Virus record (IMG/VR): IMGVR_UViG_3300028045_000047 | Coordinates: 1 to 34,214 of that record | From: a virus | Reading direction: 5' to 3' (one strand) | DNA length: 34,214 nucleotides | In this document: positions 1 to 34,214 of the stretch, piece by piece | Layout: each line of letters opens with the position of its first letter | How positions within the stretch are numbered: position 1 is the first letter of the stretch | Program-made: the position numbers and the translations under genes | The notes under the pieces: generated by a model | Databases searched by the model: none | Told to the model about the DNA's origin: nothing | Seen by the model: the letters and a program-made list of their open reading frames with translations, nothing else

Positions 1-135
1 ACCAGACAGGCATAAATCCTTTCAAGACTCCCCCAGATATTTTTTACTTAGCTTAAGCAAGCTATCCGCAATAAATGCCCTAAAATTTAACTAAGCTCTG
101 CATGATAACGTTTAGGCCGCGGATAAACAGAAGTC
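1..135. repeat. Contig-end overlap (same as 34080-34214)
   Basis: Positions 1-135 equal 34080-34214 except A127 against G34206. This shows a circular assembly. P22-like phages package by headful and have permuted, redundant ends, so the overlap is probably an assembly cut and not a fixed terminal repeat. The cut falls inside structured RNA copy 1. Confidence 0.9.
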
Positions 136-285
136 TATGCCATGGTTTTGTGGTTTGGCCGACCAACAGGGATGTGAAAAGGTATTCTGATATCGTTATG
201 TAGATAAAGCTTAAAGAACGTTTAGGAAGGGTAAAGCCCTATCCATGGTAAACGGTCTATATGACCACTATGTCTATAAATAATA
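1..285 (+). ncRNA. Large structured RNA, copy 1, 3' part
   Basis: Continuation across the circle of the RNA that starts near 33895; total about 470 nt. It aligns with the reverse strand of 22508-22946. Conserved blocks include the AGCTTAAGCAAGCTATCCGC stretch at 51-69 and GGATGTGAA near 170. Helices seen: 34022-34031 with 7-16 (10 bp); 63-69 with 119-125 (TATCCGC/GCGGATA); and a 3' hairpin with 219-224/249-254, 225-227/242-244 and 229-231/237-239. Copy 2 keeps the outer 3' stem with different bases (AGACCTTAA/TTAAGGTCT). Homology stops at a shared ACTATGTYTATAAA block near 285. No terminator follows, so it may be a leader of the small genes from 371. The family is not recognised; structure is inferred by eye from two sequences. 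Confidence 0.75.
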
Positions 286-305
286 TAACCCCATAATCCA
301 ACCCT

Positions 306-319
306 CTGGTTAGACCACT
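306..319. promoter_or_regulatory. TGGTTAGACCA operator, site 1
   Basis: CTGGTTAGACCACT, with an exact dyad TGGT-TAG-ACCA. It lies just after the 3' end of structured RNA copy 1 and about 50 bases before the first small gene. It is one of six intergenic copies; the proposed binder is the GntR-like protein at 26947-27180 (inference). Confidence 0.55.
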
Positions 320-370
320 AAGCCTAATAAACTAAGGTAAAGTAGCGTTAACTAATCAAGGGGAATTGTG

Positions 371-514
371 ATGAAGAATATTGATGCAGTTAGCAAGACA
401 AACTCAAATAAAGAGCCTATAGATATAAAAAGCAACGTGATAATTGTTATTGTTTTCGCTGTAGTGTGTGCGGGCGAGTCCATTACGGATGGGTTGATTT
501 CATGGATTTTATAG
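371..514 (+). CDS. Small single-pass membrane protein (47 aa)
   Basis: ATG follows AAGGGGAATTGTG, a good Shine-Dalgarno (SD) leader. The protein has a polar N-terminal half (about residues 1-20) and one hydrophobic segment at about 22-34 (NVIIVIVFAVVCAG), then a short tail. It overlaps the next gene by 13 bases, as expected for translational coupling, and is the first gene after structured RNA copy 1. No family is recognised. A small holin, antiholin or other membrane-acting peptide is possible but not shown. Confidence 0.6.
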   Translation: MKNIDAVSKTNSNKEPIDIKSNVIIVIVFAVVCAGESITDGLISWIL

Positions 515-744
515 TTTTAGGTATCGGTGTTATAATCCTGATGCTATCTATAACAATATCTTATTTATCAGGGGTTAGAGCAGGAAAGTTTGAAATTAGG
601 GAGGATTATAAAGACCATATATCATTAAAAGGTCTTTCTAAACCAGCGAGGGAAAAGCTATCTAGACATTATCAAACCACTTTGATATGGGATGAAGAAA
701 GAGGCCCAAACAGAAACCTATTTAAACCCGTTCACTTTGACTAA
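502..744 (+). CDS. Small membrane protein (80 aa)
   Basis: Start taken at ATG 502 (MDFIVLGIG); an upstream GTG in frame at 466 would lie deep in the preceding gene. The N-terminus is one transmembrane helix, about residues 2-23, followed by a charged cytoplasmic-type tail of about 55 residues ending FKPVHFD. It overlaps the 47-aa gene in another frame. Function is unknown; the shape (N-anchor plus soluble tail) is common among phage small membrane proteins. Confidence 0.6.
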   Translation: MDFIVLGIGVIILMLSITISYLSGVRAGKFEIREDYKDHISLKGLSKPAREKLSRHYQTTLIWDEERGPNRNLFKPVHFD

Positions 745-755
745 GAGAGTAAATT

Positions 756-836
756 ATGCCACGTGTACCAAAACCAAAACCAAAACCAAAAGCCAAGAAG
801 CCAACCAAAGGAAAGGTGAAAAAATCAGTTATTTAA
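756..836 (+). CDS. Lysine-proline tandem peptide (26 aa)
   Basis: ATG 756 follows TAAGAGAGTAAATT, giving an SD-like GAGAG. The peptide begins MPRV and then repeats PK five times, followed by KKPTKGKVKKSVI; about half its residues are lysine or arginine. The PK run is encoded by a CCAAAA microrepeat. Such a peptide could bind nucleic acid or membrane lipid, but no function can be assigned. It sits in the same small-gene cassette, between an 80-aa and a 173-aa membrane protein. Confidence 0.45.
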   Translation: MPRVPKPKPKPKAKKPTKGKVKKSVI

Positions 837-858
837 AAGCAAAAGAATCCTACGAATA

Positions 859-1380
859 GTGGATATTCTAAGTAGCATGCTTGCAAACCAAGTTGTGGCC
901 GCATTTAGTGCGGTCATGCTTGTTTTGTGCGCCTATCATAAGTACAAGTTTAATCGCTACAGCAATACATGCTTAGTCGTGGCCTTATGGCTAGCTCTTG
1001 AGGTGTTGTCGGATTACGTGGCAATATCTTTTAGTCAAACAGTTACCCCTATAGAGGCTGTCAGGTATTTTTTTATACTAGCGTCAGCCTCTCTCGTCAT
1101 GATGGCGACAACCCACCTTAACGGACTATACCCTAAAAGCATACGGATTATGTTTACCGCAATTACATTTTTATGTGTCTCAATGGCCTTCTGGCGTTGG
1201 GGTGTGCAAACTAGATGGGATAGTGGGGGCGCTGAGTTTTACGACTCTTACGGCGTCCTGATTGACTCATCGTTTTTTTGCTCAATTGTGGGGTTAGACA
1301 CCCTAATGATAATCTTAGGGGTTTATAGTGCGTTGGATATTAATTCTAATGCCGATGATGGCATGCGCGGCAGATGGTGA
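859..1380 (+). CDS. Polytopic membrane protein (173 aa), holin candidate
   Basis: The GTG at 859 opens the frame; ATG 877 is an alternative and neither has a strong SD. Hydrophobic segments are seen at about residues 8-25, 36-57, 66-84, 92-110 and 133-155, so four or five passes are likely. The linker WGVQTRWDSGGAEFYD is polar. It lies directly before a second holin-like gene and a terminator. No specific family is recognised. The dedicated endolysin and 3TM holin lie elsewhere (24962-25800, minus strand), so a lysis role here would be additional and is only inferred. Confidence 0.55.
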   Translation: MDILSSMLANQVVAAFSAVMLVLCAYHKYKFNRYSNTCLVVALWLALEVLSDYVAISFSQTVTPIEAVRYFFILASASLVMMATTHLNGLYPKSIRIMFTAITFLCVSMAFWRWGVQTRWDSGGAEFYDSYGVLIDSSFFCSIVGLDTLMIILGVYSALDINSNADDGMRGRW

Positions 1381-1465
1381 CGAAACGGTTTCAGGTGTAG
1401 GTTTCACTATACTTTCATTGGCTGCATTAATTTACAAATATAAGATATACGAGAGACGTAACAAT

Positions 1466-1798
1466 ATGAATGATAAAGTAGAGTCATTAATTAGCTTAAA
1501 GCAATCTATAGTTATGTTGTTTGCTGGCGGGGCGGCTAGCCTAACCGCCACTAACGTTATATCTTTATTTGGCATGGTGTTAACCGCTATGGGGCTTGTG
1601 TTTGTATTCCTTAATTGGACGGTGTCCAGGCGTAGTTTTATAGAGCGTAAACGCAGGAATGACTTGCTAGAAAAAGAACTGGATTGGAAGATAGGCGAAC
1701 AGGGCAAAGTTCAGGCTTCAGAGGCTAAAAGGGCTAGGATTAATAATATTAAGCGGGGGTCTTCTGGTGGCAGTATACCGCAAAGCAAAAGTAAATAG
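1466..1798 (+). CDS. Two-pass holin-like membrane protein (110 aa)
   Basis: Start chosen at ATG 1466 (MNDKVESL), preceded by GAGAG at a distance of 10. The frame is open upstream: GTG 1328 or ATG 1349 would add an N-terminus overlapping the preceding gene. Two transmembrane segments (about residues 10-27 and 31-49) are followed by a strongly basic tail (SRRSFIERKRRNDLLEKE and KRARINNIKRG). Short, two helices and a basic tail is the shape of HP1-type and other class II holins. The gene ends just before an intrinsic terminator. The holin role is inferred from shape. Confidence 0.6.
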   Translation: MNDKVESLISLKQSIVMLFAGGAASLTATNVISLFGMVLTAMGLVFVFLNWTVSRRSFIERKRRNDLLEKELDWKIGEQGKVQASEAKRARINNIKRGSSGGSIPQSKSK

Positions 1799-1814
1799 CC
1801 TAATCTCTCATTGT

Positions 1815-1833
1815 CCCCGAAAGGGGTTTTTTT
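1815..1833 (+). terminator. Intrinsic terminator
   Basis: CCCC-GAAA-GGGG hairpin with a GNRA loop, followed by seven T. It closes the small-gene cassette that follows structured RNA copy 1. Confidence 0.85.
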
Positions 1834-1850
1834 ATACCTAAGATAAATAA

Positions 1851-1892
1851 ATGCAAATAACGCTTGCATCATGCAAACAGCTCTGGCATTAT
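1851..1892 (+). promoter_or_regulatory. Promoter with ATGCAA/TTGCAT repeats
   Basis: ATGCAA at 1851, TTGCAT at 1864 and ATGCAA at 1871; the last two form a dyad with one base between. TTGCAT (1864-1869) and CATTAT (1887-1892) are 17 bases apart and could be a weak -35/-10, so the dyad would overlap the -35 as an operator. It would drive the 1924-3840 cassette. Confidence 0.4.
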
Positions 1893-1923
1893 AGCTCTAT
1901 CGAAACGAAACGGACAAAACACA

Positions 1924-2016
1924 ATGAACCTTACAGAACTTAACCTAGCTACCAAGTCAACAATCAATAGTGCTAGCCCTAGGTCGGAATGGTTATCAAA
2001 TAATCACAGAGGGTAA
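1924..2016 (+). CDS. Very short ORF or leader peptide (30 aa)
   Basis: ATG 1924 opens 30 codons ending four bases before the next start. SD is weak. The peptide is polar, with no motif. It would be the first reading frame after the proposed promoter and may act as a leader, its stop region containing the AGAGGG SD of the next gene. Existence as a protein is doubtful. Confidence 0.3.
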   Translation: MNLTELNLATKSTINSASPRSEWLSNNHRG

Positions 2017-2019
2017 ATA

Positions 2020-2340
2020 GTGAAATCAATCACAAATATTAAAGGCTTTGCTAGGTCTCAAGATGAGAGTAGGCAATCTATTCAGCACCGAATTAGGCAA
2101 GGTTGGAAATTCGGCATTCTGGATGGTGAGCTTACGATGTATAACCCTAGCTTAGTTAGAAAAGTAAAAACGGATTATGAGCCGTATGTATCTCTTGAGC
2201 AACCAGATATGCTCAAGCATGACAAAGAGGTCATAAATTCTTTTGCTAACGAGGTGTGCGGCGATTGTACAACGACATTTCAAAACACTCTCAGCTTTGA
2301 AGCTGCTAGTTATATAGAAAAAATGAGAATGAAAGGTTAA
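2020..2340 (+). CDS. Hypothetical protein, possible HTH (106 aa)
   Basis: GTG start eight bases after AGAGGG. Residues about 10-50 (SQDESRQSIQHRIRQGW, then LTMYNPSLVRKVK) look like a small helix-turn-helix with a recognition helix rich in Q, R and K, but no family is certain. The remainder is acidic and helical with two cysteines (CGDC). First substantial gene of a run of small, tightly packed genes before the terminase operon. Confidence 0.6.
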   Translation: MKSITNIKGFARSQDESRQSIQHRIRQGWKFGILDGELTMYNPSLVRKVKTDYEPYVSLEQPDMLKHDKEVINSFANEVCGDCTTTFQNTLSFEAASYIEKMRMKG

Positions 2341-2357
2341 CCAACAAGGGACAAGTG

Positions 2358-2603
2358 ATGACTCCATTACAGTTGAAAACAGTTGAGTTCGTAAAAGATT
2401 ATGGAAAGCCTATTTCAGCAAGAGTATTAGCTAAATTGACGGGTAGAAGTCACGCCCAAGTGTGCAATCTCCTTAAAGTGGGGTTTGATGAGAGGCTTTT
2501 AACTAGGGTTAGAAACACAGAGTACACAAATGGTTTGCAATGGGAATATAGCGTTCCTAAAGCGATTAGGGTGTTTGGCATGGATGTTAGGTTAAATAGA
2601 TAA
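2358..2603 (+). CDS. Winged-helix DNA-binding protein (81 aa)
   Basis: ATG 2358 is preceded by AAGGGACAAGTG; the same leader, AACAAGGGGCAAGTGATG, recurs before the next gene. Residues about 5-45 (LQLKTVEFVKDYG, then PISARVLAKLTGRSHAQVCNLLK) have the shape of a winged HTH: a first helix, then a turn, then a recognition helix, with a hairpin wing around ERLLTRVRN. Likely a small phage regulator. The target is unknown. Confidence 0.6.
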   Translation: MTPLQLKTVEFVKDYGKPISARVLAKLTGRSHAQVCNLLKVGFDERLLTRVRNTEYTNGLQWEYSVPKAIRVFGMDVRLNR

Positions 2604-2620
2604 TTAACAAGGGGCAAGTG

Positions 2621-2860
2621 ATGGCTGAAGTTAAAAATAAAATGAAAGTAATACTGCTTAATAATGGCGGGTATGAAGGGTTAAGCAAGGTAGAATTTCC
2701 TGTTGAAGTAGAAGCCTATAGAGATCCAAGTGGGTACTTGGCGGCTGCATCTAAAAGTGAGCTTGTCAGAGTAGGAGCTGAGGCAGATGATTTTGATAGT
2801 AGATATGTCTACATGTTTATCTTAGGTGTCGGTTGCAGATTGGTAGAGGAAGAATTATGA
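2621..2860 (+). CDS. Hypothetical protein (79 aa)
   Basis: ATG 2621 follows AAGGGGCAAGTG. Acidic alpha-beta protein with the early strand MKVILLNNGGYEGL and many E and D; no motif recognised. Its TGA overlaps the next ATG (ATGA), so the two are translationally coupled. Confidence 0.6.
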   Translation: MAEVKNKMKVILLNNGGYEGLSKVEFPVEVEAYRDPSGYLAAASKSELVRVGAEADDFDSRYVYMFILGVGCRLVEEEL

Positions 2861-3036
2861 AAAATCTAACATGCAGCCATTGCGGATATAAGTTTACTGA
2901 TGAAGAGGCTTTTTGTGATGACGGCCGTGTAAGCAAGATTGAATGCCCTAAGTCGACTTGTGGAAAGACATTTTATGTCACGTGTGTTCATTTAATTACT
3001 TGGGAGCTGTGCGGCGAAGGTGGAGAAGAATTATGA
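2857..3036 (+). CDS. Zinc-ribbon-like protein (59 aa)
   Basis: ATG 2857 (ATGA overlap) is preceded by GAGGAAGAATT. The N-terminus carries CSHCGYKF and a second knuckle ECPKSTCGKTF, a C-x2-C and C-x4-C pair with the look of a small zinc ribbon; more cysteines lie towards the end. The junction GGAAGAATTATGAA recurs almost exactly before the next gene, so these two leaders may share origin. Function unknown. Confidence 0.6.
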   Translation: MKNLTCSHCGYKFTDEEAFCDDGRVSKIECPKSTCGKTFYVTCVHLITWELCGEGGEEL

Positions 3037-3320
3037 ATAACAAGTGCAAATGCTTTGACGAGACATTAGTTCGAGTAACAAATCATGTGGAAAAGACGTT
3101 GCCAGAGGGTTCTTGTGATTTCGAGATAGAGTTCGAGGGGCGCTCATTCTTTATGTGCGGGGGTGATTATTCCCCTGTTAATCCAAAAATTAAATATGAA
3201 TATCGAGCACCTAAAAAAGGGGGTGGCCACAAGGTAAACATGACTAAGCGTGAAACTATTGTAATGGCTAGTTTTTGTTGCTTCTGTGGTCGCAAATTGG
3301 AAGGTAAAAGCAATGACTAA
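3033..3320 (+). CDS. Cysteine-rich hypothetical protein (95 aa)
   Basis: Starts at ATG 3033 in an ATGA overlap with SD GGAGAAGAATT. An N-terminal CKC and a C-terminal CCFCGRKL knuckle suggest metal binding. The middle is a beta-rich stretch (DFEIEFEGRSFFMCGG). Small proteins ending in CxFCG-K-L are frequent in proteobacterial phages; their role is not known to me. Confidence 0.6.
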   Translation: MNNKCKCFDETLVRVTNHVEKTLPEGSCDFEIEFEGRSFFMCGGDYSPVNPKIKYEYRAPKKGGGHKVNMTKRETIVMASFCCFCGRKLEGKSND

Positions 3321-3507
3321 GAAATCTGAAAGAATCAAATTCATTGTAGGTTGTAGGGACGCACTTAATCACAACGCTACAAAAGGGCAGGACGGTAAGC
3401 TTTGTTACAACACCGATACTATTAAATCGGTATTGGCCACTCTTGATGCGGTACTTAAGATTGATGGGATATCTTCAATTCCAGCGAATAGCAAGGTGGG
3501 GCCATGA
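3313..3507 (+). CDS. Hypothetical protein (64 aa)
   Basis: ATG 3313 with AAGG SD, overlapping the preceding gene by eight bases. A mostly helical, soluble 64-residue protein (MTKKSERIKFIVGCRDAL, then a helix TIKSVLATLDAVLKIDG). No family recognised. Its TGA overlaps the ATG of the broken gene that follows. Confidence 0.55.
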   Translation: MTKKSERIKFIVGCRDALNHNATKGQDGKLCYNTDTIKSVLATLDAVLKIDGISSIPANSKVGP

Positions 3508-3840
3508 CATATTGCAACGTTGGGTAATCATGGTGGGACGGAAGAATTAGAACTTGTGGTAAAGAGTTCGACTATCTTGATAGAAAGCCGTCCGAGATGT
3601 ACCAGTGTGAAACGTGCCAGATTAAGACGCTTAAGGCTCAGGTCGATAGGCTAGAGACCCTTGCTGGCTGAAAACGATAAGAATTTAGATAGGATTGAAA
3701 AGCTGGAGTCTGACAAGTGGTTACTTATTGAAGCGGGTAAAGTGATGAGAAAGAACTTATCAAAACCTGATGATGTATTTGATGGTCTTCGCTCGACGGA
3801 TATATGGGGAAGAGTGCTAGTCACTGTTGGAGGGAATTAG
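3504..3840 (+). pseudogene. Broken small gene (stop plus frameshift)
   Basis: ATG 3504 (ATGA-coupled) is followed after seven codons by TAA 3525-3527, then the same frame stays open to TGA 3669-3671 with a zinc-knuckle CETC and a coiled coil (IKTLKAQVDRLETL). The coiled coil continues in the +1 frame (LAENDKNLDRIEKLESDKW) to TAG 3838-3840. One stop and one frameshift in a continuous-looking protein suggest decay or sequence errors. Alternatively, a TTG at 3661 could start a separate 59-aa overlapping gene. Confidence 0.5.
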
Positions 3841-3856
3841 CAAAATATAATGTGAT

Positions 3857-3882
3857 AAAAGCCTGCTTATGTGGGCTTTTTT
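3857..3882 (+). terminator. Intrinsic terminator before the virion operon
   Basis: Stem GCCTGC/GTGGGC with loop TTAT (two G-T pairs), flanked by A and T runs, ends the small-gene cassette. Its T tract overlaps the -35 of the next promoter. Confidence 0.75.
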
Positions 3883-3907
3883 ACGTCTGAAATCTTTATG
3901 TTATAAT
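3880..3907 (+). promoter_or_regulatory. Likely promoter of the terminase/virion operon
   Basis: TTTACG (3880-3885), 16-base spacer, consensus TATAAT (3902-3907). The first gene starts 38 bases downstream with GGAAG as SD. Confidence 0.6.
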
Positions 3908-3944
3908 TGATTTACCAGTAATTAACAGAAGGAAGACTGATTTT

Positions 3945-4370
3945 ATGGCTAAGCATGAATTTAATAGCAATAACCAGCCAGTTAACAGAAAGGTTCGAGG
4001 AAAATCAGAGAGGTCTAAGATAATTGAGTCTATGAAAAGGCTTTCAAAGTCTGAGAATAGCTTCTATGACATGCTAGTTACAAGAGCTTACGACCCTAAC
4101 GATACATTTGGGGCTTCTGAGATACTAAAGCGAATATCTCCAATCAAACGGCAGACAATGCCAATGATAGAATTCGATTTCGATGATGAGGCGCACGCAC
4201 ATGTTCAGGCAGCTCAAGTTATGAAGGCGACCTCTCAGGGATTGATAGCGCCAGACGTAGCCAATATGTTCATTAGCTCCATATCCTCAATGATGAAGAT
4301 CCAAGAGGCTACAGACATGAATAGACGTATTGAAGAGATAGAGCTATCTCTAGGCGTTGGTAATGGCTAG
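3945..4370 (+). CDS. Small terminase subunit candidate (141 aa)
   Basis: ATG 3945, SD GGAAG at spacing 9. A basic N-terminus (NRKVRGKSERSKIIESMKRL) is followed by helices and a C-terminal helical segment (IQEATDMNRRIEEIELSLG). It sits directly before the large terminase, overlapping it by eight bases. Position and the basic-then-helical layout fit a DNA-recognising small terminase (P22 gp3 position), but sequence similarity to a named family is not clear to me. A DUF-type terminase accessory protein is the alternative. Confidence 0.55.
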   Translation: MAKHEFNSNNQPVNRKVRGKSERSKIIESMKRLSKSENSFYDMLVTRAYDPNDTFGASEILKRISPIKRQTMPMIEFDFDDEAHAHVQAAQVMKATSQGLIAPDVANMFISSISSMMKIQEATDMNRRIEEIELSLGVGNG

Positions 4371-6063
4371 TCTTGCTCACAGACTAAAGAGAGTTGAACC
4401 CCTTGCTAAGGCTGTAAGTGGAACCCTTGAACCCACTGTTTATGGAATTATTGACAGAGTTGATAAGGTAGATGGTAAATTGGTTCCTCACATCATCAGG
4501 CGGTGGGAGGGTGTTATTGGTAACATGGCAATGACAGGTAAGGAGCCAACTGTTTTACTAGTTGAAAAGCTAGAGCCGCTAATACTGACACACAAGAAAT
4601 ACAAGGCACTGTTTGGCGGTCGAGGTGGAATGAAAACTAGATTTGCTCAGAACGTTCTATCAGCTCAAGTACACTCTTCAGCCTGTAGGATTTACGCCTT
4701 GCGAGAAAGAATGACAGCCTTGAAGGAATCAATATACGCTGGCATTGAAACAACAATCAAAAGGTCTGGGCTAGGAGGGTTTATATCTGTGCCGTCTAAG
4801 TGGGAAATAAGAAATGCTAACGGGGGTAAGTTTGCTTTCGGGGGCATGCAAAACATTATCGATATGAAGGGCGCGGCAGACTACAAATATTTTCTTATGG
4901 AAGAATCGGAGAAGACCAAACAAGCAACCATTGACACGCTTGGGCCAACTCTTCGAGACACTAAAGGAGCAGAGCTTTGGTATTTGTGGAATACTGGTTC
5001 TAGTCAAGACCCTATGAGCAAGGAGTTCATCATTCCTTATCAGGCAGAGTTAGACAAGGGTGGTTATTACGAAGACGATTACCACATGATAGTCAGGCTT
5101 ACCTATGAGGATAACCCATGGTTTAAGTGGGACGAGTCTTTGCAGCAAGAGCTAGACAAGGATAGGCAGAAAGTTAAGCGGGGTATTATGTCTCAATCAA
5201 GATTTGATGGTATATGGCACGGTAAGTTTAACGATGACGTTACCAACTCAGTTATAAGAGAAGACCACTTTAAAGCGTGTATCGATGCGCATAAGAAGTT
5301 AGGCATTGATAGGTGTGGTGCAATAACAGCAGCTTGTGACCCTTCAGATGTTGGCGGTGACCCGTGTGGGTACACCGCTAGGCAAGGTATTACGTTCTTT
5401 AACGTAACCGAGATAGAAGCGGAAAACGGTAACCGTAAAATGGATGAAGCTTGCAAGATGGCCATTATAGACGGTGCCGATTCATTCGGTTACGATGCTG
5501 ACGGACTGGGCGCAACACTGCGAGACAATGTTGATAAAGGTCTCAGTGGTAAAGATATAAATGTCTATGCTTACAAGGGTTCAAGCGCCATACACCACCC
5601 GCTAGCAGAGTTTAAGAGCGAGACGGCTGGACTAACCAATCGTAATGGCATACTGCTAAATAAAGATGTCCTACACAATAAGAAATCACAGAATATTATA
5701 TCGTTTGCTGAAAGAGTCTTTAGAACTTGGGAGGCTGTCGTTGAGGGTAGATACCACGACCCAGACACCTTAGTTAGCTTTCAGTCATACGACGAAGAAA
5801 CAGGCGAGGGGATTAAGCCCGACATGATGGAGAAGCTTAAGGCCGAATCATGTAAGGTGCCTATCAAGGCAGGCGATACTGTTAAGTTTTACACTAAGGA
5901 TGAGATGAGGAAAGGAATAACATTGCCAGATGGCAGCAGGCTAAAGATACCATCGCCAAACCTATTTGACGCCGCGGTGTTGTCGTTTGATAATGCTGGT
6001 ACAATAGTAACAAAGGTCAATAAGACGCGCAGACCGCAACCTAGAAAAGTAATGGGGCGATAG
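4363..6063 (+). CDS. Large terminase subunit (566 aa)
   Basis: ATPase-nuclease motor that packages DNA into the procapsid through the portal. Start at ATG 4363, coupled to the preceding gene. Walker A GGRGGMKT at residues 85-92; Walker B FLMEE at 177-181 with the catalytic glutamates; coupling-type motif LWNTG at 208-212. The nuclease domain begins with ACDPSD, whose D326 is the first metal-binding acid of the RNase H-like fold. Length and order fit P22 gp2-like headful enzymes. The portal follows after one base. Confidence 0.93.
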   Translation: MASLAHRLKRVEPLAKAVSGTLEPTVYGIIDRVDKVDGKLVPHIIRRWEGVIGNMAMTGKEPTVLLVEKLEPLILTHKKYKALFGGRGGMKTRFAQNVLSAQVHSSACRIYALRERMTALKESIYAGIETTIKRSGLGGFISVPSKWEIRNANGGKFAFGGMQNIIDMKGAADYKYFLMEESEKTKQATIDTLGPTLRDTKGAELWYLWNTGSSQDPMSKEFIIPYQAELDKGGYYEDDYHMIVRLTYEDNPWFKWDESLQQELDKDRQKVKRGIMSQSRFDGIWHGKFNDDVTNSVIREDHFKACIDAHKKLGIDRCGAITAACDPSDVGGDPCGYTARQGITFFNVTEIEAENGNRKMDEACKMAIIDGADSFGYDADGLGATLRDNVDKGLSGKDINVYAYKGSSAIHHPLAEFKSETAGLTNRNGILLNKDVLHNKKSQNIISFAERVFRTWEAVVEGRYHDPDTLVSFQSYDEETGEGIKPDMMEKLKAESCKVPIKAGDTVKFYTKDEMRKGITLPDGSRLKIPSPNLFDAAVLSFDNAGTIVTKVNKTRRPQPRKVMGR

Positions 6064-6064
6064 A

Positions 6065-8161
6065 ATGCTAGAACTAGATGAGTTAATGAAGCTTCACGAT
6101 AAGGCATATGATAGCGGATATGATACTCGCCTCAAAGCTGCCGACGATATGGTCTTTGCGTGGGTGAGTCAATGGGACGACACCTATTTATCCCAATCAG
6201 ACATAGGCTACAGGGGTGAGTTCAACATCCTTAGAAAAGCCATGCGCCAAATACTAACAGACCTGACACTAAACCCTGTTCAAGTAGACTTTGACCCTGT
6301 TGACGCAACAGACGCCTCAGGTGCTGACCTTATGGACGGCATGTATAGAGCAGACATGCGTAACAACACCAGCCTTGAAGCCAAGAAGAATGCTAATCAA
6401 GAGGCGGTTGTGTGTGGTGTTGCCGCTTGGGAGTTACGCGCAGAGTGGAAGACTAACAACCCTGATGACGATAGACAGGTTATTAAGCGATGGCCTTTAT
6501 ACGAGGCTAACAATAATGTCATGTGGGATCCAAACGCTAAGCTACTTGATAAGTCTGATGCTACTTATGTTAGTTGCTTAGTTGCTTACTCTGATGATGG
6601 CTACAAGGCGTTAAGAGAAGAGCTGACAGGTGAGTCAGAAGAGGGTGGCGATGCATCGTTTAAGTTCCCAGAGATAAGCTATGTATTCCCGTGGATATCT
6701 GAGGCTAACAAGATTTATGTTACTAGATTCTTTCACCGTGAACTTAAGAAGGTTAAGCACTTCATCTTTGTTGACGGGTTCGGCACGGTTAAATCAGTGG
6801 CCGAACATGAGATGGATGATAAAGAAGACTTCCTTGCTGACAATGGCTATGACCTGATTGATGAGCGCACTATCAATCGATATGTGGTTACTCGATATAT
6901 TGCCAGTGGTGGCGAGATATTAGAGGCTGTTGTTATAGCGGGAGAGCATATACCTATTGTTCCTCAATACGGTGAACGCCAATTTGTTGAGGGTGAAGAA
7001 CATTACGAGGGCATCGTAAGGCTTGCTAAAGACCCTCAGAGGCTGCGTAATTTCCAGCTGTCATACCTTGCCGATATCGTGTCAATGTCTCCCAGAGAGA
7101 AACCTATCTTTACCGCTGAACAAATTCAGGGCTTTGAAGATATGTACGAGCAATCAGGTGCTGACAATAATCTGCCGTACCTGTTGCAGAACGCTCTAGA
7201 CTCTAACGGGCAACCGTTGCCAGTTGGTGCGGTTGGAGGGATTAAAGCCCCTGATGTGCCGCCAGCATTAATGATGAGCATCGCAGAGTCGAGAGTCGCC
7301 GTTGATGATGTTGCGGGCGCTGGATTGCCGCAAGATATAACCGATACCCATTTAAGCGGTAAGGCTGTTCAGGCATTACAGAAACGCATGGACATGCAGT
7401 CATACACTTATCAAGATAACCACAAGTTTGCTATGCGTCGAGATGGTGAGATTTACGCATCAATGGCTAGAGATATCCACGATGTACAGCAAGACGTGAT
7501 ACTGGTCAGACTAGATGGCACAAAGTCAAAAGAGACTATCAACAAAGAGGAAATGAATTACGACACCTTCGAGCGTGAAATATCCAACGACATTAGTAAG
7601 ATGGCCTTTGATGTCTATGCTAATGTTGGCCCGTCATTCGAGTCTGTCAAAGAGCAGAACAAGGAAGAACTGAAAGAGTTGATTAATGGCGTTCCAGCGG
7701 GTAGCACTGAATACATAATGCTATTGAATGAGTACTTTATGCTGATTGACGGAACCAGCTTTAAGGATATCCGCGATTATGGCAGAAAGCAGCTTATATT
7801 AGCTGGAGTCAAAGAGCCTGAGACTGACGAAGAGAAAGCGATGGTAGCTGAATCTCAGCAGAGCCAACAGCCACAAGTTGACCCCGCAATGATGCTAGCA
7901 GCACAAGCGGAAATGCTTAAGGCTCAGAATCAGCAGCAAGAGCTTGGTATTAAGGTAAAAGCTCAAGAAATTGAGATGGCTAGATTGCAACAAGAAGGAT
8001 ACAAGATATCTCTTGATGAGCAGACCAAAGCGGCAGGCATTGGCAAGACCAAGGCAGAGACGATTAACACGATGGTCAAGACTCAGCAGTTATCTACTCA
8101 AACCCAAGGGCAGATGATAGATAATATGCAGAAATTAACGCCGCAAGTGACGGCTGCATAG
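6065..8161 (+). CDS. Portal protein, P22 gp1-like (698 aa)
   Basis: Dodecameric ring at one capsid vertex through which DNA enters and leaves. ATG 6065 lies just after the terminase stop. The 698-residue length and placement match P22 gp1 (about 725 aa). N-terminal region SQWDDTYLSQSDIGYRGEFN and QLSYLADIVSMSPREKPIFT are typical of this portal type. The last 100 residues are a Gln/Ala/Lys-rich coiled coil (QSQQPQVDPAMMLAAQAEM and on), corresponding to the P22 barrel. Nothing is missing. Confidence 0.92.
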   Translation: MLELDELMKLHDKAYDSGYDTRLKAADDMVFAWVSQWDDTYLSQSDIGYRGEFNILRKAMRQILTDLTLNPVQVDFDPVDATDASGADLMDGMYRADMRNNTSLEAKKNANQEAVVCGVAAWELRAEWKTNNPDDDRQVIKRWPLYEANNNVMWDPNAKLLDKSDATYVSCLVAYSDDGYKALREELTGESEEGGDASFKFPEISYVFPWISEANKIYVTRFFHRELKKVKHFIFVDGFGTVKSVAEHEMDDKEDFLADNGYDLIDERTINRYVVTRYIASGGEILEAVVIAGEHIPIVPQYGERQFVEGEEHYEGIVRLAKDPQRLRNFQLSYLADIVSMSPREKPIFTAEQIQGFEDMYEQSGADNNLPYLLQNALDSNGQPLPVGAVGGIKAPDVPPALMMSIAESRVAVDDVAGAGLPQDITDTHLSGKAVQALQKRMDMQSYTYQDNHKFAMRRDGEIYASMARDIHDVQQDVILVRLDGTKSKETINKEEMNYDTFEREISNDISKMAFDVYANVGPSFESVKEQNKEELKELINGVPAGSTEYIMLLNEYFMLIDGTSFKDIRDYGRKQLILAGVKEPETDEEKAMVAESQQSQQPQVDPAMMLAAQAEMLKAQNQQQELGIKVKAQEIEMARLQQEGYKISLDEQTKAAGIGKTKAETINTMVKTQQLSTQTQGQMIDNMQKLTPQVTAA

Positions 8162-8181
8162 CTCAGATATAAGGTGAAGTA

Positions 8182-8454
8182 ATGAATAACGTAATTGATT
8201 TATTTGGTGATAGAGATTTAAAGTCATGCTCTTATTTTGAGTTTGATGATGGGGTTATAGGGCTGGCTATGATAGATAAATCTATATCTATAAAACCTGT
8301 GGATGGTGGCTTAATAAAGGTTGCCCTCGGCCATTCAGAGTTAGTTTTGCCTAGAGATTGTATTGCTGAATTTCTTCATGTGGCTTCCTTGTTTGTCGAT
8401 TCAAAGGGAAAGCATAAGTCAAGTGACAGCCTAGAGCTTGTCTGTATTAACTAG
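8182..8454 (+). CDS. Hypothetical protein (90 aa)
   Basis: ATG 8182 with SD AAGGTGA. Beta-rich acidic protein (CSYFEFDDGVIGLAM, ELVLPRDCIAEFLHVASLF) with no recognised motif. Last gene before an operator-promoter block (8455-8518), so it ends the first part of the virion operon. Confidence 0.65.
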   Translation: MNNVIDLFGDRDLKSCSYFEFDDGVIGLAMIDKSISIKPVDGGLIKVALGHSELVLPRDCIAEFLHVASLFVDSKGKHKSSDSLELVCIN

Positions 8455-8469
8455 CTGGTCTAACCACTA
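8455..8469. promoter_or_regulatory. TGGTTAGACCA operator, site 2
   Basis: CTGGTCTAACCACTA, the dyad in reverse. It lies immediately after the stop of the 90-aa gene and 21 bases upstream of the -35 at 8490, a position suited to an activator. Confidence 0.55.
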
Positions 8470-8489
8470 CCTAAATCACCATTAAGGGC

Positions 8490-8518
8490 TTTACAGTCCT
8501 TTTTGTTGGCTGTACTAT
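8490..8518 (+). promoter_or_regulatory. Promoter of the 8556-9870 accessory cluster
   Basis: TTTACA (8490-8495), 17-base spacer, TACTAT (8513-8518). Expected start of transcription is near 8525, 31 bases before the next ATG. An operator dyad lies upstream. Confidence 0.6.
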
Positions 8519-8555
8519 TAGAACTAATTCGAACAACACTAAAGGAATCAAATAA

Positions 8556-8762
8556 ATGAAAACACTTGAAGAGTTAAGGATTATATCTGATTTAGCTGGC
8601 AATGCTTTTGGTAAAGCTGTCTCTGATGCTCGTGATATTAATGTTGATGGGGGTACTGCTTGCGATGCCCTTAAGGCTGCGCTTGATGTTAAAGAGGCTT
8701 CTAATAATGCTAGAGCTGCCAGTGTCAACTATATGAAAGCACTAAAGGATTCAAAAAAATGA
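8556..8762 (+). CDS. Small helical protein (68 aa)
   Basis: ATG 8556, in the SD-poor leader AAAGGAATCAAATAA (AAGGA present). An Ala/Asp-rich all-helical protein (SDLAGNAFGKAVSDARD, ACDALKAALDVKEASNNAR). No family recognised. It overlaps the next start by four bases (ATGA), so it is coupled to the Phd-like gene; a toxin-antitoxin pairing was considered, but nothing in the sequence supports toxicity. Confidence 0.6.
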   Translation: MKTLEELRIISDLAGNAFGKAVSDARDINVDGGTACDALKAALDVKEASNNARAASVNYMKALKDSKK

Positions 8763-8983
8763 CCTACCAAGCGTTTTCATCAAGCCAGTTAAGCCGTAAG
8801 CCAGCCGAAGTATTTGAAGCGGCTAGAAATGGCGAGGCAGTAATTCAGTTAAAGAGAACTAACGGCGAAGTGATAGAGGAGTTTTTTTTAACTCCTTGCG
8901 TTACCACTGTAGAAGATGGGTACGATATAGTTAGAGATAGTAAAGGTAAGTTGATTTCAGTCACAAATCATATGGGTAAATGA
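8759..8983 (+). CDS. Phd/YefM-like orphan antitoxin fold (74 aa)
   Basis: Residues 4-45 (FSSSQLSRKPAEVFEAARNG, then AVIQLKRTNGEVIEEFFL) match the Phd/YefM pattern: a strand, a helix ending in A-x-x-G, then a strand with the R and a following helix or strand. Phd-family proteins bind operator DNA as dimers and, through a C-terminal tail, a toxin. The tail here (VTTVEDGYDIVRDSKGKLISVTNHMGK) is short and no RelE, Doc or PIN toxin is adjacent. Likely an orphan regulator or an antitoxin mimic. A second similar protein is at 29415-29576. Confidence 0.6.
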   Translation: MTYQAFSSSQLSRKPAEVFEAARNGEAVIQLKRTNGEVIEEFFLTPCVTTVEDGYDIVRDSKGKLISVTNHMGK

Positions 8984-9141
8984 TGAATCTAAAGAATGTA
9001 AATAAGCGTTTTGTTATCGGTGTCTTAATGGTGTTTGCTAGGTTGACATCCCTCAGGTTCTTGGCGGTGCTTCTATTTGTGATGCTATTGGGGTTTGCTT
9101 TTTTGGTGGCGTTGCTAGTGCTGGCGCGCTTTTTATTATAA
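8983..9141 (+). CDS. Hydrophobic membrane peptide (52 aa)
   Basis: ATG 8983 shares a base with the preceding TGA (TGATG), so it is coupled. A basic N-terminus (MNLKNVNKRF) is followed by one or two hydrophobic stretches (VIGVLMVFA and the long LRFLAVLLFVMLLGFAFLVA region) and ends LARFLL. It contains no recognised motif. Membrane-inserting phage peptide of unknown purpose. Confidence 0.55.
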   Translation: MNLKNVNKRFVIGVLMVFARLTSLRFLAVLLFVMLLGFAFLVALLVLARFLL

Positions 9142-9162
9142 ATAACGATTAGGGGTAGAGTG

Positions 9163-9690
9163 ATGAACGGAATTTTTAAGTGTATTGATGGTACTATGAG
9201 TAAAGCTCCTTTTAGTCAGAAAGGTGTTGCAATTGACAGGGTTGAAGCCGCCATAACAACCTTAACGGGCATGGATTATACATTCAATGGTGGCACTCAC
9301 TGGAAGCCACCACTAGGAGTTAAGCCAGTATTCACACAGGCAATGGCAGATGCTGGAGGGTTACCGCCTGTTGGTATGAAATGCCTTCACACTGGGCTTA
9401 TCAATGATTACGAAAACCCATTTAACATAAAGGATGGTGTCGAAGTTGAAATATTAATGAGTTATGGGGGTGGGGTTATCTTTAGGTGTGCAAAACATAA
9501 TGATAATGGTCTTGTCGTAGATTTCACTCAAAACTCTAGGCATTTTAAACCACTACCAACAGAGCGAGACGTAATCATTGACGACATTGAGAATATCATT
9601 GCCTCACAAGGATTTCTAAACAAGGACAACATTACCTACCAGATGGCTAACCTAATATACGATGCTGGTTATCGTAAATCAGATAAGTGA
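9163..9690 (+). CDS. Hypothetical protein (175 aa)
   Basis: ATG 9163 chosen over GTG 9160; AGGGG lies ten bases before it. The N-terminal two-thirds is beta-rich (ADAGGLPPVGMKCLHTGL, VEVEILMSYGGGVIFRC), and the C-terminus is helical (ERDVIIDDIENIIASQGFL). The layout recalls proteins found in many gammaproteobacterial phages that combine a small beta barrel with a helical tail. No function is assigned. Confidence 0.65.
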   Translation: MNGIFKCIDGTMSKAPFSQKGVAIDRVEAAITTLTGMDYTFNGGTHWKPPLGVKPVFTQAMADAGGLPPVGMKCLHTGLINDYENPFNIKDGVEVEILMSYGGGVIFRCAKHNDNGLVVDFTQNSRHFKPLPTERDVIIDDIENIIASQGFLNKDNITYQMANLIYDAGYRKSDK

Positions 9691-9699
9691 TATATTTTA

Positions 9700-9870
9700 A
9701 TGAAATACAACTGCTCAGTATGCACTAAAGACCTACATGACCAAGACAGTGTTTTTAGCTGGACTCCTTTCGCCTGCCCATCAAGCGAAGACGAAAAGAA
9801 GGTTGTCACGGTGATGCATTATGCTTGTGAGAACTGTTACTGCTTCATTGCTAAAGCAAGAGGTCAGTGA
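9700..9870 (+). CDS. Small zinc-ribbon-like protein (56 aa)
   Basis: ATG 9700 lies nine bases after the previous stop, with no strong SD. CSVC near residue 5 and CENC near residue 44, 35 residues later, make a four-cysteine metal site (C-x2-C ... C-x2-C). Unknown role; last gene before the 9934 terminator. Confidence 0.5.
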   Translation: MKYNCSVCTKDLHDQDSVFSWTPFACPSSEDEKKVVTVMHYACENCYCFIAKARGQ

Positions 9871-9933
9871 TAACATCAAAAAACAGGCATCAAGCCTTAC
9901 GCAGCTTCAGTATACAAACTTAGCTACGTGATT

Positions 9934-9965
9934 AATCCGCTGACCCAATATTCAGCGGATTTTTT
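9934..9965 (+). terminator. Strong intrinsic terminator
   Basis: Stem AATCCGCTGA/TCAGCGGATT with an eight-base loop, then a T run. It ends the accessory cluster. Virion transcription from 3902 would have to pass it, or restart downstream, to reach scaffold and coat. Confidence 0.85.
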
Positions 9966-10288
9966 AATGCCTGAATTTCATAAATAAAAGTTACTCACTA
10001 AAGCTTGGTTTACGTAGTACTTGTGGGCTAGCATGTTAAAACTACATAAAGTTTGTCTTCAGTTGACTTAATTATTTTTTAAATAAGCGGTGTAGCAGTT
10101 ATTATCATTGTATTAATATTTCTCATATATTCCCTTGAACTCAGATAAGCCCTAGATTAATCACTAGGGCTTTTTTGTGCCTGAAATTCAGCAATTAGCA
10201 AAATCAACCATTTAATAGTAAAATAAACATACACCTCCTAGCTGGTGTATTAACTAGGGTTATCGTTTGCACTTACGAGGATAATAAA
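9966..10288. other. Gene-free leader region upstream of scaffold
   Basis: No ORF is seen. It holds the terminator at 10147, an isolated TTGACT at 10063-10068 without a good -10, and a hairpin ATACACC/GGTGTAT at 10229-10250, about 40 bases before the scaffold start. The hairpin is in the probable scaffold-coat mRNA leader and may stabilise it. No clear promoter could be placed. Confidence 0.4.
10147..10176 (+). terminator. Intrinsic terminator upstream of scaffold
   Basis: Stem AAGCCCTAG/CTAGGGCTT, loop ATTAATCA, then six T. Second terminator within 220 bases, so the capsid block is well insulated from upstream transcription unless antitermination acts. Confidence 0.85.
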
Positions 10289-11335
10289 GTGACAGTTACT
10301 AAATCGCTGAAAGAGCTAAAAGAAGAAAACGCCAAAGATGACACGACTGAAGTTGAAACTGTTGAAGACACGCAAAGTCTTGATACTGTTATTGCAACAA
10401 CTGAAGAAGTTGAACACGAGGCGGTCGATACTGAATTAGACGCTGACACAGAGCCTAGTGATGTTGAAGTTGAATCTTGGATGCAAACCGAGGAAGCGAA
10501 CTCGGATAATGACCAGAAGAGCGGGTTTAAACCTAATCATGAAGCCGCCAAGACCCGTAAAAGGCTAAAGGCTAAGCTGAATGAAAAGGATGGCGAGTTA
10601 GAGTCTATGCGAGCCGAGCTTGAACAATTACGTTCAGCAAAGGCAGAACCACAGGCGACATCATTACCACCACGACCCAAGCGCGAAGACTTTGATTATG
10701 ATGATGACAAGTATGATGCAGCCGTTGATGACTGGAACGACAAAAAGATAGATGAGAGGTTTAAAACTAACTCACAGAAGTCTAACGAATCCCGACAGCA
10801 AGAAGCAGCAGCACAAGCCAGAGTCAAGCAAGTTGAGACAAGCCTCAATGGTCATTATGGTAGAGTAGAAAAATTAGTCGGTACTGGTAAAGTATCTCAA
10901 GACGCTTACGATTCGGCAGAAACAAACGTTCGTAACGCCATGGAGATTATACACCCGAACATGGGTGACCAAGTGACCGACAACTTAATAACGACACTTA
11001 ACAATATCGGTGAAGGTAGTGAGAAAGTAATGTACCAACTTGGCGTTAACCCGTCTAAATTGTTAGAGCTTAAGAATAAGATTGCTGAAGACCCTAGCGG
11101 TTTTACTGCGGTTGCTTACTTAGGTTCGTTGCAGGCTCAGATATCGACACCAACTCGTAAACGAAGCTCAGCGCCAAAGCCAACATCCAATGTAGGCGGA
11201 GAAGCGGGAGCAAATGGTCAAGCTGGAACTATGCAGAAAGCTTATAAAAAAGCTGGCGAGTCTAACGATATACAGGCTCGAATTAGCCTTAAGCGTAAAG
11301 CAAAGTCTCAAGGCATTGACACAAGCAATTGGTAA
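10289..11335 (+). CDS. Scaffolding protein candidate (348 aa)
   Basis: Directs coat assembly and leaves the procapsid before DNA fills it. GTG 10289 follows GAGGA at spacing about 8. Residues 1-75 are very acidic, 80-125 form a charged coiled coil (AAKTRKRLKAKLNEKDGEL), and the C-terminus is basic (ISLKRKAKSQGIDTSNW), like the coat-binding end of P22 gp8. Placed between the portal block and the coat. Called from composition, length (P22 gp8 is about 303 aa) and order, since sequence similarity is weak. Confidence 0.75.
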   Translation: MTVTKSLKELKEENAKDDTTEVETVEDTQSLDTVIATTEEVEHEAVDTELDADTEPSDVEVESWMQTEEANSDNDQKSGFKPNHEAAKTRKRLKAKLNEKDGELESMRAELEQLRSAKAEPQATSLPPRPKREDFDYDDDKYDAAVDDWNDKKIDERFKTNSQKSNESRQQEAAAQARVKQVETSLNGHYGRVEKLVGTGKVSQDAYDSAETNVRNAMEIIHPNMGDQVTDNLITTLNNIGEGSEKVMYQLGVNPSKLLELKNKIAEDPSGFTAVAYLGSLQAQISTPTRKRSSAPKPTSNVGGEAGANGQAGTMQKAYKKAGESNDIQARISLKRKAKSQGIDTSNW

Positions 11336-11353
11336 TCTAAAGGAAAATTAATC

Positions 11354-12628
11354 ATGGCTAGTACAGGTAAAATCGCAGAAGTCCTCTTCGAGAATGCGCT
11401 AGAAACATACGAAGAGCAAAACCAGTTAGTAAAGAAGACTGACGTATTCACACCAGATAGTGGTGACATGCAGAACGCTAACAACGTAATTTGGCGCCCT
11501 GTTGAGCAACACGCTCCAATTCTTGACGGCTTTGACCTTACTGGAAAAGAGCAAGAAATTATTGAAGAGACTTACCCAGCAATTCTCGGTAACCCAAAGA
11601 ACGATTTTGTTCAGCAACGTATCGACCAAATGCGTGATACTCGCTTTTGGGAGCGTCGCGGAAAAGCTTCAGGTCGTCAACAGGCTACCGAGCTAAACAA
11701 GTCTATCGCTAACCTAGTTAAAAATGGCGGCTCACTTCATTACCGCTCAGATGTAACTAGTGGTTTTGACTTCATCTCAGAAGGGCAAGCTATCCTTAAT
11801 GAGCGTCAAGGTAAGCAAACTGAACGCTGTTTTATCTTGAATGACCGTGATACTAAACGTTATGCTCAAGACCTAGCTAGCCGTGAAACGCTAAAAGGTC
11901 GCCCCGCTGATACTTGGGCTACTGGTCAGATTGGCTCTAACGTTGCTGAATTTGATATCTATACAGGTTCTTACTTGCCAAACATTACTGGTGGCGCGGC
12001 TCAAACCGCAACTACGGCAGCGGCAAGCTTTAAGCCTGAAGGTGGCGCAGTAGACGCGCTAACTCACGCTGTAACCAACGTTGATTACCGTGTGGCGACT
12101 CTTGCTGTAGCCGACTCAAGCGTATTTAATATTGGCGATAAGGTCACTATCAATAACTCTGGAGTATCAATTAAATCTATCGGTGTTAGTGACAAGAATG
12201 CAACAAGTCAACCAATGACCTTTACTGTTGCAGCTAAGCCAAGTGGAACATCACTTACCATATGGCCTAAGCCTATCGCTCTAGATGATACCCCAGCGCT
12301 TGACGAAACAGAGCTAGCTTACGCTAACGTTGACACCACTATTACAAGTGGTGCGCTCGTTGTACGAACTAACATTGACGCAAATGTTAAGGTCAATCTG
12401 TTTTATGACCGAGATTCAATCGAAGTTGTTGGCGGTGAAGTTCCTATGTCGCTACTTCAGCAGTATGATGGAATGAAGGTTATTAGCGAGACGCTAAGCA
12501 ACGGTTTAAATATGTATATGATTTATGACGCTAACATGGTCACAATGAATCTACGTTACCGCTTGTTTACTTGGTATGGGCTAACGATGAAAGACCCTTC
12601 ACGCGCGGGTATTGCTACTACTTTCTAA
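11354..12628 (+). CDS. Major capsid protein, P22 coat type (424 aa)
   Basis: Forms the icosahedral shell. Start ATG 11354 with AAAGGAAAATTAATC. Length equals P22 gp5 (430 aa). Recognisable parts: VIWRPVEQHAPILDGFDLT near residues 46-64, the D-rich FNIGDKVTINNSGVSIKS insertion-domain region around 258-275, and WPKPIALDDTPALDETELAYANVDT around 302-326, matching the P22 sequence of the same place. HK97 fold with an I-domain is inferred from this family. Codon choice looks more biased than in neighbours, as expected for a highly expressed gene. Confidence 0.93.
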   Translation: MASTGKIAEVLFENALETYEEQNQLVKKTDVFTPDSGDMQNANNVIWRPVEQHAPILDGFDLTGKEQEIIEETYPAILGNPKNDFVQQRIDQMRDTRFWERRGKASGRQQATELNKSIANLVKNGGSLHYRSDVTSGFDFISEGQAILNERQGKQTERCFILNDRDTKRYAQDLASRETLKGRPADTWATGQIGSNVAEFDIYTGSYLPNITGGAAQTATTAAASFKPEGGAVDALTHAVTNVDYRVATLAVADSSVFNIGDKVTINNSGVSIKSIGVSDKNATSQPMTFTVAAKPSGTSLTIWPKPIALDDTPALDETELAYANVDTTITSGALVVRTNIDANVKVNLFYDRDSIEVVGGEVPMSLLQQYDGMKVISETLSNGLNMYMIYDANMVTMNLRYRLFTWYGLTMKDPSRAGIATTF

Positions 12629-12646
12629 CTACTATCAATAATAAAT

Positions 12647-12668
12647 AAAGGGGATTAAGTTCCCCTTT
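12647..12668 (+). terminator. Hairpin after coat gene
   Basis: Stem AAAGGGGA/TCCCCTTT, loop TTAAGT, with a poor T tract (ATACTTTATA). Likely a partial terminator or 3'-end stabiliser that keeps coat mRNA more abundant than the downstream tail genes. Confidence 0.7.
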
Positions 12669-12691
12669 ATACTTTATACAGGACTTTAAAA

Positions 12692-12943
12692 ATGGCTTGC
12701 TATTTGTACAAAAAAGATGAGAACGGTGATATAGTTAAGGAAGAGTGTATAGCTCAAGACGTTGCTAATATGCTTAATCATGGTTACAAGTCTTCACCTG
12801 ATGATTTTTTAGAAGGTGATTTAAATGATGATGGCGAAGTAACCAACGAGGAAGTCAGACAGGCAGCTAAGGACGCTGGGGTTGATAAGTGGGAAACGGC
12901 TAGAATCAGCACCCTCAGAAGAGAATTAGGATATGACGACTAG
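12692..12943 (+). CDS. Small EF-hand-type calcium-loop protein (83 aa)
   Basis: Start ATG 12692 with AGGA SD. Residues 43-54 read D-L-N-D-D-G-E-V-T-N-E-E: acids or Asn at loop positions 1, 3, 5, Gly at 6, hydrophobic at 8, Glu at 12, the canonical EF-hand (dockerin-like) calcium loop, flanked by helices. N-terminal MACYLYKKDENGDIV is a beta hairpin. It lies between coat and the gp4-like gene, overlapping the latter by 11 bases, so a head-neck role with a calcium-stabilised fold is inferred. Not an established P22 component. Confidence 0.7.
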   Translation: MACYLYKKDENGDIVKEECIAQDVANMLNHGYKSSPDDFLEGDLNDDGEVTNEEVRQAAKDAGVDKWETARISTLRRELGYDD

Positions 12944-13646
12944 AACCAAAGGCTATATAGTTGATGAGGCATTTAACTTATTAGCAATTAGCGGCCTTAC
13001 CACTGTGCCAACCGCTGGAGAGGTTGAGCGAGCGCTTAACAGGCTCGAAGATATGATGTACGAGTTGCAGTCTAGAAACATATGCAGCTCTTATGTCTTC
13101 GAAGATTTTCCAGATGCTAACACTGAGTCTGGCATACATCCCGCCTTTACCAACGCAGCTTCAACCAATGTAGCGGCAAGAATAGCTTCTAGTTATGGCA
13201 GACCACTAACAGGCGATATAGCCCTGCAAGCAAGGCAGTCTATGTCTAACTGGTCAGCCAGAACAGCAAGAGTTAACCCCATCAATCCACCATCAAGACA
13301 GCCTAGAGGTTCGGGCAATACGTTTAGATGGCAGAATTGGTATAGATACTATAGGATTGAGGACAACGCGCCGATTAGCTGTAGCACTCTTGAAATTAAG
13401 GTTGATGAAATTAATGGATTTATCATTGATTTTAGTTTGTACCTTAAAGAGAATGAGGTTATCTCATCCTACACAAAGGAAGTAACCAACGGCCTTGAAT
13501 TGCTAGCAGACTCAAACACTGATACCACCATAAACTTAGAACAAGTTAAGGGTGTTCAGGGTGGGTACAACACAATTCTATTAACTATTACAACTGACCT
13601 TGGTCGCGTAAATCCTCATGTAGTCAATTTCAATGTAACTCAATGA
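12933..13646 (+). CDS. Head-tail adaptor, P22 gp4-like (237 aa)
   Basis: Ring below the portal that completes the head after packaging. Residues 1-140 contain MTTRTKGYIVDEAFNLLAI, NRLEDMMYELQSRNI and a helical core as in P22 gp4. After a basic stretch (NPPSRQPRG) a separate beta-sandwich follows (about 150-237, ending VNPHVVNFNVTQ) that the 166-aa P22 protein lacks; it looks Ig-like. Overlaps the EF-hand gene. The extension probably lies on the outside of the neck (inference). Confidence 0.8.
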   Translation: MTTRTKGYIVDEAFNLLAISGLTTVPTAGEVERALNRLEDMMYELQSRNICSSYVFEDFPDANTESGIHPAFTNAASTNVAARIASSYGRPLTGDIALQARQSMSNWSARTARVNPINPPSRQPRGSGNTFRWQNWYRYYRIEDNAPISCSTLEIKVDEINGFIIDFSLYLKENEVISSYTKEVTNGLELLADSNTDTTINLEQVKGVQGGYNTILLTITTDLGRVNPHVVNFNVTQ

Positions 13647-13649
13647 CAA

Positions 13650-13669
13650 ATAGCGGCTTGGGCCGCTAT
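13650..13669 (+). other. Intergenic hairpin without T tract
   Basis: Perfect stem ATAGCGGC/GCCGCTAT with loop TTGG, directly after the gp4-like stop. It sits 17 bases before the next start and just ahead of its TAAGGA SD. A processing or stability element is likely. Confidence 0.55.
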
Positions 13670-13686
13670 GTCAGTAAGGACATATT

Positions 13687-13986
13687 ATGACAGTTCACAC
13701 GCTAGACATAGCACTGACAAACCAAGTATTAGTATCTAAAGATAAGGGCGGATTGCAGCGACATATTGCCGTTGAGGCCTTTGGAAGCTCCCCAGTTGGA
13801 ACGCTAGTACTTACCGCTAAAGCGCCTGGCTCGGGAGTCTTTGAAGCCATACCAGACGGGACTATTGACCTATCCGCTCCTACATCGGTTCAGGTTCAAG
13901 GGGCTATCTCTGAAATTAATGTAAATCTTGCTGGCGTAACTGGCATAGACCAAATAATTGTCGCGGATACTCAGAGGATGCTCTAA
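13687..13986 (+). CDS. Small beta-rich virion protein candidate (99 aa)
   Basis: ATG 13687, SD TAAGGA. An all-beta protein (HTLDIALTNQVLVSKDKGGL, GTLVLTAKAPGSGVFEA, VQVQGAISEINVNLAGVTG) with few charged residues, the appearance of an Ig-like or decoration domain. In the neck-gene cluster and overlapping the next start (TAATG). A capsid decoration or neck protein is inferred only from fold type and location. Confidence 0.6.
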   Translation: MTVHTLDIALTNQVLVSKDKGGLQRHIAVEAFGSSPVGTLVLTAKAPGSGVFEAIPDGTIDLSAPTSVQVQGAISEINVNLAGVTGIDQIIVADTQRML

Positions 13987-14159
13987 TGCCTTATACCTCT
14001 ACAAAAGGTTACGGATCTAGTGCTGGTTACACCTCTATATCTGGATTTAAATCATCATCAGGGTTTAACCCTACACCCCCATCAAATAACATAATAACTA
14101 CTTTGTCAGATCCTGAAATAACCACTTTAGACAACAACATTATTCACACAGGGAGTTAG
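13986..14159 (+). CDS. Ser/Gly/Tyr-rich small protein (57 aa)
   Basis: Starts in the TAATG overlap with the preceding stop. Low-complexity sequence: MPYTSTKGYGSSAGYTSISG, then FKSSSGF repeats and NNIITTLSDPEITTL. The SG-aromatic pattern suggests a flexible linker-type virion peptide. No family recognised. Confidence 0.5.
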   Translation: MPYTSTKGYGSSAGYTSISGFKSSSGFNPTPPSNNIITTLSDPEITTLDNNIIHTGS

Positions 14160-14161
14160 TC

Positions 14162-14836
14162 ATGGCTGATAAATTACCGATAGACCTACCCGCTGCAACG
14201 GCAGGACAGAAGATGGTTCACGCGGTCAATATTAATGACTTTACCGATGGGCCTAGCGGCACTAGTCAAAAAGTGCATGTTAATGACGCTAGTGTTGAAT
14301 CTGTAATGCTGTTAGTTTTAGATAGATCATTAACTGAATTGCAAAGGCAAGTGACGCTAACAGGAACCGCTGATAATACTATCTCAGTTAACATGAGTCA
14401 TATTTCAATCGCCAAACTTGCAGGGTCTGTCAGCATTGGTACAGGGATTTCAGTTAACACCGTCAACGGGACTTTTAACGTGCTTAAAGACTTAGAATTT
14501 ATAGAGGTAACTGTAATGGCTAGAGCCTTATTTGCTAATTCTGATAATATTGTTTTGGGGATTGGTGTTGGCGATCCAACAGACCTACCAATTTTAGCTG
14601 GCACCCAAACAGTTGGCGGGACATACGTATCACGATTTATAGACGCCCACAGGGGCGAAGGTGCAAGTCGAGAAGTTACTTTTCAGTTACCTTACTTTCC
14701 TGTCGGAAGAGCTGCTAGCTTGGCCGCATCTTCAGGTGATGAGCTTTTCTTAGTTGGATGGACTGAGGAAACTGACGATGCCACAGTAATCTTTAATGAT
14801 ATCATATTTACGACTAGATCCCAATCAGCAGATTAA
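14162..14836 (+). CDS. Beta-rich structural protein candidate (224 aa)
   Basis: ATG 14162 after GGGAG. The sequence is dominated by beta strands and Gly/Thr turns (VSIGTGISVNTVNGTFNVL, DNIVLGIGVGDPTDL, EGASREVTFQLPYFPVG), with almost no cysteine and a jelly-roll-like appearance. It is last in the neck block before a terminator. Decoration or tail-associated protein is plausible; the family is not recognised. Confidence 0.6.
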   Translation: MADKLPIDLPAATAGQKMVHAVNINDFTDGPSGTSQKVHVNDASVESVMLLVLDRSLTELQRQVTLTGTADNTISVNMSHISIAKLAGSVSIGTGISVNTVNGTFNVLKDLEFIEVTVMARALFANSDNIVLGIGVGDPTDLPILAGTQTVGGTYVSRFIDAHRGEGASREVTFQLPYFPVGRAASLAASSGDELFLVGWTEETDDATVIFNDIIFTTRSQSAD

Positions 14837-14853
14837 ATCAATATCAAGAAAGT

Positions 14854-14882
14854 AGCCCTTTACTTTAGGGGCTTTATTTTTA
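14854..14882 (+). terminator. Intrinsic terminator
   Basis: AGCCCT/AGGGGCT stem with a short T-rich loop, followed by TTTATTTTT. Separates the capsid-neck block from the tail block. Confidence 0.8.
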
Positions 14883-14918
14883 CTATAACTTTATAGTATC
14901 CCCTTCATAACCCCCTTT

Positions 14919-14947
14919 GTGGCCTAATCAGATGTATGTGATATAAT
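14919..14947 (+). promoter_or_regulatory. Extended -10 promoter of the tail block
   Basis: TGATATAAT (14939-14947) is an extended -10 with a perfect hexamer and no good -35. GTGGCCTAATCAG at 14919-14931 differs from the operator GTGGTCTAACCAG at two bases and covers the -35 place, a degenerate operator copy. The next gene starts 28 bases after the -10. Confidence 0.55.
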
Positions 14948-14974
14948 TTAACCAATTTCAAAGAGGGTTAAATC

Positions 14975-16393
14975 ATGCCAGCAATGCAGATAGGATTAAT
15001 CAAAGGGGAATCAGTAGACAATAATACTGAATACCGCGATTCACTCCCCGTTAATATGTTTGTTGTCCCCAGAGATGTGCTTGAAACCAACGGCTATCTG
15101 ATTAACTGGTATGGCATTTCAGAATATGCAACGGGTCAAGGTGTAGACCGTGGCGCTATCTGGGTTAGCGCTAAAGACCTTACAGGCCACTATCGAGTTA
15201 GTGGACAGTATCTAATAAAGGTCAATACTGATTCGACCGTTACTGTTATCGGCGCTATATCTGGCAGCGAAGAAGTATCAATGACTTACTCATTTAACAA
15301 TTTGGCTATTGTTGCAGATGGGAGGCTTTATTATTACTCACCAGCAAAAGGGTTGAGACAAATAACTGACGCTGATGTTGGCGCACCAATCGATATAACT
15401 TGGGTTGACGGGTATTTCTTTTTGACTGATGGAGAGAATATTTATCATTCTGACATTCTTGATGAAGAAAGTTATTTACCTTTAGATTTTGGTAATGCTC
15501 AGACGTCCCCAGACCCTTCTGAAGGCATCGGCAGAAGTGAAGATAACGAGGTTATTGTTTTTGGCTCTCTTTCAATAGAGTCGTTTGTAAACATTGGCAG
15601 CGAGAACTTTGCATTTAGGCGCATTACACAAAAAGCCCTAAAACTTGGCATTATGGGCACTCACTGCAAAGTAGAGATGGACGGAAAATGGTACGTTATA
15701 GGCAGACGCAAAGAGTCGGCCGCGTCTTTTCATGTTGTATCGCTTGGCTCTGGGAACTCTATATCAACGAGAGAGACCGATAAAATAATAGCTCAGTACA
15801 CGGAGGATGATTTTACTAACGCCACTGTGAACGCGATGATTAGAGATAACATGAAGTTGGTTATATTTAACCTACCAAATCATACGTTAATGTTTAATGA
15901 AACCATAGCCGAAAAAATGGGCCTTGATAACGCTTGGACTATATTAAAATCTGACTTGGTAGGAGATTTAACATACAGAGCTAAAAACCCCATACTTGAC
16001 CCAGAATCGGCTAAATGGATAGTGGGAGACAAGCGCGATTCACAGATAGGATTATTAGACCAATCTATTTGTACTCACTATAGTGATATAGTTGAGTGGA
16101 TAATTGACACTCCTTTTATTAATCTTGAGGGTAAAGTTGTTCACCAGCTAATGCTTGAAACCATTTCGGGCATATCTCCAGATGAGGACGCAACGGTTGC
16201 CCTGTCAGTAACCAGAAACGGCCGTCACTATGTGCCTGAGCACTGGGTTGAAATGGGGGCTAATTACGACTATGACCAGAGATTTATTGTTAGACAGCCC
16301 TTTGGGTTTGTTAGGCACTATATAGGCATTAGGTTTCGGGGTGCCTCTCGCTCTAGAATGTCCCTCGCTAACTTAAAGGTGGTGTTTTCATAA
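14975..16393 (+). CDS. Packaged-DNA stabilisation protein, P22 gp10-like (472 aa)
   Basis: Closes the portal channel below gp4 and carries the needle and tailspikes. ATG 14975, SD GAGGG. The length (472) equals P22 gp10 (472). Matching stretches: N-terminal MQIGLIKGESVDNNTEYRD and LPVNM, GIGRSEDNEVIVFGSLSIE near 185, LGIMGTHCK near 225, KIIAQYTEDDF near 270, and C-terminal DYDQRFIVRQPFGFVRHYIG. Beta-propeller-like repeats are expected from this family. Stop overlaps the needle start. Confidence 0.9.
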   Translation: MPAMQIGLIKGESVDNNTEYRDSLPVNMFVVPRDVLETNGYLINWYGISEYATGQGVDRGAIWVSAKDLTGHYRVSGQYLIKVNTDSTVTVIGAISGSEEVSMTYSFNNLAIVADGRLYYYSPAKGLRQITDADVGAPIDITWVDGYFFLTDGENIYHSDILDEESYLPLDFGNAQTSPDPSEGIGRSEDNEVIVFGSLSIESFVNIGSENFAFRRITQKALKLGIMGTHCKVEMDGKWYVIGRRKESAASFHVVSLGSGNSISTRETDKIIAQYTEDDFTNATVNAMIRDNMKLVIFNLPNHTLMFNETIAEKMGLDNAWTILKSDLVGDLTYRAKNPILDPESAKWIVGDKRDSQIGLLDQSICTHYSDIVEWIIDTPFINLEGKVVHQLMLETISGISPDEDATVALSVTRNGRHYVPEHWVEMGANYDYDQRFIVRQPFGFVRHYIGIRFRGASRSRMSLANLKVVFS

Positions 16394-17016
16394 TGGCTGA
16401 CAAATTCACCAATTCTATAGCATCATTAAATCTTAGTGCGTCAAATATTACTAGCCTTACTGGCTGGCCTGACATAATGACAGATGACTATCTGACAAAC
16501 CTTCAAAACTTTATTGAAATTGCTAGAAATTCTGACGATTTGCTTGAACAGGTAGAGCAGAACGAAGCTAATATTATAGTCAACGCCGCCAACATTGCGA
16601 CTAATGCTGACAATATTACGACTAATGCTGACAACATTGCGACTAATGCTGACAATATTACGACTAATGCCGATGACATATCGACTAACGCTGACAATAT
16701 TATCATTGTAGCTGATGACCTGTCCGACCATGAATTGCTAAACAGCGCCCACGGGGTAACAGGTGATAACGTTGGTACTGAAGACTTTGCTCAGCCAGTA
16801 GTTGGTGGTGTGGTACTTTTGGCCGCATTGATAGCTGACCTTACAGCCATAGCAACGGCTGACATAGCAGCGGCACCCGTTGCATACGACCAAGTTTACA
16901 CGCAATCAGTAACCGACCTGACCAACGAAAACAAAGCAAAAATTAATGAAATAGTGTTAAAGGTTAACGCGATTATTTCAGGGCAAATCTCAGCAAACCA
17001 AATGGCGGCAATATGA
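16393..17016 (+). CDS. Tail needle, gp26-like trimeric coiled coil (207 aa)
   Basis: Seals the tail tip and pierces the outer membrane. ATG 16393 in a TAATG overlap. Residues 1-50 form a head-binding part, about 60-112 a regular seven-residue repeat N-I-[AT]-T-N-A-D (trimeric coiled coil), and the rest a C-terminal helix (DLTNENKAKINEIVLKVNAI). P22 gp26 is 233 aa with the same layout. Length of the needle could change by gaining or losing 21-bp units. Confidence 0.8.
   Translation: MADKFTNSIASLNLSASNITSLTGWPDIMTDDYLTNLQNFIEIARNSDDLLEQVEQNEANIIVNAANIATNADNITTNADNIATNADNITTNADDISTNADNIIIVADDLSDHELLNSAHGVTGDNVGTEDFAQPVVGGVVLLAALIADLTAIATADIAAAPVAYDQVYTQSVTDLTNENKAKINEIVLKVNAIISGQISANQMAAI
16591..16695 (+). 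repeat. 21-bp tandem repeat in the needle gene
   Basis: Five near-identical 21-bp units, such as AACATTGCGACTAATGCTGA plus C, each encoding one heptad. Units alternate GCG and ACG codons, so the larger repeat is 42 bp. A degenerate sixth unit lies at 16570-16590. Confidence 0.9.
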
Positions 17017-17843
17017 AAGCATTAGCGATGTCATACCCAATAGACAGGCTACCAAGCAAAAAAATTAATATGAGTGCTTTAGCTGAAAAAATAAAGAATG
17101 CCGAGAATATTGATGGGTTAATGCCGATTGATATCAACAGCCCTGAACACCTGAAGCATTACTTTGCTAATGGTGCTTACGTTAGAGAGATGATTTTACC
17201 AGCTAATACAGTTGTTGTTGGTCGCATACACAAGCATGAGACGATTAATATACTTCTTGAGGGCGAGATAACAGTTATAGACGAAAACGGCTCTAGAACT
17301 GATTTTAAGGCGCCTAACGTGTTTATTGCCCCCGCAGGTAATCAGAAGGCGGCAAAAACATTAACGCCTATTAGGTGGCTTAACTGTTGGGCCTGTGAAA
17401 CGACAGACCCAGATGAAGCCCTAGACCTGTTAACTTGCGAGACAGCAGAGGAATACAGTAAGTTTATTGACTCTGAAGATGTCAAAAGATTGACGATTGA
17501 GCTTGGAATGTCAGATGAGCAGATGAAAGGACTAGTTAATACTAGTGATGTGATACCTGACAGACAGCGCGGCGTCTACATCAGCGAGTCAGAAATAAAT
17601 GGGATAGGTATTTTTTCAAAGTTTGGTTTTGAAATGGGTCATTTTATTGCTGATATGAGAATGGATTTAAATCGTACTCTAGTAGGAAGGTATACCAACC
17701 ACTCATTAACACCTAACTCTAAGCCTGAATTTATCGATGGGGTTCTATCACTTGTCAGCGTTAAAGATATCGCTCAAGATGAAGAAATTACATGCAATTA
17801 TCGCGAAGTGCTTAAGGTTAGGCATGAGCAGGGGGATTTATAA
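17013..17843 (+). CDS. Cupin-SET domain fusion protein (276 aa)
   Basis: Starts in an ATGA overlap with the needle. Residues about 51-126 form a cupin (RIHKHETIN with an H-x-H at 73/75, LLEGEITVID, NVFIAPAGNQK). Residues 186-265 are a SET domain: RGVYISESEINGIGIFSK, the cofactor/pseudoknot motif GRYTNHSLTPNS at 225-236 and IAQDEEITCNYRE with Tyr263. SET proteins usually methylate lysine with SAM. It lies between needle and ejection genes, all coupled, so it is made late; it could modify a virion or host protein. Substrate unknown. Confidence 0.8.
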   Translation: MKALAMSYPIDRLPSKKINMSALAEKIKNAENIDGLMPIDINSPEHLKHYFANGAYVREMILPANTVVVGRIHKHETINILLEGEITVIDENGSRTDFKAPNVFIAPAGNQKAAKTLTPIRWLNCWACETTDPDEALDLLTCETAEEYSKFIDSEDVKRLTIELGMSDEQMKGLVNTSDVIPDRQRGVYISESEINGIGIFSKFGFEMGHFIADMRMDLNRTLVGRYTNHSLTPNSKPEFIDGVLSLVSVKDIAQDEEITCNYREVLKVRHEQGDL

Positions 17844-18491
17844 ATGAGCGGAGCAATCACAGCGGCCGTGGTCGTAGCTGGCGGGACTATGGTAGCGGCC
17901 AACCAAGCAGAAATAAAGGGAAGGGCCGCCTTAGAAGGGCAGCAGGAATTACAACAAGAAGGTATGGCCCAAGAGGAACGTATGTTCGAAAAGGCCAGAG
18001 GAGACAGAGCGCCTTGGCTTGAAGCTGGCAGAGATATTGGTCTTGCTGGATTGACTGACATGGCAGACCCTTCTAAGCGTGGGAAAATGTATAGCGATTA
18101 CTATGACAGCCCTGAATTTGCAGCTCAGCAACAACAGGCAGCTCAAGACGTAGGCAGAGCGCAAAGCGCTATCGGTGGATTGCGTGGTGGGTCTACTTAC
18201 GCCCAACTTGAGGGTATAGCGCCACAACTTGGGGCTAATTACATGGCCGATAGGCAAAACCAATACATCAACCTAGCAAACATGGGAATGGGTATGGCTG
18301 GCCAAAACGCGGCAGGGTATCAGCAGATAGGCGGCGACCAAATGAACATGTATAACCAAATGGGCGCTAACCAAGCCAACCAGCAAATAGCAGCAGCAAA
18401 CGCTAGTAATCAGGCTGTGAGTTCAGGGCTTGGCGCTATCGGAACGGCAGCGGGTTCATATTTCAATCCACAACAACAGAGGACAATATAA
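17844..18491 (+). CDS. DNA-ejection protein, P22 gp7-like (215 aa)
   Basis: Small ejected protein. ATG 17844, one base after the SET gene stop. N-terminal segment GAITAAVVVAGGTMVAANQA is hydrophobic. The body is Gln/Ala/Gly-rich: RAQSAIGGLRGGSTYAQLEG and IAPQLGANYMADRQNQYINL match the P22 gp7 region AAEATGGLGSTATSNQLSAI. The C-terminus has repeated N/Q/A helices. First of three overlapping ejection genes, in the order of P22 7-20-16. Confidence 0.85.
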   Translation: MSGAITAAVVVAGGTMVAANQAEIKGRAALEGQQELQQEGMAQEERMFEKARGDRAPWLEAGRDIGLAGLTDMADPSKRGKMYSDYYDSPEFAAQQQQAAQDVGRAQSAIGGLRGGSTYAQLEGIAPQLGANYMADRQNQYINLANMGMGMAGQNAAGYQQIGGDQMNMYNQMGANQANQQIAAANASNQAVSSGLGAIGTAAGSYFNPQQQRTI

Positions 18492-19777
18492 TGGCTTTAA
18501 CTAATCTGGCGTCACCTGTTAATTACAATATTACACCTGTTGACTTTTCCCCTATTGCTGACGCTGGTCTTGCGTATGCTCAGGGTAAGCAACAGCAAGC
18601 TCAACAAGTCCAAAGACAGAACACCATACAACAAGCTCAGGATATTTTTAAATCTGGCGACATGGATGCTGTCGCGGATTTTGCCATTGCCAATCCAGAG
18701 ATGGGTAAGAAAATGTATGAGATGAGCGGAATTCGTGACGAGGCAGCTAAAAAGCGCATGACAAAGCTTGGTATGGACTTAACTATATCTCCCACACCTG
18801 TTATGGATTTAAAGGCTCATATAGCGCTAGGCGAAGCTAAGGGTTTAGACATGACCCATAGCAAGAACATGTTAGATAAGTCAGGCGGCGACCCTGAAAT
18901 GCTAACTAGGATTGCCGAATCAGGCTGGGCCGCAACCGACCCCACAGGATACAAGTCTTATCGTTCGTCGCTTGATGAGGAAGCAGGGCCAACCAAAACC
19001 GCGACAGGTTCGGACTTTGCCCAGTACAAAGAGTTATTGGTTACCGACCCAGAAGGGGCTAAGCAGTTTGGTACAGCGGCAGGATTTATTAACGACAAAC
19101 CAAAGCGATTGTTTCAAATTAAAAAAAATGACGACGGCTCAACGACCAAGTATTTTTCGGATGGAACTGAAAGCGTTGTTCCAGCGGATGCCAAAGTTAA
19201 AACCCCTGACATGAAATCAGCGATTAGCCAAGAGCAAGCGATAAAAGTCATTGACAAGGCAAAGGAAGGTCAACTAAAAAATGCTGGCTTTGCCTTAACG
19301 CTTAAAGATGGGTTAGAGAACGTTAATAACATGATAGACAAGGGTTATGACCCAATGAGCGCGGCATGGGTTAACAAATACCTATCAGGTACAACTCTTG
19401 GTAACTTGGCAATGTCAGCAGAGGATCAAACCTTTGTCGGCTCTACTGAACAAATGATTAACGCTATTGCAAGGCGTGAAACTGGCGCGGCAATAACAGA
19501 CTTTGAGAAGAAAGATTTCTTTAATCGATATATGCCAACAGCAGGAGATAAGCCAGCAAGAATAAAACAAAAGAGAGAAGCCCTTGAACGACAGTTTAAA
19601 TCTATTAGGGGTCAATCTGGCAGCGTTTACGACGCAATTAGAATTAGCCAAGGGATAGATAAGCAGCCAGCAGAAGCCGCGGCCCAGCAACAAGCCCCAA
19701 CCGTAGGCGCTGTTGATTCTGGATATAAATACTTAGGAGGCGACCCTTCATTGCCTGAAAGCTGGGAGGCTATCTAA
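18491..19777 (+). CDS. DNA-ejection protein, gp20 position (428 aa)
   Basis: Start in a TAATG overlap with gp7-like. A large helical protein: GLAYAQGKQQQAQQVQRQNT near 30-50, ELLVTDPEGAKQFGTAAGFI near 180 and a long helix at ARIKQKREALERQFKSIRGQ near 357. No catalytic motif. Length (P22 gp20 is 471 aa), helix-rich composition and order are the basis for the call. Probably part of the trans-envelope conduit. Confidence 0.75.
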   Translation: MALTNLASPVNYNITPVDFSPIADAGLAYAQGKQQQAQQVQRQNTIQQAQDIFKSGDMDAVADFAIANPEMGKKMYEMSGIRDEAAKKRMTKLGMDLTISPTPVMDLKAHIALGEAKGLDMTHSKNMLDKSGGDPEMLTRIAESGWAATDPTGYKSYRSSLDEEAGPTKTATGSDFAQYKELLVTDPEGAKQFGTAAGFINDKPKRLFQIKKNDDGSTTKYFSDGTESVVPADAKVKTPDMKSAISQEQAIKVIDKAKEGQLKNAGFALTLKDGLENVNNMIDKGYDPMSAAWVNKYLSGTTLGNLAMSAEDQTFVGSTEQMINAIARRETGAAITDFEKKDFFNRYMPTAGDKPARIKQKREALERQFKSIRGQSGSVYDAIRISQGIDKQPAEAAAQQQAPTVGAVDSGYKYLGGDPSLPESWEAI

Positions 19778-21681
19778 TGGCTAAACCATGGGAGAACTAT
19801 CAAGCTCAAGCCAAGGCTACGCCGTGGGGAAAATACGCCCCTCAGCAGCAGCCAGAGCCAGCGCCACAGCAAGCACCAGTAGAGCAGCCACAGGAAAAAG
19901 GCTTTCTAGACCAAGCAAGCGACATGTTCACAGGTGCCGATAGAATGACGCCTGAGATGGAATCAATGGGCGAGATTGGTAGTGCACCAGAAATGAATGA
20001 AATGTCGATGAGCGCGTTCAAGTCATCTTTAGGGCTATTAACAACTGGCGATGAAGAAAAAGCGAAAGCAGTTCTTCAGGAAAATATGCCCAACGCGGAA
20101 TTTACCACCGACTCAAAAGGAAACGTTATTGTTAACCTTCCTTCTGGTCAGTACGCATTAAATAAACCTGGACTTAGTGCGCAAGATATGCTAAGAGGCG
20201 CGTTTAATATGGCGGCATTTACTCCAGCGGCAAGGCTTGGGAGTATTGGCGGTGTAGCGGCAGGCTCAGCAGCTACTGAAGCAGCAATGCAAGGAGCAAC
20301 TAAGGCCTTTGGTGGTGGTGACATAGACCCCATGGATATCGCCCTATCTGGTGCGATTGGTGGCGCTGGTAAAGGTCTGGAAAATGTAATAGGAACAGGC
20401 TACAGAGCATTGAAAGGCCAAGTCCCTGAAGAAGCAGCGGGAGTTATCGCCCAAGGTAAAGAATATGGTGTTCCCGTGATGACTTCTGATGTCATACGCC
20501 CGACAACATCAGCGGGTAAGATAGCTAGGTCTACAGGCGAAAAGGTTCCTTTTGTTGGCACTGGACAAGCAAGAGCTACGCAGCAGGAAGCGAGAGGCGA
20601 GGCTGTGCAAGGTTTTGCTGACCGATATCAAGCACCGTCATACTCTGAAATTGTAGATAGCATGAAAATGAAATCTAAGGGGATTAAGACAGCGGCGGGG
20701 AACATCCTAGGTAAAACTGGCGACAAGCTTGATGATGTGGGAGATATTCCAACTGAAAACACAGCTAACGCGATAGGTGATGCCATGGAGTCATTGAGCA
20801 AGCCTAATGTTAGGGTAGACCAATCGGCAATCGATGAGCTAAAAGAGCTTAAAAATTTAATGGATATGCCGCAAACCTTTACCAGCTTAAAAGAAAACAG
20901 AACCATTGCCAGAGACATACTTGAATCTTTTGGTAAAGGTGATCGCTCTCAGCTTCCTTCTAGGTCTAAAGCCTTAGTGACTAAAGCTGTTGATGGTATG
21001 TCTAAGGATATGGACGAGTTCGCCAAGTCCAACCTAACACCAAAGGAGTACTCAAGCTGGAAAAGGGCTAACTCTGTTTATGCTGAAGAGGCCACCAAGT
21101 TAAGAAAGTCTAAGATAAAAAACATTTTAGACAAGGGTGATATTACCCCTGAAAACGTTAACACAATGCTTTTCAGCAAGAAGCCAAGCGAAGTTAAAAT
21201 GCTTTATGAATCACTTACCACCAAGGGCAAGGATAACGCTAGGGCGGCATTGATTGACAAGGCAGTTGGTAACGCATCAAGAAGGGCTGGCGGATTATCT
21301 CCTAACTCGTTTTCTAGCGAGCTTAACAAGATATCTGGCAATACTGGGGTATTTTTTAGGGGTGAAGAAAGGAAGCAGCTTGAAGGGTTTAAACGATTGA
21401 TGGAATCAACAAGGCAAGCTCAAGATGCAGCAATTGCAACCCCTACAGGCCAACAGATGTTAGGTGTAGCGGCTGGAGCTTCAGCCATTACAGACTTAGG
21501 TGCAACGCTAGGTGCTGGTGCCACTGTCGGAGGCTTAGCAAGGGTTTATGAATCACCAGCCGTTAGGAATGCTTTGCTTCGCGTTGCTTCTGTTCCTCGC
21601 GGTTCCGATCGCTTTTCGAAAGCGCTTTCTGAAGCTCAAGCCGCTTTAACCGCTTCCGTTCAAGCAAGTACTTCTGAATAA
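19777..21681 (+). CDS. DNA-ejection protein, gp16 position (634 aa)
   Basis: Third ejection gene, again with a TAATG overlap. Starts with AKPWENYQAQAKATPWGKYA and a Pro/Gln-rich segment (residues about 20-40), then a Gly/Ala-rich hydrophobic region (LGSIGGVAAGSAATEAAMQG near 150 and ALSGAIGGAGKGLENVIGTG near 190), probably membrane-interacting, then a long helical part. P22 gp16 is 609 aa. The last 119 bases overlap an antisense gene (21563-21739), and codon use there looks unusual (runs such as SVPRGSDRFSKAL). Confidence 0.75.
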   Translation: MAKPWENYQAQAKATPWGKYAPQQQPEPAPQQAPVEQPQEKGFLDQASDMFTGADRMTPEMESMGEIGSAPEMNEMSMSAFKSSLGLLTTGDEEKAKAVLQENMPNAEFTTDSKGNVIVNLPSGQYALNKPGLSAQDMLRGAFNMAAFTPAARLGSIGGVAAGSAATEAAMQGATKAFGGGDIDPMDIALSGAIGGAGKGLENVIGTGYRALKGQVPEEAAGVIAQGKEYGVPVMTSDVIRPTTSAGKIARSTGEKVPFVGTGQARATQQEARGEAVQGFADRYQAPSYSEIVDSMKMKSKGIKTAAGNILGKTGDKLDDVGDIPTENTANAIGDAMESLSKPNVRVDQSAIDELKELKNLMDMPQTFTSLKENRTIARDILESFGKGDRSQLPSRSKALVTKAVDGMSKDMDEFAKSNLTPKEYSSWKRANSVYAEEATKLRKSKIKNILDKGDITPENVNTMLFSKKPSEVKMLYESLTTKGKDNARAALIDKAVGNASRRAGGLSPNSFSSELNKISGNTGVFFRGEERKQLEGFKRLMESTRQAQDAAIATPTGQQMLGVAAGASAITDLGATLGAGATVGGLARVYESPAVRNALLRVASVPRGSDRFSKALSEAQAALTASVQASTSE

Positions 21682-21739
21682 TCGGTTGAAAAAAAGCGCC
21701 TACCAGAAACCACAAGGCAAAACTTTCAATCTCGTTCAT
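21563..21739 (-). CDS. Antisense-overlapping N-anchored membrane protein (58 aa)
   Basis: ATG at 21739 (minus) is preceded by AAGGTGG at spacing 5, a near-perfect SD. The protein has one N-terminal helix (FALWFLVGAFFQPIIQKYLL, residues 7-26) and a very charged tail (ERKRLKRLELQKALSKSDRN, then EEQKQREAKHS). The gene's last 119 bases lie opposite the end of the gp16-position gene. Third gene of the minus island after structured RNA copy 2. The shape recalls small anchored regulators or spanin-like peptides, but it has no lipobox and no signal cleavage site. Confidence 0.6.
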   Translation of the reverse strand: MNEIESFALWFLVGAFFQPIIQKYLLERKRLKRLELQKALSKSDRNREEQKQREAKHS

Positions 21740-21743
21740 ATAA

Positions 21744-21780
21744 CCACCTTAAATATTGCTAAGGTGGCTATGTGCCACCT
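21744..21780 (-). promoter_or_regulatory. Three-strand RNA switch covering an SD
   Basis: On the minus transcript, strand 1 AGGTGGC (21780-21774), strand 2 GCCACCTTA (21768-21760) and strand 3 TAAGGTGG (21751-21744) can form 1-2 or 2-3 but not both. Strand 3 is the SD of the 58-aa gene. Strand 1 begins nine bases after the lipoprotein stop. Pairing 2-3 would block and 1-2 would free translation. Confidence 0.5.
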
Positions 21781-21789
21781 GAGTCAATG

Positions 21790-22323
21790 TTAAATATCAT
21801 ATTTTTGTGTAATGCTTTTAAAAATAAATTCCGCATCATAACTAAAAATATCCTTTGGTCTTTCTTTAAAGCATACGATTTTATTAGACGAGCTAGGTTC
21901 ATACGCATAGTAAGTATTACCACCTGACATTGTAGTTGTTGCTGTGCCATTAGTATTTACAGTACCGTAAATATTATTACCATAGGCATTCGCGGTGACA
22001 TAAGTATTAGAATTTGCATTTGTTGTGGCAATTGTTGGTGTAGTATAAGAGCTTTCTGTTGTATACTTGTTAGAGCCTACGACTACAAAATAGTTAAACC
22101 CACTTTTAATGGCTAACTCTGCACTCCTAAGAAGCGTAAAATCGGTTGCACGCTCCATCTCTGTGAATTTATTGCCAACAAAGGAAACAATAAAAATATT
22201 TTCATCAAGTTGTGTTTCTGAATATCCACCAGAAAAACCTCTATCTTGGTAGGGAGTGCTACAACCTACAAGCAAGGATATAGCAACAACCAGCAACTTA
22301 AATTTAATCAAGATAATGTCCAT
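21790..22323 (-). CDS. CC0125/CC1285-type lipoprotein (177 aa)
   Basis: Start taken at ATG 22323; an upstream TTG (22398) would overlap the preceding gene. Signal peptide KFKLLVVAISLLVG with lipobox LVGC, acylated Cys21. The mature part begins STPYQDRGFSGGYSETQLDE and FIVSFVGNKFTEMERATDFT LLRSAELAI, the signature of the CC0125/CC1285 family of bacterial lipoproteins. A Thr/Asn-rich low-complexity stretch (about 105-140) follows. This is a bacterial-type gene on the strand opposite to the virion operon, so a moron for a lysing or carrying cell. Role unknown. Confidence 0.75.
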   Translation of the reverse strand: MDIILIKFKLLVVAISLLVGCSTPYQDRGFSGGYSETQLDENIFIVSFVGNKFTEMERATDFTLLRSAELAIKSGFNYFVVVGSNKYTTESSYTTPTIATTNANSNTYVTANAYGNNIYGTVNTNGTATTTMSGGNTYYAYEPSSSNKIVCFKERPKDIFSYDAEFIFKSITQKYDI

Positions 22324-22363
22324 TTTTTTTGTATAAGAAACATCATCATAACTAAATAAATCT

Positions 22364-22495
22364 TTATATAATTTTTTTATTGTAATTTTGGTCGTCAATC
22401 CAAGAGATAACTAACGCCCACATAACAATAGCGATGATATAACCTGTGGGCAGTAGAGCCAAAAATATAATATCAAAGAAAGTACGGTCATTCAT
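22364..22495 (-). CDS. Tiny single-pass membrane protein (43 aa)
   Basis: ATG 22495 (minus) follows AAAGGTGATAAAA. The peptide has one transmembrane helix (IIFLALLPTGYIIAIVMWAL, residues 9-28) between short polar ends (MNDRTFFD and DDQNYNKKII). It is the first gene after structured RNA copy 2, its SD beginning only a few bases after the last conserved RNA block. Same arrangement as the 47-aa gene after copy 1, but with no sequence similarity that I can see. Confidence 0.55.
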   Translation of the reverse strand: MNDRTFFDIIFLALLPTGYIIAIVMWALVISWIDDQNYNKKII

Positions 22496-22507
22496 TTTTT
22501 ATCACCT

Positions 22508-22946
22508 TTATTTTTTTATAAACATAGTATCAACAAGACCTTAATCATGGATGGAGGTTAACCCCAGCCTTAAGGTCTATTTACCGTTATCATGCAATCG
22601 CAGTAATCAGGTAGCCTATTCACATCCTTGTTGGTAGCTAAAACCATATCCCCATATGACAGAACCTGTTTATCTCGCCTTGAAAAAGTCGTATTGCATC
22701 GGTACTAAATTGAATTTAGGGCATTTTACGCGGATAGCTTGCTTAAGCTAATGGGTTATCTCTGTGGGAGTTTTGCTGAAAGGATTTGTGTCTTATAAAC
22801 TATCACCAAATAGACACAAAAAAGGGTTTAAAATGTAACCCCGTTGGAAGTGGGGTGTAGTTCAGCGAGTGATAAAAACCCTCCGAGATTACAATCTAAA
22901 CCCACTCGTAAACTACTTTCAGCAGCTTCCACACCGCTTTTTACGT
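22508..22946 (-). ncRNA. Large structured RNA, copy 2
   Basis: About 440 nt on the minus strand, aligning over its whole length with copy 1 (33895 through 285). Helices kept with changed bases: pseudoknot stems 22904-22909/22865-22870 and 22890-22903/22824-22837; 22812-22820/22785-22793 (TTTGTGTCT/AGACACAAA against TTTATGCCTG/CAGGCATAAA in copy 1); and the 3' stem 22570-22578/22536-22544. It lacks about 40 nt of inner hairpins that copy 1 carries. Its promoter is at 22952-22980. No terminator separates it from the 43-aa gene. Confidence 0.78.
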
Positions 22947-22951
22947 TCTGC

Positions 22952-22980
22952 ATTGTACATATCAGTACACAACAAGACAA
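22952..22980 (-). promoter_or_regulatory. Promoter of structured RNA copy 2
   Basis: Minus strand TTGTCT (22980-22975), 17-base spacer, TACAAT (22957-22952). Same geometry and same distance to the RNA as the copy 1 promoter (TTGAGG-17-TAGTAT). Confidence 0.7.
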
Positions 22981-23003
22981 CTATAACATACAAAATACCT
23001 TTA

Positions 23004-23017
23004 AGTGGTCTAACCAG
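23004..23017. promoter_or_regulatory. TGGTTAGACCA operator, site 3
   Basis: AGTGGTCTAACCAG between the divergent structured-RNA copy 2 promoter (minus) and the tailspike promoter (plus). It could control both. Confidence 0.55.
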
Positions 23018-23026
23018 AATCGTTAA

Positions 23027-23055
23027 TTACTCACCCACAAGACTTAGTGTATAAT
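23027..23055 (+). promoter_or_regulatory. Tailspike promoter
   Basis: Consensus -10 TATAAT at 23050-23055; the best -35 at 17 bases is poor (TTACTC). A weak -35 with an operator upstream fits an activated promoter. The tailspike ATG is 40 bases after the -10. Confidence 0.5.
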
Positions 23056-23094
23056 TACCAAACAACCGCAAATTAAATAAATAAGGTTATTAAA

Positions 23095-24906
23095 ATGGCA
23101 CAAACCATTGTTTCACTACCACTAGACTACTTTCCAGACCCCAACAAAGGGCGGCCAATCTTTAACGGACAAATCTTTGTTGGCGAACCAGATACTGACC
23201 CGCAAATCCTAGCCAATAGAAAGGACATTGTCGCAAGACAAGAAGGCGGAACAGAGATACCAATATCACCAGCCGAGCAGCCAGTTAGAACCAGCGCGGG
23301 CGGCGTTCCAGAATACAACGGTGCCACTGTTCAGATATTGGTTGAAGGTAATTATTCAATTAAAGTTCTAGATAAAGGGGGTTCTCAGGAATATTTCTGG
23401 CCCAATGTATTTAATGGGACGCCGCTAGTTATCGGGGATGATCATAATCTTTTGGGTGGAAGGGATGATTTAGGCGCTCACGATACTATTTATAATAGGC
23501 AGTTCGATACGCTATCTGATGCGGTTAACACTCCATTTGATATATCATCAGCGGGCGAAACATCTATAGAATTAAAGGAAAGAACGTTAGGAAATGGCGG
23601 GGGAGGCGTGTGGGATATAGTTTTATCTTCAGGCGTAATCCCGAATGGTTTTGATATAGTTCAGTCCGTTAGTGTTCCAGTATTATCTATAGTGTTAAGA
23701 TTCATAGAGCCGCTACCATTGGAGCAGATAGGATTTATTAGTGGTAATCAAACCACTATAGACGACACGATAAACTTTGCAGAGCTTAACTCTATTGACG
23801 TTTGGCTATCTGAAGATGTAACAATAGCAGCGACATCACTAACAATACTTGTTTACGGTTTTAATGTAACTCTTGGCAATGGAAAGCTGTACGTACCATT
23901 CCCTAAAAATGTCTACAGCTCTACACAGGGGGCTAGGAACTCAATAAATTACGAAACTGGCGACTCTGTTACTGTGAAAGGTAAAAGTTTTCCCATGGGA
24001 GGGTTTAGGATGCATGGTCAGTACTATAAGGACATAGCACCAGTATTTAATACCCCTTCTTTTTTGAATTCTGTTGATATACCCTCAAATCTTCCTTTTG
24101 GTATTAACGCAGAGCCTGGCTGGTATGCTATTTTTGCTAACGCAAACGACGGAGAGTTATCGCCGTCTTTTGTGGCTATGCCATTCCTAAGAGTCGGGTC
24201 TGTTTCTGTATCAACTATAACGTTAAATAGCACACAAGAGAACGTTACAACTGTAATTCCTCAAAATTATTCTTGGGCGAATAACACGCTAATAAATGTC
24301 GAGGCTCTTGTTATAAATGAACAAATTAGCGGCAGGGATAATTCATTTAGCGGAAGAGAGACATTTGTTACAGCTAACACGTCTGGAACAATAACGCTTG
24401 ACGCAATTGGAAGCATAGGATTTGGAGATTGGATATTGCTTGCTCCAGACAATAAAGACCATTATAGATATTGTGGTTCATTCTTATACGAAGATGCTGG
24501 TGGCGGTATGGAGGAGGTCAGAAATATAGCCGATACATCGACAATGGTAAAGGCTAAAATGGTAGACAACTTGTCAGCTCCAACAGGCAGCCAAGTATCA
24601 ACATTAAGAATCCCGTTTGGCGGCATGATTTCGCCACTTGCTGGAGCTGTAATAGCCAAAGAGACATCATCATTTAGTACCGTATCGACTGGAAATTATG
24701 CTAGTACCTATGATAGTGACAGTTCGAATCATCCCGTAACCACCACATATGGAGAGAAGGTAACTACTGCTACGGCTACTATGATAGAAGACGGTTTAAT
24801 TATACCATTCTCATTTTCTCAAGATTCATTTTATTTAAATTTTGGCCCCCTTGCAGCAATTAGGAGTGGTGGAAAATTAGAAATTCAGGGTTGGATTGAG
24901 GTATAA
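23095..24906 (+). CDS. Tailspike with P22 head-binding domain (603 aa)
   Basis: ATG 23095, SD AAGGTT. Residues 1-110 are the P22-type head-binding domain (LPLDYFPDPNKGRPIFNGQI, FVGEPDTDPQ, EGNYSIKVLDKGGSQEYFWP) that docks on gp10. Residues about 135-280 start a beta-helix (FDTLSDAVNTPFDISSAGE, ELKERTLGNGGGGVWDIV). The remainder is Gly/Thr/Ser-rich with no enzyme motif I can identify, and probably binds or cuts surface polysaccharide. It is apart from the virion operon, behind the inverted island with the RNA. Confidence 0.85.
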   Translation: MAQTIVSLPLDYFPDPNKGRPIFNGQIFVGEPDTDPQILANRKDIVARQEGGTEIPISPAEQPVRTSAGGVPEYNGATVQILVEGNYSIKVLDKGGSQEYFWPNVFNGTPLVIGDDHNLLGGRDDLGAHDTIYNRQFDTLSDAVNTPFDISSAGETSIELKERTLGNGGGGVWDIVLSSGVIPNGFDIVQSVSVPVLSIVLRFIEPLPLEQIGFISGNQTTIDDTINFAELNSIDVWLSEDVTIAATSLTILVYGFNVTLGNGKLYVPFPKNVYSSTQGARNSINYETGDSVTVKGKSFPMGGFRMHGQYYKDIAPVFNTPSFLNSVDIPSNLPFGINAEPGWYAIFANANDGELSPSFVAMPFLRVGSVSVSTITLNSTQENVTTVIPQNYSWANNTLINVEALVINEQISGRDNSFSGRETFVTANTSGTITLDAIGSIGFGDWILLAPDNKDHYRYCGSFLYEDAGGGMEEVRNIADTSTMVKAKMVDNLSAPTGSQVSTLRIPFGGMISPLAGAVIAKETSSFSTVSTGNYASTYDSDSSNHPVTTTYGEKVTTATATMIEDGLIIPFSFSQDSFYLNFGPLAAIRSGGKLEIQGWIEV

Positions 24907-24935
24907 CTTTTATATATCTTATGGTAGTTATTGAT

Positions 24936-24957
24936 AAGCCCCTTTAATTAGGGGCTT
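24936..24957. terminator. Bidirectional terminator between tailspike and lysis genes
   Basis: AAGCCCCT/AGGGGCTT stem with loop TTAATT between convergent genes; T-rich on the plus side (TTAGTTTT). Confidence 0.75.
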
Positions 24958-24961
24958 AGTT

Positions 24962-25381
24962 TTACTTTGAAACCCCCTTGAACTTTTCATAAGTTCTCAT
25001 ACCACCAAGCCCTAGAAGCGCCATGACAAGCGCTAGCATTTCACTAGCGTCAACTCTAGGGAGGTACGGCAAAAGTCTTGTGAAATTGGCCGTATCCATC
25101 GATATAACCATAATTGATATCATTAGGTCTTTAAAAAACCACGCATACATCAAACAAAAACCAGCCATCCAGCCGAGGAATGGACGCCAACCAGATTGAA
25201 AGAATGATTTGGCCTTTGAGTCTTCTATATTGTTTAGCGCTTGGAGTATTTGGGGCTGTGTGACTATCTCAAGCGTTTTATTGTAACCCTCAAGCCTTTC
25301 TTTATCTGAGGTGAAAAGGGCGTCAAGACCACTAGCCGCGCCTTTAACAACTCCCTCGACTATATCGGCAGTGATTGCCAT
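24962..25381 (-). CDS. Holin, 3TM type (139 aa)
   Basis: Membrane protein that lets the endolysin reach the wall. The motif FQSGWRPFLGWMAGFCLMYAW (residues about 59-80) is characteristic of the 3TM holin family; further helices at about 84-95 and 113-127. The N-terminal 55 residues are soluble (DALFTSDKERLEGYNKTLEI). Its start overlaps the endolysin stop by one base. Last gene of the lysis operon. Confidence 0.85.
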   Translation of the reverse strand: MAITADIVEGVVKGAASGLDALFTSDKERLEGYNKTLEIVTQPQILQALNNIEDSKAKSFFQSGWRPFLGWMAGFCLMYAWFFKDLMISIMVISMDTANFTRLLPYLPRVDASEMLALVMALLGLGGMRTYEKFKGVSK

Positions 25382-25800
25382 TACATATATTCCCCTTTTT
25401 CCATTTGCATAGAAAGTTCTAGTGCTCTATCTCCGGTCTGCTCAGCCCATTTACTATTAAGCATTTCCTTCGAAGCTGTCAGATAATCGCCAGCTTCAAC
25501 TGCCGCTAGCATCTTCTTGAATCTTAGAAGCCCATTAACTCCAAGGTTGAACGCCATATTAACGAGCACATCAGCCCTAGGTTTGCTCAATAAGTGAAAG
25601 AACTCTATTTTATTAGGCAGGATATCAAAGAAATAAACAATATCGTTTTGCAATAGCCCTTCAGCTTCGAGTTTGGTTATTCCGTTTTGTTCTAAATTTC
25701 GACCGTATCCAATAGTTATTTTATTTGCTGTGCATTTGTAAGGCTTTAATCTTAAATCTTCATGACGTTTCAGTTGCTTTGATAATCGTGAGTTATTCAT
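25381..25800 (-). CDS. Endolysin, GH24 lysozyme (139 aa)
   Basis: Muramidase cutting peptidoglycan glycan strands. Glu14 in KRHEDLRLKPYKC, Cys23 at the place of T4 Asp20, and Thr29 in KITIGYGRN give an E-C-T triad, as in P1 Lyz. FNLGVNGL and KWAEQTGDRALELSMQMEKG are the usual later motifs. No SAR or signal segment, so export needs a holin. The preceding gene ends two bases earlier. Confidence 0.92.
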   Translation of the reverse strand: MNNSRLSKQLKRHEDLRLKPYKCTANKITIGYGRNLEQNGITKLEAEGLLQNDIVYFFDILPNKIEFFHLLSKPRADVLVNMAFNLGVNGLLRFKKMLAAVEAGDYLTASKEMLNSKWAEQTGDRALELSMQMEKGEYM

Positions 25801-25801
25801 T

Positions 25802-26026
25802 TTAAAATCCTATCTTAATAGTTTGCATTAATATTGAGTCATCATTTTTATTGCCGCACCACCTTCGAACAACGCGCTGACCATCTTTAATATCTGCAAT
25901 AATTAAACTTCTTGAGCTAGTTTGTCTTTTGGCGTCATAGGCTGCTAGCTTATTCTTAGCCTCAATCTTTACTCTGTCGCTGTATTCCAACTTATCTGTT
26001 AAGCCTTCGCTTGAAAAATCTATCAC
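25802..26026 (-). CDS. Hypothetical protein of the lysis operon (74 aa)
   Basis: GTG start at 26026 with AAGGGGAAATT as SD. An N-terminal charged helix (TDKLEYSDRVKIEAKNKLAA) and a C-terminal beta part (SLIIADIKDGQRVVRRW) without signal peptide, transmembrane segment or lipobox, so it does not look like a spanin. Function unknown. Confidence 0.55.
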   Translation of the reverse strand: MIDFSSEGLTDKLEYSDRVKIEAKNKLAAYDAKRQTSSRSLIIADIKDGQRVVRRWCGNKNDDSILMQTIKIGF

Positions 26027-26064
26027 AATTTCCCCTTATTAGTTTAGGTGCTCAGTCATCATAA

Positions 26065-26220
26065 CTAAAAAGACATCGCACTAGAACGCCTATGCTTATC
26101 TACGTAACCGCACTCAAAGGCATGGTGGCAAAGTATTTGACTGTTACGGCTGTACGGGTTGAAGTCAGTTACCTTTGAGTTGTAACCCTCTTCATAATAA
26201 AACTTTGTGACTTCGCTCAT
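26065..26220 (-). CDS. Rmf/CrpP-like small protein (51 aa)
   Basis: ATG 26220 (minus), SD AAGGG at nine bases. The body FYYEEGYNSKVTDFNPYSRN and CHHAFECGYVDKHRR match the pattern of the Rmf/CrpP group: G-Y early, N-P-Y in the middle and a second helix ending in x-G. Rmf dimerises ribosomes in stationary phase; phage members of the group have mostly unknown function. First gene of the lysis-side operon after a promoter with a palindrome. Confidence 0.55.
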   Translation of the reverse strand: MSEVTKFYYEEGYNSKVTDFNPYSRNSQILCHHAFECGYVDKHRRSSAMSF

Positions 26221-26247
26221 CTTTTTACCCTTGTTAAAATTTATATA

Positions 26248-26266
26248 TTTATATCACTTAAGTGAT
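26248..26266 (-). promoter_or_regulatory. Promoter and perfect palindrome
   Basis: Minus strand TGATATAAA (26256-26248) is an extended -10. It overlaps the perfect 14-bp palindrome ATCACTTAAGTGAT (26253-26266), a probable operator. A related ATATCACTTA-CTGATTTA stretch occurs at 30110-30125 without the perfect symmetry. Drives the Rmf-like, unknown, endolysin and holin genes. Confidence 0.5.
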
Positions 26267-26330
26267 TTAAGGATGGTCATAATCGTTACCCTATTAAGTT
26301 TCTAAATAGTACAACATTAAATAACGCTTA

Positions 26331-26343
26331 GAGGTCTAACCAG
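26331..26343. promoter_or_regulatory. TGGTTAGACCA operator, site 4
   Basis: GAGGTCTAACCAG; one half-site base differs from the others (GAGG for TGG). It abuts the -35 of the promoter for the OB-fold gene. Confidence 0.5.
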
Positions 26344-26372
26344 TTGGTTTTTATGAGTGCGTTAAACATAAT
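26344..26372 (+). promoter_or_regulatory. Promoter of the OB-fold gene
   Basis: TTGGTT (26344-26349), 17 bases, CATAAT (26367-26372). The operator dyad lies directly upstream. Confidence 0.5.
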
Positions 26373-26434
26373 TAACGATTTTTTCATGTTTTTTTTGGTA
26401 GTACATTGATATCATTTATTGATAATTCAGTTAC

Positions 26435-26450
26435 ACCCTAACAATAGGGT
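26435..26450 (+). promoter_or_regulatory. SD-sequestering hairpin
   Basis: ACCCT-AACAAT-AGGGT: the AGGG, the only SD-like stretch before ATG 26461, is the 3' arm of a five-pair hairpin. Translation of the OB-fold gene is probably damped or regulated. Confidence 0.4.
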
Positions 26451-26460
26451 TTAATTTACT

Positions 26461-26895
26461 ATGAGAAAACGTGCAATTTTACTGCTAGCTGCTACCTCAA
26501 CAACAGCGTTTGCTAATCAAAATGTTCCTCAACAAAACATCCCGCAACAAAATGCTTATCAGCAAGTTATTCCTCAGCAAAATATTTACCAACAAGGTAT
26601 TTCTCATCAATGTGGATTTGTTGGCCCGAATGCTCCAGCGGTTAACTCTGTTCAAGTTGCCCGAGATGCTAGAGACGATTCACACGTTATATTGACGGGT
26701 CATATTGTTGCCGCTTTAGGTGATGAGGATTACATGTTTAGAGATTACACTGGTGAGATAGTCGTTGAGATTGACCACCGTGATTGGGGCGGAGTAGCGA
26801 CAACACCATATACCCTAGTAACTATTCATGGTGAAGTTGACAGGGATTGGACGCAAACCACTGTTGATGTATATTCAATTAAATTAGCAAGATAA
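26461..26895 (+). CDS. Periplasmic YgiW/YdeI-type OB-fold protein (144 aa)
   Basis: Signal peptide MRKRAILLLAATSTTAFA with cleavage after Ala18. A Gln-rich linker of repeated NxPQQN/NxYQQ units runs to about residue 45. Then the BOF domain: QCGFVGPNAPAVNSVQVARD, ILTGHIVAALGDEDYMFRDY and TGEIVVEIDHRDW, VTIHGEVDRDW, DVYSIKLAR, the full family pattern. Host relatives (YgiW, YdeI, VisP) act in envelope stress tolerance. The gene has its own promoter and terminator between two minus-strand operons, so a moron. Confidence 0.85.
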   Translation: MRKRAILLLAATSTTAFANQNVPQQNIPQQNAYQQVIPQQNIYQQGISHQCGFVGPNAPAVNSVQVARDARDDSHVILTGHIVAALGDEDYMFRDYTGEIVVEIDHRDWGGVATTPYTLVTIHGEVDRDWTQTTVDVYSIKLAR

Positions 26896-26906
26896 ATAGT
26901 TTTTAG

Positions 26907-26940
26907 TGACGATAGCAACTTATAAAGCTTGCTATCGTCA
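26907..26940. terminator. Strong hairpin between convergent genes
   Basis: A 12-bp perfect stem (26907-26918 with 26929-26940), starting TGACGATAGC, and a ten-base loop. No T run, so its terminator function, in both directions, is inferred from strength and place. Confidence 0.6.
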
Positions 26941-26946
26941 TCTAAA

Positions 26947-27180
26947 TCAATAATGTTCTTCACTTCCTAGCGGGTCTGAAATAACAATTTTCTTTTTACC
27001 ATGTTCTATTTGTATTATTCCTCGGGTCTTTAGAATGGCCATTGCTTCTCTAAGTTGCGGTAATCCTATTCCTATAACATCAGCTAGGTCTCTATTTCCT
27101 TTCATAACATCGCCACGGTTTATTGTTTCTGACAGGTAGTAGATTGCTATTTGGACAGAGTTTTTTCTAGTGAAAAACAT
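26947..27180 (-). CDS. GntR-like winged-helix protein without effector domain (77 aa)
   Basis: Residues about 9-67 form a winged helix of GntR type: AIYYLSETINRGDVMKGNRD, LADVIGIGLPQLREAMAILK and TRGIIQIEHGKKKIVIS fit the family pattern of a spacing helix, a recognition helix with LREA, and a G-containing wing. The usual ligand-binding C-terminal half (FadR, PdhR) is absent. Last gene of the replication operon, its ATG overlapping the preceding stop. Six TGGTTAGACCA dyads in the phage, of the GT-N3-AC kind this family binds, make it the likely regulator (inference). Confidence 0.6.
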   Translation of the reverse strand: MFFTRKNSVQIAIYYLSETINRGDVMKGNRDLADVIGIGLPQLREAMAILKTRGIIQIEHGKKKIVISDPLGSEEHY

Positions 27181-27566
27181 TAATTTTTACACCCGTTGCC
27201 GTATTTTTCATCTACATCATCTAGGAGGCCATCTAAGAAGCTTTTTTTCTTAGCTGGAGTGTTGGCATCAACCTTAGCTTTAAACTCCCTAGCAGCCTCC
27301 TTAGGGGCATTACATTCGATATCCACGCGCTCTCTAGAATCATCCTTCTTGTTTGAAATGTATTTGTACTTCAAAGCTTCGCTATTCAGCCAGATGTTAG
27401 CCGACTTTCGATATTCACCACCTCGAGCAGGCCCGAAGGCCTCGTATTGATCACTAATCTGAATTTTTAAATCTTCTGGGATAACTTTCATCCTCGAAGT
27501 GACGAATTTTAAATCAGATATTCCATGTCTTGAATAATACATGCTTGGGTATCCGTGGAATTTCAT
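27180..27566 (-). CDS. Hypothetical protein of replication operon (128 aa)
   Basis: ATG 27566 (minus), SD AGGAG near (CAGGAGGCACA). Basic and charged: MKFHGYPSMYYSRHGISDLK, then many K/R/D; the C-terminus KKKSFLDGLLDDVDEKYGNG resembles a short partner-binding tail. No domain recognised. Overlaps the winged-helix gene by one base. Confidence 0.6.
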   Translation of the reverse strand: MKFHGYPSMYYSRHGISDLKFVTSRMKVIPEDLKIQISDQYEAFGPARGGEYRKSANIWLNSEALKYKYISNKKDDSRERVDIECNAPKEAAREFKAKVDANTPAKKKSFLDGLLDDVDEKYGNGCKN

Positions 27567-27583
27567 TGTGCCTCCTGATTAAT

Positions 27584-27889
27584 TTACCAGCCGTCAAGTT
27601 CAGAATCGTCAATCTGTTTTAGTACTCTTTCGACCTCAATTTCCGCTAATTTTTTAACGTACTGCTCCATAGCCTCTTCCATGTGTACGTCCCTAGATGA
27701 TGGGTTTATCATTTTAGCAATCCAGTAGTCAGCAATAGCCGAAGCGCTAGCAGCCTCTACCGTAGGCATTATCAGCTCAGTACGTCCTGAGTTTAATGAC
27801 CCTATAGACTTTCGTGCTTTCAAAGCTAAACCAGTGTAGTGATTGTCCTCATCAACAAGTAAGCACCTATCTTTTTTGAAAAATTGCAT
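27584..27889 (-). CDS. Hypothetical protein of replication operon (101 aa)
   Basis: ATG 27889 (minus). A beta-hairpin start (FFKKDRCLLVDEDNHYTGL) and a long helical C-terminal half (EEAMEQYVKKLAEIEVERVL). No family recognised. A region with two alternative hairpins (27920-27972) lies directly upstream, so its expression may be separately controlled. Confidence 0.6.
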   Translation of the reverse strand: MQFFKKDRCLLVDEDNHYTGLALKARKSIGSLNSGRTELIMPTVEAASASAIADYWIAKMINPSSRDVHMEEAMEQYVKKLAEIEVERVLKQIDDSELDGW

Positions 27890-27919
27890 TATTAATTTTG
27901 ATTATTGTAATTTTAGAGT

Positions 27920-27972
27920 GTGGATATTATATATCCACGCATAACTAGATATGCAATAAAATATGCGTGGAT
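27920..27972 (-). promoter_or_regulatory. Competing hairpins between replication genes
   Basis: The middle strand ATCCACGCATA (27933-27943) pairs with TATGCGTGGAT (27962-27972, 11 pairs), while its ATATCCAC part (27931-27938) pairs with GTGGATAT (27920-27927, 8 pairs, loop TAT). The two stems exclude one another. An RNA attenuator or paired operators are possible. Confidence 0.5.
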
Positions 27973-27976
27973 GGAA

Positions 27977-28534
27977 CTACTTTTTGATAATCAATCCTAA
28001 ATCCATTTCCTTTAAGGATTTCATTGTTGTTTGTTTTCTATGGTTTTTAAGCTCTATGATACCAGCAAGATTATTGGGGAGCATTTCTGTTGGTGTTTTA
28101 TCGAATGTTTTGTATATTTCAATAAACTCTTTTTTCTTCCATTGAATTTTATCTGAGTCTGTATGGCATAAAGACTGCCATGTTCCTAGATTTTTAGCGG
28201 CAGCCATAGCTTGCTTGTCGTCTAAATCTAGTTTCCCATATGCTCCCTTGGTTTTTATTTTGTTGATTATCTGCAACCATGCCATTTCAGCCAGATCATC
28301 TGTAGACGGCTTGCATAACTCAATTTGTCTTATGATATCCGCTGGTTTTGGCATAAATGAACCGCTAGTTGTATTTGCAGTGTGTTTGCTGATACCAATC
28401 TCAACGTCTTCAATACTAAGGACTTTTAGCGTGTTAAAGTATATTCTTAACAACGGTATTGTTATTTCCTTGTTGTATAATTCACCAACTCCGATCATTA
28501 ACTCTCTAAAATTCTGCTTGTCAGATTCAATCAT
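27977..28534 (-). CDS. Replication protein, helicase-loader-like (185 aa)
   Basis: Start at ATG 28534 (TAATG overlap with the initiator); an upstream TTG in frame would lie inside it. The residue pattern SKHTANTTSGSFMPKPADII and the short helical LAEMAWLQIINKIKTKG are seen in phage proteins that load or recruit the host replicative helicase (lambda P position). No Walker motif. The call is based on order after the initiator, size and this central motif. Confidence 0.6.
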   Translation of the reverse strand: MIESDKQNFRELMIGVGELYNKEITIPLLRIYFNTLKVLSIEDVEIGISKHTANTTSGSFMPKPADIIRQIELCKPSTDDLAEMAWLQIINKIKTKGAYGKLDLDDKQAMAAAKNLGTWQSLCHTDSDKIQWKKKEFIEIYKTFDKTPTEMLPNNLAGIIELKNHRKQTTMKSLKEMDLGLIIKK

Positions 28535-29298
28535 TACCAACCCCCTTCGGTATTTTTAATGTTTTTCTTTGCCAGCGCTGAAAGTCCTGAATTGTCAGAT
28601 TTTGGTTTTAGCCATTCGGATTTAAACGATTTCCATCCTCTGGTCTCCCACTCTGTAAATACCTCGTCAATTGAGTATCCAGCCTCAGAAGCTAGTGAAA
28701 ACTGCTTGGCTAGCTCGTTAGCGACCCTCTGTGTTATTGCCTTGCCGTTGTTCTGCTTCCTGATTCTTTTTAGTTCAGACAAATCAATATCATTCATCTG
28801 CAAGACAGAATAATTAACCGCTTTAGCGGTGACTCTTGCATCTCTTTTATCTATTCTACTCTTATCTAATCTAATCTTATCTAATCTAATCTTATCTTGC
28901 ATGACTCCATCATGACTCTGGCATGACTCCATCATGACTCCATCATGACGCTTAAAATTGTCAATGATTTCACGCATTTGCGGGTTACTTGTCATTGACT
29001 GATCTAGTCTTTTTGCTATTTTTAAGCATGTTATAACACCATGTGAGCTTTCAAAAAGTCCAGATTTAACAAAATAACGCATCATTTCTTCTACTTTTTG
29101 AACTGTAGAGCCTATATTTCGAGCGATTATTCTAGCGTCATGCTCAAGTTCAAAAGTTATATTATCCTTGTTTACTTTTCCAGCGATTAACTCAAGGCAA
29201 TACCAGTAAAGCCCGTAACCTTCAATCCCGTAATCAAGAAGTACATTTTGCATTTTCGCGTCTTGATTCGCGTCTGTATCATGTTTAATCCAAAGCAT
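28534..29298 (-). CDS. Replication initiator, DUF4373-like (254 aa)
   Basis: N-terminus MLWIKHDTDANQDAKMQNVL and DYGIEGYGLYWYCLELIA with HDARIIARNIGSTVQKVEEM is the Lin1244/Lin1753 (DUF4373) winged helix of phage initiators. A variable linker (about 117-148) contains the repeats HDGVMMESCQS-HDGVMQ and DKIRLDKIRLDKSRIDK, which are the iterons of the origin read as protein. The C-terminal part (about 180-254) probably binds the loader. ATG 29298 follows AGGA at ten bases. This gives the lambda O-P arrangement of origin inside the initiator gene. Confidence 0.75.
   Translation of the reverse strand: MLWIKHDTDANQDAKMQNVLLDYGIEGYGLYWYCLELIAGKVNKDNITFELEHDARIIARNIGSTVQKVEEMMRYFVKSGLFESSHGVITCLKIAKRLDQSMTSNPQMREIIDNFKRHDGVMMESCQSHDGVMQDKIRLDKIRLDKSRIDKRDARVTAKAVNYSVLQMNDIDLSELKRIRKQNNGKAITQRVANELAKQFSLASEAGYSIDEVFTEWETRGWKSFKSEWLKPKSDNSGLSALAKKNIKNTEGGW
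28861..28951. repeat. Origin-like iterons inside the initiator gene
   Basis: Two families side by side: CTTATCTAATCTAAT (15 bp) twice in tandem at 28861-28890 plus a partial copy; and CATGACTCCAT (11 bp, one helical turn) at 28900, 28911, 28922, 28933 and in part at 28944. The second copy has CTCTGG. AT-rich and GC-poor flanks and the initiator context make this the likely replication origin. Confidence 0.7.
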
Positions 29299-29325
29299 GT
29301 ATAATTATCCTGTAAGTGTATGATA

Positions 29326-29390
29326 AATATGGTTATTGTGTTTCCATATTGTTATTTTTTAAAGAATACTTTAAAGAATACTGTAAAGAA
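29326..29390 (-). promoter_or_regulatory. Control region of the replication operon
   Basis: Inverted repeat AATATGG/CCATATT (29326-29332, 29344-29350) and tandem TTAAAGAATACT (29359-29370, 29371-29382, partial to 29390), about 30-90 bases upstream of the initiator. A weak promoter TTTAAA-17-CACAAT can be placed on the minus strand. Regulator unknown. Confidence 0.4.
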
Positions 29391-29416
29391 CCCTCGCTGA
29401 TACGGGGGTTTTTTTT
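29391..29416. terminator. Intrinsic terminator
   Basis: CCCTCG/CGGGGG stem, loop CTGATA, then eight T on the plus strand. The T run overlaps the end of the minus-strand Phd-like gene; on the minus strand the stem is followed by TTCTTT, so it may work both ways. Confidence 0.7.
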
Positions 29417-29576
29417 ACTTCTGATTCATAACTAATTTGGCGTATGCAGTTTTAGTTAGCATAACCATTCCTTCTTTGGATAGTCGATTTATAATAATCG
29501 GCCCCTTATTTGCAGCTTCAAAAACCTTCTGCGCATTTCTTTGCATAGCAGTGCTATTATATTCTGGTAGAAACAT
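29415..29576 (-). CDS. Second Phd-like small DNA-binding protein (53 aa)
   Basis: ATG 29576 (minus) with AGGG SD. Sequence FLPEYNSTAMQRNAQKVFEA, ANKGPIIINRLSKEGMVMLT matches the Phd/YefM N-terminal domain (strand, helix with F-E-A-A-x-x-G, strand, R, helix). It resembles the protein at 8759-8983 (KPAEVFEAARNGEAVIQLKR). No toxin gene is adjacent and the toxin-binding tail is very short. Its promoter has a dyad in the spacer, as for an autorepressor. Confidence 0.6.
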   Translation of the reverse strand: MFLPEYNSTAMQRNAQKVFEAANKGPIIINRLSKEGMVMLTKTAYAKLVMNQK

Positions 29577-29607
29577 TGCGTAACCCTATTTGTGTTTGAT
29601 TGCAGCC

Positions 29608-29635
29608 AGTATACGCATACCAATAAGTATGTCAA
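29608..29635 (-). promoter_or_regulatory. Strong promoter with dyad in spacer
   Basis: Minus strand TTGACA (29635-29630), 16-base spacer, TATACT (29613-29608). The dyad CATACCAATAAGTATG (29616-29631, arms CATAC/GTATG) fills the spacer and touches the -35. Binding would block the polymerase. Confidence 0.75.
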
Positions 29636-29706
29636 TAACTAATTTAAAATTAAATTACCTCCAACATACAGTCTTTTAAATCTAAAGTGGGATATTTTTT
29701 ATCTTG

Positions 29707-29715
29707 TGATATATT
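29707..29715 (+). promoter_or_regulatory. Extended -10 promoter of the secreted peptide
   Basis: TGATATATT, an extended -10 without a good -35, 37 bases before ATG 29752. The gene has a private terminator. Confidence 0.45.
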
Positions 29716-29751
29716 GCGCTGATTATTCAAAACAGTTCAATATGGGAAAAT

Positions 29752-29883
29752 ATGAAAAAAACAACGATATATACAGCGATAGCTCTTTCTTTTTTGACTT
29801 CTTATGCGCATGCAACCGTCGAGACTAACGGAGTTAATATATTAGCTAACAGCGAGGAGATTGTTTCTAACACTGCTGGTTAA
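29752..29883 (+). CDS. Secreted mini-protein with signal peptide (43 aa)
   Basis: ATG 29752 with GGGA SD. MKK, a hydrophobic core (TAIALSFLTSY) and AHA form a classical Sec signal cleaved after residue 21. The mature product is about 22 residues (TVETNGVNILANSEEIVSNT and AG) and acidic. Own promoter and terminator. It would reach the periplasm. No relative is recognised; function could range from envelope modulation to superinfection exclusion (inference). Confidence 0.55.
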   Translation: MKKTTIYTAIALSFLTSYAHATVETNGVNILANSEEIVSNTAG

Positions 29884-29926
29884 ACGCGGGTGATGGTGTT
29901 CAATACGCTTGGTAACATAGTTGTCC

Positions 29927-29953
29927 CCCTCCTTTATTAAAGGGAGGGTTTTT
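29927..29953 (+). terminator. Intrinsic terminator of the secreted-peptide gene
   Basis: CCCTCC/GGGAGGG stem extended by TTTA/TAAA, then five T. Confidence 0.8.
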
Positions 29954-30130
29954 GATGGATGTAACAGTTGATTTTTATCATATTCATTGGTATCTTTTAT
30001 CGCGTAATCTCCAAGGTTACGACTATGTTGGCTCATAATAGATGTTGATAATTCTTGTAGTGTTATAAAAAATGCGCCTTCCGATGGCGCATTTTTTATA
30101 TTAAATTTATATCACTTATCTGATTTATAG
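29954..30130. other. Short gene-free region
   Basis: Apart from the bidirectional terminator at 30067 nothing convincing is seen. A 27-codon plus-strand ORF and a 64-codon minus-strand ORF that runs through the terminator at 29927 are both considered chance. Confidence 0.5.
30067..30097. terminator. Bidirectional terminator
   Basis: AAAAAATGCGCC/GGCGCATTTTTT, a perfect stem with seven-base loop and an A run on one side and a T run on the other. Ends the minus operon (resolvase) and shields the secreted-peptide side. Confidence 0.9.
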
Positions 30131-30382
30131 CTACGAGGTGATTCTTCTAACTCCAATCACCTCGTTATACTTCTGAATTTTTACGTATAATGATTCCAGC
30201 TTGTTAAGGTCTCGACTAAAATTACTTTGGCTAGTTAGATGAAGTATTGATATTGCATCATCGTAGCCCTTAACCAGTGAATTGCTAAGGGCTATTTTTA
30301 CTGACTCACTTCTAAGTCCAGACATTGAAAATAGTTGGTCAAATTCGTCTTGCTTCATGGTTCCAGCAAATAAGTATTTCAT
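30131..30382 (-). CDS. KorA/TrfB-like small HTH regulator (83 aa)
   Basis: ATG 30382 (minus), ATGA overlap with the resolvase gene. MKQDEFDQLFSMSGLRSESV, a helix IALSNSLVKGYDDAISIL with V-x-G like the A-x-x-V-L-V-x-G of KorA, and a helix TSQSNFSRDLNKLESLYVKI in the HTH recognition position. TrfB/KorA proteins repress plasmid promoters. Last gene of the leftward operon from the overlapping promoters at 31048-31090, so it may feed back on them (inference). Confidence 0.5.
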   Translation of the reverse strand: MKYLFAGTMKQDEFDQLFSMSGLRSESVKIALSNSLVKGYDDAISILHLTSQSNFSRDLNKLESLYVKIQKYNEVIGVRRITS

Positions 30383-30834
30383 TTTTTCGTCCCTAGATAC
30401 CCAAACCAGCTCGCGCTACGGGTATCCTCGTTGCTCCTTCCTTTCCATCCTGTAGCCTGTTCAAACATCATTTTCCCGTATGCGGCGTCTTTCCACTGCT
30501 TGCTTATTTTGTGCTTGACGACTGTTATCTCGCAATAATCAAAAAGCCTCTCTAATTCAATTTGTGCTTGCTGACACCTCCCGACACCCCGATTTACCGC
30601 CGTACCTGATTTAGAGTTTTTAACGCCTCTTTTTTTAAATGCCGCGTTGTTGGCGCAAGTGTCCTCCATGTGAATCTCTAAGCTATCTATCTTGCTAGTT
30701 TTTACGAGGCTATCTATAAAACCCTTTAATCCTAGCAACTGCATGCTTGACAGGCGTACTAACTCACCGTCTTGGTAAATAGCAATACCGTGCTTGTCGC
30801 TGTCTGGGTCGACTCCGATAATATATTTAGACAT
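30379..30834 (-). CDS. RuvC-like Holliday junction resolvase (151 aa)
   Basis: RNase H-fold nuclease that resolves branched DNA before packaging. Asp9 in YIIGVDPDSDKHGIAIY is the first catalytic acid; Glu57 in LEIHMEDTC the second; Asp137 in RSNEDTRSASWFG the last. A basic central region (KKRGVKNSKSG) probably binds DNA. Length (151) fits phage resolvases. Overlaps both neighbours by a few bases. Confidence 0.85.
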   Translation of the reverse strand: MSKYIIGVDPDSDKHGIAIYQDGELVRLSSMQLLGLKGFIDSLVKTSKIDSLEIHMEDTCANNAAFKKRGVKNSKSGTAVNRGVGRCQQAQIELERLFDYCEITVVKHKISKQWKDAAYGKMMFEQATGWKGRSNEDTRSASWFGYLGTKK

Positions 30835-31030
30835 TGATATTTTCCTCTTCTAATAGATTGGCGTGGTGGTCTTCTAGGGCTTCGCGTATTGAGTCAATAT
30901 CTAGCAGCCAATCGCAGACGAAAGCTTGACAGTTAATAATAGGTGTTACCCACATCACGTCACCATCCTCAACCTTGTATTTAACTGGAACTTGAGTTCC
31001 GTGTATTTCTATCTCTGTATTTCTAATCAT
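30827..31030 (-). CDS. Small early protein (67 aa)
   Basis: ATG 31030 chosen; the longer frame from 31063 would begin before the expected transcription start (about 31055). Beta-rich start (IRNTEIEIHGTQVPVKYKVE) and acidic C-terminal helix (SIREALEDHHANLLEEENIN). No family recognised. First gene of the leftward early operon. Confidence 0.6.
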   Translation of the reverse strand: MIRNTEIEIHGTQVPVKYKVEDGDVMWVTPIINCQAFVCDWLLDIDSIREALEDHHANLLEEENINV

Positions 31031-31047
31031 TTTAATCTCACTTGTTG

Positions 31048-31090
31048 TTGACAGTGGGGACATTGTGGATTACATTTATGTCATCGTCAA
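31048..31090. promoter_or_regulatory. Two overlapping divergent promoters
   Basis: Plus: TTGACA (31048-31053), 17, TACATT (31071-31076). Minus: TTGACG (31090-31085), 17, CACAAT (31067-31062). The -10 of the minus promoter lies inside the plus spacer and vice versa, so polymerase cannot sit on both. GACAT/ATGTC arms lie at 31059-31063 and 31079-31083. Left: resolvase operon; right: recombination operon. Confidence 0.75.
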
Positions 31091-31106
31091 TAAGGAATAC
31101 AATTAA

Positions 31107-31289
31107 ATGAGAACAATCCAACAGAGGATAAAGCTAAGCACTATAAAGAGAGCTAAGCGATTAATACTTGAAGTTAACATGGAGAGAAGTAAGGAGGGTA
31201 TCGAGGCTTTGTCAATGCCTGATTTTTTTGATTCGGCTTTAGAGTGCTTTGAAGATGCAAGAAAGAAACATATTAGGGGTGAGAAATGA
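31107..31289 (+). CDS. Ribbon-helix-helix-like small protein (60 aa)
   Basis: ATG 31107 with AAGGAA SD at ten bases. Start TIQQRIKLS would be the DNA-contacting strand, TIKRAKRLILEVNMERS the first helix and SMPDFFDSALECFEDARKKH the second, the layout of Arc-type repressors. First gene after the overlapping promoters, so regulator of them is plausible. Weak family signal. Overlaps the next gene (ATGA). Confidence 0.5.
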   Translation: MRTIQQRIKLSTIKRAKRLILEVNMERSKEGIEALSMPDFFDSALECFEDARKKHIRGEK

Positions 31290-31975
31290 GCAATTTATCA
31301 TTGTGGGAAAGTGTTTGCGAGACAGACCCTAGCTTTACCAAGCACGTAACACAACGCGGCGGCTATACATCAGTAAGCCCTCAGTACCAGATTAGAGAAG
31401 CTACTAAACAATTTGGTTGTTACGGTATGGGGTGGGGGTTTGAGTCCATACAATTTGATTATCAGTTTGTGGCTGATAACGGATTAGTAATTATTAACGC
31501 GGTGTTCTTTTATATATTGAATGACAAGAAAGCCACTTTTCCAATAACAAACGCTTGGCCAATGAAGAATGGTTCAAGAGTAGATCCAGATTTTGCCAAG
31601 AAAGCAGAAACCAACACGATGAGCAAGGCGCTATCGAAACTAGGGTTTAGTGCTGATGTGTTCCTAGGTCAATTTGATGATGCTGAATATGTAAATATGA
31701 TGGATGCTAAAGCTAGGGTTGGAAGCGGGGACGATGAAAAAATTGCTCAAGCTAATGAAGAATTTAAATCTTGGTTCGACAAGCAAGTTAATGCTTTGTC
31801 CCTGTGTCCAAACACTAACGCGATTAGCTTGGTGATGAATAGGATTATCCCGCAAATGAGAGATAAGTTAACGATTATCAAAGCCACAAATGACACCCGT
31901 GAGATTCTTGATAGAAAACTTAAAAAAGCGGCAGATGATGCAGTTGAACAACTTAATATCAATAAGGCTCAATAA
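31286..31975 (+). CDS. Single-strand annealing recombinase (ERF/Rad52-like) (229 aa)
   Basis: Anneals complementary single strands during phage recombination. N-terminal LWESVCETDPSFTKHVTQRGGY with SVSPQYQIREATKQFGCYGM GWGF, and NTMSKALSKLGFSADVFLGQFDDAEYV at about 107-133 are typical of phage SSAPs of the ERF-like superfamily. The C-terminus is charged and helical. It is followed by a coiled-coil protein and an SSB, the usual phage annealing cassette. No dedicated 5'-3' exonuclease is seen nearby. Confidence 0.75.
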   Translation: MSNLSLWESVCETDPSFTKHVTQRGGYTSVSPQYQIREATKQFGCYGMGWGFESIQFDYQFVADNGLVIINAVFFYILNDKKATFPITNAWPMKNGSRVDPDFAKKAETNTMSKALSKLGFSADVFLGQFDDAEYVNMMDAKARVGSGDDEKIAQANEEFKSWFDKQVNALSLCPNTNAISLVMNRIIPQMRDKLTIIKATNDTREILDRKLKKAADDAVEQLNINKAQ

Positions 31976-33012
31976 TGGAAAATTCACTAAAAGAGTTCGA
32001 TAAAGTTTTAGCCGATTTTAACGAGATAAAAGAAACTGGTAATTTTTTACCAGATTGCACTACAAAAAGCGGATACTTGGCATCTAAAGAATTCGTGCTC
32101 AAGATGACAACGCCAGCAAGAACCGCGCTATCTAAGGCTCATAAGGACGCTAAGGCCTTTTATTTAGAAGGTGGCCGCACTGTAGACGCTAAAAAGAACG
32201 AATTGATGCTGATGATAGAAGAGGTTGAAAAACCCCACCAAGAAGCTTACAGGGCTAAAGACGAGGAAGTAAAACGCATCAGAGCTGAGCGGGAGGCCGC
32301 TATTCAAAATGGATTTGATTATTTGAAAGGGTTCGTTGAAATAGCGATTAATCAAGACTCTGAAACTATCAGCTTTCTTTTAGATGAGTGTGCGGTTTTC
32401 GATGCAGACCCAAACGTTTATAGGAAAGAAATTGGAAAGGTTGTTAGTCTTCATCAAAAAGTTATGAGTCAACTTACCGATGCATTAACCAACTCATTAC
32501 AGATTGAGGACATGAAAAGACAGCAAGACGAAATGAATAAGAGGCAAGCAGAGATAGACGCAAAGTATGCAGAGCAAAAGAGAAGGGAAGACAAAGAGAG
32601 GGAAGATATCCACGCGGCCAACCTTAGAGAAACCATGAGGCTTGAGGCTGAGGAAGCAGCGCAAGCAGAGGTCGCCAGACTTAAAAAAGAGGCCGAGGAT
32701 GCAGAAGCACGAAGAGTTGCCCAAGAATGCCAAGCCAAGCTTTTTGCTGAGGACGCTAGAGCTGAAGCTAAAAGGCAATCCGAGCTAGCCGCCGCGCAAG
32801 CCGTTCAAGATGAGAAAGATAGACAGGAATCTGAGCGGTTACAATTAGAGGCAGACGCTAAGGATAGGGAGGCTGATAAAAAGCACAGGGGGATTATCAA
32901 CAGCCAAGCTCTTTATTGCCTAGTGCAAGGTGGCCTAAGTGAGGCTCAGGCTAAGCTTGCTATAAAGTTAATAGCATCTCGCAAGATTTCTCACACACAG
33001 ATTAATTACTAA
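31975..33012 (+). CDS. Coiled-coil protein of recombination cassette (345 aa)
   Basis: Start in a TAATG overlap with the recombinase. N-terminal 130 residues are helical (KEFVLKMTTPARTALSKAHK, VEKPHQEAYRAKDEEVKRIR), residues 170-300 are an uninterrupted Glu/Lys/Ala/Arg coiled coil, and the last 45 form a conserved-looking globular end (GIINSQALYCLVQGGLSEAQ, AKLAIKLIASRKI). Adjacent to SSAP and SSB in the same operon, so probably a recombination mediator or structural clamp. No catalytic motif. Confidence 0.65.
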   Translation: MENSLKEFDKVLADFNEIKETGNFLPDCTTKSGYLASKEFVLKMTTPARTALSKAHKDAKAFYLEGGRTVDAKKNELMLMIEEVEKPHQEAYRAKDEEVKRIRAEREAAIQNGFDYLKGFVEIAINQDSETISFLLDECAVFDADPNVYRKEIGKVVSLHQKVMSQLTDALTNSLQIEDMKRQQDEMNKRQAEIDAKYAEQKRREDKEREDIHAANLRETMRLEAEEAAQAEVARLKKEAEDAEARRVAQECQAKLFAEDARAEAKRQSELAAAQAVQDEKDRQESERLQLEADAKDREADKKHRGIINSQALYCLVQGGLSEAQAKLAIKLIASRKISHTQINY

Positions 33013-33015
33013 ATT

Positions 33016-33029
33016 CTGGTTAGACCACT
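33016..33029. promoter_or_regulatory. TGGTTAGACCA operator, site 5
   Basis: CTGGTTAGACCACT starting four bases after the preceding stop. It covers the -35 place for the -10 GATAAT at 33048. Confidence 0.55.
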
Positions 33030-33053
33030 CCGCACGCTAATGCGTGCGATAAT
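33030..33053 (+). promoter_or_regulatory. SSB promoter and hairpin
   Basis: TGCGATAAT (33045-33053) is an extended -10. It overlaps the hairpin CGCACGC/GCGTGCG (33031-33037, 33042-33048, loop TAAT). The hairpin has no T tract. The -35 area holds the operator, consistent with regulation. Confidence 0.4.
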
Positions 33054-33087
33054 TGGTTATTGAAATTAAACTAGCAAGGAAATTTAA

Positions 33088-33501
33088 ATGGCTAAGATTG
33101 GATTAAGATTAAAAATAGACGTTAGCAAGATTGAAAAAGCTAGATTATTTAAAGGGGAGAAGGGGACGTACTTAGACGCCACAGTGTTCGTTAATATTGA
33201 TGAGCTAGACCAGTATGGTAATTCTGGTATGATAACTCAAGATGTTAAGATGGTAGAGAAGCAGAGCGGGGTTCAAGGGGCTATCCTAGGTAACTGTAAG
33301 GTGTTCTGGAATGATGGAGGTCAACCTCAGCAAAAACAGCAATATGCACCACCACAGCAGCAACAATATGCATCACCACAATATGCGCCACCACAACCAC
33401 AACATAACCAAAAAAGACCAGCGCCTAGGCCTCAGTCTAATCTTACCCCGCCACCACCTCTAAATACAGATGATGGCTGGGATGAAGATATTCCGTTTTA
33501 G
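33088..33501 (+). CDS. Single-stranded DNA-binding protein (137 aa)
   Basis: Covers single strands during replication and annealing. ATG 33088 with AAGGAAATTTAA. Residues 1-75 are an OB-like beta domain (IGLRLKIDVSKIEKARLF, GTYLDATVFVNIDELDQYG), 76-120 a Gln/Pro-rich flexible linker with repeated YAPPQ/QYASP units and the last residues an acidic tip ending DEDIPF, the protein-interaction tail of bacterial SSBs. Shorter OB part than E. coli SSB. Confidence 0.85.
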   Translation: MAKIGLRLKIDVSKIEKARLFKGEKGTYLDATVFVNIDELDQYGNSGMITQDVKMVEKQSGVQGAILGNCKVFWNDGGQPQQKQQYAPPQQQQYASPQYAPPQPQHNQKRPAPRPQSNLTPPPPLNTDDGWDEDIPF

Positions 33502-33554
33502 CAACAATGGTAAGCAGGCGTAAAATGTTAACAGCCAAGGAGGTTAGTATAATT

Positions 33555-33737
33555 ATGAAAGAAGATATTGCTAGCTTAATGGCTAAAGTAGAAGAGCTTG
33601 AGGGTGTGATTCATCATTGTTGGTTATATTCTGGATATGGAGATTGCGGCTCTAATAAGATGACAGCAGCCGAAAAGGAATGCTATTTAGGTGCTGTTAG
33701 AGATGTGTCTGATAGAATTGACAAGCAATCTAACTAA
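33555..33737 (+). CDS. Small coiled-coil protein (60 aa)
   Basis: Start at ATG 33555 because AAGGAGG, a perfect SD, is 11 bases before it; the frame also opens at 33507. N-terminal helix KEDIASLMAKVEELEGVIH, then a cysteine-containing middle (YGDCGSNKM) and helix AEKECYLGAVRDVSDRI. Unknown. Its 3' end contains the consensus promoter at 33718. Confidence 0.65.
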   Translation: MKEDIASLMAKVEELEGVIHHCWLYSGYGDCGSNKMTAAEKECYLGAVRDVSDRIDKQSN

Positions 33738-33746
33738 GTGTATAAT
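33718..33746 (+). promoter_or_regulatory. Perfect sigma70 promoter
   Basis: TTGACA (33718-33723), exactly 17 bases, TATAAT (33741-33746). Both hexamers are consensus. The -35 lies in the last codons of the preceding gene. Expected start near 33753. Confidence 0.9.
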
Positions 33747-33752
33747 GCGCGA

Positions 33753-33817
33753 CATTAACGAAAGCTCATCACAGCTACCCTTGTTAGTCAAATCTTCCCC
33801 TTAATTGGGGTTTTTTT
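33753..33817 (+). ncRNA. Candidate 65-nt small RNA
   Basis: Sequence from the expected start of the consensus promoter to the end of the T tract at 33817 contains no ORF with an SD. It ends in the terminator hairpin. A strong promoter with nothing but about 65 nt before a terminator suggests an sRNA or a transcript meant to be antiterminated into structured RNA copy 1. Confidence 0.5.
33797..33817 (+). terminator. Intrinsic terminator
   Basis: CCCC-TTAATT-GGGG and seven T. The stem has only four pairs, as with the 1815 terminator, so readthrough may be notable. Confidence 0.8.
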
Positions 33818-33830
33818 GTGGCTAAAATAA

Positions 33831-33844
33831 AGTGGTTAGACCAG
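33831..33844. promoter_or_regulatory. TGGTTAGACCA operator, site 6
   Basis: AGTGGTTAGACCAG, 15 bases upstream of the -35 (33860) of structured RNA copy 1. Site 3 holds the same place relative to copy 2 (24 bases upstream of its -35). Confidence 0.55.
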
Positions 33845-33859
33845 ATTGGTTTTTTAATG

Positions 33860-33888
33860 TTGAGGTTATTTCACATATCGTGTAGTAT
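33860..33888 (+). promoter_or_regulatory. Promoter of structured RNA copy 1
   Basis: TTGAGG (33860-33865), 17 bases, TAGTAT (33883-33888). Same arrangement as the copy 2 promoter although their sequences differ, supporting function. Confidence 0.7.
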
Positions 33889-33894
33889 ACGCCT

Positions 33895-34214
33895 CGTTAC
33901 AAAGCGGTGCGGCAGTCGCTGAAAGCATTTTGTGAGTGGGTTTAGATTGTAGTCTCGGCGGGTTTAAAGTCACTCACTGAACTGCACCCCACTGTCAACG
34001 GGATTACATTCTAAGTCCTTTTTTATGCCTGCTTGGTGATAGCCTCATAAGCTATAAGGTTTCCCTATACCTACTGTCCACCAGACAGGCATAAATCCTT
34101 TCAAGACTCCCCCAGATATTTTTTACTTAGCTTAAGCAAGCTATCCGCAATAAATGCCCTAAAATTTAACTAAGCTCTGCATGATAACGTTTAGGCCGCG
34201 GATAAGCAGAAGTC
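33895..34214 (+). ncRNA. Large structured RNA, copy 1, 5' part
   Basis: First about 185 nt to 34079, then the overlap region repeated at 1-135. Helices: GTGAGT/ACTCAC (33932-33937, 33972-33977) and the 14-base pairing 33938-33951 with 34005-34018 (13 of 14 pairs, counting wobbles) cross each other, so an H-type pseudoknot. Then TTTATGCCTG (34022-34031) pairs with CAGGCATAAA (34086-34095, also 7-16). Each helix also forms in copy 2 with paired or wobble changes. Family not recognised. Confidence 0.78.
34080..34214. repeat. Contig-end overlap (same as 1-135)
   Basis: Second copy of the 135-base end overlap, with G at 34206 where the start has A at 127. Eight bases from the contig end, so the difference may be a sequence error or a minor variant. 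Confidence 0.9.

Follow-up and report, generated by a model that had tools for sequence, protein, structure and literature searches.

Two long noncoding stretches in the genome of a Vibrio-type phage lead directly into genes for tiny membrane proteins, which raises the question of whether these stretches control the genes that they precede or are transcribed for a purpose of their own. The window, that is, the whole stretch of DNA analyzed (34,214 nucleotides), is a circular virus genome in which positions 1-135 repeat 34080-34214 with one mismatch (a 135-bp terminal repeat). The noncoding stretch is present as two inverted copies, c1 on the plus strand and c2 on the minus strand, and copy 1 consequently runs over the artificial contig ends. 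Identity between the two copies is 82% over 145 nt of the 5′ domain and drops to 68% in the remaining ∼290 nt.

Layout of the two RNA copies and the genes that follow

Each copy was found to have a sigma70-like promoter of its own (Table 1). Pattern scans revealed no terminator-like site between the RNA and the first gene in either copy, as the original prediction had held; a terminator-like helix with U6 sits within the RNA itself. Copy 2 is followed by AAAGGTGATAAAAAATG, which opens a 43-aa TM ORF, and the coordinates confirmed the predicted succession of this ORF, a lipoprotein, and a 58-aa anchored ORF. The end of copy 1 is separated by ∼80 nt from a 47-aa membrane ORF, and the 80-aa ORF, the PK peptide, and two further membrane proteins predicted beyond it were also found; both of the latter had been called holin-like, a description that applies, weakly, to only one of them. 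The homolog of this protein in Shewanella phage ZP9 overlaps a gene annotated as endolysin, and the clear holin and endolysin of the window phage are located elsewhere (24962-25800). The lipoprotein has a 28% identical homolog in Acinetobacter phage Ab1656-2. No informative homolog was found for the ORFs of 43, 47, 58, and 80 aa, and their coding status therefore rests on position, SD sequence, and hydrophobicity.

Table 1. Positions of the RNA copies, their parts, and adjoining genes (window coordinates unless another locus is named)
Feature	Position	Strand	Remarks
RNA copy 1 (c1)	33898-34079, then 1-~290	+	crosses circular junction
Palindromic site AGTGGTTAGACCAG	33832-33845	+	putative regulator site, precedes copy 1 promoter
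Sigma70-like promoter, copy 1	33860-33888	+	TTGAGG-17-TAGTAT
Copy 1 5′ domain and start of P5	33898-34079	+	P1 from 33904; P5 tRNA-like stem from 34025
Copy 1 P2	P2a 33938-33955, P2b 34001-34018, U6 34019-34024	+	
Copy 1 remainder	1-290	+	P5 3′ side 7-13, 3′ domain, conserved GGTCTATATGACC...TATAAA end
47-aa membrane ORF	371-514	+	first gene after copy 1
80-aa membrane (TM) ORF	502-744	+	
26-aa PK-rich peptide ORF	756-836	+	
Membrane protein	859-1380	+	no family
Membrane protein	1328-1798	+	weak holin match (E 2e-4)
Terminator-like hairpin GTCCCCGAAAGGGGT-TTTTTT	1813-1834	+	closes copy 1 cassette
RNA copy 2 (c2)	22943 to ~22510	-	
Palindromic site CTGGTTAGACCACT	23004-23017	-	upstream of copy 2 promoter
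Sigma70-like promoter, copy 2	22952-22980	-	TTGTCT-17-TACAAT
Copy 2 5′ domain	22818-22943	-	P1 from 22937, P2a 22903-22886, U6 22823-22818
Copy 2 P5 stem GTGTCT/AGACAC	22788-22817	-	relatives hold tRNA or tRNA-like element here
Copy 2 3′ domain	22510-22787	-	ends with GGTCTTGTTGATACTATGTTTATAAA (from 22540)
43-aa membrane ORF	22364-22495	-	first gene after copy 2
Lipoprotein ORF	21790-22398	-	lipobox LVGC; long TTG frame, likely ATG near 22324
58-aa membrane-anchored ORF	21563-21739	-	
CCCCACTTTGCATTTGTGTGGAGTGGG element	L145 22924-22950, L147 1718-1744, L149 1452-1478, L151 1198-1224, L152 1416-1442		

The palindrome CTGGTTAGACCACT (or its reverse form) occurs in intergenic DNA at 306-319(+), 8455-8468, 23004-23017(-), 26330-26343(-), 33016-33029(+), and 33832-33845, with a chance expectation of ∼0.1. 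It stands 27-37 nt before the -35 element of c1, c2, and two other promoter-like sites, one of them before the lysis operon, and is possibly an activator site. A perfect consensus sigma70 promoter (TTGACA-17-TATAAT, 33718-33746) lies ∼150 nt upstream of copy 1, and a terminator-like CCCCTTAATTGGGGTTTTTTT stretch is found between this promoter and the copy. Elsewhere in the genome, a secreted-type BOF (bacterial OB-fold) protein is encoded at 26461-26895 (Pfam PF04076, E 7e-27), which is unusual for a phage, and a structural gene contains 21-nt tandem repeats (NADNITT-like) at 16570-16715.

Relatives and architecture of the RNA

A blastn search with the 5′ domain returned five Vibrio phages, in which the matching DNA was unannotated or reached an annotated tRNA. 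Further relatives were obtained from two IMG/VR pattern scans and from profile searches, and a covariance model (R1) matched four loci outside its training set with E < 1e-6. Additional blastn searches yielded phages NF, 1.122.A, vB_VaM_H2, BT-1011, Seahorse, and Pseudoalteromonas HS2. In 1.090.B, which is related to the window phage through its terminase, a distantly matching copy (E 7e-5) precedes a tailspike gene, with a short ORF in between; used as a lead, this copy gave ∼30 additional Vibrio phage records. The matches listed amount to at least 45 Vibrio/Pseudoalteromonas phage records that contain the RNA without annotating it, and two diverged copies are present in four genomes (the window, NF, G002, and G007). 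Most of a set of 339 matching records cover only the ∼40-nt promoter and were therefore left out of this count. An inverted-repeat promoter element, CCCCACTTTGCATTTGTGTGGAGTGGG, is common to many of these 339 Vibrio phage records and precedes the RNA in some and small genes in others (L148 variant, L149). Plasmids gave no match to the RNA. A pattern scan of genome contigs produced 23 matches, none in Vibrio, which were taken as chance because none convincingly fits the RNA profile, and weak profile matches at L048, L032, and L106 were rejected as coding or chance. No description of the RNA was found in open-licence papers.

Helices were assigned by hand in 25 sequences from related phages. The promoter is followed by a ∼120-nt 5′ domain, then by a real or degenerate tRNA or a stem of similar size, and then by the modular 3′ domain; roughly half of the copies finish with a conserved AU-rich end. 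Measured from P1, the start codon of the following gene is reached after 429-667 nt. A sigma70-like promoter was found directly upstream in 24 of the 25 homologs, with a gap of 6-24 nt between the end of its -10 element and the RNA (summed score of 241, against a mean of 166 and a maximum of 186 for shuffled sequence). The 5′ domain contains a GCGG hairpin, the loop of which pairs with a later segment to give a covarying pseudoknot, and an 18-bp helix, P2, which is directly followed by a T-run in all 25 homologs.

Each helix was compared with versions in which the pairing partners had been swapped. The P2 strands were 94% paired with their own partners and 68% (maximum 79%) with swapped ones (25 homologs, 17 versions), the loop pseudoknot 99% and 66% (10 versions, one sequence per version), and the P5 stem, which lies right after U6, 100% and 90% (maximum 98%; 9 versions), values that are supportive rather than exact probabilities since swapping partners does not remove relatedness. 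The 3′ domain exists in several versions, of which type II shows double changes at 18 base pairs. Minimum-free-energy z-scores were modest (-1.9 to -4.6). G-U (G-T) pairs are frequent in a covarying helix, on which ground a DNA element (palindrome) was rejected in favor of RNA; on this comparative evidence, the copies are real structured RNA.

The place of P5 is occupied in relatives by tRNA-Ser, Met, Trp, or Val, by an unassigned tRNA, or by T-loop elements, and tRNA-Arg or Gly may come after the element at this place; the P5 stem of the window copies is tRNA-sized or shorter. At L074 and L131, a degenerate tRNA-like element with two T-loop sequences in one acceptor-like stem follows U6. ARAGORN detected no tmRNA (a tRNA-like domain with a tag reading frame). 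At the other end, the motif GGTCTAATGA-N-TATTnTTTAAA marks the end of the RNA and adjoins the ribosome-binding site of the next gene in 17 of 30 copies.

The modules can be exchanged or lost. In phage K61 (L147 1740-2200), a type I 3′ domain is joined to a different 5′ domain that is without U6. In BT-1011 (L134 2500-2700), the 5′ domain and the first tRNA bases are followed directly by a gene, so that the whole RNA is not always retained; the tRNA and 3′ domain appear to have been deleted.

A function of its own or control of the following genes

Relatives likewise lead into a gene without a strong terminator before it, and co-transcription of RNA and genes, one part of the original proposal of a leader or a stand-alone RNA, is supported by position in both copies and in relatives. 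The genes themselves differ. C5 methylases are encoded downstream in 1.275.O and 1.122.A, N6 methylases (read from translations) at L074, L105, and L082 and in HS2, and a DNA methylase in jenny 12G5. A T5orf172 DNA-binding protein follows in 1.016.O, an HNH gene lies one ORF further downstream in K61, and many other relatives have hypotheticals. In NF, the copies are located ∼2.4 and ∼8 kb into operons, not at operon heads, and one precedes a phosphatase and the other a calcineurin-like phosphoesterase. In the loci tested, no other RNA copy was found to be accompanied by homologs of the window's cassette proteins. The comparison with genes downstream of homologous RNAs, which had been suggested as a check, thus gave no shared membrane cassette, and as far as these neighborhoods indicate, such cassettes are peculiar to the window phage. 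Because the relatives precede quite different genes, the RNA appears to serve a purpose of its own instead of acting to switch membrane-protein genes.

The reading preferred here, to which a probability of about 0.55 is assigned, is that of an RNA with its own function, GOLLD/ROOL-like but not homologous to these RNAs. It would be transcribed together with accessory genes and probably be set free by processing. Transcription would start at the dedicated sigma70 promoter and yield one primary transcript comprising the RNA, sometimes a tRNA, and the accessory mRNA, with polymerase reading through U6. Host enzymes would excise the tRNAs, and the RNA would be detached from the mRNA, possibly through RNase E cleavage at the AU-rich 3′ motif. 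The released RNA may then act as a free molecule in trans, comparable to GOLLD and ROOL, and the small membrane proteins would be incidental downstream cargo in the window phage.

In favor of an own function are the covariation over the length of the RNA, the unrelated downstream genes, the internal tRNAs, the promoter, the two diverged copies in four genomes, the lack of a strong terminator, and the 3′ motif beside the ribosome-binding site. Counted against it are the position of the RNA 5′ of a gene, as expected of a leader, the terminator-like P2-U6, a competing helix, the partial RNA of BT-1011, and the modest z-scores. The original prediction would have been contradicted by a discrete RNA, ending at about 285 and 22508, with separate gene promoters, and this applies in part only: the RNA does have its own promoter, but no promoter or terminator separates it from the genes.

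The main rival, which we regard as less likely, is cis-acting control of transcription, with the 5′ domain as a conditional terminator or antiterminator. P2 and U6 would halt the polymerase unless read-through to the tRNAs and genes were enabled, either by an alternative fold (AGWGGG/CCCWCT) that uses the GGG of P2 or by a put-like fold that modifies RNAP. Since the 5′ domain ends in a helix and then U6, an attenuator or antiterminator role is possible. The invariant T-run after P2 is consistent with this model, as are the terminator-like score of 22842-22823 in a scan, the start of the RNA at a promoter with no later strong terminator before the gene, and the retention of only the 5′ domain in BT-1011. 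A candidate competing 11-bp helix was also found in one subgroup, with few covarying columns, and two copies per genome recall putL/putR. By contrast, a covarying 3′ domain of ∼250 nt and P5 or a tRNA lie beyond U6, so read-through would be required to make them, the downstream genes are unrelated, the NF copies lie well inside operons, and no match to HK022 was obtained.

It is improbable that the RNA is the remnant of a tRNA-cassette leader, a pre-tRNA structure that aids only tRNA maturation and has stems that reflect decay after tRNA loss. A tRNA or tRNA-like element directly after U6 in many relatives and the P5 stem retained in the window copies would fit such an origin, but copies without a tRNA keep strongly structured 5′ and 3′ domains, and helices are maintained while the paralogs diverge.

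Control of translation was one of the functions originally proposed; for the downstream gene, in the form of riboswitch-like SD sequestration, it is very unlikely. The end of the copy 2 RNA is near an SD, and pairing at the start of the gene after c1 and at four other starts somewhat exceeded that with shuffled RNA. Averaged over 15 loci, however, the unpaired fraction of SD/start regions was 0.49 with native and 0.45 with shuffled RNA; start regions are on average not more paired with the native RNA, SD sequestration was rejected accordingly, and the downstream genes are without conservation. Least probable, and already disfavored, is that the RNA serves specifically to sense or to partner small membrane proteins: both window copies precede TM ORFs, but the relatives precede methylases, phosphatases, HNH/DNA-binding proteins, and hypotheticals, and no cassette homologs were found next to them in the loci tested.

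That tRNA, structured RNA, and accessory mRNA share one predicted transcript makes processing, read-through, and function separable experimentally. The RNA occurs in culturable phages with tractable hosts, and the compensatory changes permit direct mutational tests.

Comparison with known RNAs

To our knowledge, large structured phage RNAs have no known function, and few classes are available for comparison. Rfam searches of the window and relatives (E up to 1, and at gathering) gave no GOLLD and no ROOL, at gathering the relatives yielded nothing but tRNAs, and no covariance model of a T-box or other Rfam cis-regulator matched. An OmrA-B-like match below the cut-off (29343-29416) ends in a clear intrinsic terminator and is possibly just that terminator.

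The put RNA of HK022 is found at the starts of early operons and makes RNA polymerase terminator-resistant. The RNA described here resembles it as an element after a promoter, with two per genome and no terminator before the genes, but put is much smaller (∼70 nt), and in NF the RNA lies within operons, though nearly all copies have their own promoters. A search of HK022 with model R1 gave no match. Vibrio phage ICP1 produces an abundant ∼800-nt noncoding transcript between gp139 and gp140 (PMC7567579). This is likewise a Vibrio phage RNA upstream of a gene cluster, but a terminator-like hairpin of its own separates it from the next gene, and it has no tRNA; the gp139-gp140 gap gave no profile match and nothing significant with model R1.

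GOLLD is a large phage RNA with a variable 5′ part, a linker sometimes containing tRNAs, and a structured 3′ part, and is found near tRNAs; ROOL is phage-borne, elaborate, pseudoknotted, and near tRNAs (PMC12286853). Here too, tRNAs lie in a linker between two structured parts. GOLLD often exceeds ∼800 nt, whereas the present RNA is about half its length, has a modular 3′ domain, and reads into accessory genes; GOLLD is a closed homo-oligomer, and the present RNA is known from sequence alone. With ROOL it shares a phage-borne, elaborate, pseudoknotted character, but its tRNAs are inside the RNA instead of near it, and the host group differs. Given that no Rfam model matches, the RNA is regarded as a new family, possibly GOLLD/ROOL-like in action, with membership not claimed. 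Tentatively, and with somewhat less than even confidence, it may form, next to GOLLD and ROOL, a third class of the large ornate RNAs of phages, one that is modular, common in Vibrio phages, carries tRNAs in its linker, heads accessory cassettes, and acts in trans, where it might, for instance, carry or shelter the tRNAs of the phage.

Follow-up and report, generated by a model that had tools for sequence, protein, structure and literature searches.

The window, that is, the whole 34,214-nt stretch of the virus record that was analysed, carries two diverged copies, A and B, of one structured RNA, which belongs to an RNA family absent from the Rfam library. We give a probability of roughly one half to the interpretation that this is a new family of tRNA-associated large phage RNAs acting as a scaffold, functionally similar to GOLLD and ROOL; here the function is inferred, and the structure is well supported. 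The record is that of a circular virus: positions 34080-34214 repeat positions 1-135 with a single mismatch at 127, so the circle is 34079 bp long and copy A lies across its closure. The genome carries P22-like portal, head and packaging genes. Copy A is located upstream of the packaging and head genes, and copy B is situated between the tail genes and the tail-spike gene. A small ORF, membrane-protein-like by eye, follows each RNA copy (371-514 on the plus strand and ~22494-22363 on the minus strand). The coordinates of all features are presented in Table 1.

Table 1 Features of RNA copies A and B in the window
Feature	Position	Strand	Remarks
Copy A	33898-34079 plus 1 to ~288	+	structured RNA, across circle closure
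Copy A promoter, sigma70-like	33860-33888	+	TTGAGG, 17 nt, TAGTAT; weak, 8/12 match
Copy A 5' core (helices a, b, c, i5)	33904-34024	+	model R1: 81 bits, E 5e-16; T run 34019-34024 at end
Copy A helix a	33911-33916 with 33991-33996	+	GGCAGT with ACTGTC; swap test; position by eye
Copy A helix b	33932-33938 with 33971-33977	+	GTGAGTG with CACTCAC; crosses helix c; swap test
Copy A helix c, 5' strand	33938-33957	+	partner 33999-34018
Copy A helix c, 3' strand	33999-34018	+	partner 33938-33957
Copy A helix i	33920-33925 with 19-24	+	TGAAAG with CTTTCA, past arm; swap test
Copy A arm hairpin	34022-34094	+	TTTATGCCTG/CAGGCATAAA; 3' strand also at 7-16; tRNA site in other members
Copy A 3' domain	25-261	+	hairpin 49-64; helices e, f, g
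Copy A helix e	98-110 with 194-203	+	swap test p 0.002
Copy A helix f	113-119 with 253-259	+	swap test p at most 2e-5
Copy A helix g	139-145 with 243-248	+	swap test p at most 2e-5
Copy B	22943-22508	-	structured RNA
Copy B promoter	22952-22980	-	TTGTCT, 17 nt, TACAAT
Copy B 5' core	22818-22937	-	model R1: 86 bits, E 3e-17; T run at end
Copy B helix i	22916-22923 with 22782-22775	-	GCTGAAAG with CTTTCAGC; unconstrained fold and swap test
Copy B arm hairpin	22785-22820	-	TTTGTGTCT/AGACACAAA; folding, own versus swapped arms
Copy B 3' domain	22531-22774	-	helix f 22682-22677 with 22539-22534; position by eye

Copies, relatives and promoters

The preliminary description had proposed a large structured RNA in two copies, and the comparison of the copies agrees with this: they align with an identity of 82% within the first 145 nt (E 3e-36) and of 68% beyond that point (E 1e-14). 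The promoter, the tRNAs that relatives have at the site of the arm, the helix closing this arm and the distribution of the family were not noticed in that description. Relatives were sought by pattern scans of IMG/VR and by blastn against phages, and ~ 35 loci were found in Vibrio phages (1.242.O, 1.240.O, 1.110.O, 1.275.O, 1.085.O, 1.054.O, 1.122.A, NF, phiV208, Seahorse, H2, BT-1011 and others), Pseudoalteromonas phages (HS2, HS5, BS5, Pq0 and H105/1) and marine virus contigs. A covariance model, R1, was built from only five of these relatives, with the window copies excluded; this check detected both A and B far from chance (E-values in Table 1), along with nearly all the remaining loci. 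Most records contain one R1 place; the window, NF and one contig contain two. The weaker matches on the opposite strand are the inverted repeat itself. Three pattern matches (L045, L046 and L047) were rejected as chance. Exact-pattern scans of genome contigs yielded nothing, and scans of plasmids gave no match apart from one weak chance one; the patterns were narrow in both cases, and prophages are therefore not excluded.

In nearly all members, the RNA starts directly 3' of a sigma70-like promoter. A promoter-like match of at least 10/12 is located just 5' of the core in 22 of 26 members, compared with 1% of shuffled upstream sequences, and the boxes usual in relatives are a TTGNNN-like box and TATAAT. 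The promoter of copy A is the weakest among the 26. Farther upstream of copy A, at 33718-33746, lies a perfect TTGACA-17-TATAAT promoter, with CCCCTTAATTGGGGTTTTTTT ~ 50 nt past it (span 33718-33817), possibly representing a separate short RNA. A palindromic motif, TGGTTAGACCA, was also observed in five exact copies in the window (at 307, 8456, 23006, 33017 and 33833); with one mismatch allowed and both strands considered, there are 15 matches versus 2.3 expected, and two copies precede the -35 boxes of the two RNA copies by ~ 16-26 nt. This motif is a candidate operator of a phage regulator.

Coevolving helices of the core, arm and 3' domain

The first ~ 120 nt of the RNA form a core of crossing helices, which occurs in three types with a common layout. 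Read by eye, the strands follow the order a, b, c, b', a', c' in type I, where helix c consequently crosses both a and b, and the order a, b, c, a', b', c' in type II. In type III, the whole core sequence is different, yet a helix c and the T run that follows it are kept. The pairing was assessed with a swap test, in which pairing between a member's own strands is compared with that of strands exchanged between members less than 80% identical. For helix c, own strands gave -31.5 kcal/mol versus -15.6 kcal/mol for swapped ones (p at most 5e-5, 16 members). In type I cores (9 members), the p values were 1e-4 for helix a and at most 5e-5 for helix b, and in type II cores they were 0.008 and 0.04, respectively. 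A further candidate, helix d (GGGG/CCCC), failed the test (p 0.6) and is not claimed. Since MAFFT placed gaps wrongly within helix c, pairs were counted on a model-fitted alignment of 27 cores, where helix c shows 95.4% standard pairs versus 37-51% with the partner slid, double-sided changes at 22 of 23 pairs, and frequent G-U pairs. Such an alignment is biased towards the structure fitted to it; nevertheless, the swap tests and the controls with a slid partner are in agreement with it. In addition, folding was more favourable for the transcribed strand than for its complement in 17 of 17 cores (mean -38.6 versus -28.0 kcal/mol), a preference that points to RNA.

These data bear on the question of whether the conserved pairing is a property of RNA or of DNA. 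The earlier proposal that we are dealing with selected RNA structure, and not with DNA repeats, is borne out by substitutions that keep the helices across relatives and by the uniform strand preference. It could still be imagined that a DNA-level element, such as an origin or a recombination or packaging site, is present, with the inverted repeats acting as DNA; the cassette is exchanged between phages and is present twice in three records, as such an element might be. However, the frequent G-U pairs, the consistent folding preference for one strand and the promoter in front make this barely credible.

Between the core and the 3' domain lies an arm that is a hairpin in A, B, L007, L008, L018 and others. 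The preliminary description had paired the strands of this hairpin in A and in B as listed in Table 1, and both pairings are present as it gave them; the pairing of each arm is most stable with its own partner (-12.7 kcal/mol in A and -9.9 kcal/mol in B, versus +0.1 and -7.7 kcal/mol with the arms swapped). In 11 loci, this position is occupied by one to three intact tRNA genes: tRNA-Arg(TCT) is found in 10 of these 11, and tRNAs for Trp, Met, Gly or Ser accompany it or occur on their own. In L017, L025 and L026, the tRNA directly follows the T run on its 3' side, at the site of the hairpin of other members, and the arms of L014 (36.6 bits) and L022 (15.7 bits) are degenerate and tRNA-like. 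No recognisable tRNA signal was detected in the arms of copies A and B. The tRNA genes and the tRNA-like arms could indicate that the RNA serves tRNAs directly, either as a leader that stabilises phage tRNAs or helps to process them, or as a tRNA-like decoy for host anticodon nucleases. We regard this explanation as distinctly unlikely, since most members, the window copies included, have no recognisable tRNA and yet keep the whole structure.

Another important question is whether the sequences on the two sides of the arm are parts of one RNA. Helix i pairs GCUUGAAAG in the core with CUUUCAAGC past the arm; own strands gave -8.1 kcal/mol versus -5.0 kcal/mol for swapped ones (p at most 2e-5, 22 members), and no signal was obtained from neighbouring control windows in the swap test. 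A limitation is the manual choice of the 3' windows, for which a CCTT-like anchor served as the guide. Unconstrained folds of B, L017, L018 and L026 also show helix c together with helix i and the arm. Helix i joins the 5' core to sequence past the arm, so that the two halves are parts of a single molecule.

Coevolution shows that the 3' domain forms a second pseudoknot, which helix f closes at its end. Helix e crosses f and g, and helix f joins a TTAGACC-like strand to a GGTCTAATGA-like end, for example TTAGACACG/CGTGTCTAA, TTAGACCCG/CGGGTCTAA and TTAGAGGC/GCCTCTAA; the weakest helix f of the set is that of copy B. In the swap test, helices f and g each reached p at most 2e-5 (12 members), and helix e reached p 0.002 (7 members). 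For helix g, the first windows had given p 0.14, and the lower value was obtained with wider windows and more members. Two further types of 3' domain (L006/L010/L024 and L014/L018) were left out of these tests. A 3' stem proposed previously, CGTTTA/TAAACG in one copy against CCTTAA/TTAAGG in the other, does exist in A and B; however, it lies within an insertion missing from the other members.

Judging by their sequences, cores and 3' domains recombine between phages. The pairs 1.275.O and 1.122.A, as well as NF and phiV208, have the arm and 3' domain in common and differ in their cores, while HS2 and L012 share the 3' domain and promoter, but not the core. In phage BT-1011 (L027), the core is followed by a tRNA-Met fragment and then a gene, and the 3' domain is missing, which suggests that the core may act alone.

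Possible roles as a terminator-like leader or a scaffold

Almost all cores have the T run after helix c, including those whose helix is entirely unlike that of the others in sequence. Its resemblance to an intrinsic terminator, for which there are no termination data, makes a late or moron operon leader the main rival explanation: the core would be a terminator (helix c and T run) whose regulated readthrough controls downstream genes, as in lambda pR'-tR', HK022 put or EAR, and the tRNAs and 3' domain would be passengers. One feature of intrinsic-terminator leaders, a stem followed by a T run near a promoter, is met in nearly all members. The genomic position of copy A ahead of the packaging and head genes is compatible with this role, as is that of the 1.242.O and 1.275.O loci, for which the circular map shows nin-like genes on one side and the terminase on the other, and genes begin soon after the RNA. 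However, the genes downstream are diverse, copy B and a number of relatives are located elsewhere, and L019 has no T run. Moreover, a leader would not be expected to conserve structure past the terminator, whereas helix i spans it and helices e, f and g lie beyond it. The coevolution of helix i across the supposed terminator indicates that the readthrough RNA is under selection, and coevolution is also seen within the pseudoknot of the 3' domain. A leader function on its own therefore appears rather unlikely to us.

GOLLD and ROOL are tRNA-linked large phage RNAs that are abundant and form RNA cages; to our knowledge, no function has been established for either of them. By analogy, the scaffold interpretation makes it possible to suggest the following mechanism. 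Marine phages would carry a stand-alone gene for this noncoding RNA, in which a sigma70-type promoter of its own, predicted just 5' of the core in the absence of expression data, would start a transcript of ~ 400-650 nt. As coevolution shows, the 5' core folds into its crossing helices, and helix i ties it to the sequence past the central arm so that the halves form one molecule; the arm, as read from the sequence, is a hairpin in some members, and others have between one and three intact tRNA genes there. The RNA is inferred to build up during infection and may serve, as has been proposed for GOLLD and ROOL, as a structural scaffold displaying or sheltering tRNA or other cargo; helix i could keep the halves joined if the tRNA were excised. 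The arms without tRNA in the window, the possibility that the T run stops transcription before the arm, the core of BT-1011 that lacks a 3' domain and the weak promoter of copy A count against the scaffold interpretation, and scaffold and late-operon leader roles could coexist.

A more specific version, which we advance only tentatively, is that this is a third, independent tRNA-carrying scaffold RNA of phages, with no sequence relationship to GOLLD and ROOL, in which the tRNA is held as a built-in arm by a closing helix together with a compact, pseudoknotted core and the cores are exchanged, possibly under antagonistic selection, with the rest kept. If small, cultivated phages of Vibrio and Pseudoalteromonas have a separate family with the layout of GOLLD and ROOL, this would point to convergent evolution towards a single task. 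The family also offers a compact system (one RNA of ~ 450 nt, a phage of ~ 37 kb and culturable hosts), and the natural pairs whose main difference lies in the core (NF/phiV208 and 1.275.O/1.122.A) permit direct module tests.

Comparison with known RNAs

Searches of the window against Rfam 15 revealed no family at the gathering threshold and only chance-level matches, and in 18 relatives tRNA alone was found at the gathering thresholds. We found no published description of the RNA family in the literature, which was covered only in part. The GOLLD model (RF02032) matched none of 15 records, i.e. the window and 14 related records, at E up to 10. The ROOL model (RF03087) likewise matched none of the 15 at this cut-off, a search that lacked a positive control, the control genomes also being unmatched. 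The remark in the preliminary description that the RNA recalls ROOL and GOLLD without matching them thus proved apt: the layout is alike, and both covariance models come back empty. The similar layout and the link with tRNAs could mean that the family consists of very diverged GOLLD or ROOL RNAs. We consider this quite improbable, given that permissive Rfam scans also gave no match to either, and that the conserved part here is the 5' core of ~ 120 nt versus the 3' region in GOLLD.

In GOLLD, the 5' and 3' domains are joined by a variable linker, in which tRNAs are sometimes located, and both GOLLD and ROOL occur near tRNA islands and keep their linkers inside RNA cages (PMC12286853). The present RNA resembles GOLLD as a large phage RNA linked to tRNAs with the same succession of 5' domain, variable linker and 3' domain; the tRNAs between the core and the 3' domain in the 11 loci, although not in the window copies, are comparable to those of the GOLLD linker. 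The two differ in length (~ 400-650 nt versus often more than 800 in GOLLD) and in the distribution of conservation: the 3' domain is of several types here, and it is the 5' region that is less conserved in GOLLD. With ROOL, the present RNA shares its occurrence in phages or prophages, often near tRNA islands, as well as pseudoknots and a variable linker, and differs from it in size and, in the present sample, in hosts.

The Vibrio phage ICP1 contains a noncoding RNA of ~ 800 nt between gp139 and gp140, which is its most abundant transcript (PMC7567579). It is likewise a large noncoding RNA of a Vibrio phage, but it has no tRNA, and no shared sequence was seen; model R1 finds nothing in the ICP1 record (L036), and we rejected it as a member of the family. 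The orf-less region at 2098-3108 of this record, the source of the top transcript, gave no Rfam match at the gathering score and represents another unclassified large phage RNA.

Finally, the lambda pR'-tR' leader, HK022 put and Bacillus EAR are antitermination RNAs. The present RNA is similar to them as a promoter-proximal structured RNA with a terminator-like end that in some members heads late genes. It differs from them in that it conserves a second pseudoknotted domain and a long-range helix reaching past the T run.

Follow-up and report, generated by a model that had tools for sequence, protein, structure and literature searches.

A pseudoknotted domain heads a hitherto unlisted family of long, structured RNAs from marine phages

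Results

Two copies of a structured RNA in one phage genome

The window, that is the whole stretch of DNA analysed here, is IMG/VR record IMGVR_UViG_3300028045_000047, positions 1-34,214. PHROGs named terminase, portal, scaffold and major head protein genes on its plus strand. Positions 1-135 repeat positions 34080-34214 with 99% identity (one difference) and, because of this near-exact end repeat, the genome is probably complete, circular or terminally repeated, the record having been cut inside the first of two copies of an RNA of about 410-440 nt. As the repeat is 135 bases long, copy 1 crosses the record end and resumes at base 136. It is followed by small ORFs and then by the terminase/portal/scaffold/head operon. 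Copy 2 lies on the minus strand with two minus-strand ORFs (22364-22495 and 21790-22398) and is flanked by plus-strand genes. The features of both copies are collected in Table 1.

Table 1. Features of the two RNA copies in the window
Feature	Position	Strand	Remarks
Promoter-like TTGAGG-17-TAGTAT, copy 1	33860..33888	+	8/12 consensus positions, below the scan threshold
P1 hairpin	33904..33919	+	33904-33907/33916-33919; kissing sequence of the loop 33911-33915; 100% of cells paired in alignments A3 and A2
P2 (stem 1 with outward extension)	33925..33985	+	extension 33925-33931/33979-33985
P3 (stem 2, extended)	33938..34018	+	33938-33957/33999-34018; 19/20 positions paired
Inner helix in the P3 loop	33960..33989	+	GGGT 33960-33963 with ACCC 33986-33989; 91.7% of cells paired in A3
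CTGTC, partner of the P1 loop	33992..33996	+	pairs with GGCAG 33911-33915; one G-U, the weakest of the family
T6 run directly 3' of P3	34019..34024	+
tRNA-acceptor-like hairpin	34022..34095	+	TTTATGCCTG/CAGGCATAAA; slot that holds tRNAs in relatives
Start of the 3' domain	34127..34148	+	TTAGCTTAAGCAAGCTATCCGC; equals 48-69 through the end repeat; conserved in relatives
Continuation of copy 1 beyond the end repeat (3' domain)	1..262	+	helices 139-145/243-249 and 113-119/253-259
Promoter-like TTGTCT-17-TACAAT, copy 2	22952..22980	-
5' pseudoknot domain, copy 2	22822..22937	-	P3 22884-22903/22824-22843; model R1 98.1 bits, copy 2 itself being part of the R1 alignment
T-run and short acceptor-like hairpin, copy 2	22785..22823	-
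3' domain, copy 2	22539..22750	-

Several other elements were observed in the window. A near palindrome, TGGTTAGACCA, occurs at 307-317, 8456-8466, 23006-23016, 33017-33027 and 33833-33843 (five exact copies, seven with one mismatch allowed, 0.46 expected), including sites just upstream of both RNA copies, and from its sequence looks like a phage operator. Upstream of copy 1, a perfect TTGACA-17-TATAAT promoter (33718-33746) is followed by a CCCC-TTAATT-GGGG hairpin with T7 (33797-33817), which makes 33718-33817 a candidate for a short phage RNA; the same hairpin precedes the RNA in locus L018. Tandem repeats of 21 bases lie within a coding sequence at 16570-16715.

Interleaved stems in the window copies

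The original prediction proposed an H-type pseudoknot, formed by two interleaved stems, at the 5' end of this RNA in both copies. In copy 1, stem 1 (33932-33937/33972-33977) pairs at all six positions and stem 2 (33938-33951/34005-34018) at 13 of 14, the exception being a T-T mismatch. Stem 2 of copy 2 (22890-22903/22824-22837, minus strand) likewise pairs at 13 of 14 positions with the T-T at the same place; its stem 1 (22904-22909/22865-22870) is present but, with an outermost A-C, has only 5 of 6 pairs and is slightly weaker than had been implied. The pair swaps seen between the two copies of stem 2 (G-U/G-C, U-G/U-A and G-C/G-U) are each one-sided since the 5' strand is identical in both copies, and two-sided changes appear only after homologues are added. 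The T-T mismatch is not conserved beyond the two window copies, stem 2 of L006 being paired at 14 of 14 positions.

None of 2000 dinucleotide shuffles of either copy attained the score of stem 2, whereas 90 and 387 of them did so for stem 1 alone. From the window alone, stem 2 is therefore sure and stem 1 plausible only; being unremarkable in shuffles of single sequences, stem 1 rests on homologues. Nested folding prefers another structure than the proposed fold in both copies, the pseudoknot-free minimum free energies being -33.7 and -35.5 kcal/mol versus -25.5 and -28.5 kcal/mol once the proposed fold is reduced to its nested helices. To these last values can be added, before pseudoknot penalties, the stem 1 duplex (-12.9 and -16.5 kcal/mol) and a loop helix described below (-7.3 and -8.1 kcal/mol). 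It is covariation, and not energies alone, that decides the fold.

Distribution of the RNA family

Searches by BLAST and by sequence pattern located the RNA in Vibrio phages 1.242.O, 1.240.O, 1.110.O, 1.275.O, 1.122.A, 1.131.O, 1.085.O, 1.054.O, 1.029.O, 1.167.O, NF, phiV208, vB_VaM_H2 and Seahorse, in Pseudoalteromonas phages H105/1, HS1, HS2, HS5, BS5 and Pq0, and in IMG/VR contigs. A covariance model, R1, was built from the type I alignment A3 (see below) without P2 and the loop helix. At E <= 4e-4 it matched 37 times, in 36 of the 55 sources, and 16 of these matches fall at loci whose subtypes A3 does not include. L176 and L177 escaped the model and are kept as members by eye and BLAST. 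On whole records, R1 matched 27 of 30 at E <= 1 (W09, W17 and W18 were missed) and found two copies each in the window, in NF and in contig G009. L178 also carries the RNA. One of the 27 whole-record matches, in Vibrio phage VCO139 (E 0.22), was judged not credible. On reading the DNA, L010, L020, L142, L143, L150, L151-L153, L163, L164, L166 and L167 were set aside as chance or unrelated matches, and at least 120 stretches from a loose pattern scan (L022-L141), which was too permissive, were kept outside the model search and the reading.

R1 found no match in 369 gammaproteobacterial genomes and 2 more, nor did BLAST against plasmids, both searches being run without a positive control. Rfam scans at gathering thresholds returned tRNAs only, with no match to GOLLD or ROOL, and permissive scans added only weak matches well below gathering scores. 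The GOLLD model (RF02032) matched 0 of 19 records at E <= 1 and the ROOL model (RF03087) 0 of 19, the control genomes (14 for GOLLD) being silent as well. No description of this RNA was found in the open-licence PMC literature, including two papers on the Nahant collection. The pseudoknot forms the 5' end of the long structured RNAs of this family, which marine bacteriophages carry and which had not been listed before.

Covariation supports an elaborate 5' domain

Comparison of the members predicts a fold that exceeds a plain H-type knot, with an extended stem 2 (P3, 20-23 bp across the family), an inner G-C helix and a third, loop helix. The end pair of the inner helix varies between U-A, U-G and C-G in A3. 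The loop helix joins the loop of the 5' hairpin P1 to a downstream segment, which in type I members follows the inner helix and precedes the 3' strand of stem 2, and in type II members lies in the loop before the 3' strand of P2.

A total of 39 rows was extracted, corresponding to 33 distinct 5' domains. Among 25 distinct P3 strand pairs, a mean of 12.96 of 14 positions is paired, compared to 8.40 when strands are swapped between sequences, and at least 13 are paired in 21 of 25 own combinations versus 22 of 600 swapped ones. At least six Watson-Crick pairs of the P1-loop helix form in 31 of 32 distinct cases, compared to 222 of 992 swaps and 626 of 6400 shuffles, in a test that takes the longest match anywhere between the P3 strands and so sets a lower bar than a fixed register. 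Only window copy 1 falls short, with 5 bp of which one is a G-U. For P2, at least eight contiguous pairs are found in 21 of 33 domains, versus 304 of 1056 swaps and 1274 of 6600 shuffles.

Two alignments were scored. In A3 (type I, 16 sequences, 37 pairs without P2), 91.3% of cells are paired, compared to 81.1% when letters are dealt out and at most 54.1% when strands are slid, and 17 pairs show two-sided change; by helix, the values are 100% for P1, 94.2% for P3, 91.7% for the inner helix and 83.2% for the loop helix, one tentative extra pair being poor (43.8%). In A2 (type II, 8 sequences, 41 pairs including P2), 98.8% of cells are paired (100% in P2 and the loop helix, 97.8% in P3) and 13 pairs show two-sided change. 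P2 keeps 7 of 7 pairs in 8 of 8 type II sequences, three with two-sided changes. Sliding the register lowers paired cells to 38-55% over A3 and A2, a comparison that favours the proposed structures, as they were derived from these same sequences. P2 was counted by the tool in type II only, because MAFFT alignments of P2 across type I are poor; elsewhere it was counted by the strand-swap script.

These counts bear on the possibility that the pairing is chance complementarity, or that a coding region was mistaken for RNA. Stem 1 alone, not unusual in shuffles, would be compatible with chance. However, covariation refutes this explanation, and any one reading frame stays open across the domain in at most 3 of the 33 distinct homologues, so that we regard it as having practically no chance of being correct. 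As to whether homologues might lack a stem, stem 2 is present in each of the 25 distinct strand pairs, with 11-14 of its 14 positions paired, and stem 1 in nearly all members, but stem 1 is missing in one small subtype (L158, L176 and L177), where stem 2 and the loop helix remain. The interleaved topology originally predicted is thus borne out by covariation in relatives: the pseudoknot is real, and the case for the structure, as read from compared sequences, is strong.

A promoter upstream and a U-tract downstream of the 5' domain

A σ70-like promoter with at least 9 of 12 matches is found within about 80 nt upstream of the domain at 35 of 37 loci, compared to 55 of 740 random positions; the two loci that fall short include copy 1, with 8 of 12. 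Promoter-like sequence just upstream agrees with the predicted location of the knot at the 5' end of the RNA. On the other side, a T-run (T5-T7 or TTTTGTTTTTT) comes directly after P3 at 35 of 36 loci, all but HS5. A G-C-based stem followed directly by a U-tract, as in an intrinsic terminator, is therefore found at 35 of 36 loci; the P3 loop of about 40 nt is atypical for such an element. A terminator scan of the window called P3 as a whole in neither copy: none was called at copy 1, and at copy 2 only a small internal hairpin. Nor did the scan call any terminator at the 3' ends of the two window copies, and terminator-like signals downstream of the U-tract were found at only 3 of 36 loci.

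The 5' domain, with a promoter before it and a U-tract after it, might by itself be a small phage RNA that terminates after about 125 nt, the tRNA and 3' modules being separate followers. That 5' domains are exchanged independently of the rest (see below) would suit such a small RNA, but the 3' domain behind it shows covariation, keeps its place in the order and lacks a promoter-like site of its own (window 1-480). We consider this arrangement unlikely.

A tRNA slot and a variable 3' domain

The order shown by the family is promoter, structured head, U-tract, tRNA slot, structured 3' domain and, commonly, an accessory gene. The slot holds either a tRNA or what is left of one, or else an acceptor-like hairpin, whose stems vary (GTGTCTG/CAGACAC, ATGCCTG/CAGGCAT, GTACCTG/CAGGTAC). 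tRNA genes lie inside the RNA at 11 of 36 loci, recognised by ARAGORN in L005, L007, L008, L011, L015, L144, L165, L172, L178 and L201 and by Rfam only in L018; the Seahorse RNA contains three (Trp, Arg and Gly). Some slot hairpins may be decayed tRNAs, as suggested by remnants resembling a T-arm (GGTTCGA-TCC) in L011 and L154. A tmRNA reading was rejected, as ARAGORN recognised tRNA genes or nothing at these loci and no tmRNA.

The 3' domain exists in several versions across the family. In the version of the window, the helix GTCATGG/CCATGAC is conserved, and 17 pairs are predicted in all, five with two-sided change. The variants of the 3' closing helix match each other (TTAGACACG/CGTGTCTAA, TTAGATACG/CGTATCTAA, TTAGACCCG/CGGGTCTAA and TAGGCCG/CGGTCTA), and the corresponding swap test is weak, with at least seven pairs in 8 of 12 own versus 45 of 132 swapped combinations. 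In Vibrio phage VCO139, a tRNA-Arg is followed by about 930 bases without genes (L162, 1070-2000), which contain CATACAGATTA and GTAGTCTGTA segments resembling those of L013, L016 and L017; from these segments, the stretch is perhaps another large RNA.

Module exchange and downstream genes

Starting with the 3' strand of P3, loci L006 and L155 share 97.5% identity along 526 nt, and their 5' domains differ. This exchange suggests that the head may be a unit of recombination; modules are mixed across the family. Downstream, a start codon lies 23-51 nt after the 3' marker at 9 of the 16 loci in which the marker was found (35 loci listed); it should be noted that the ORF script chose a wrong or distant ORF at several loci, for instance W2 and L012. 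Among nine recognisable downstream proteins, picked by hand, are five methyltransferases (C5 in L006, D12 in L021, N6/N4 in L159, L011 and L174, the last just below the cut-off), three metallophosphatases (L154, L173 and L199) and one T5orf172 protein (L014). Most other loci have unassigned small ORFs behind the RNA.

Discussion

The reading that we tentatively put first, as a fair contender rather than a settled matter, is that of a leader whose stem 2 and U-tract form a terminator or pause gating read-through into tRNAs and cargo. A long leader RNA would be made from its own σ70-type promoter. As it emerges, the P1-loop pairing and P2 would form first and keep the 5' strand of P3 in place; P3 would close once its 3' strand emerges, just before the U-tract, acting as an intrinsic terminator or strong pause, with a pseudoknotted RNA of about 125 nt as the default product. 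Read-through, by phage-timed antitermination or by failure of the knot to close, would yield a long RNA with tRNAs, 3' domain and cargo mRNA, from which RNase P would free the tRNAs. Since few or no terminator-like signals lie past the U-tract, the long form should run into the next gene. We infer termination, read-through and tRNA release, as well as any oligomer considered below, from these arrangements.

The structure, the promoter of its own, the U-tract, the tRNAs inside, the cargo and the exchange of heads all count in favour of the leader, a model that expects a separable control head, as the exchange of 5' domains between L006 and L155 would have it. Against it stand the P3 loop of about 40 nt and the many A-U pairs, unlike compact terminators, the scan of the window, in which P3 as a whole was called in neither copy, and the placing of a terminator before tRNAs and an elaborate conserved 3' domain, which is odd unless read-through is common. 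In addition, HS1 and HS5 (L174 and L175) lack the U-tract and retain the rest, and the downstream genes have no common function.

A promoter-proximal structured phage RNA with diverse cargo behind it also recalls put-like antiterminators, whose nascent RNA stays on RNA polymerase so that terminators in the cargo operon are ignored. HK022 putRNAs are such promoter-proximal elements, described in PMC9378689 as about 70 nt long with two stem-loops; the RNA reported here differs in size, in its interleaved stems and in its 3' domain of at least 150 nt. An antiterminator of this kind seems to us very improbable.

Coming closely behind the leader, and a real if lesser possibility, is a trans-acting ornate phage RNA resembling GOLLD or ROOL. 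The full-length transcript would then be the product, with a tRNA-carrying linker between the 5' and 3' domains and loop-loop helices that hold one molecule together or join several. GOLLD and ROOL have kissing loops and form nanocages by cryo-EM (Nature 2025, PMC12286853). That report describes GOLLD as a phage or prophage RNA with several pseudoknots, loop-loop contacts and members often longer than 800 nt, phage tRNAs sometimes lying near or in its linker, and ROOL as a phage RNA near tRNAs, with pseudoknots and kissing loops. The present RNA is also phage-encoded, with several pseudoknots, a covarying loop helix, tRNAs in its middle as in the GOLLD linker (11 of 36 loci) and neighbours without shared function. 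Moreover, the loop pairs of the window copies fit only their own copy (cognate -7.3 and -8.1 kcal/mol, crossed -3.3 and -1.1 kcal/mol), and the two copies in NF, and likewise in G009, bear different loop pairs. However, such differences between copies are unsurprising, because only 222 of 992 swaps reach 6 bp and most random members differ. The RNA is shorter than GOLLD or ROOL and has no terminator at its 3' end. Neither model matched, in the 19 records (where positive controls were silent) or in the Rfam scans. With respect to GOLLD, the tRNA slot here is flanked by a head of 125 nt and by a 3' domain with several unrelated versions; with respect to ROOL, size and helices differ. The abundant noncoding transcript of Vibrio phage ICP1, about 800 nt long, is likewise large; ICP1 differs in that, according to PMC7567579, it has no tRNAs.

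A more speculative extension, which we hold to be rather doubtful, is that the family would be a third class of tRNA-carrying ornate phage RNAs, unrelated in sequence to GOLLD and ROOL, in which the P1-loop helix would serve as an intermolecular self-recognition code. Paralogues in one phage would then assemble separately, with tRNAs or their remnants held in the middle.

Taken together, these results describe a new RNA family, outside Rfam 15 by the scans used here, that joins the few large structured phage RNAs. It connects the tRNAs of phages with ornate RNAs and with accessory genes, DNA methyltransferases among them, three subjects that are usually treated separately. Its hosts are culturable Vibrio and Pseudoalteromonas phages and, since the family is present in isolates, the role of tRNA-associated phage RNAs can be addressed by ordinary RNA-seq of infections.
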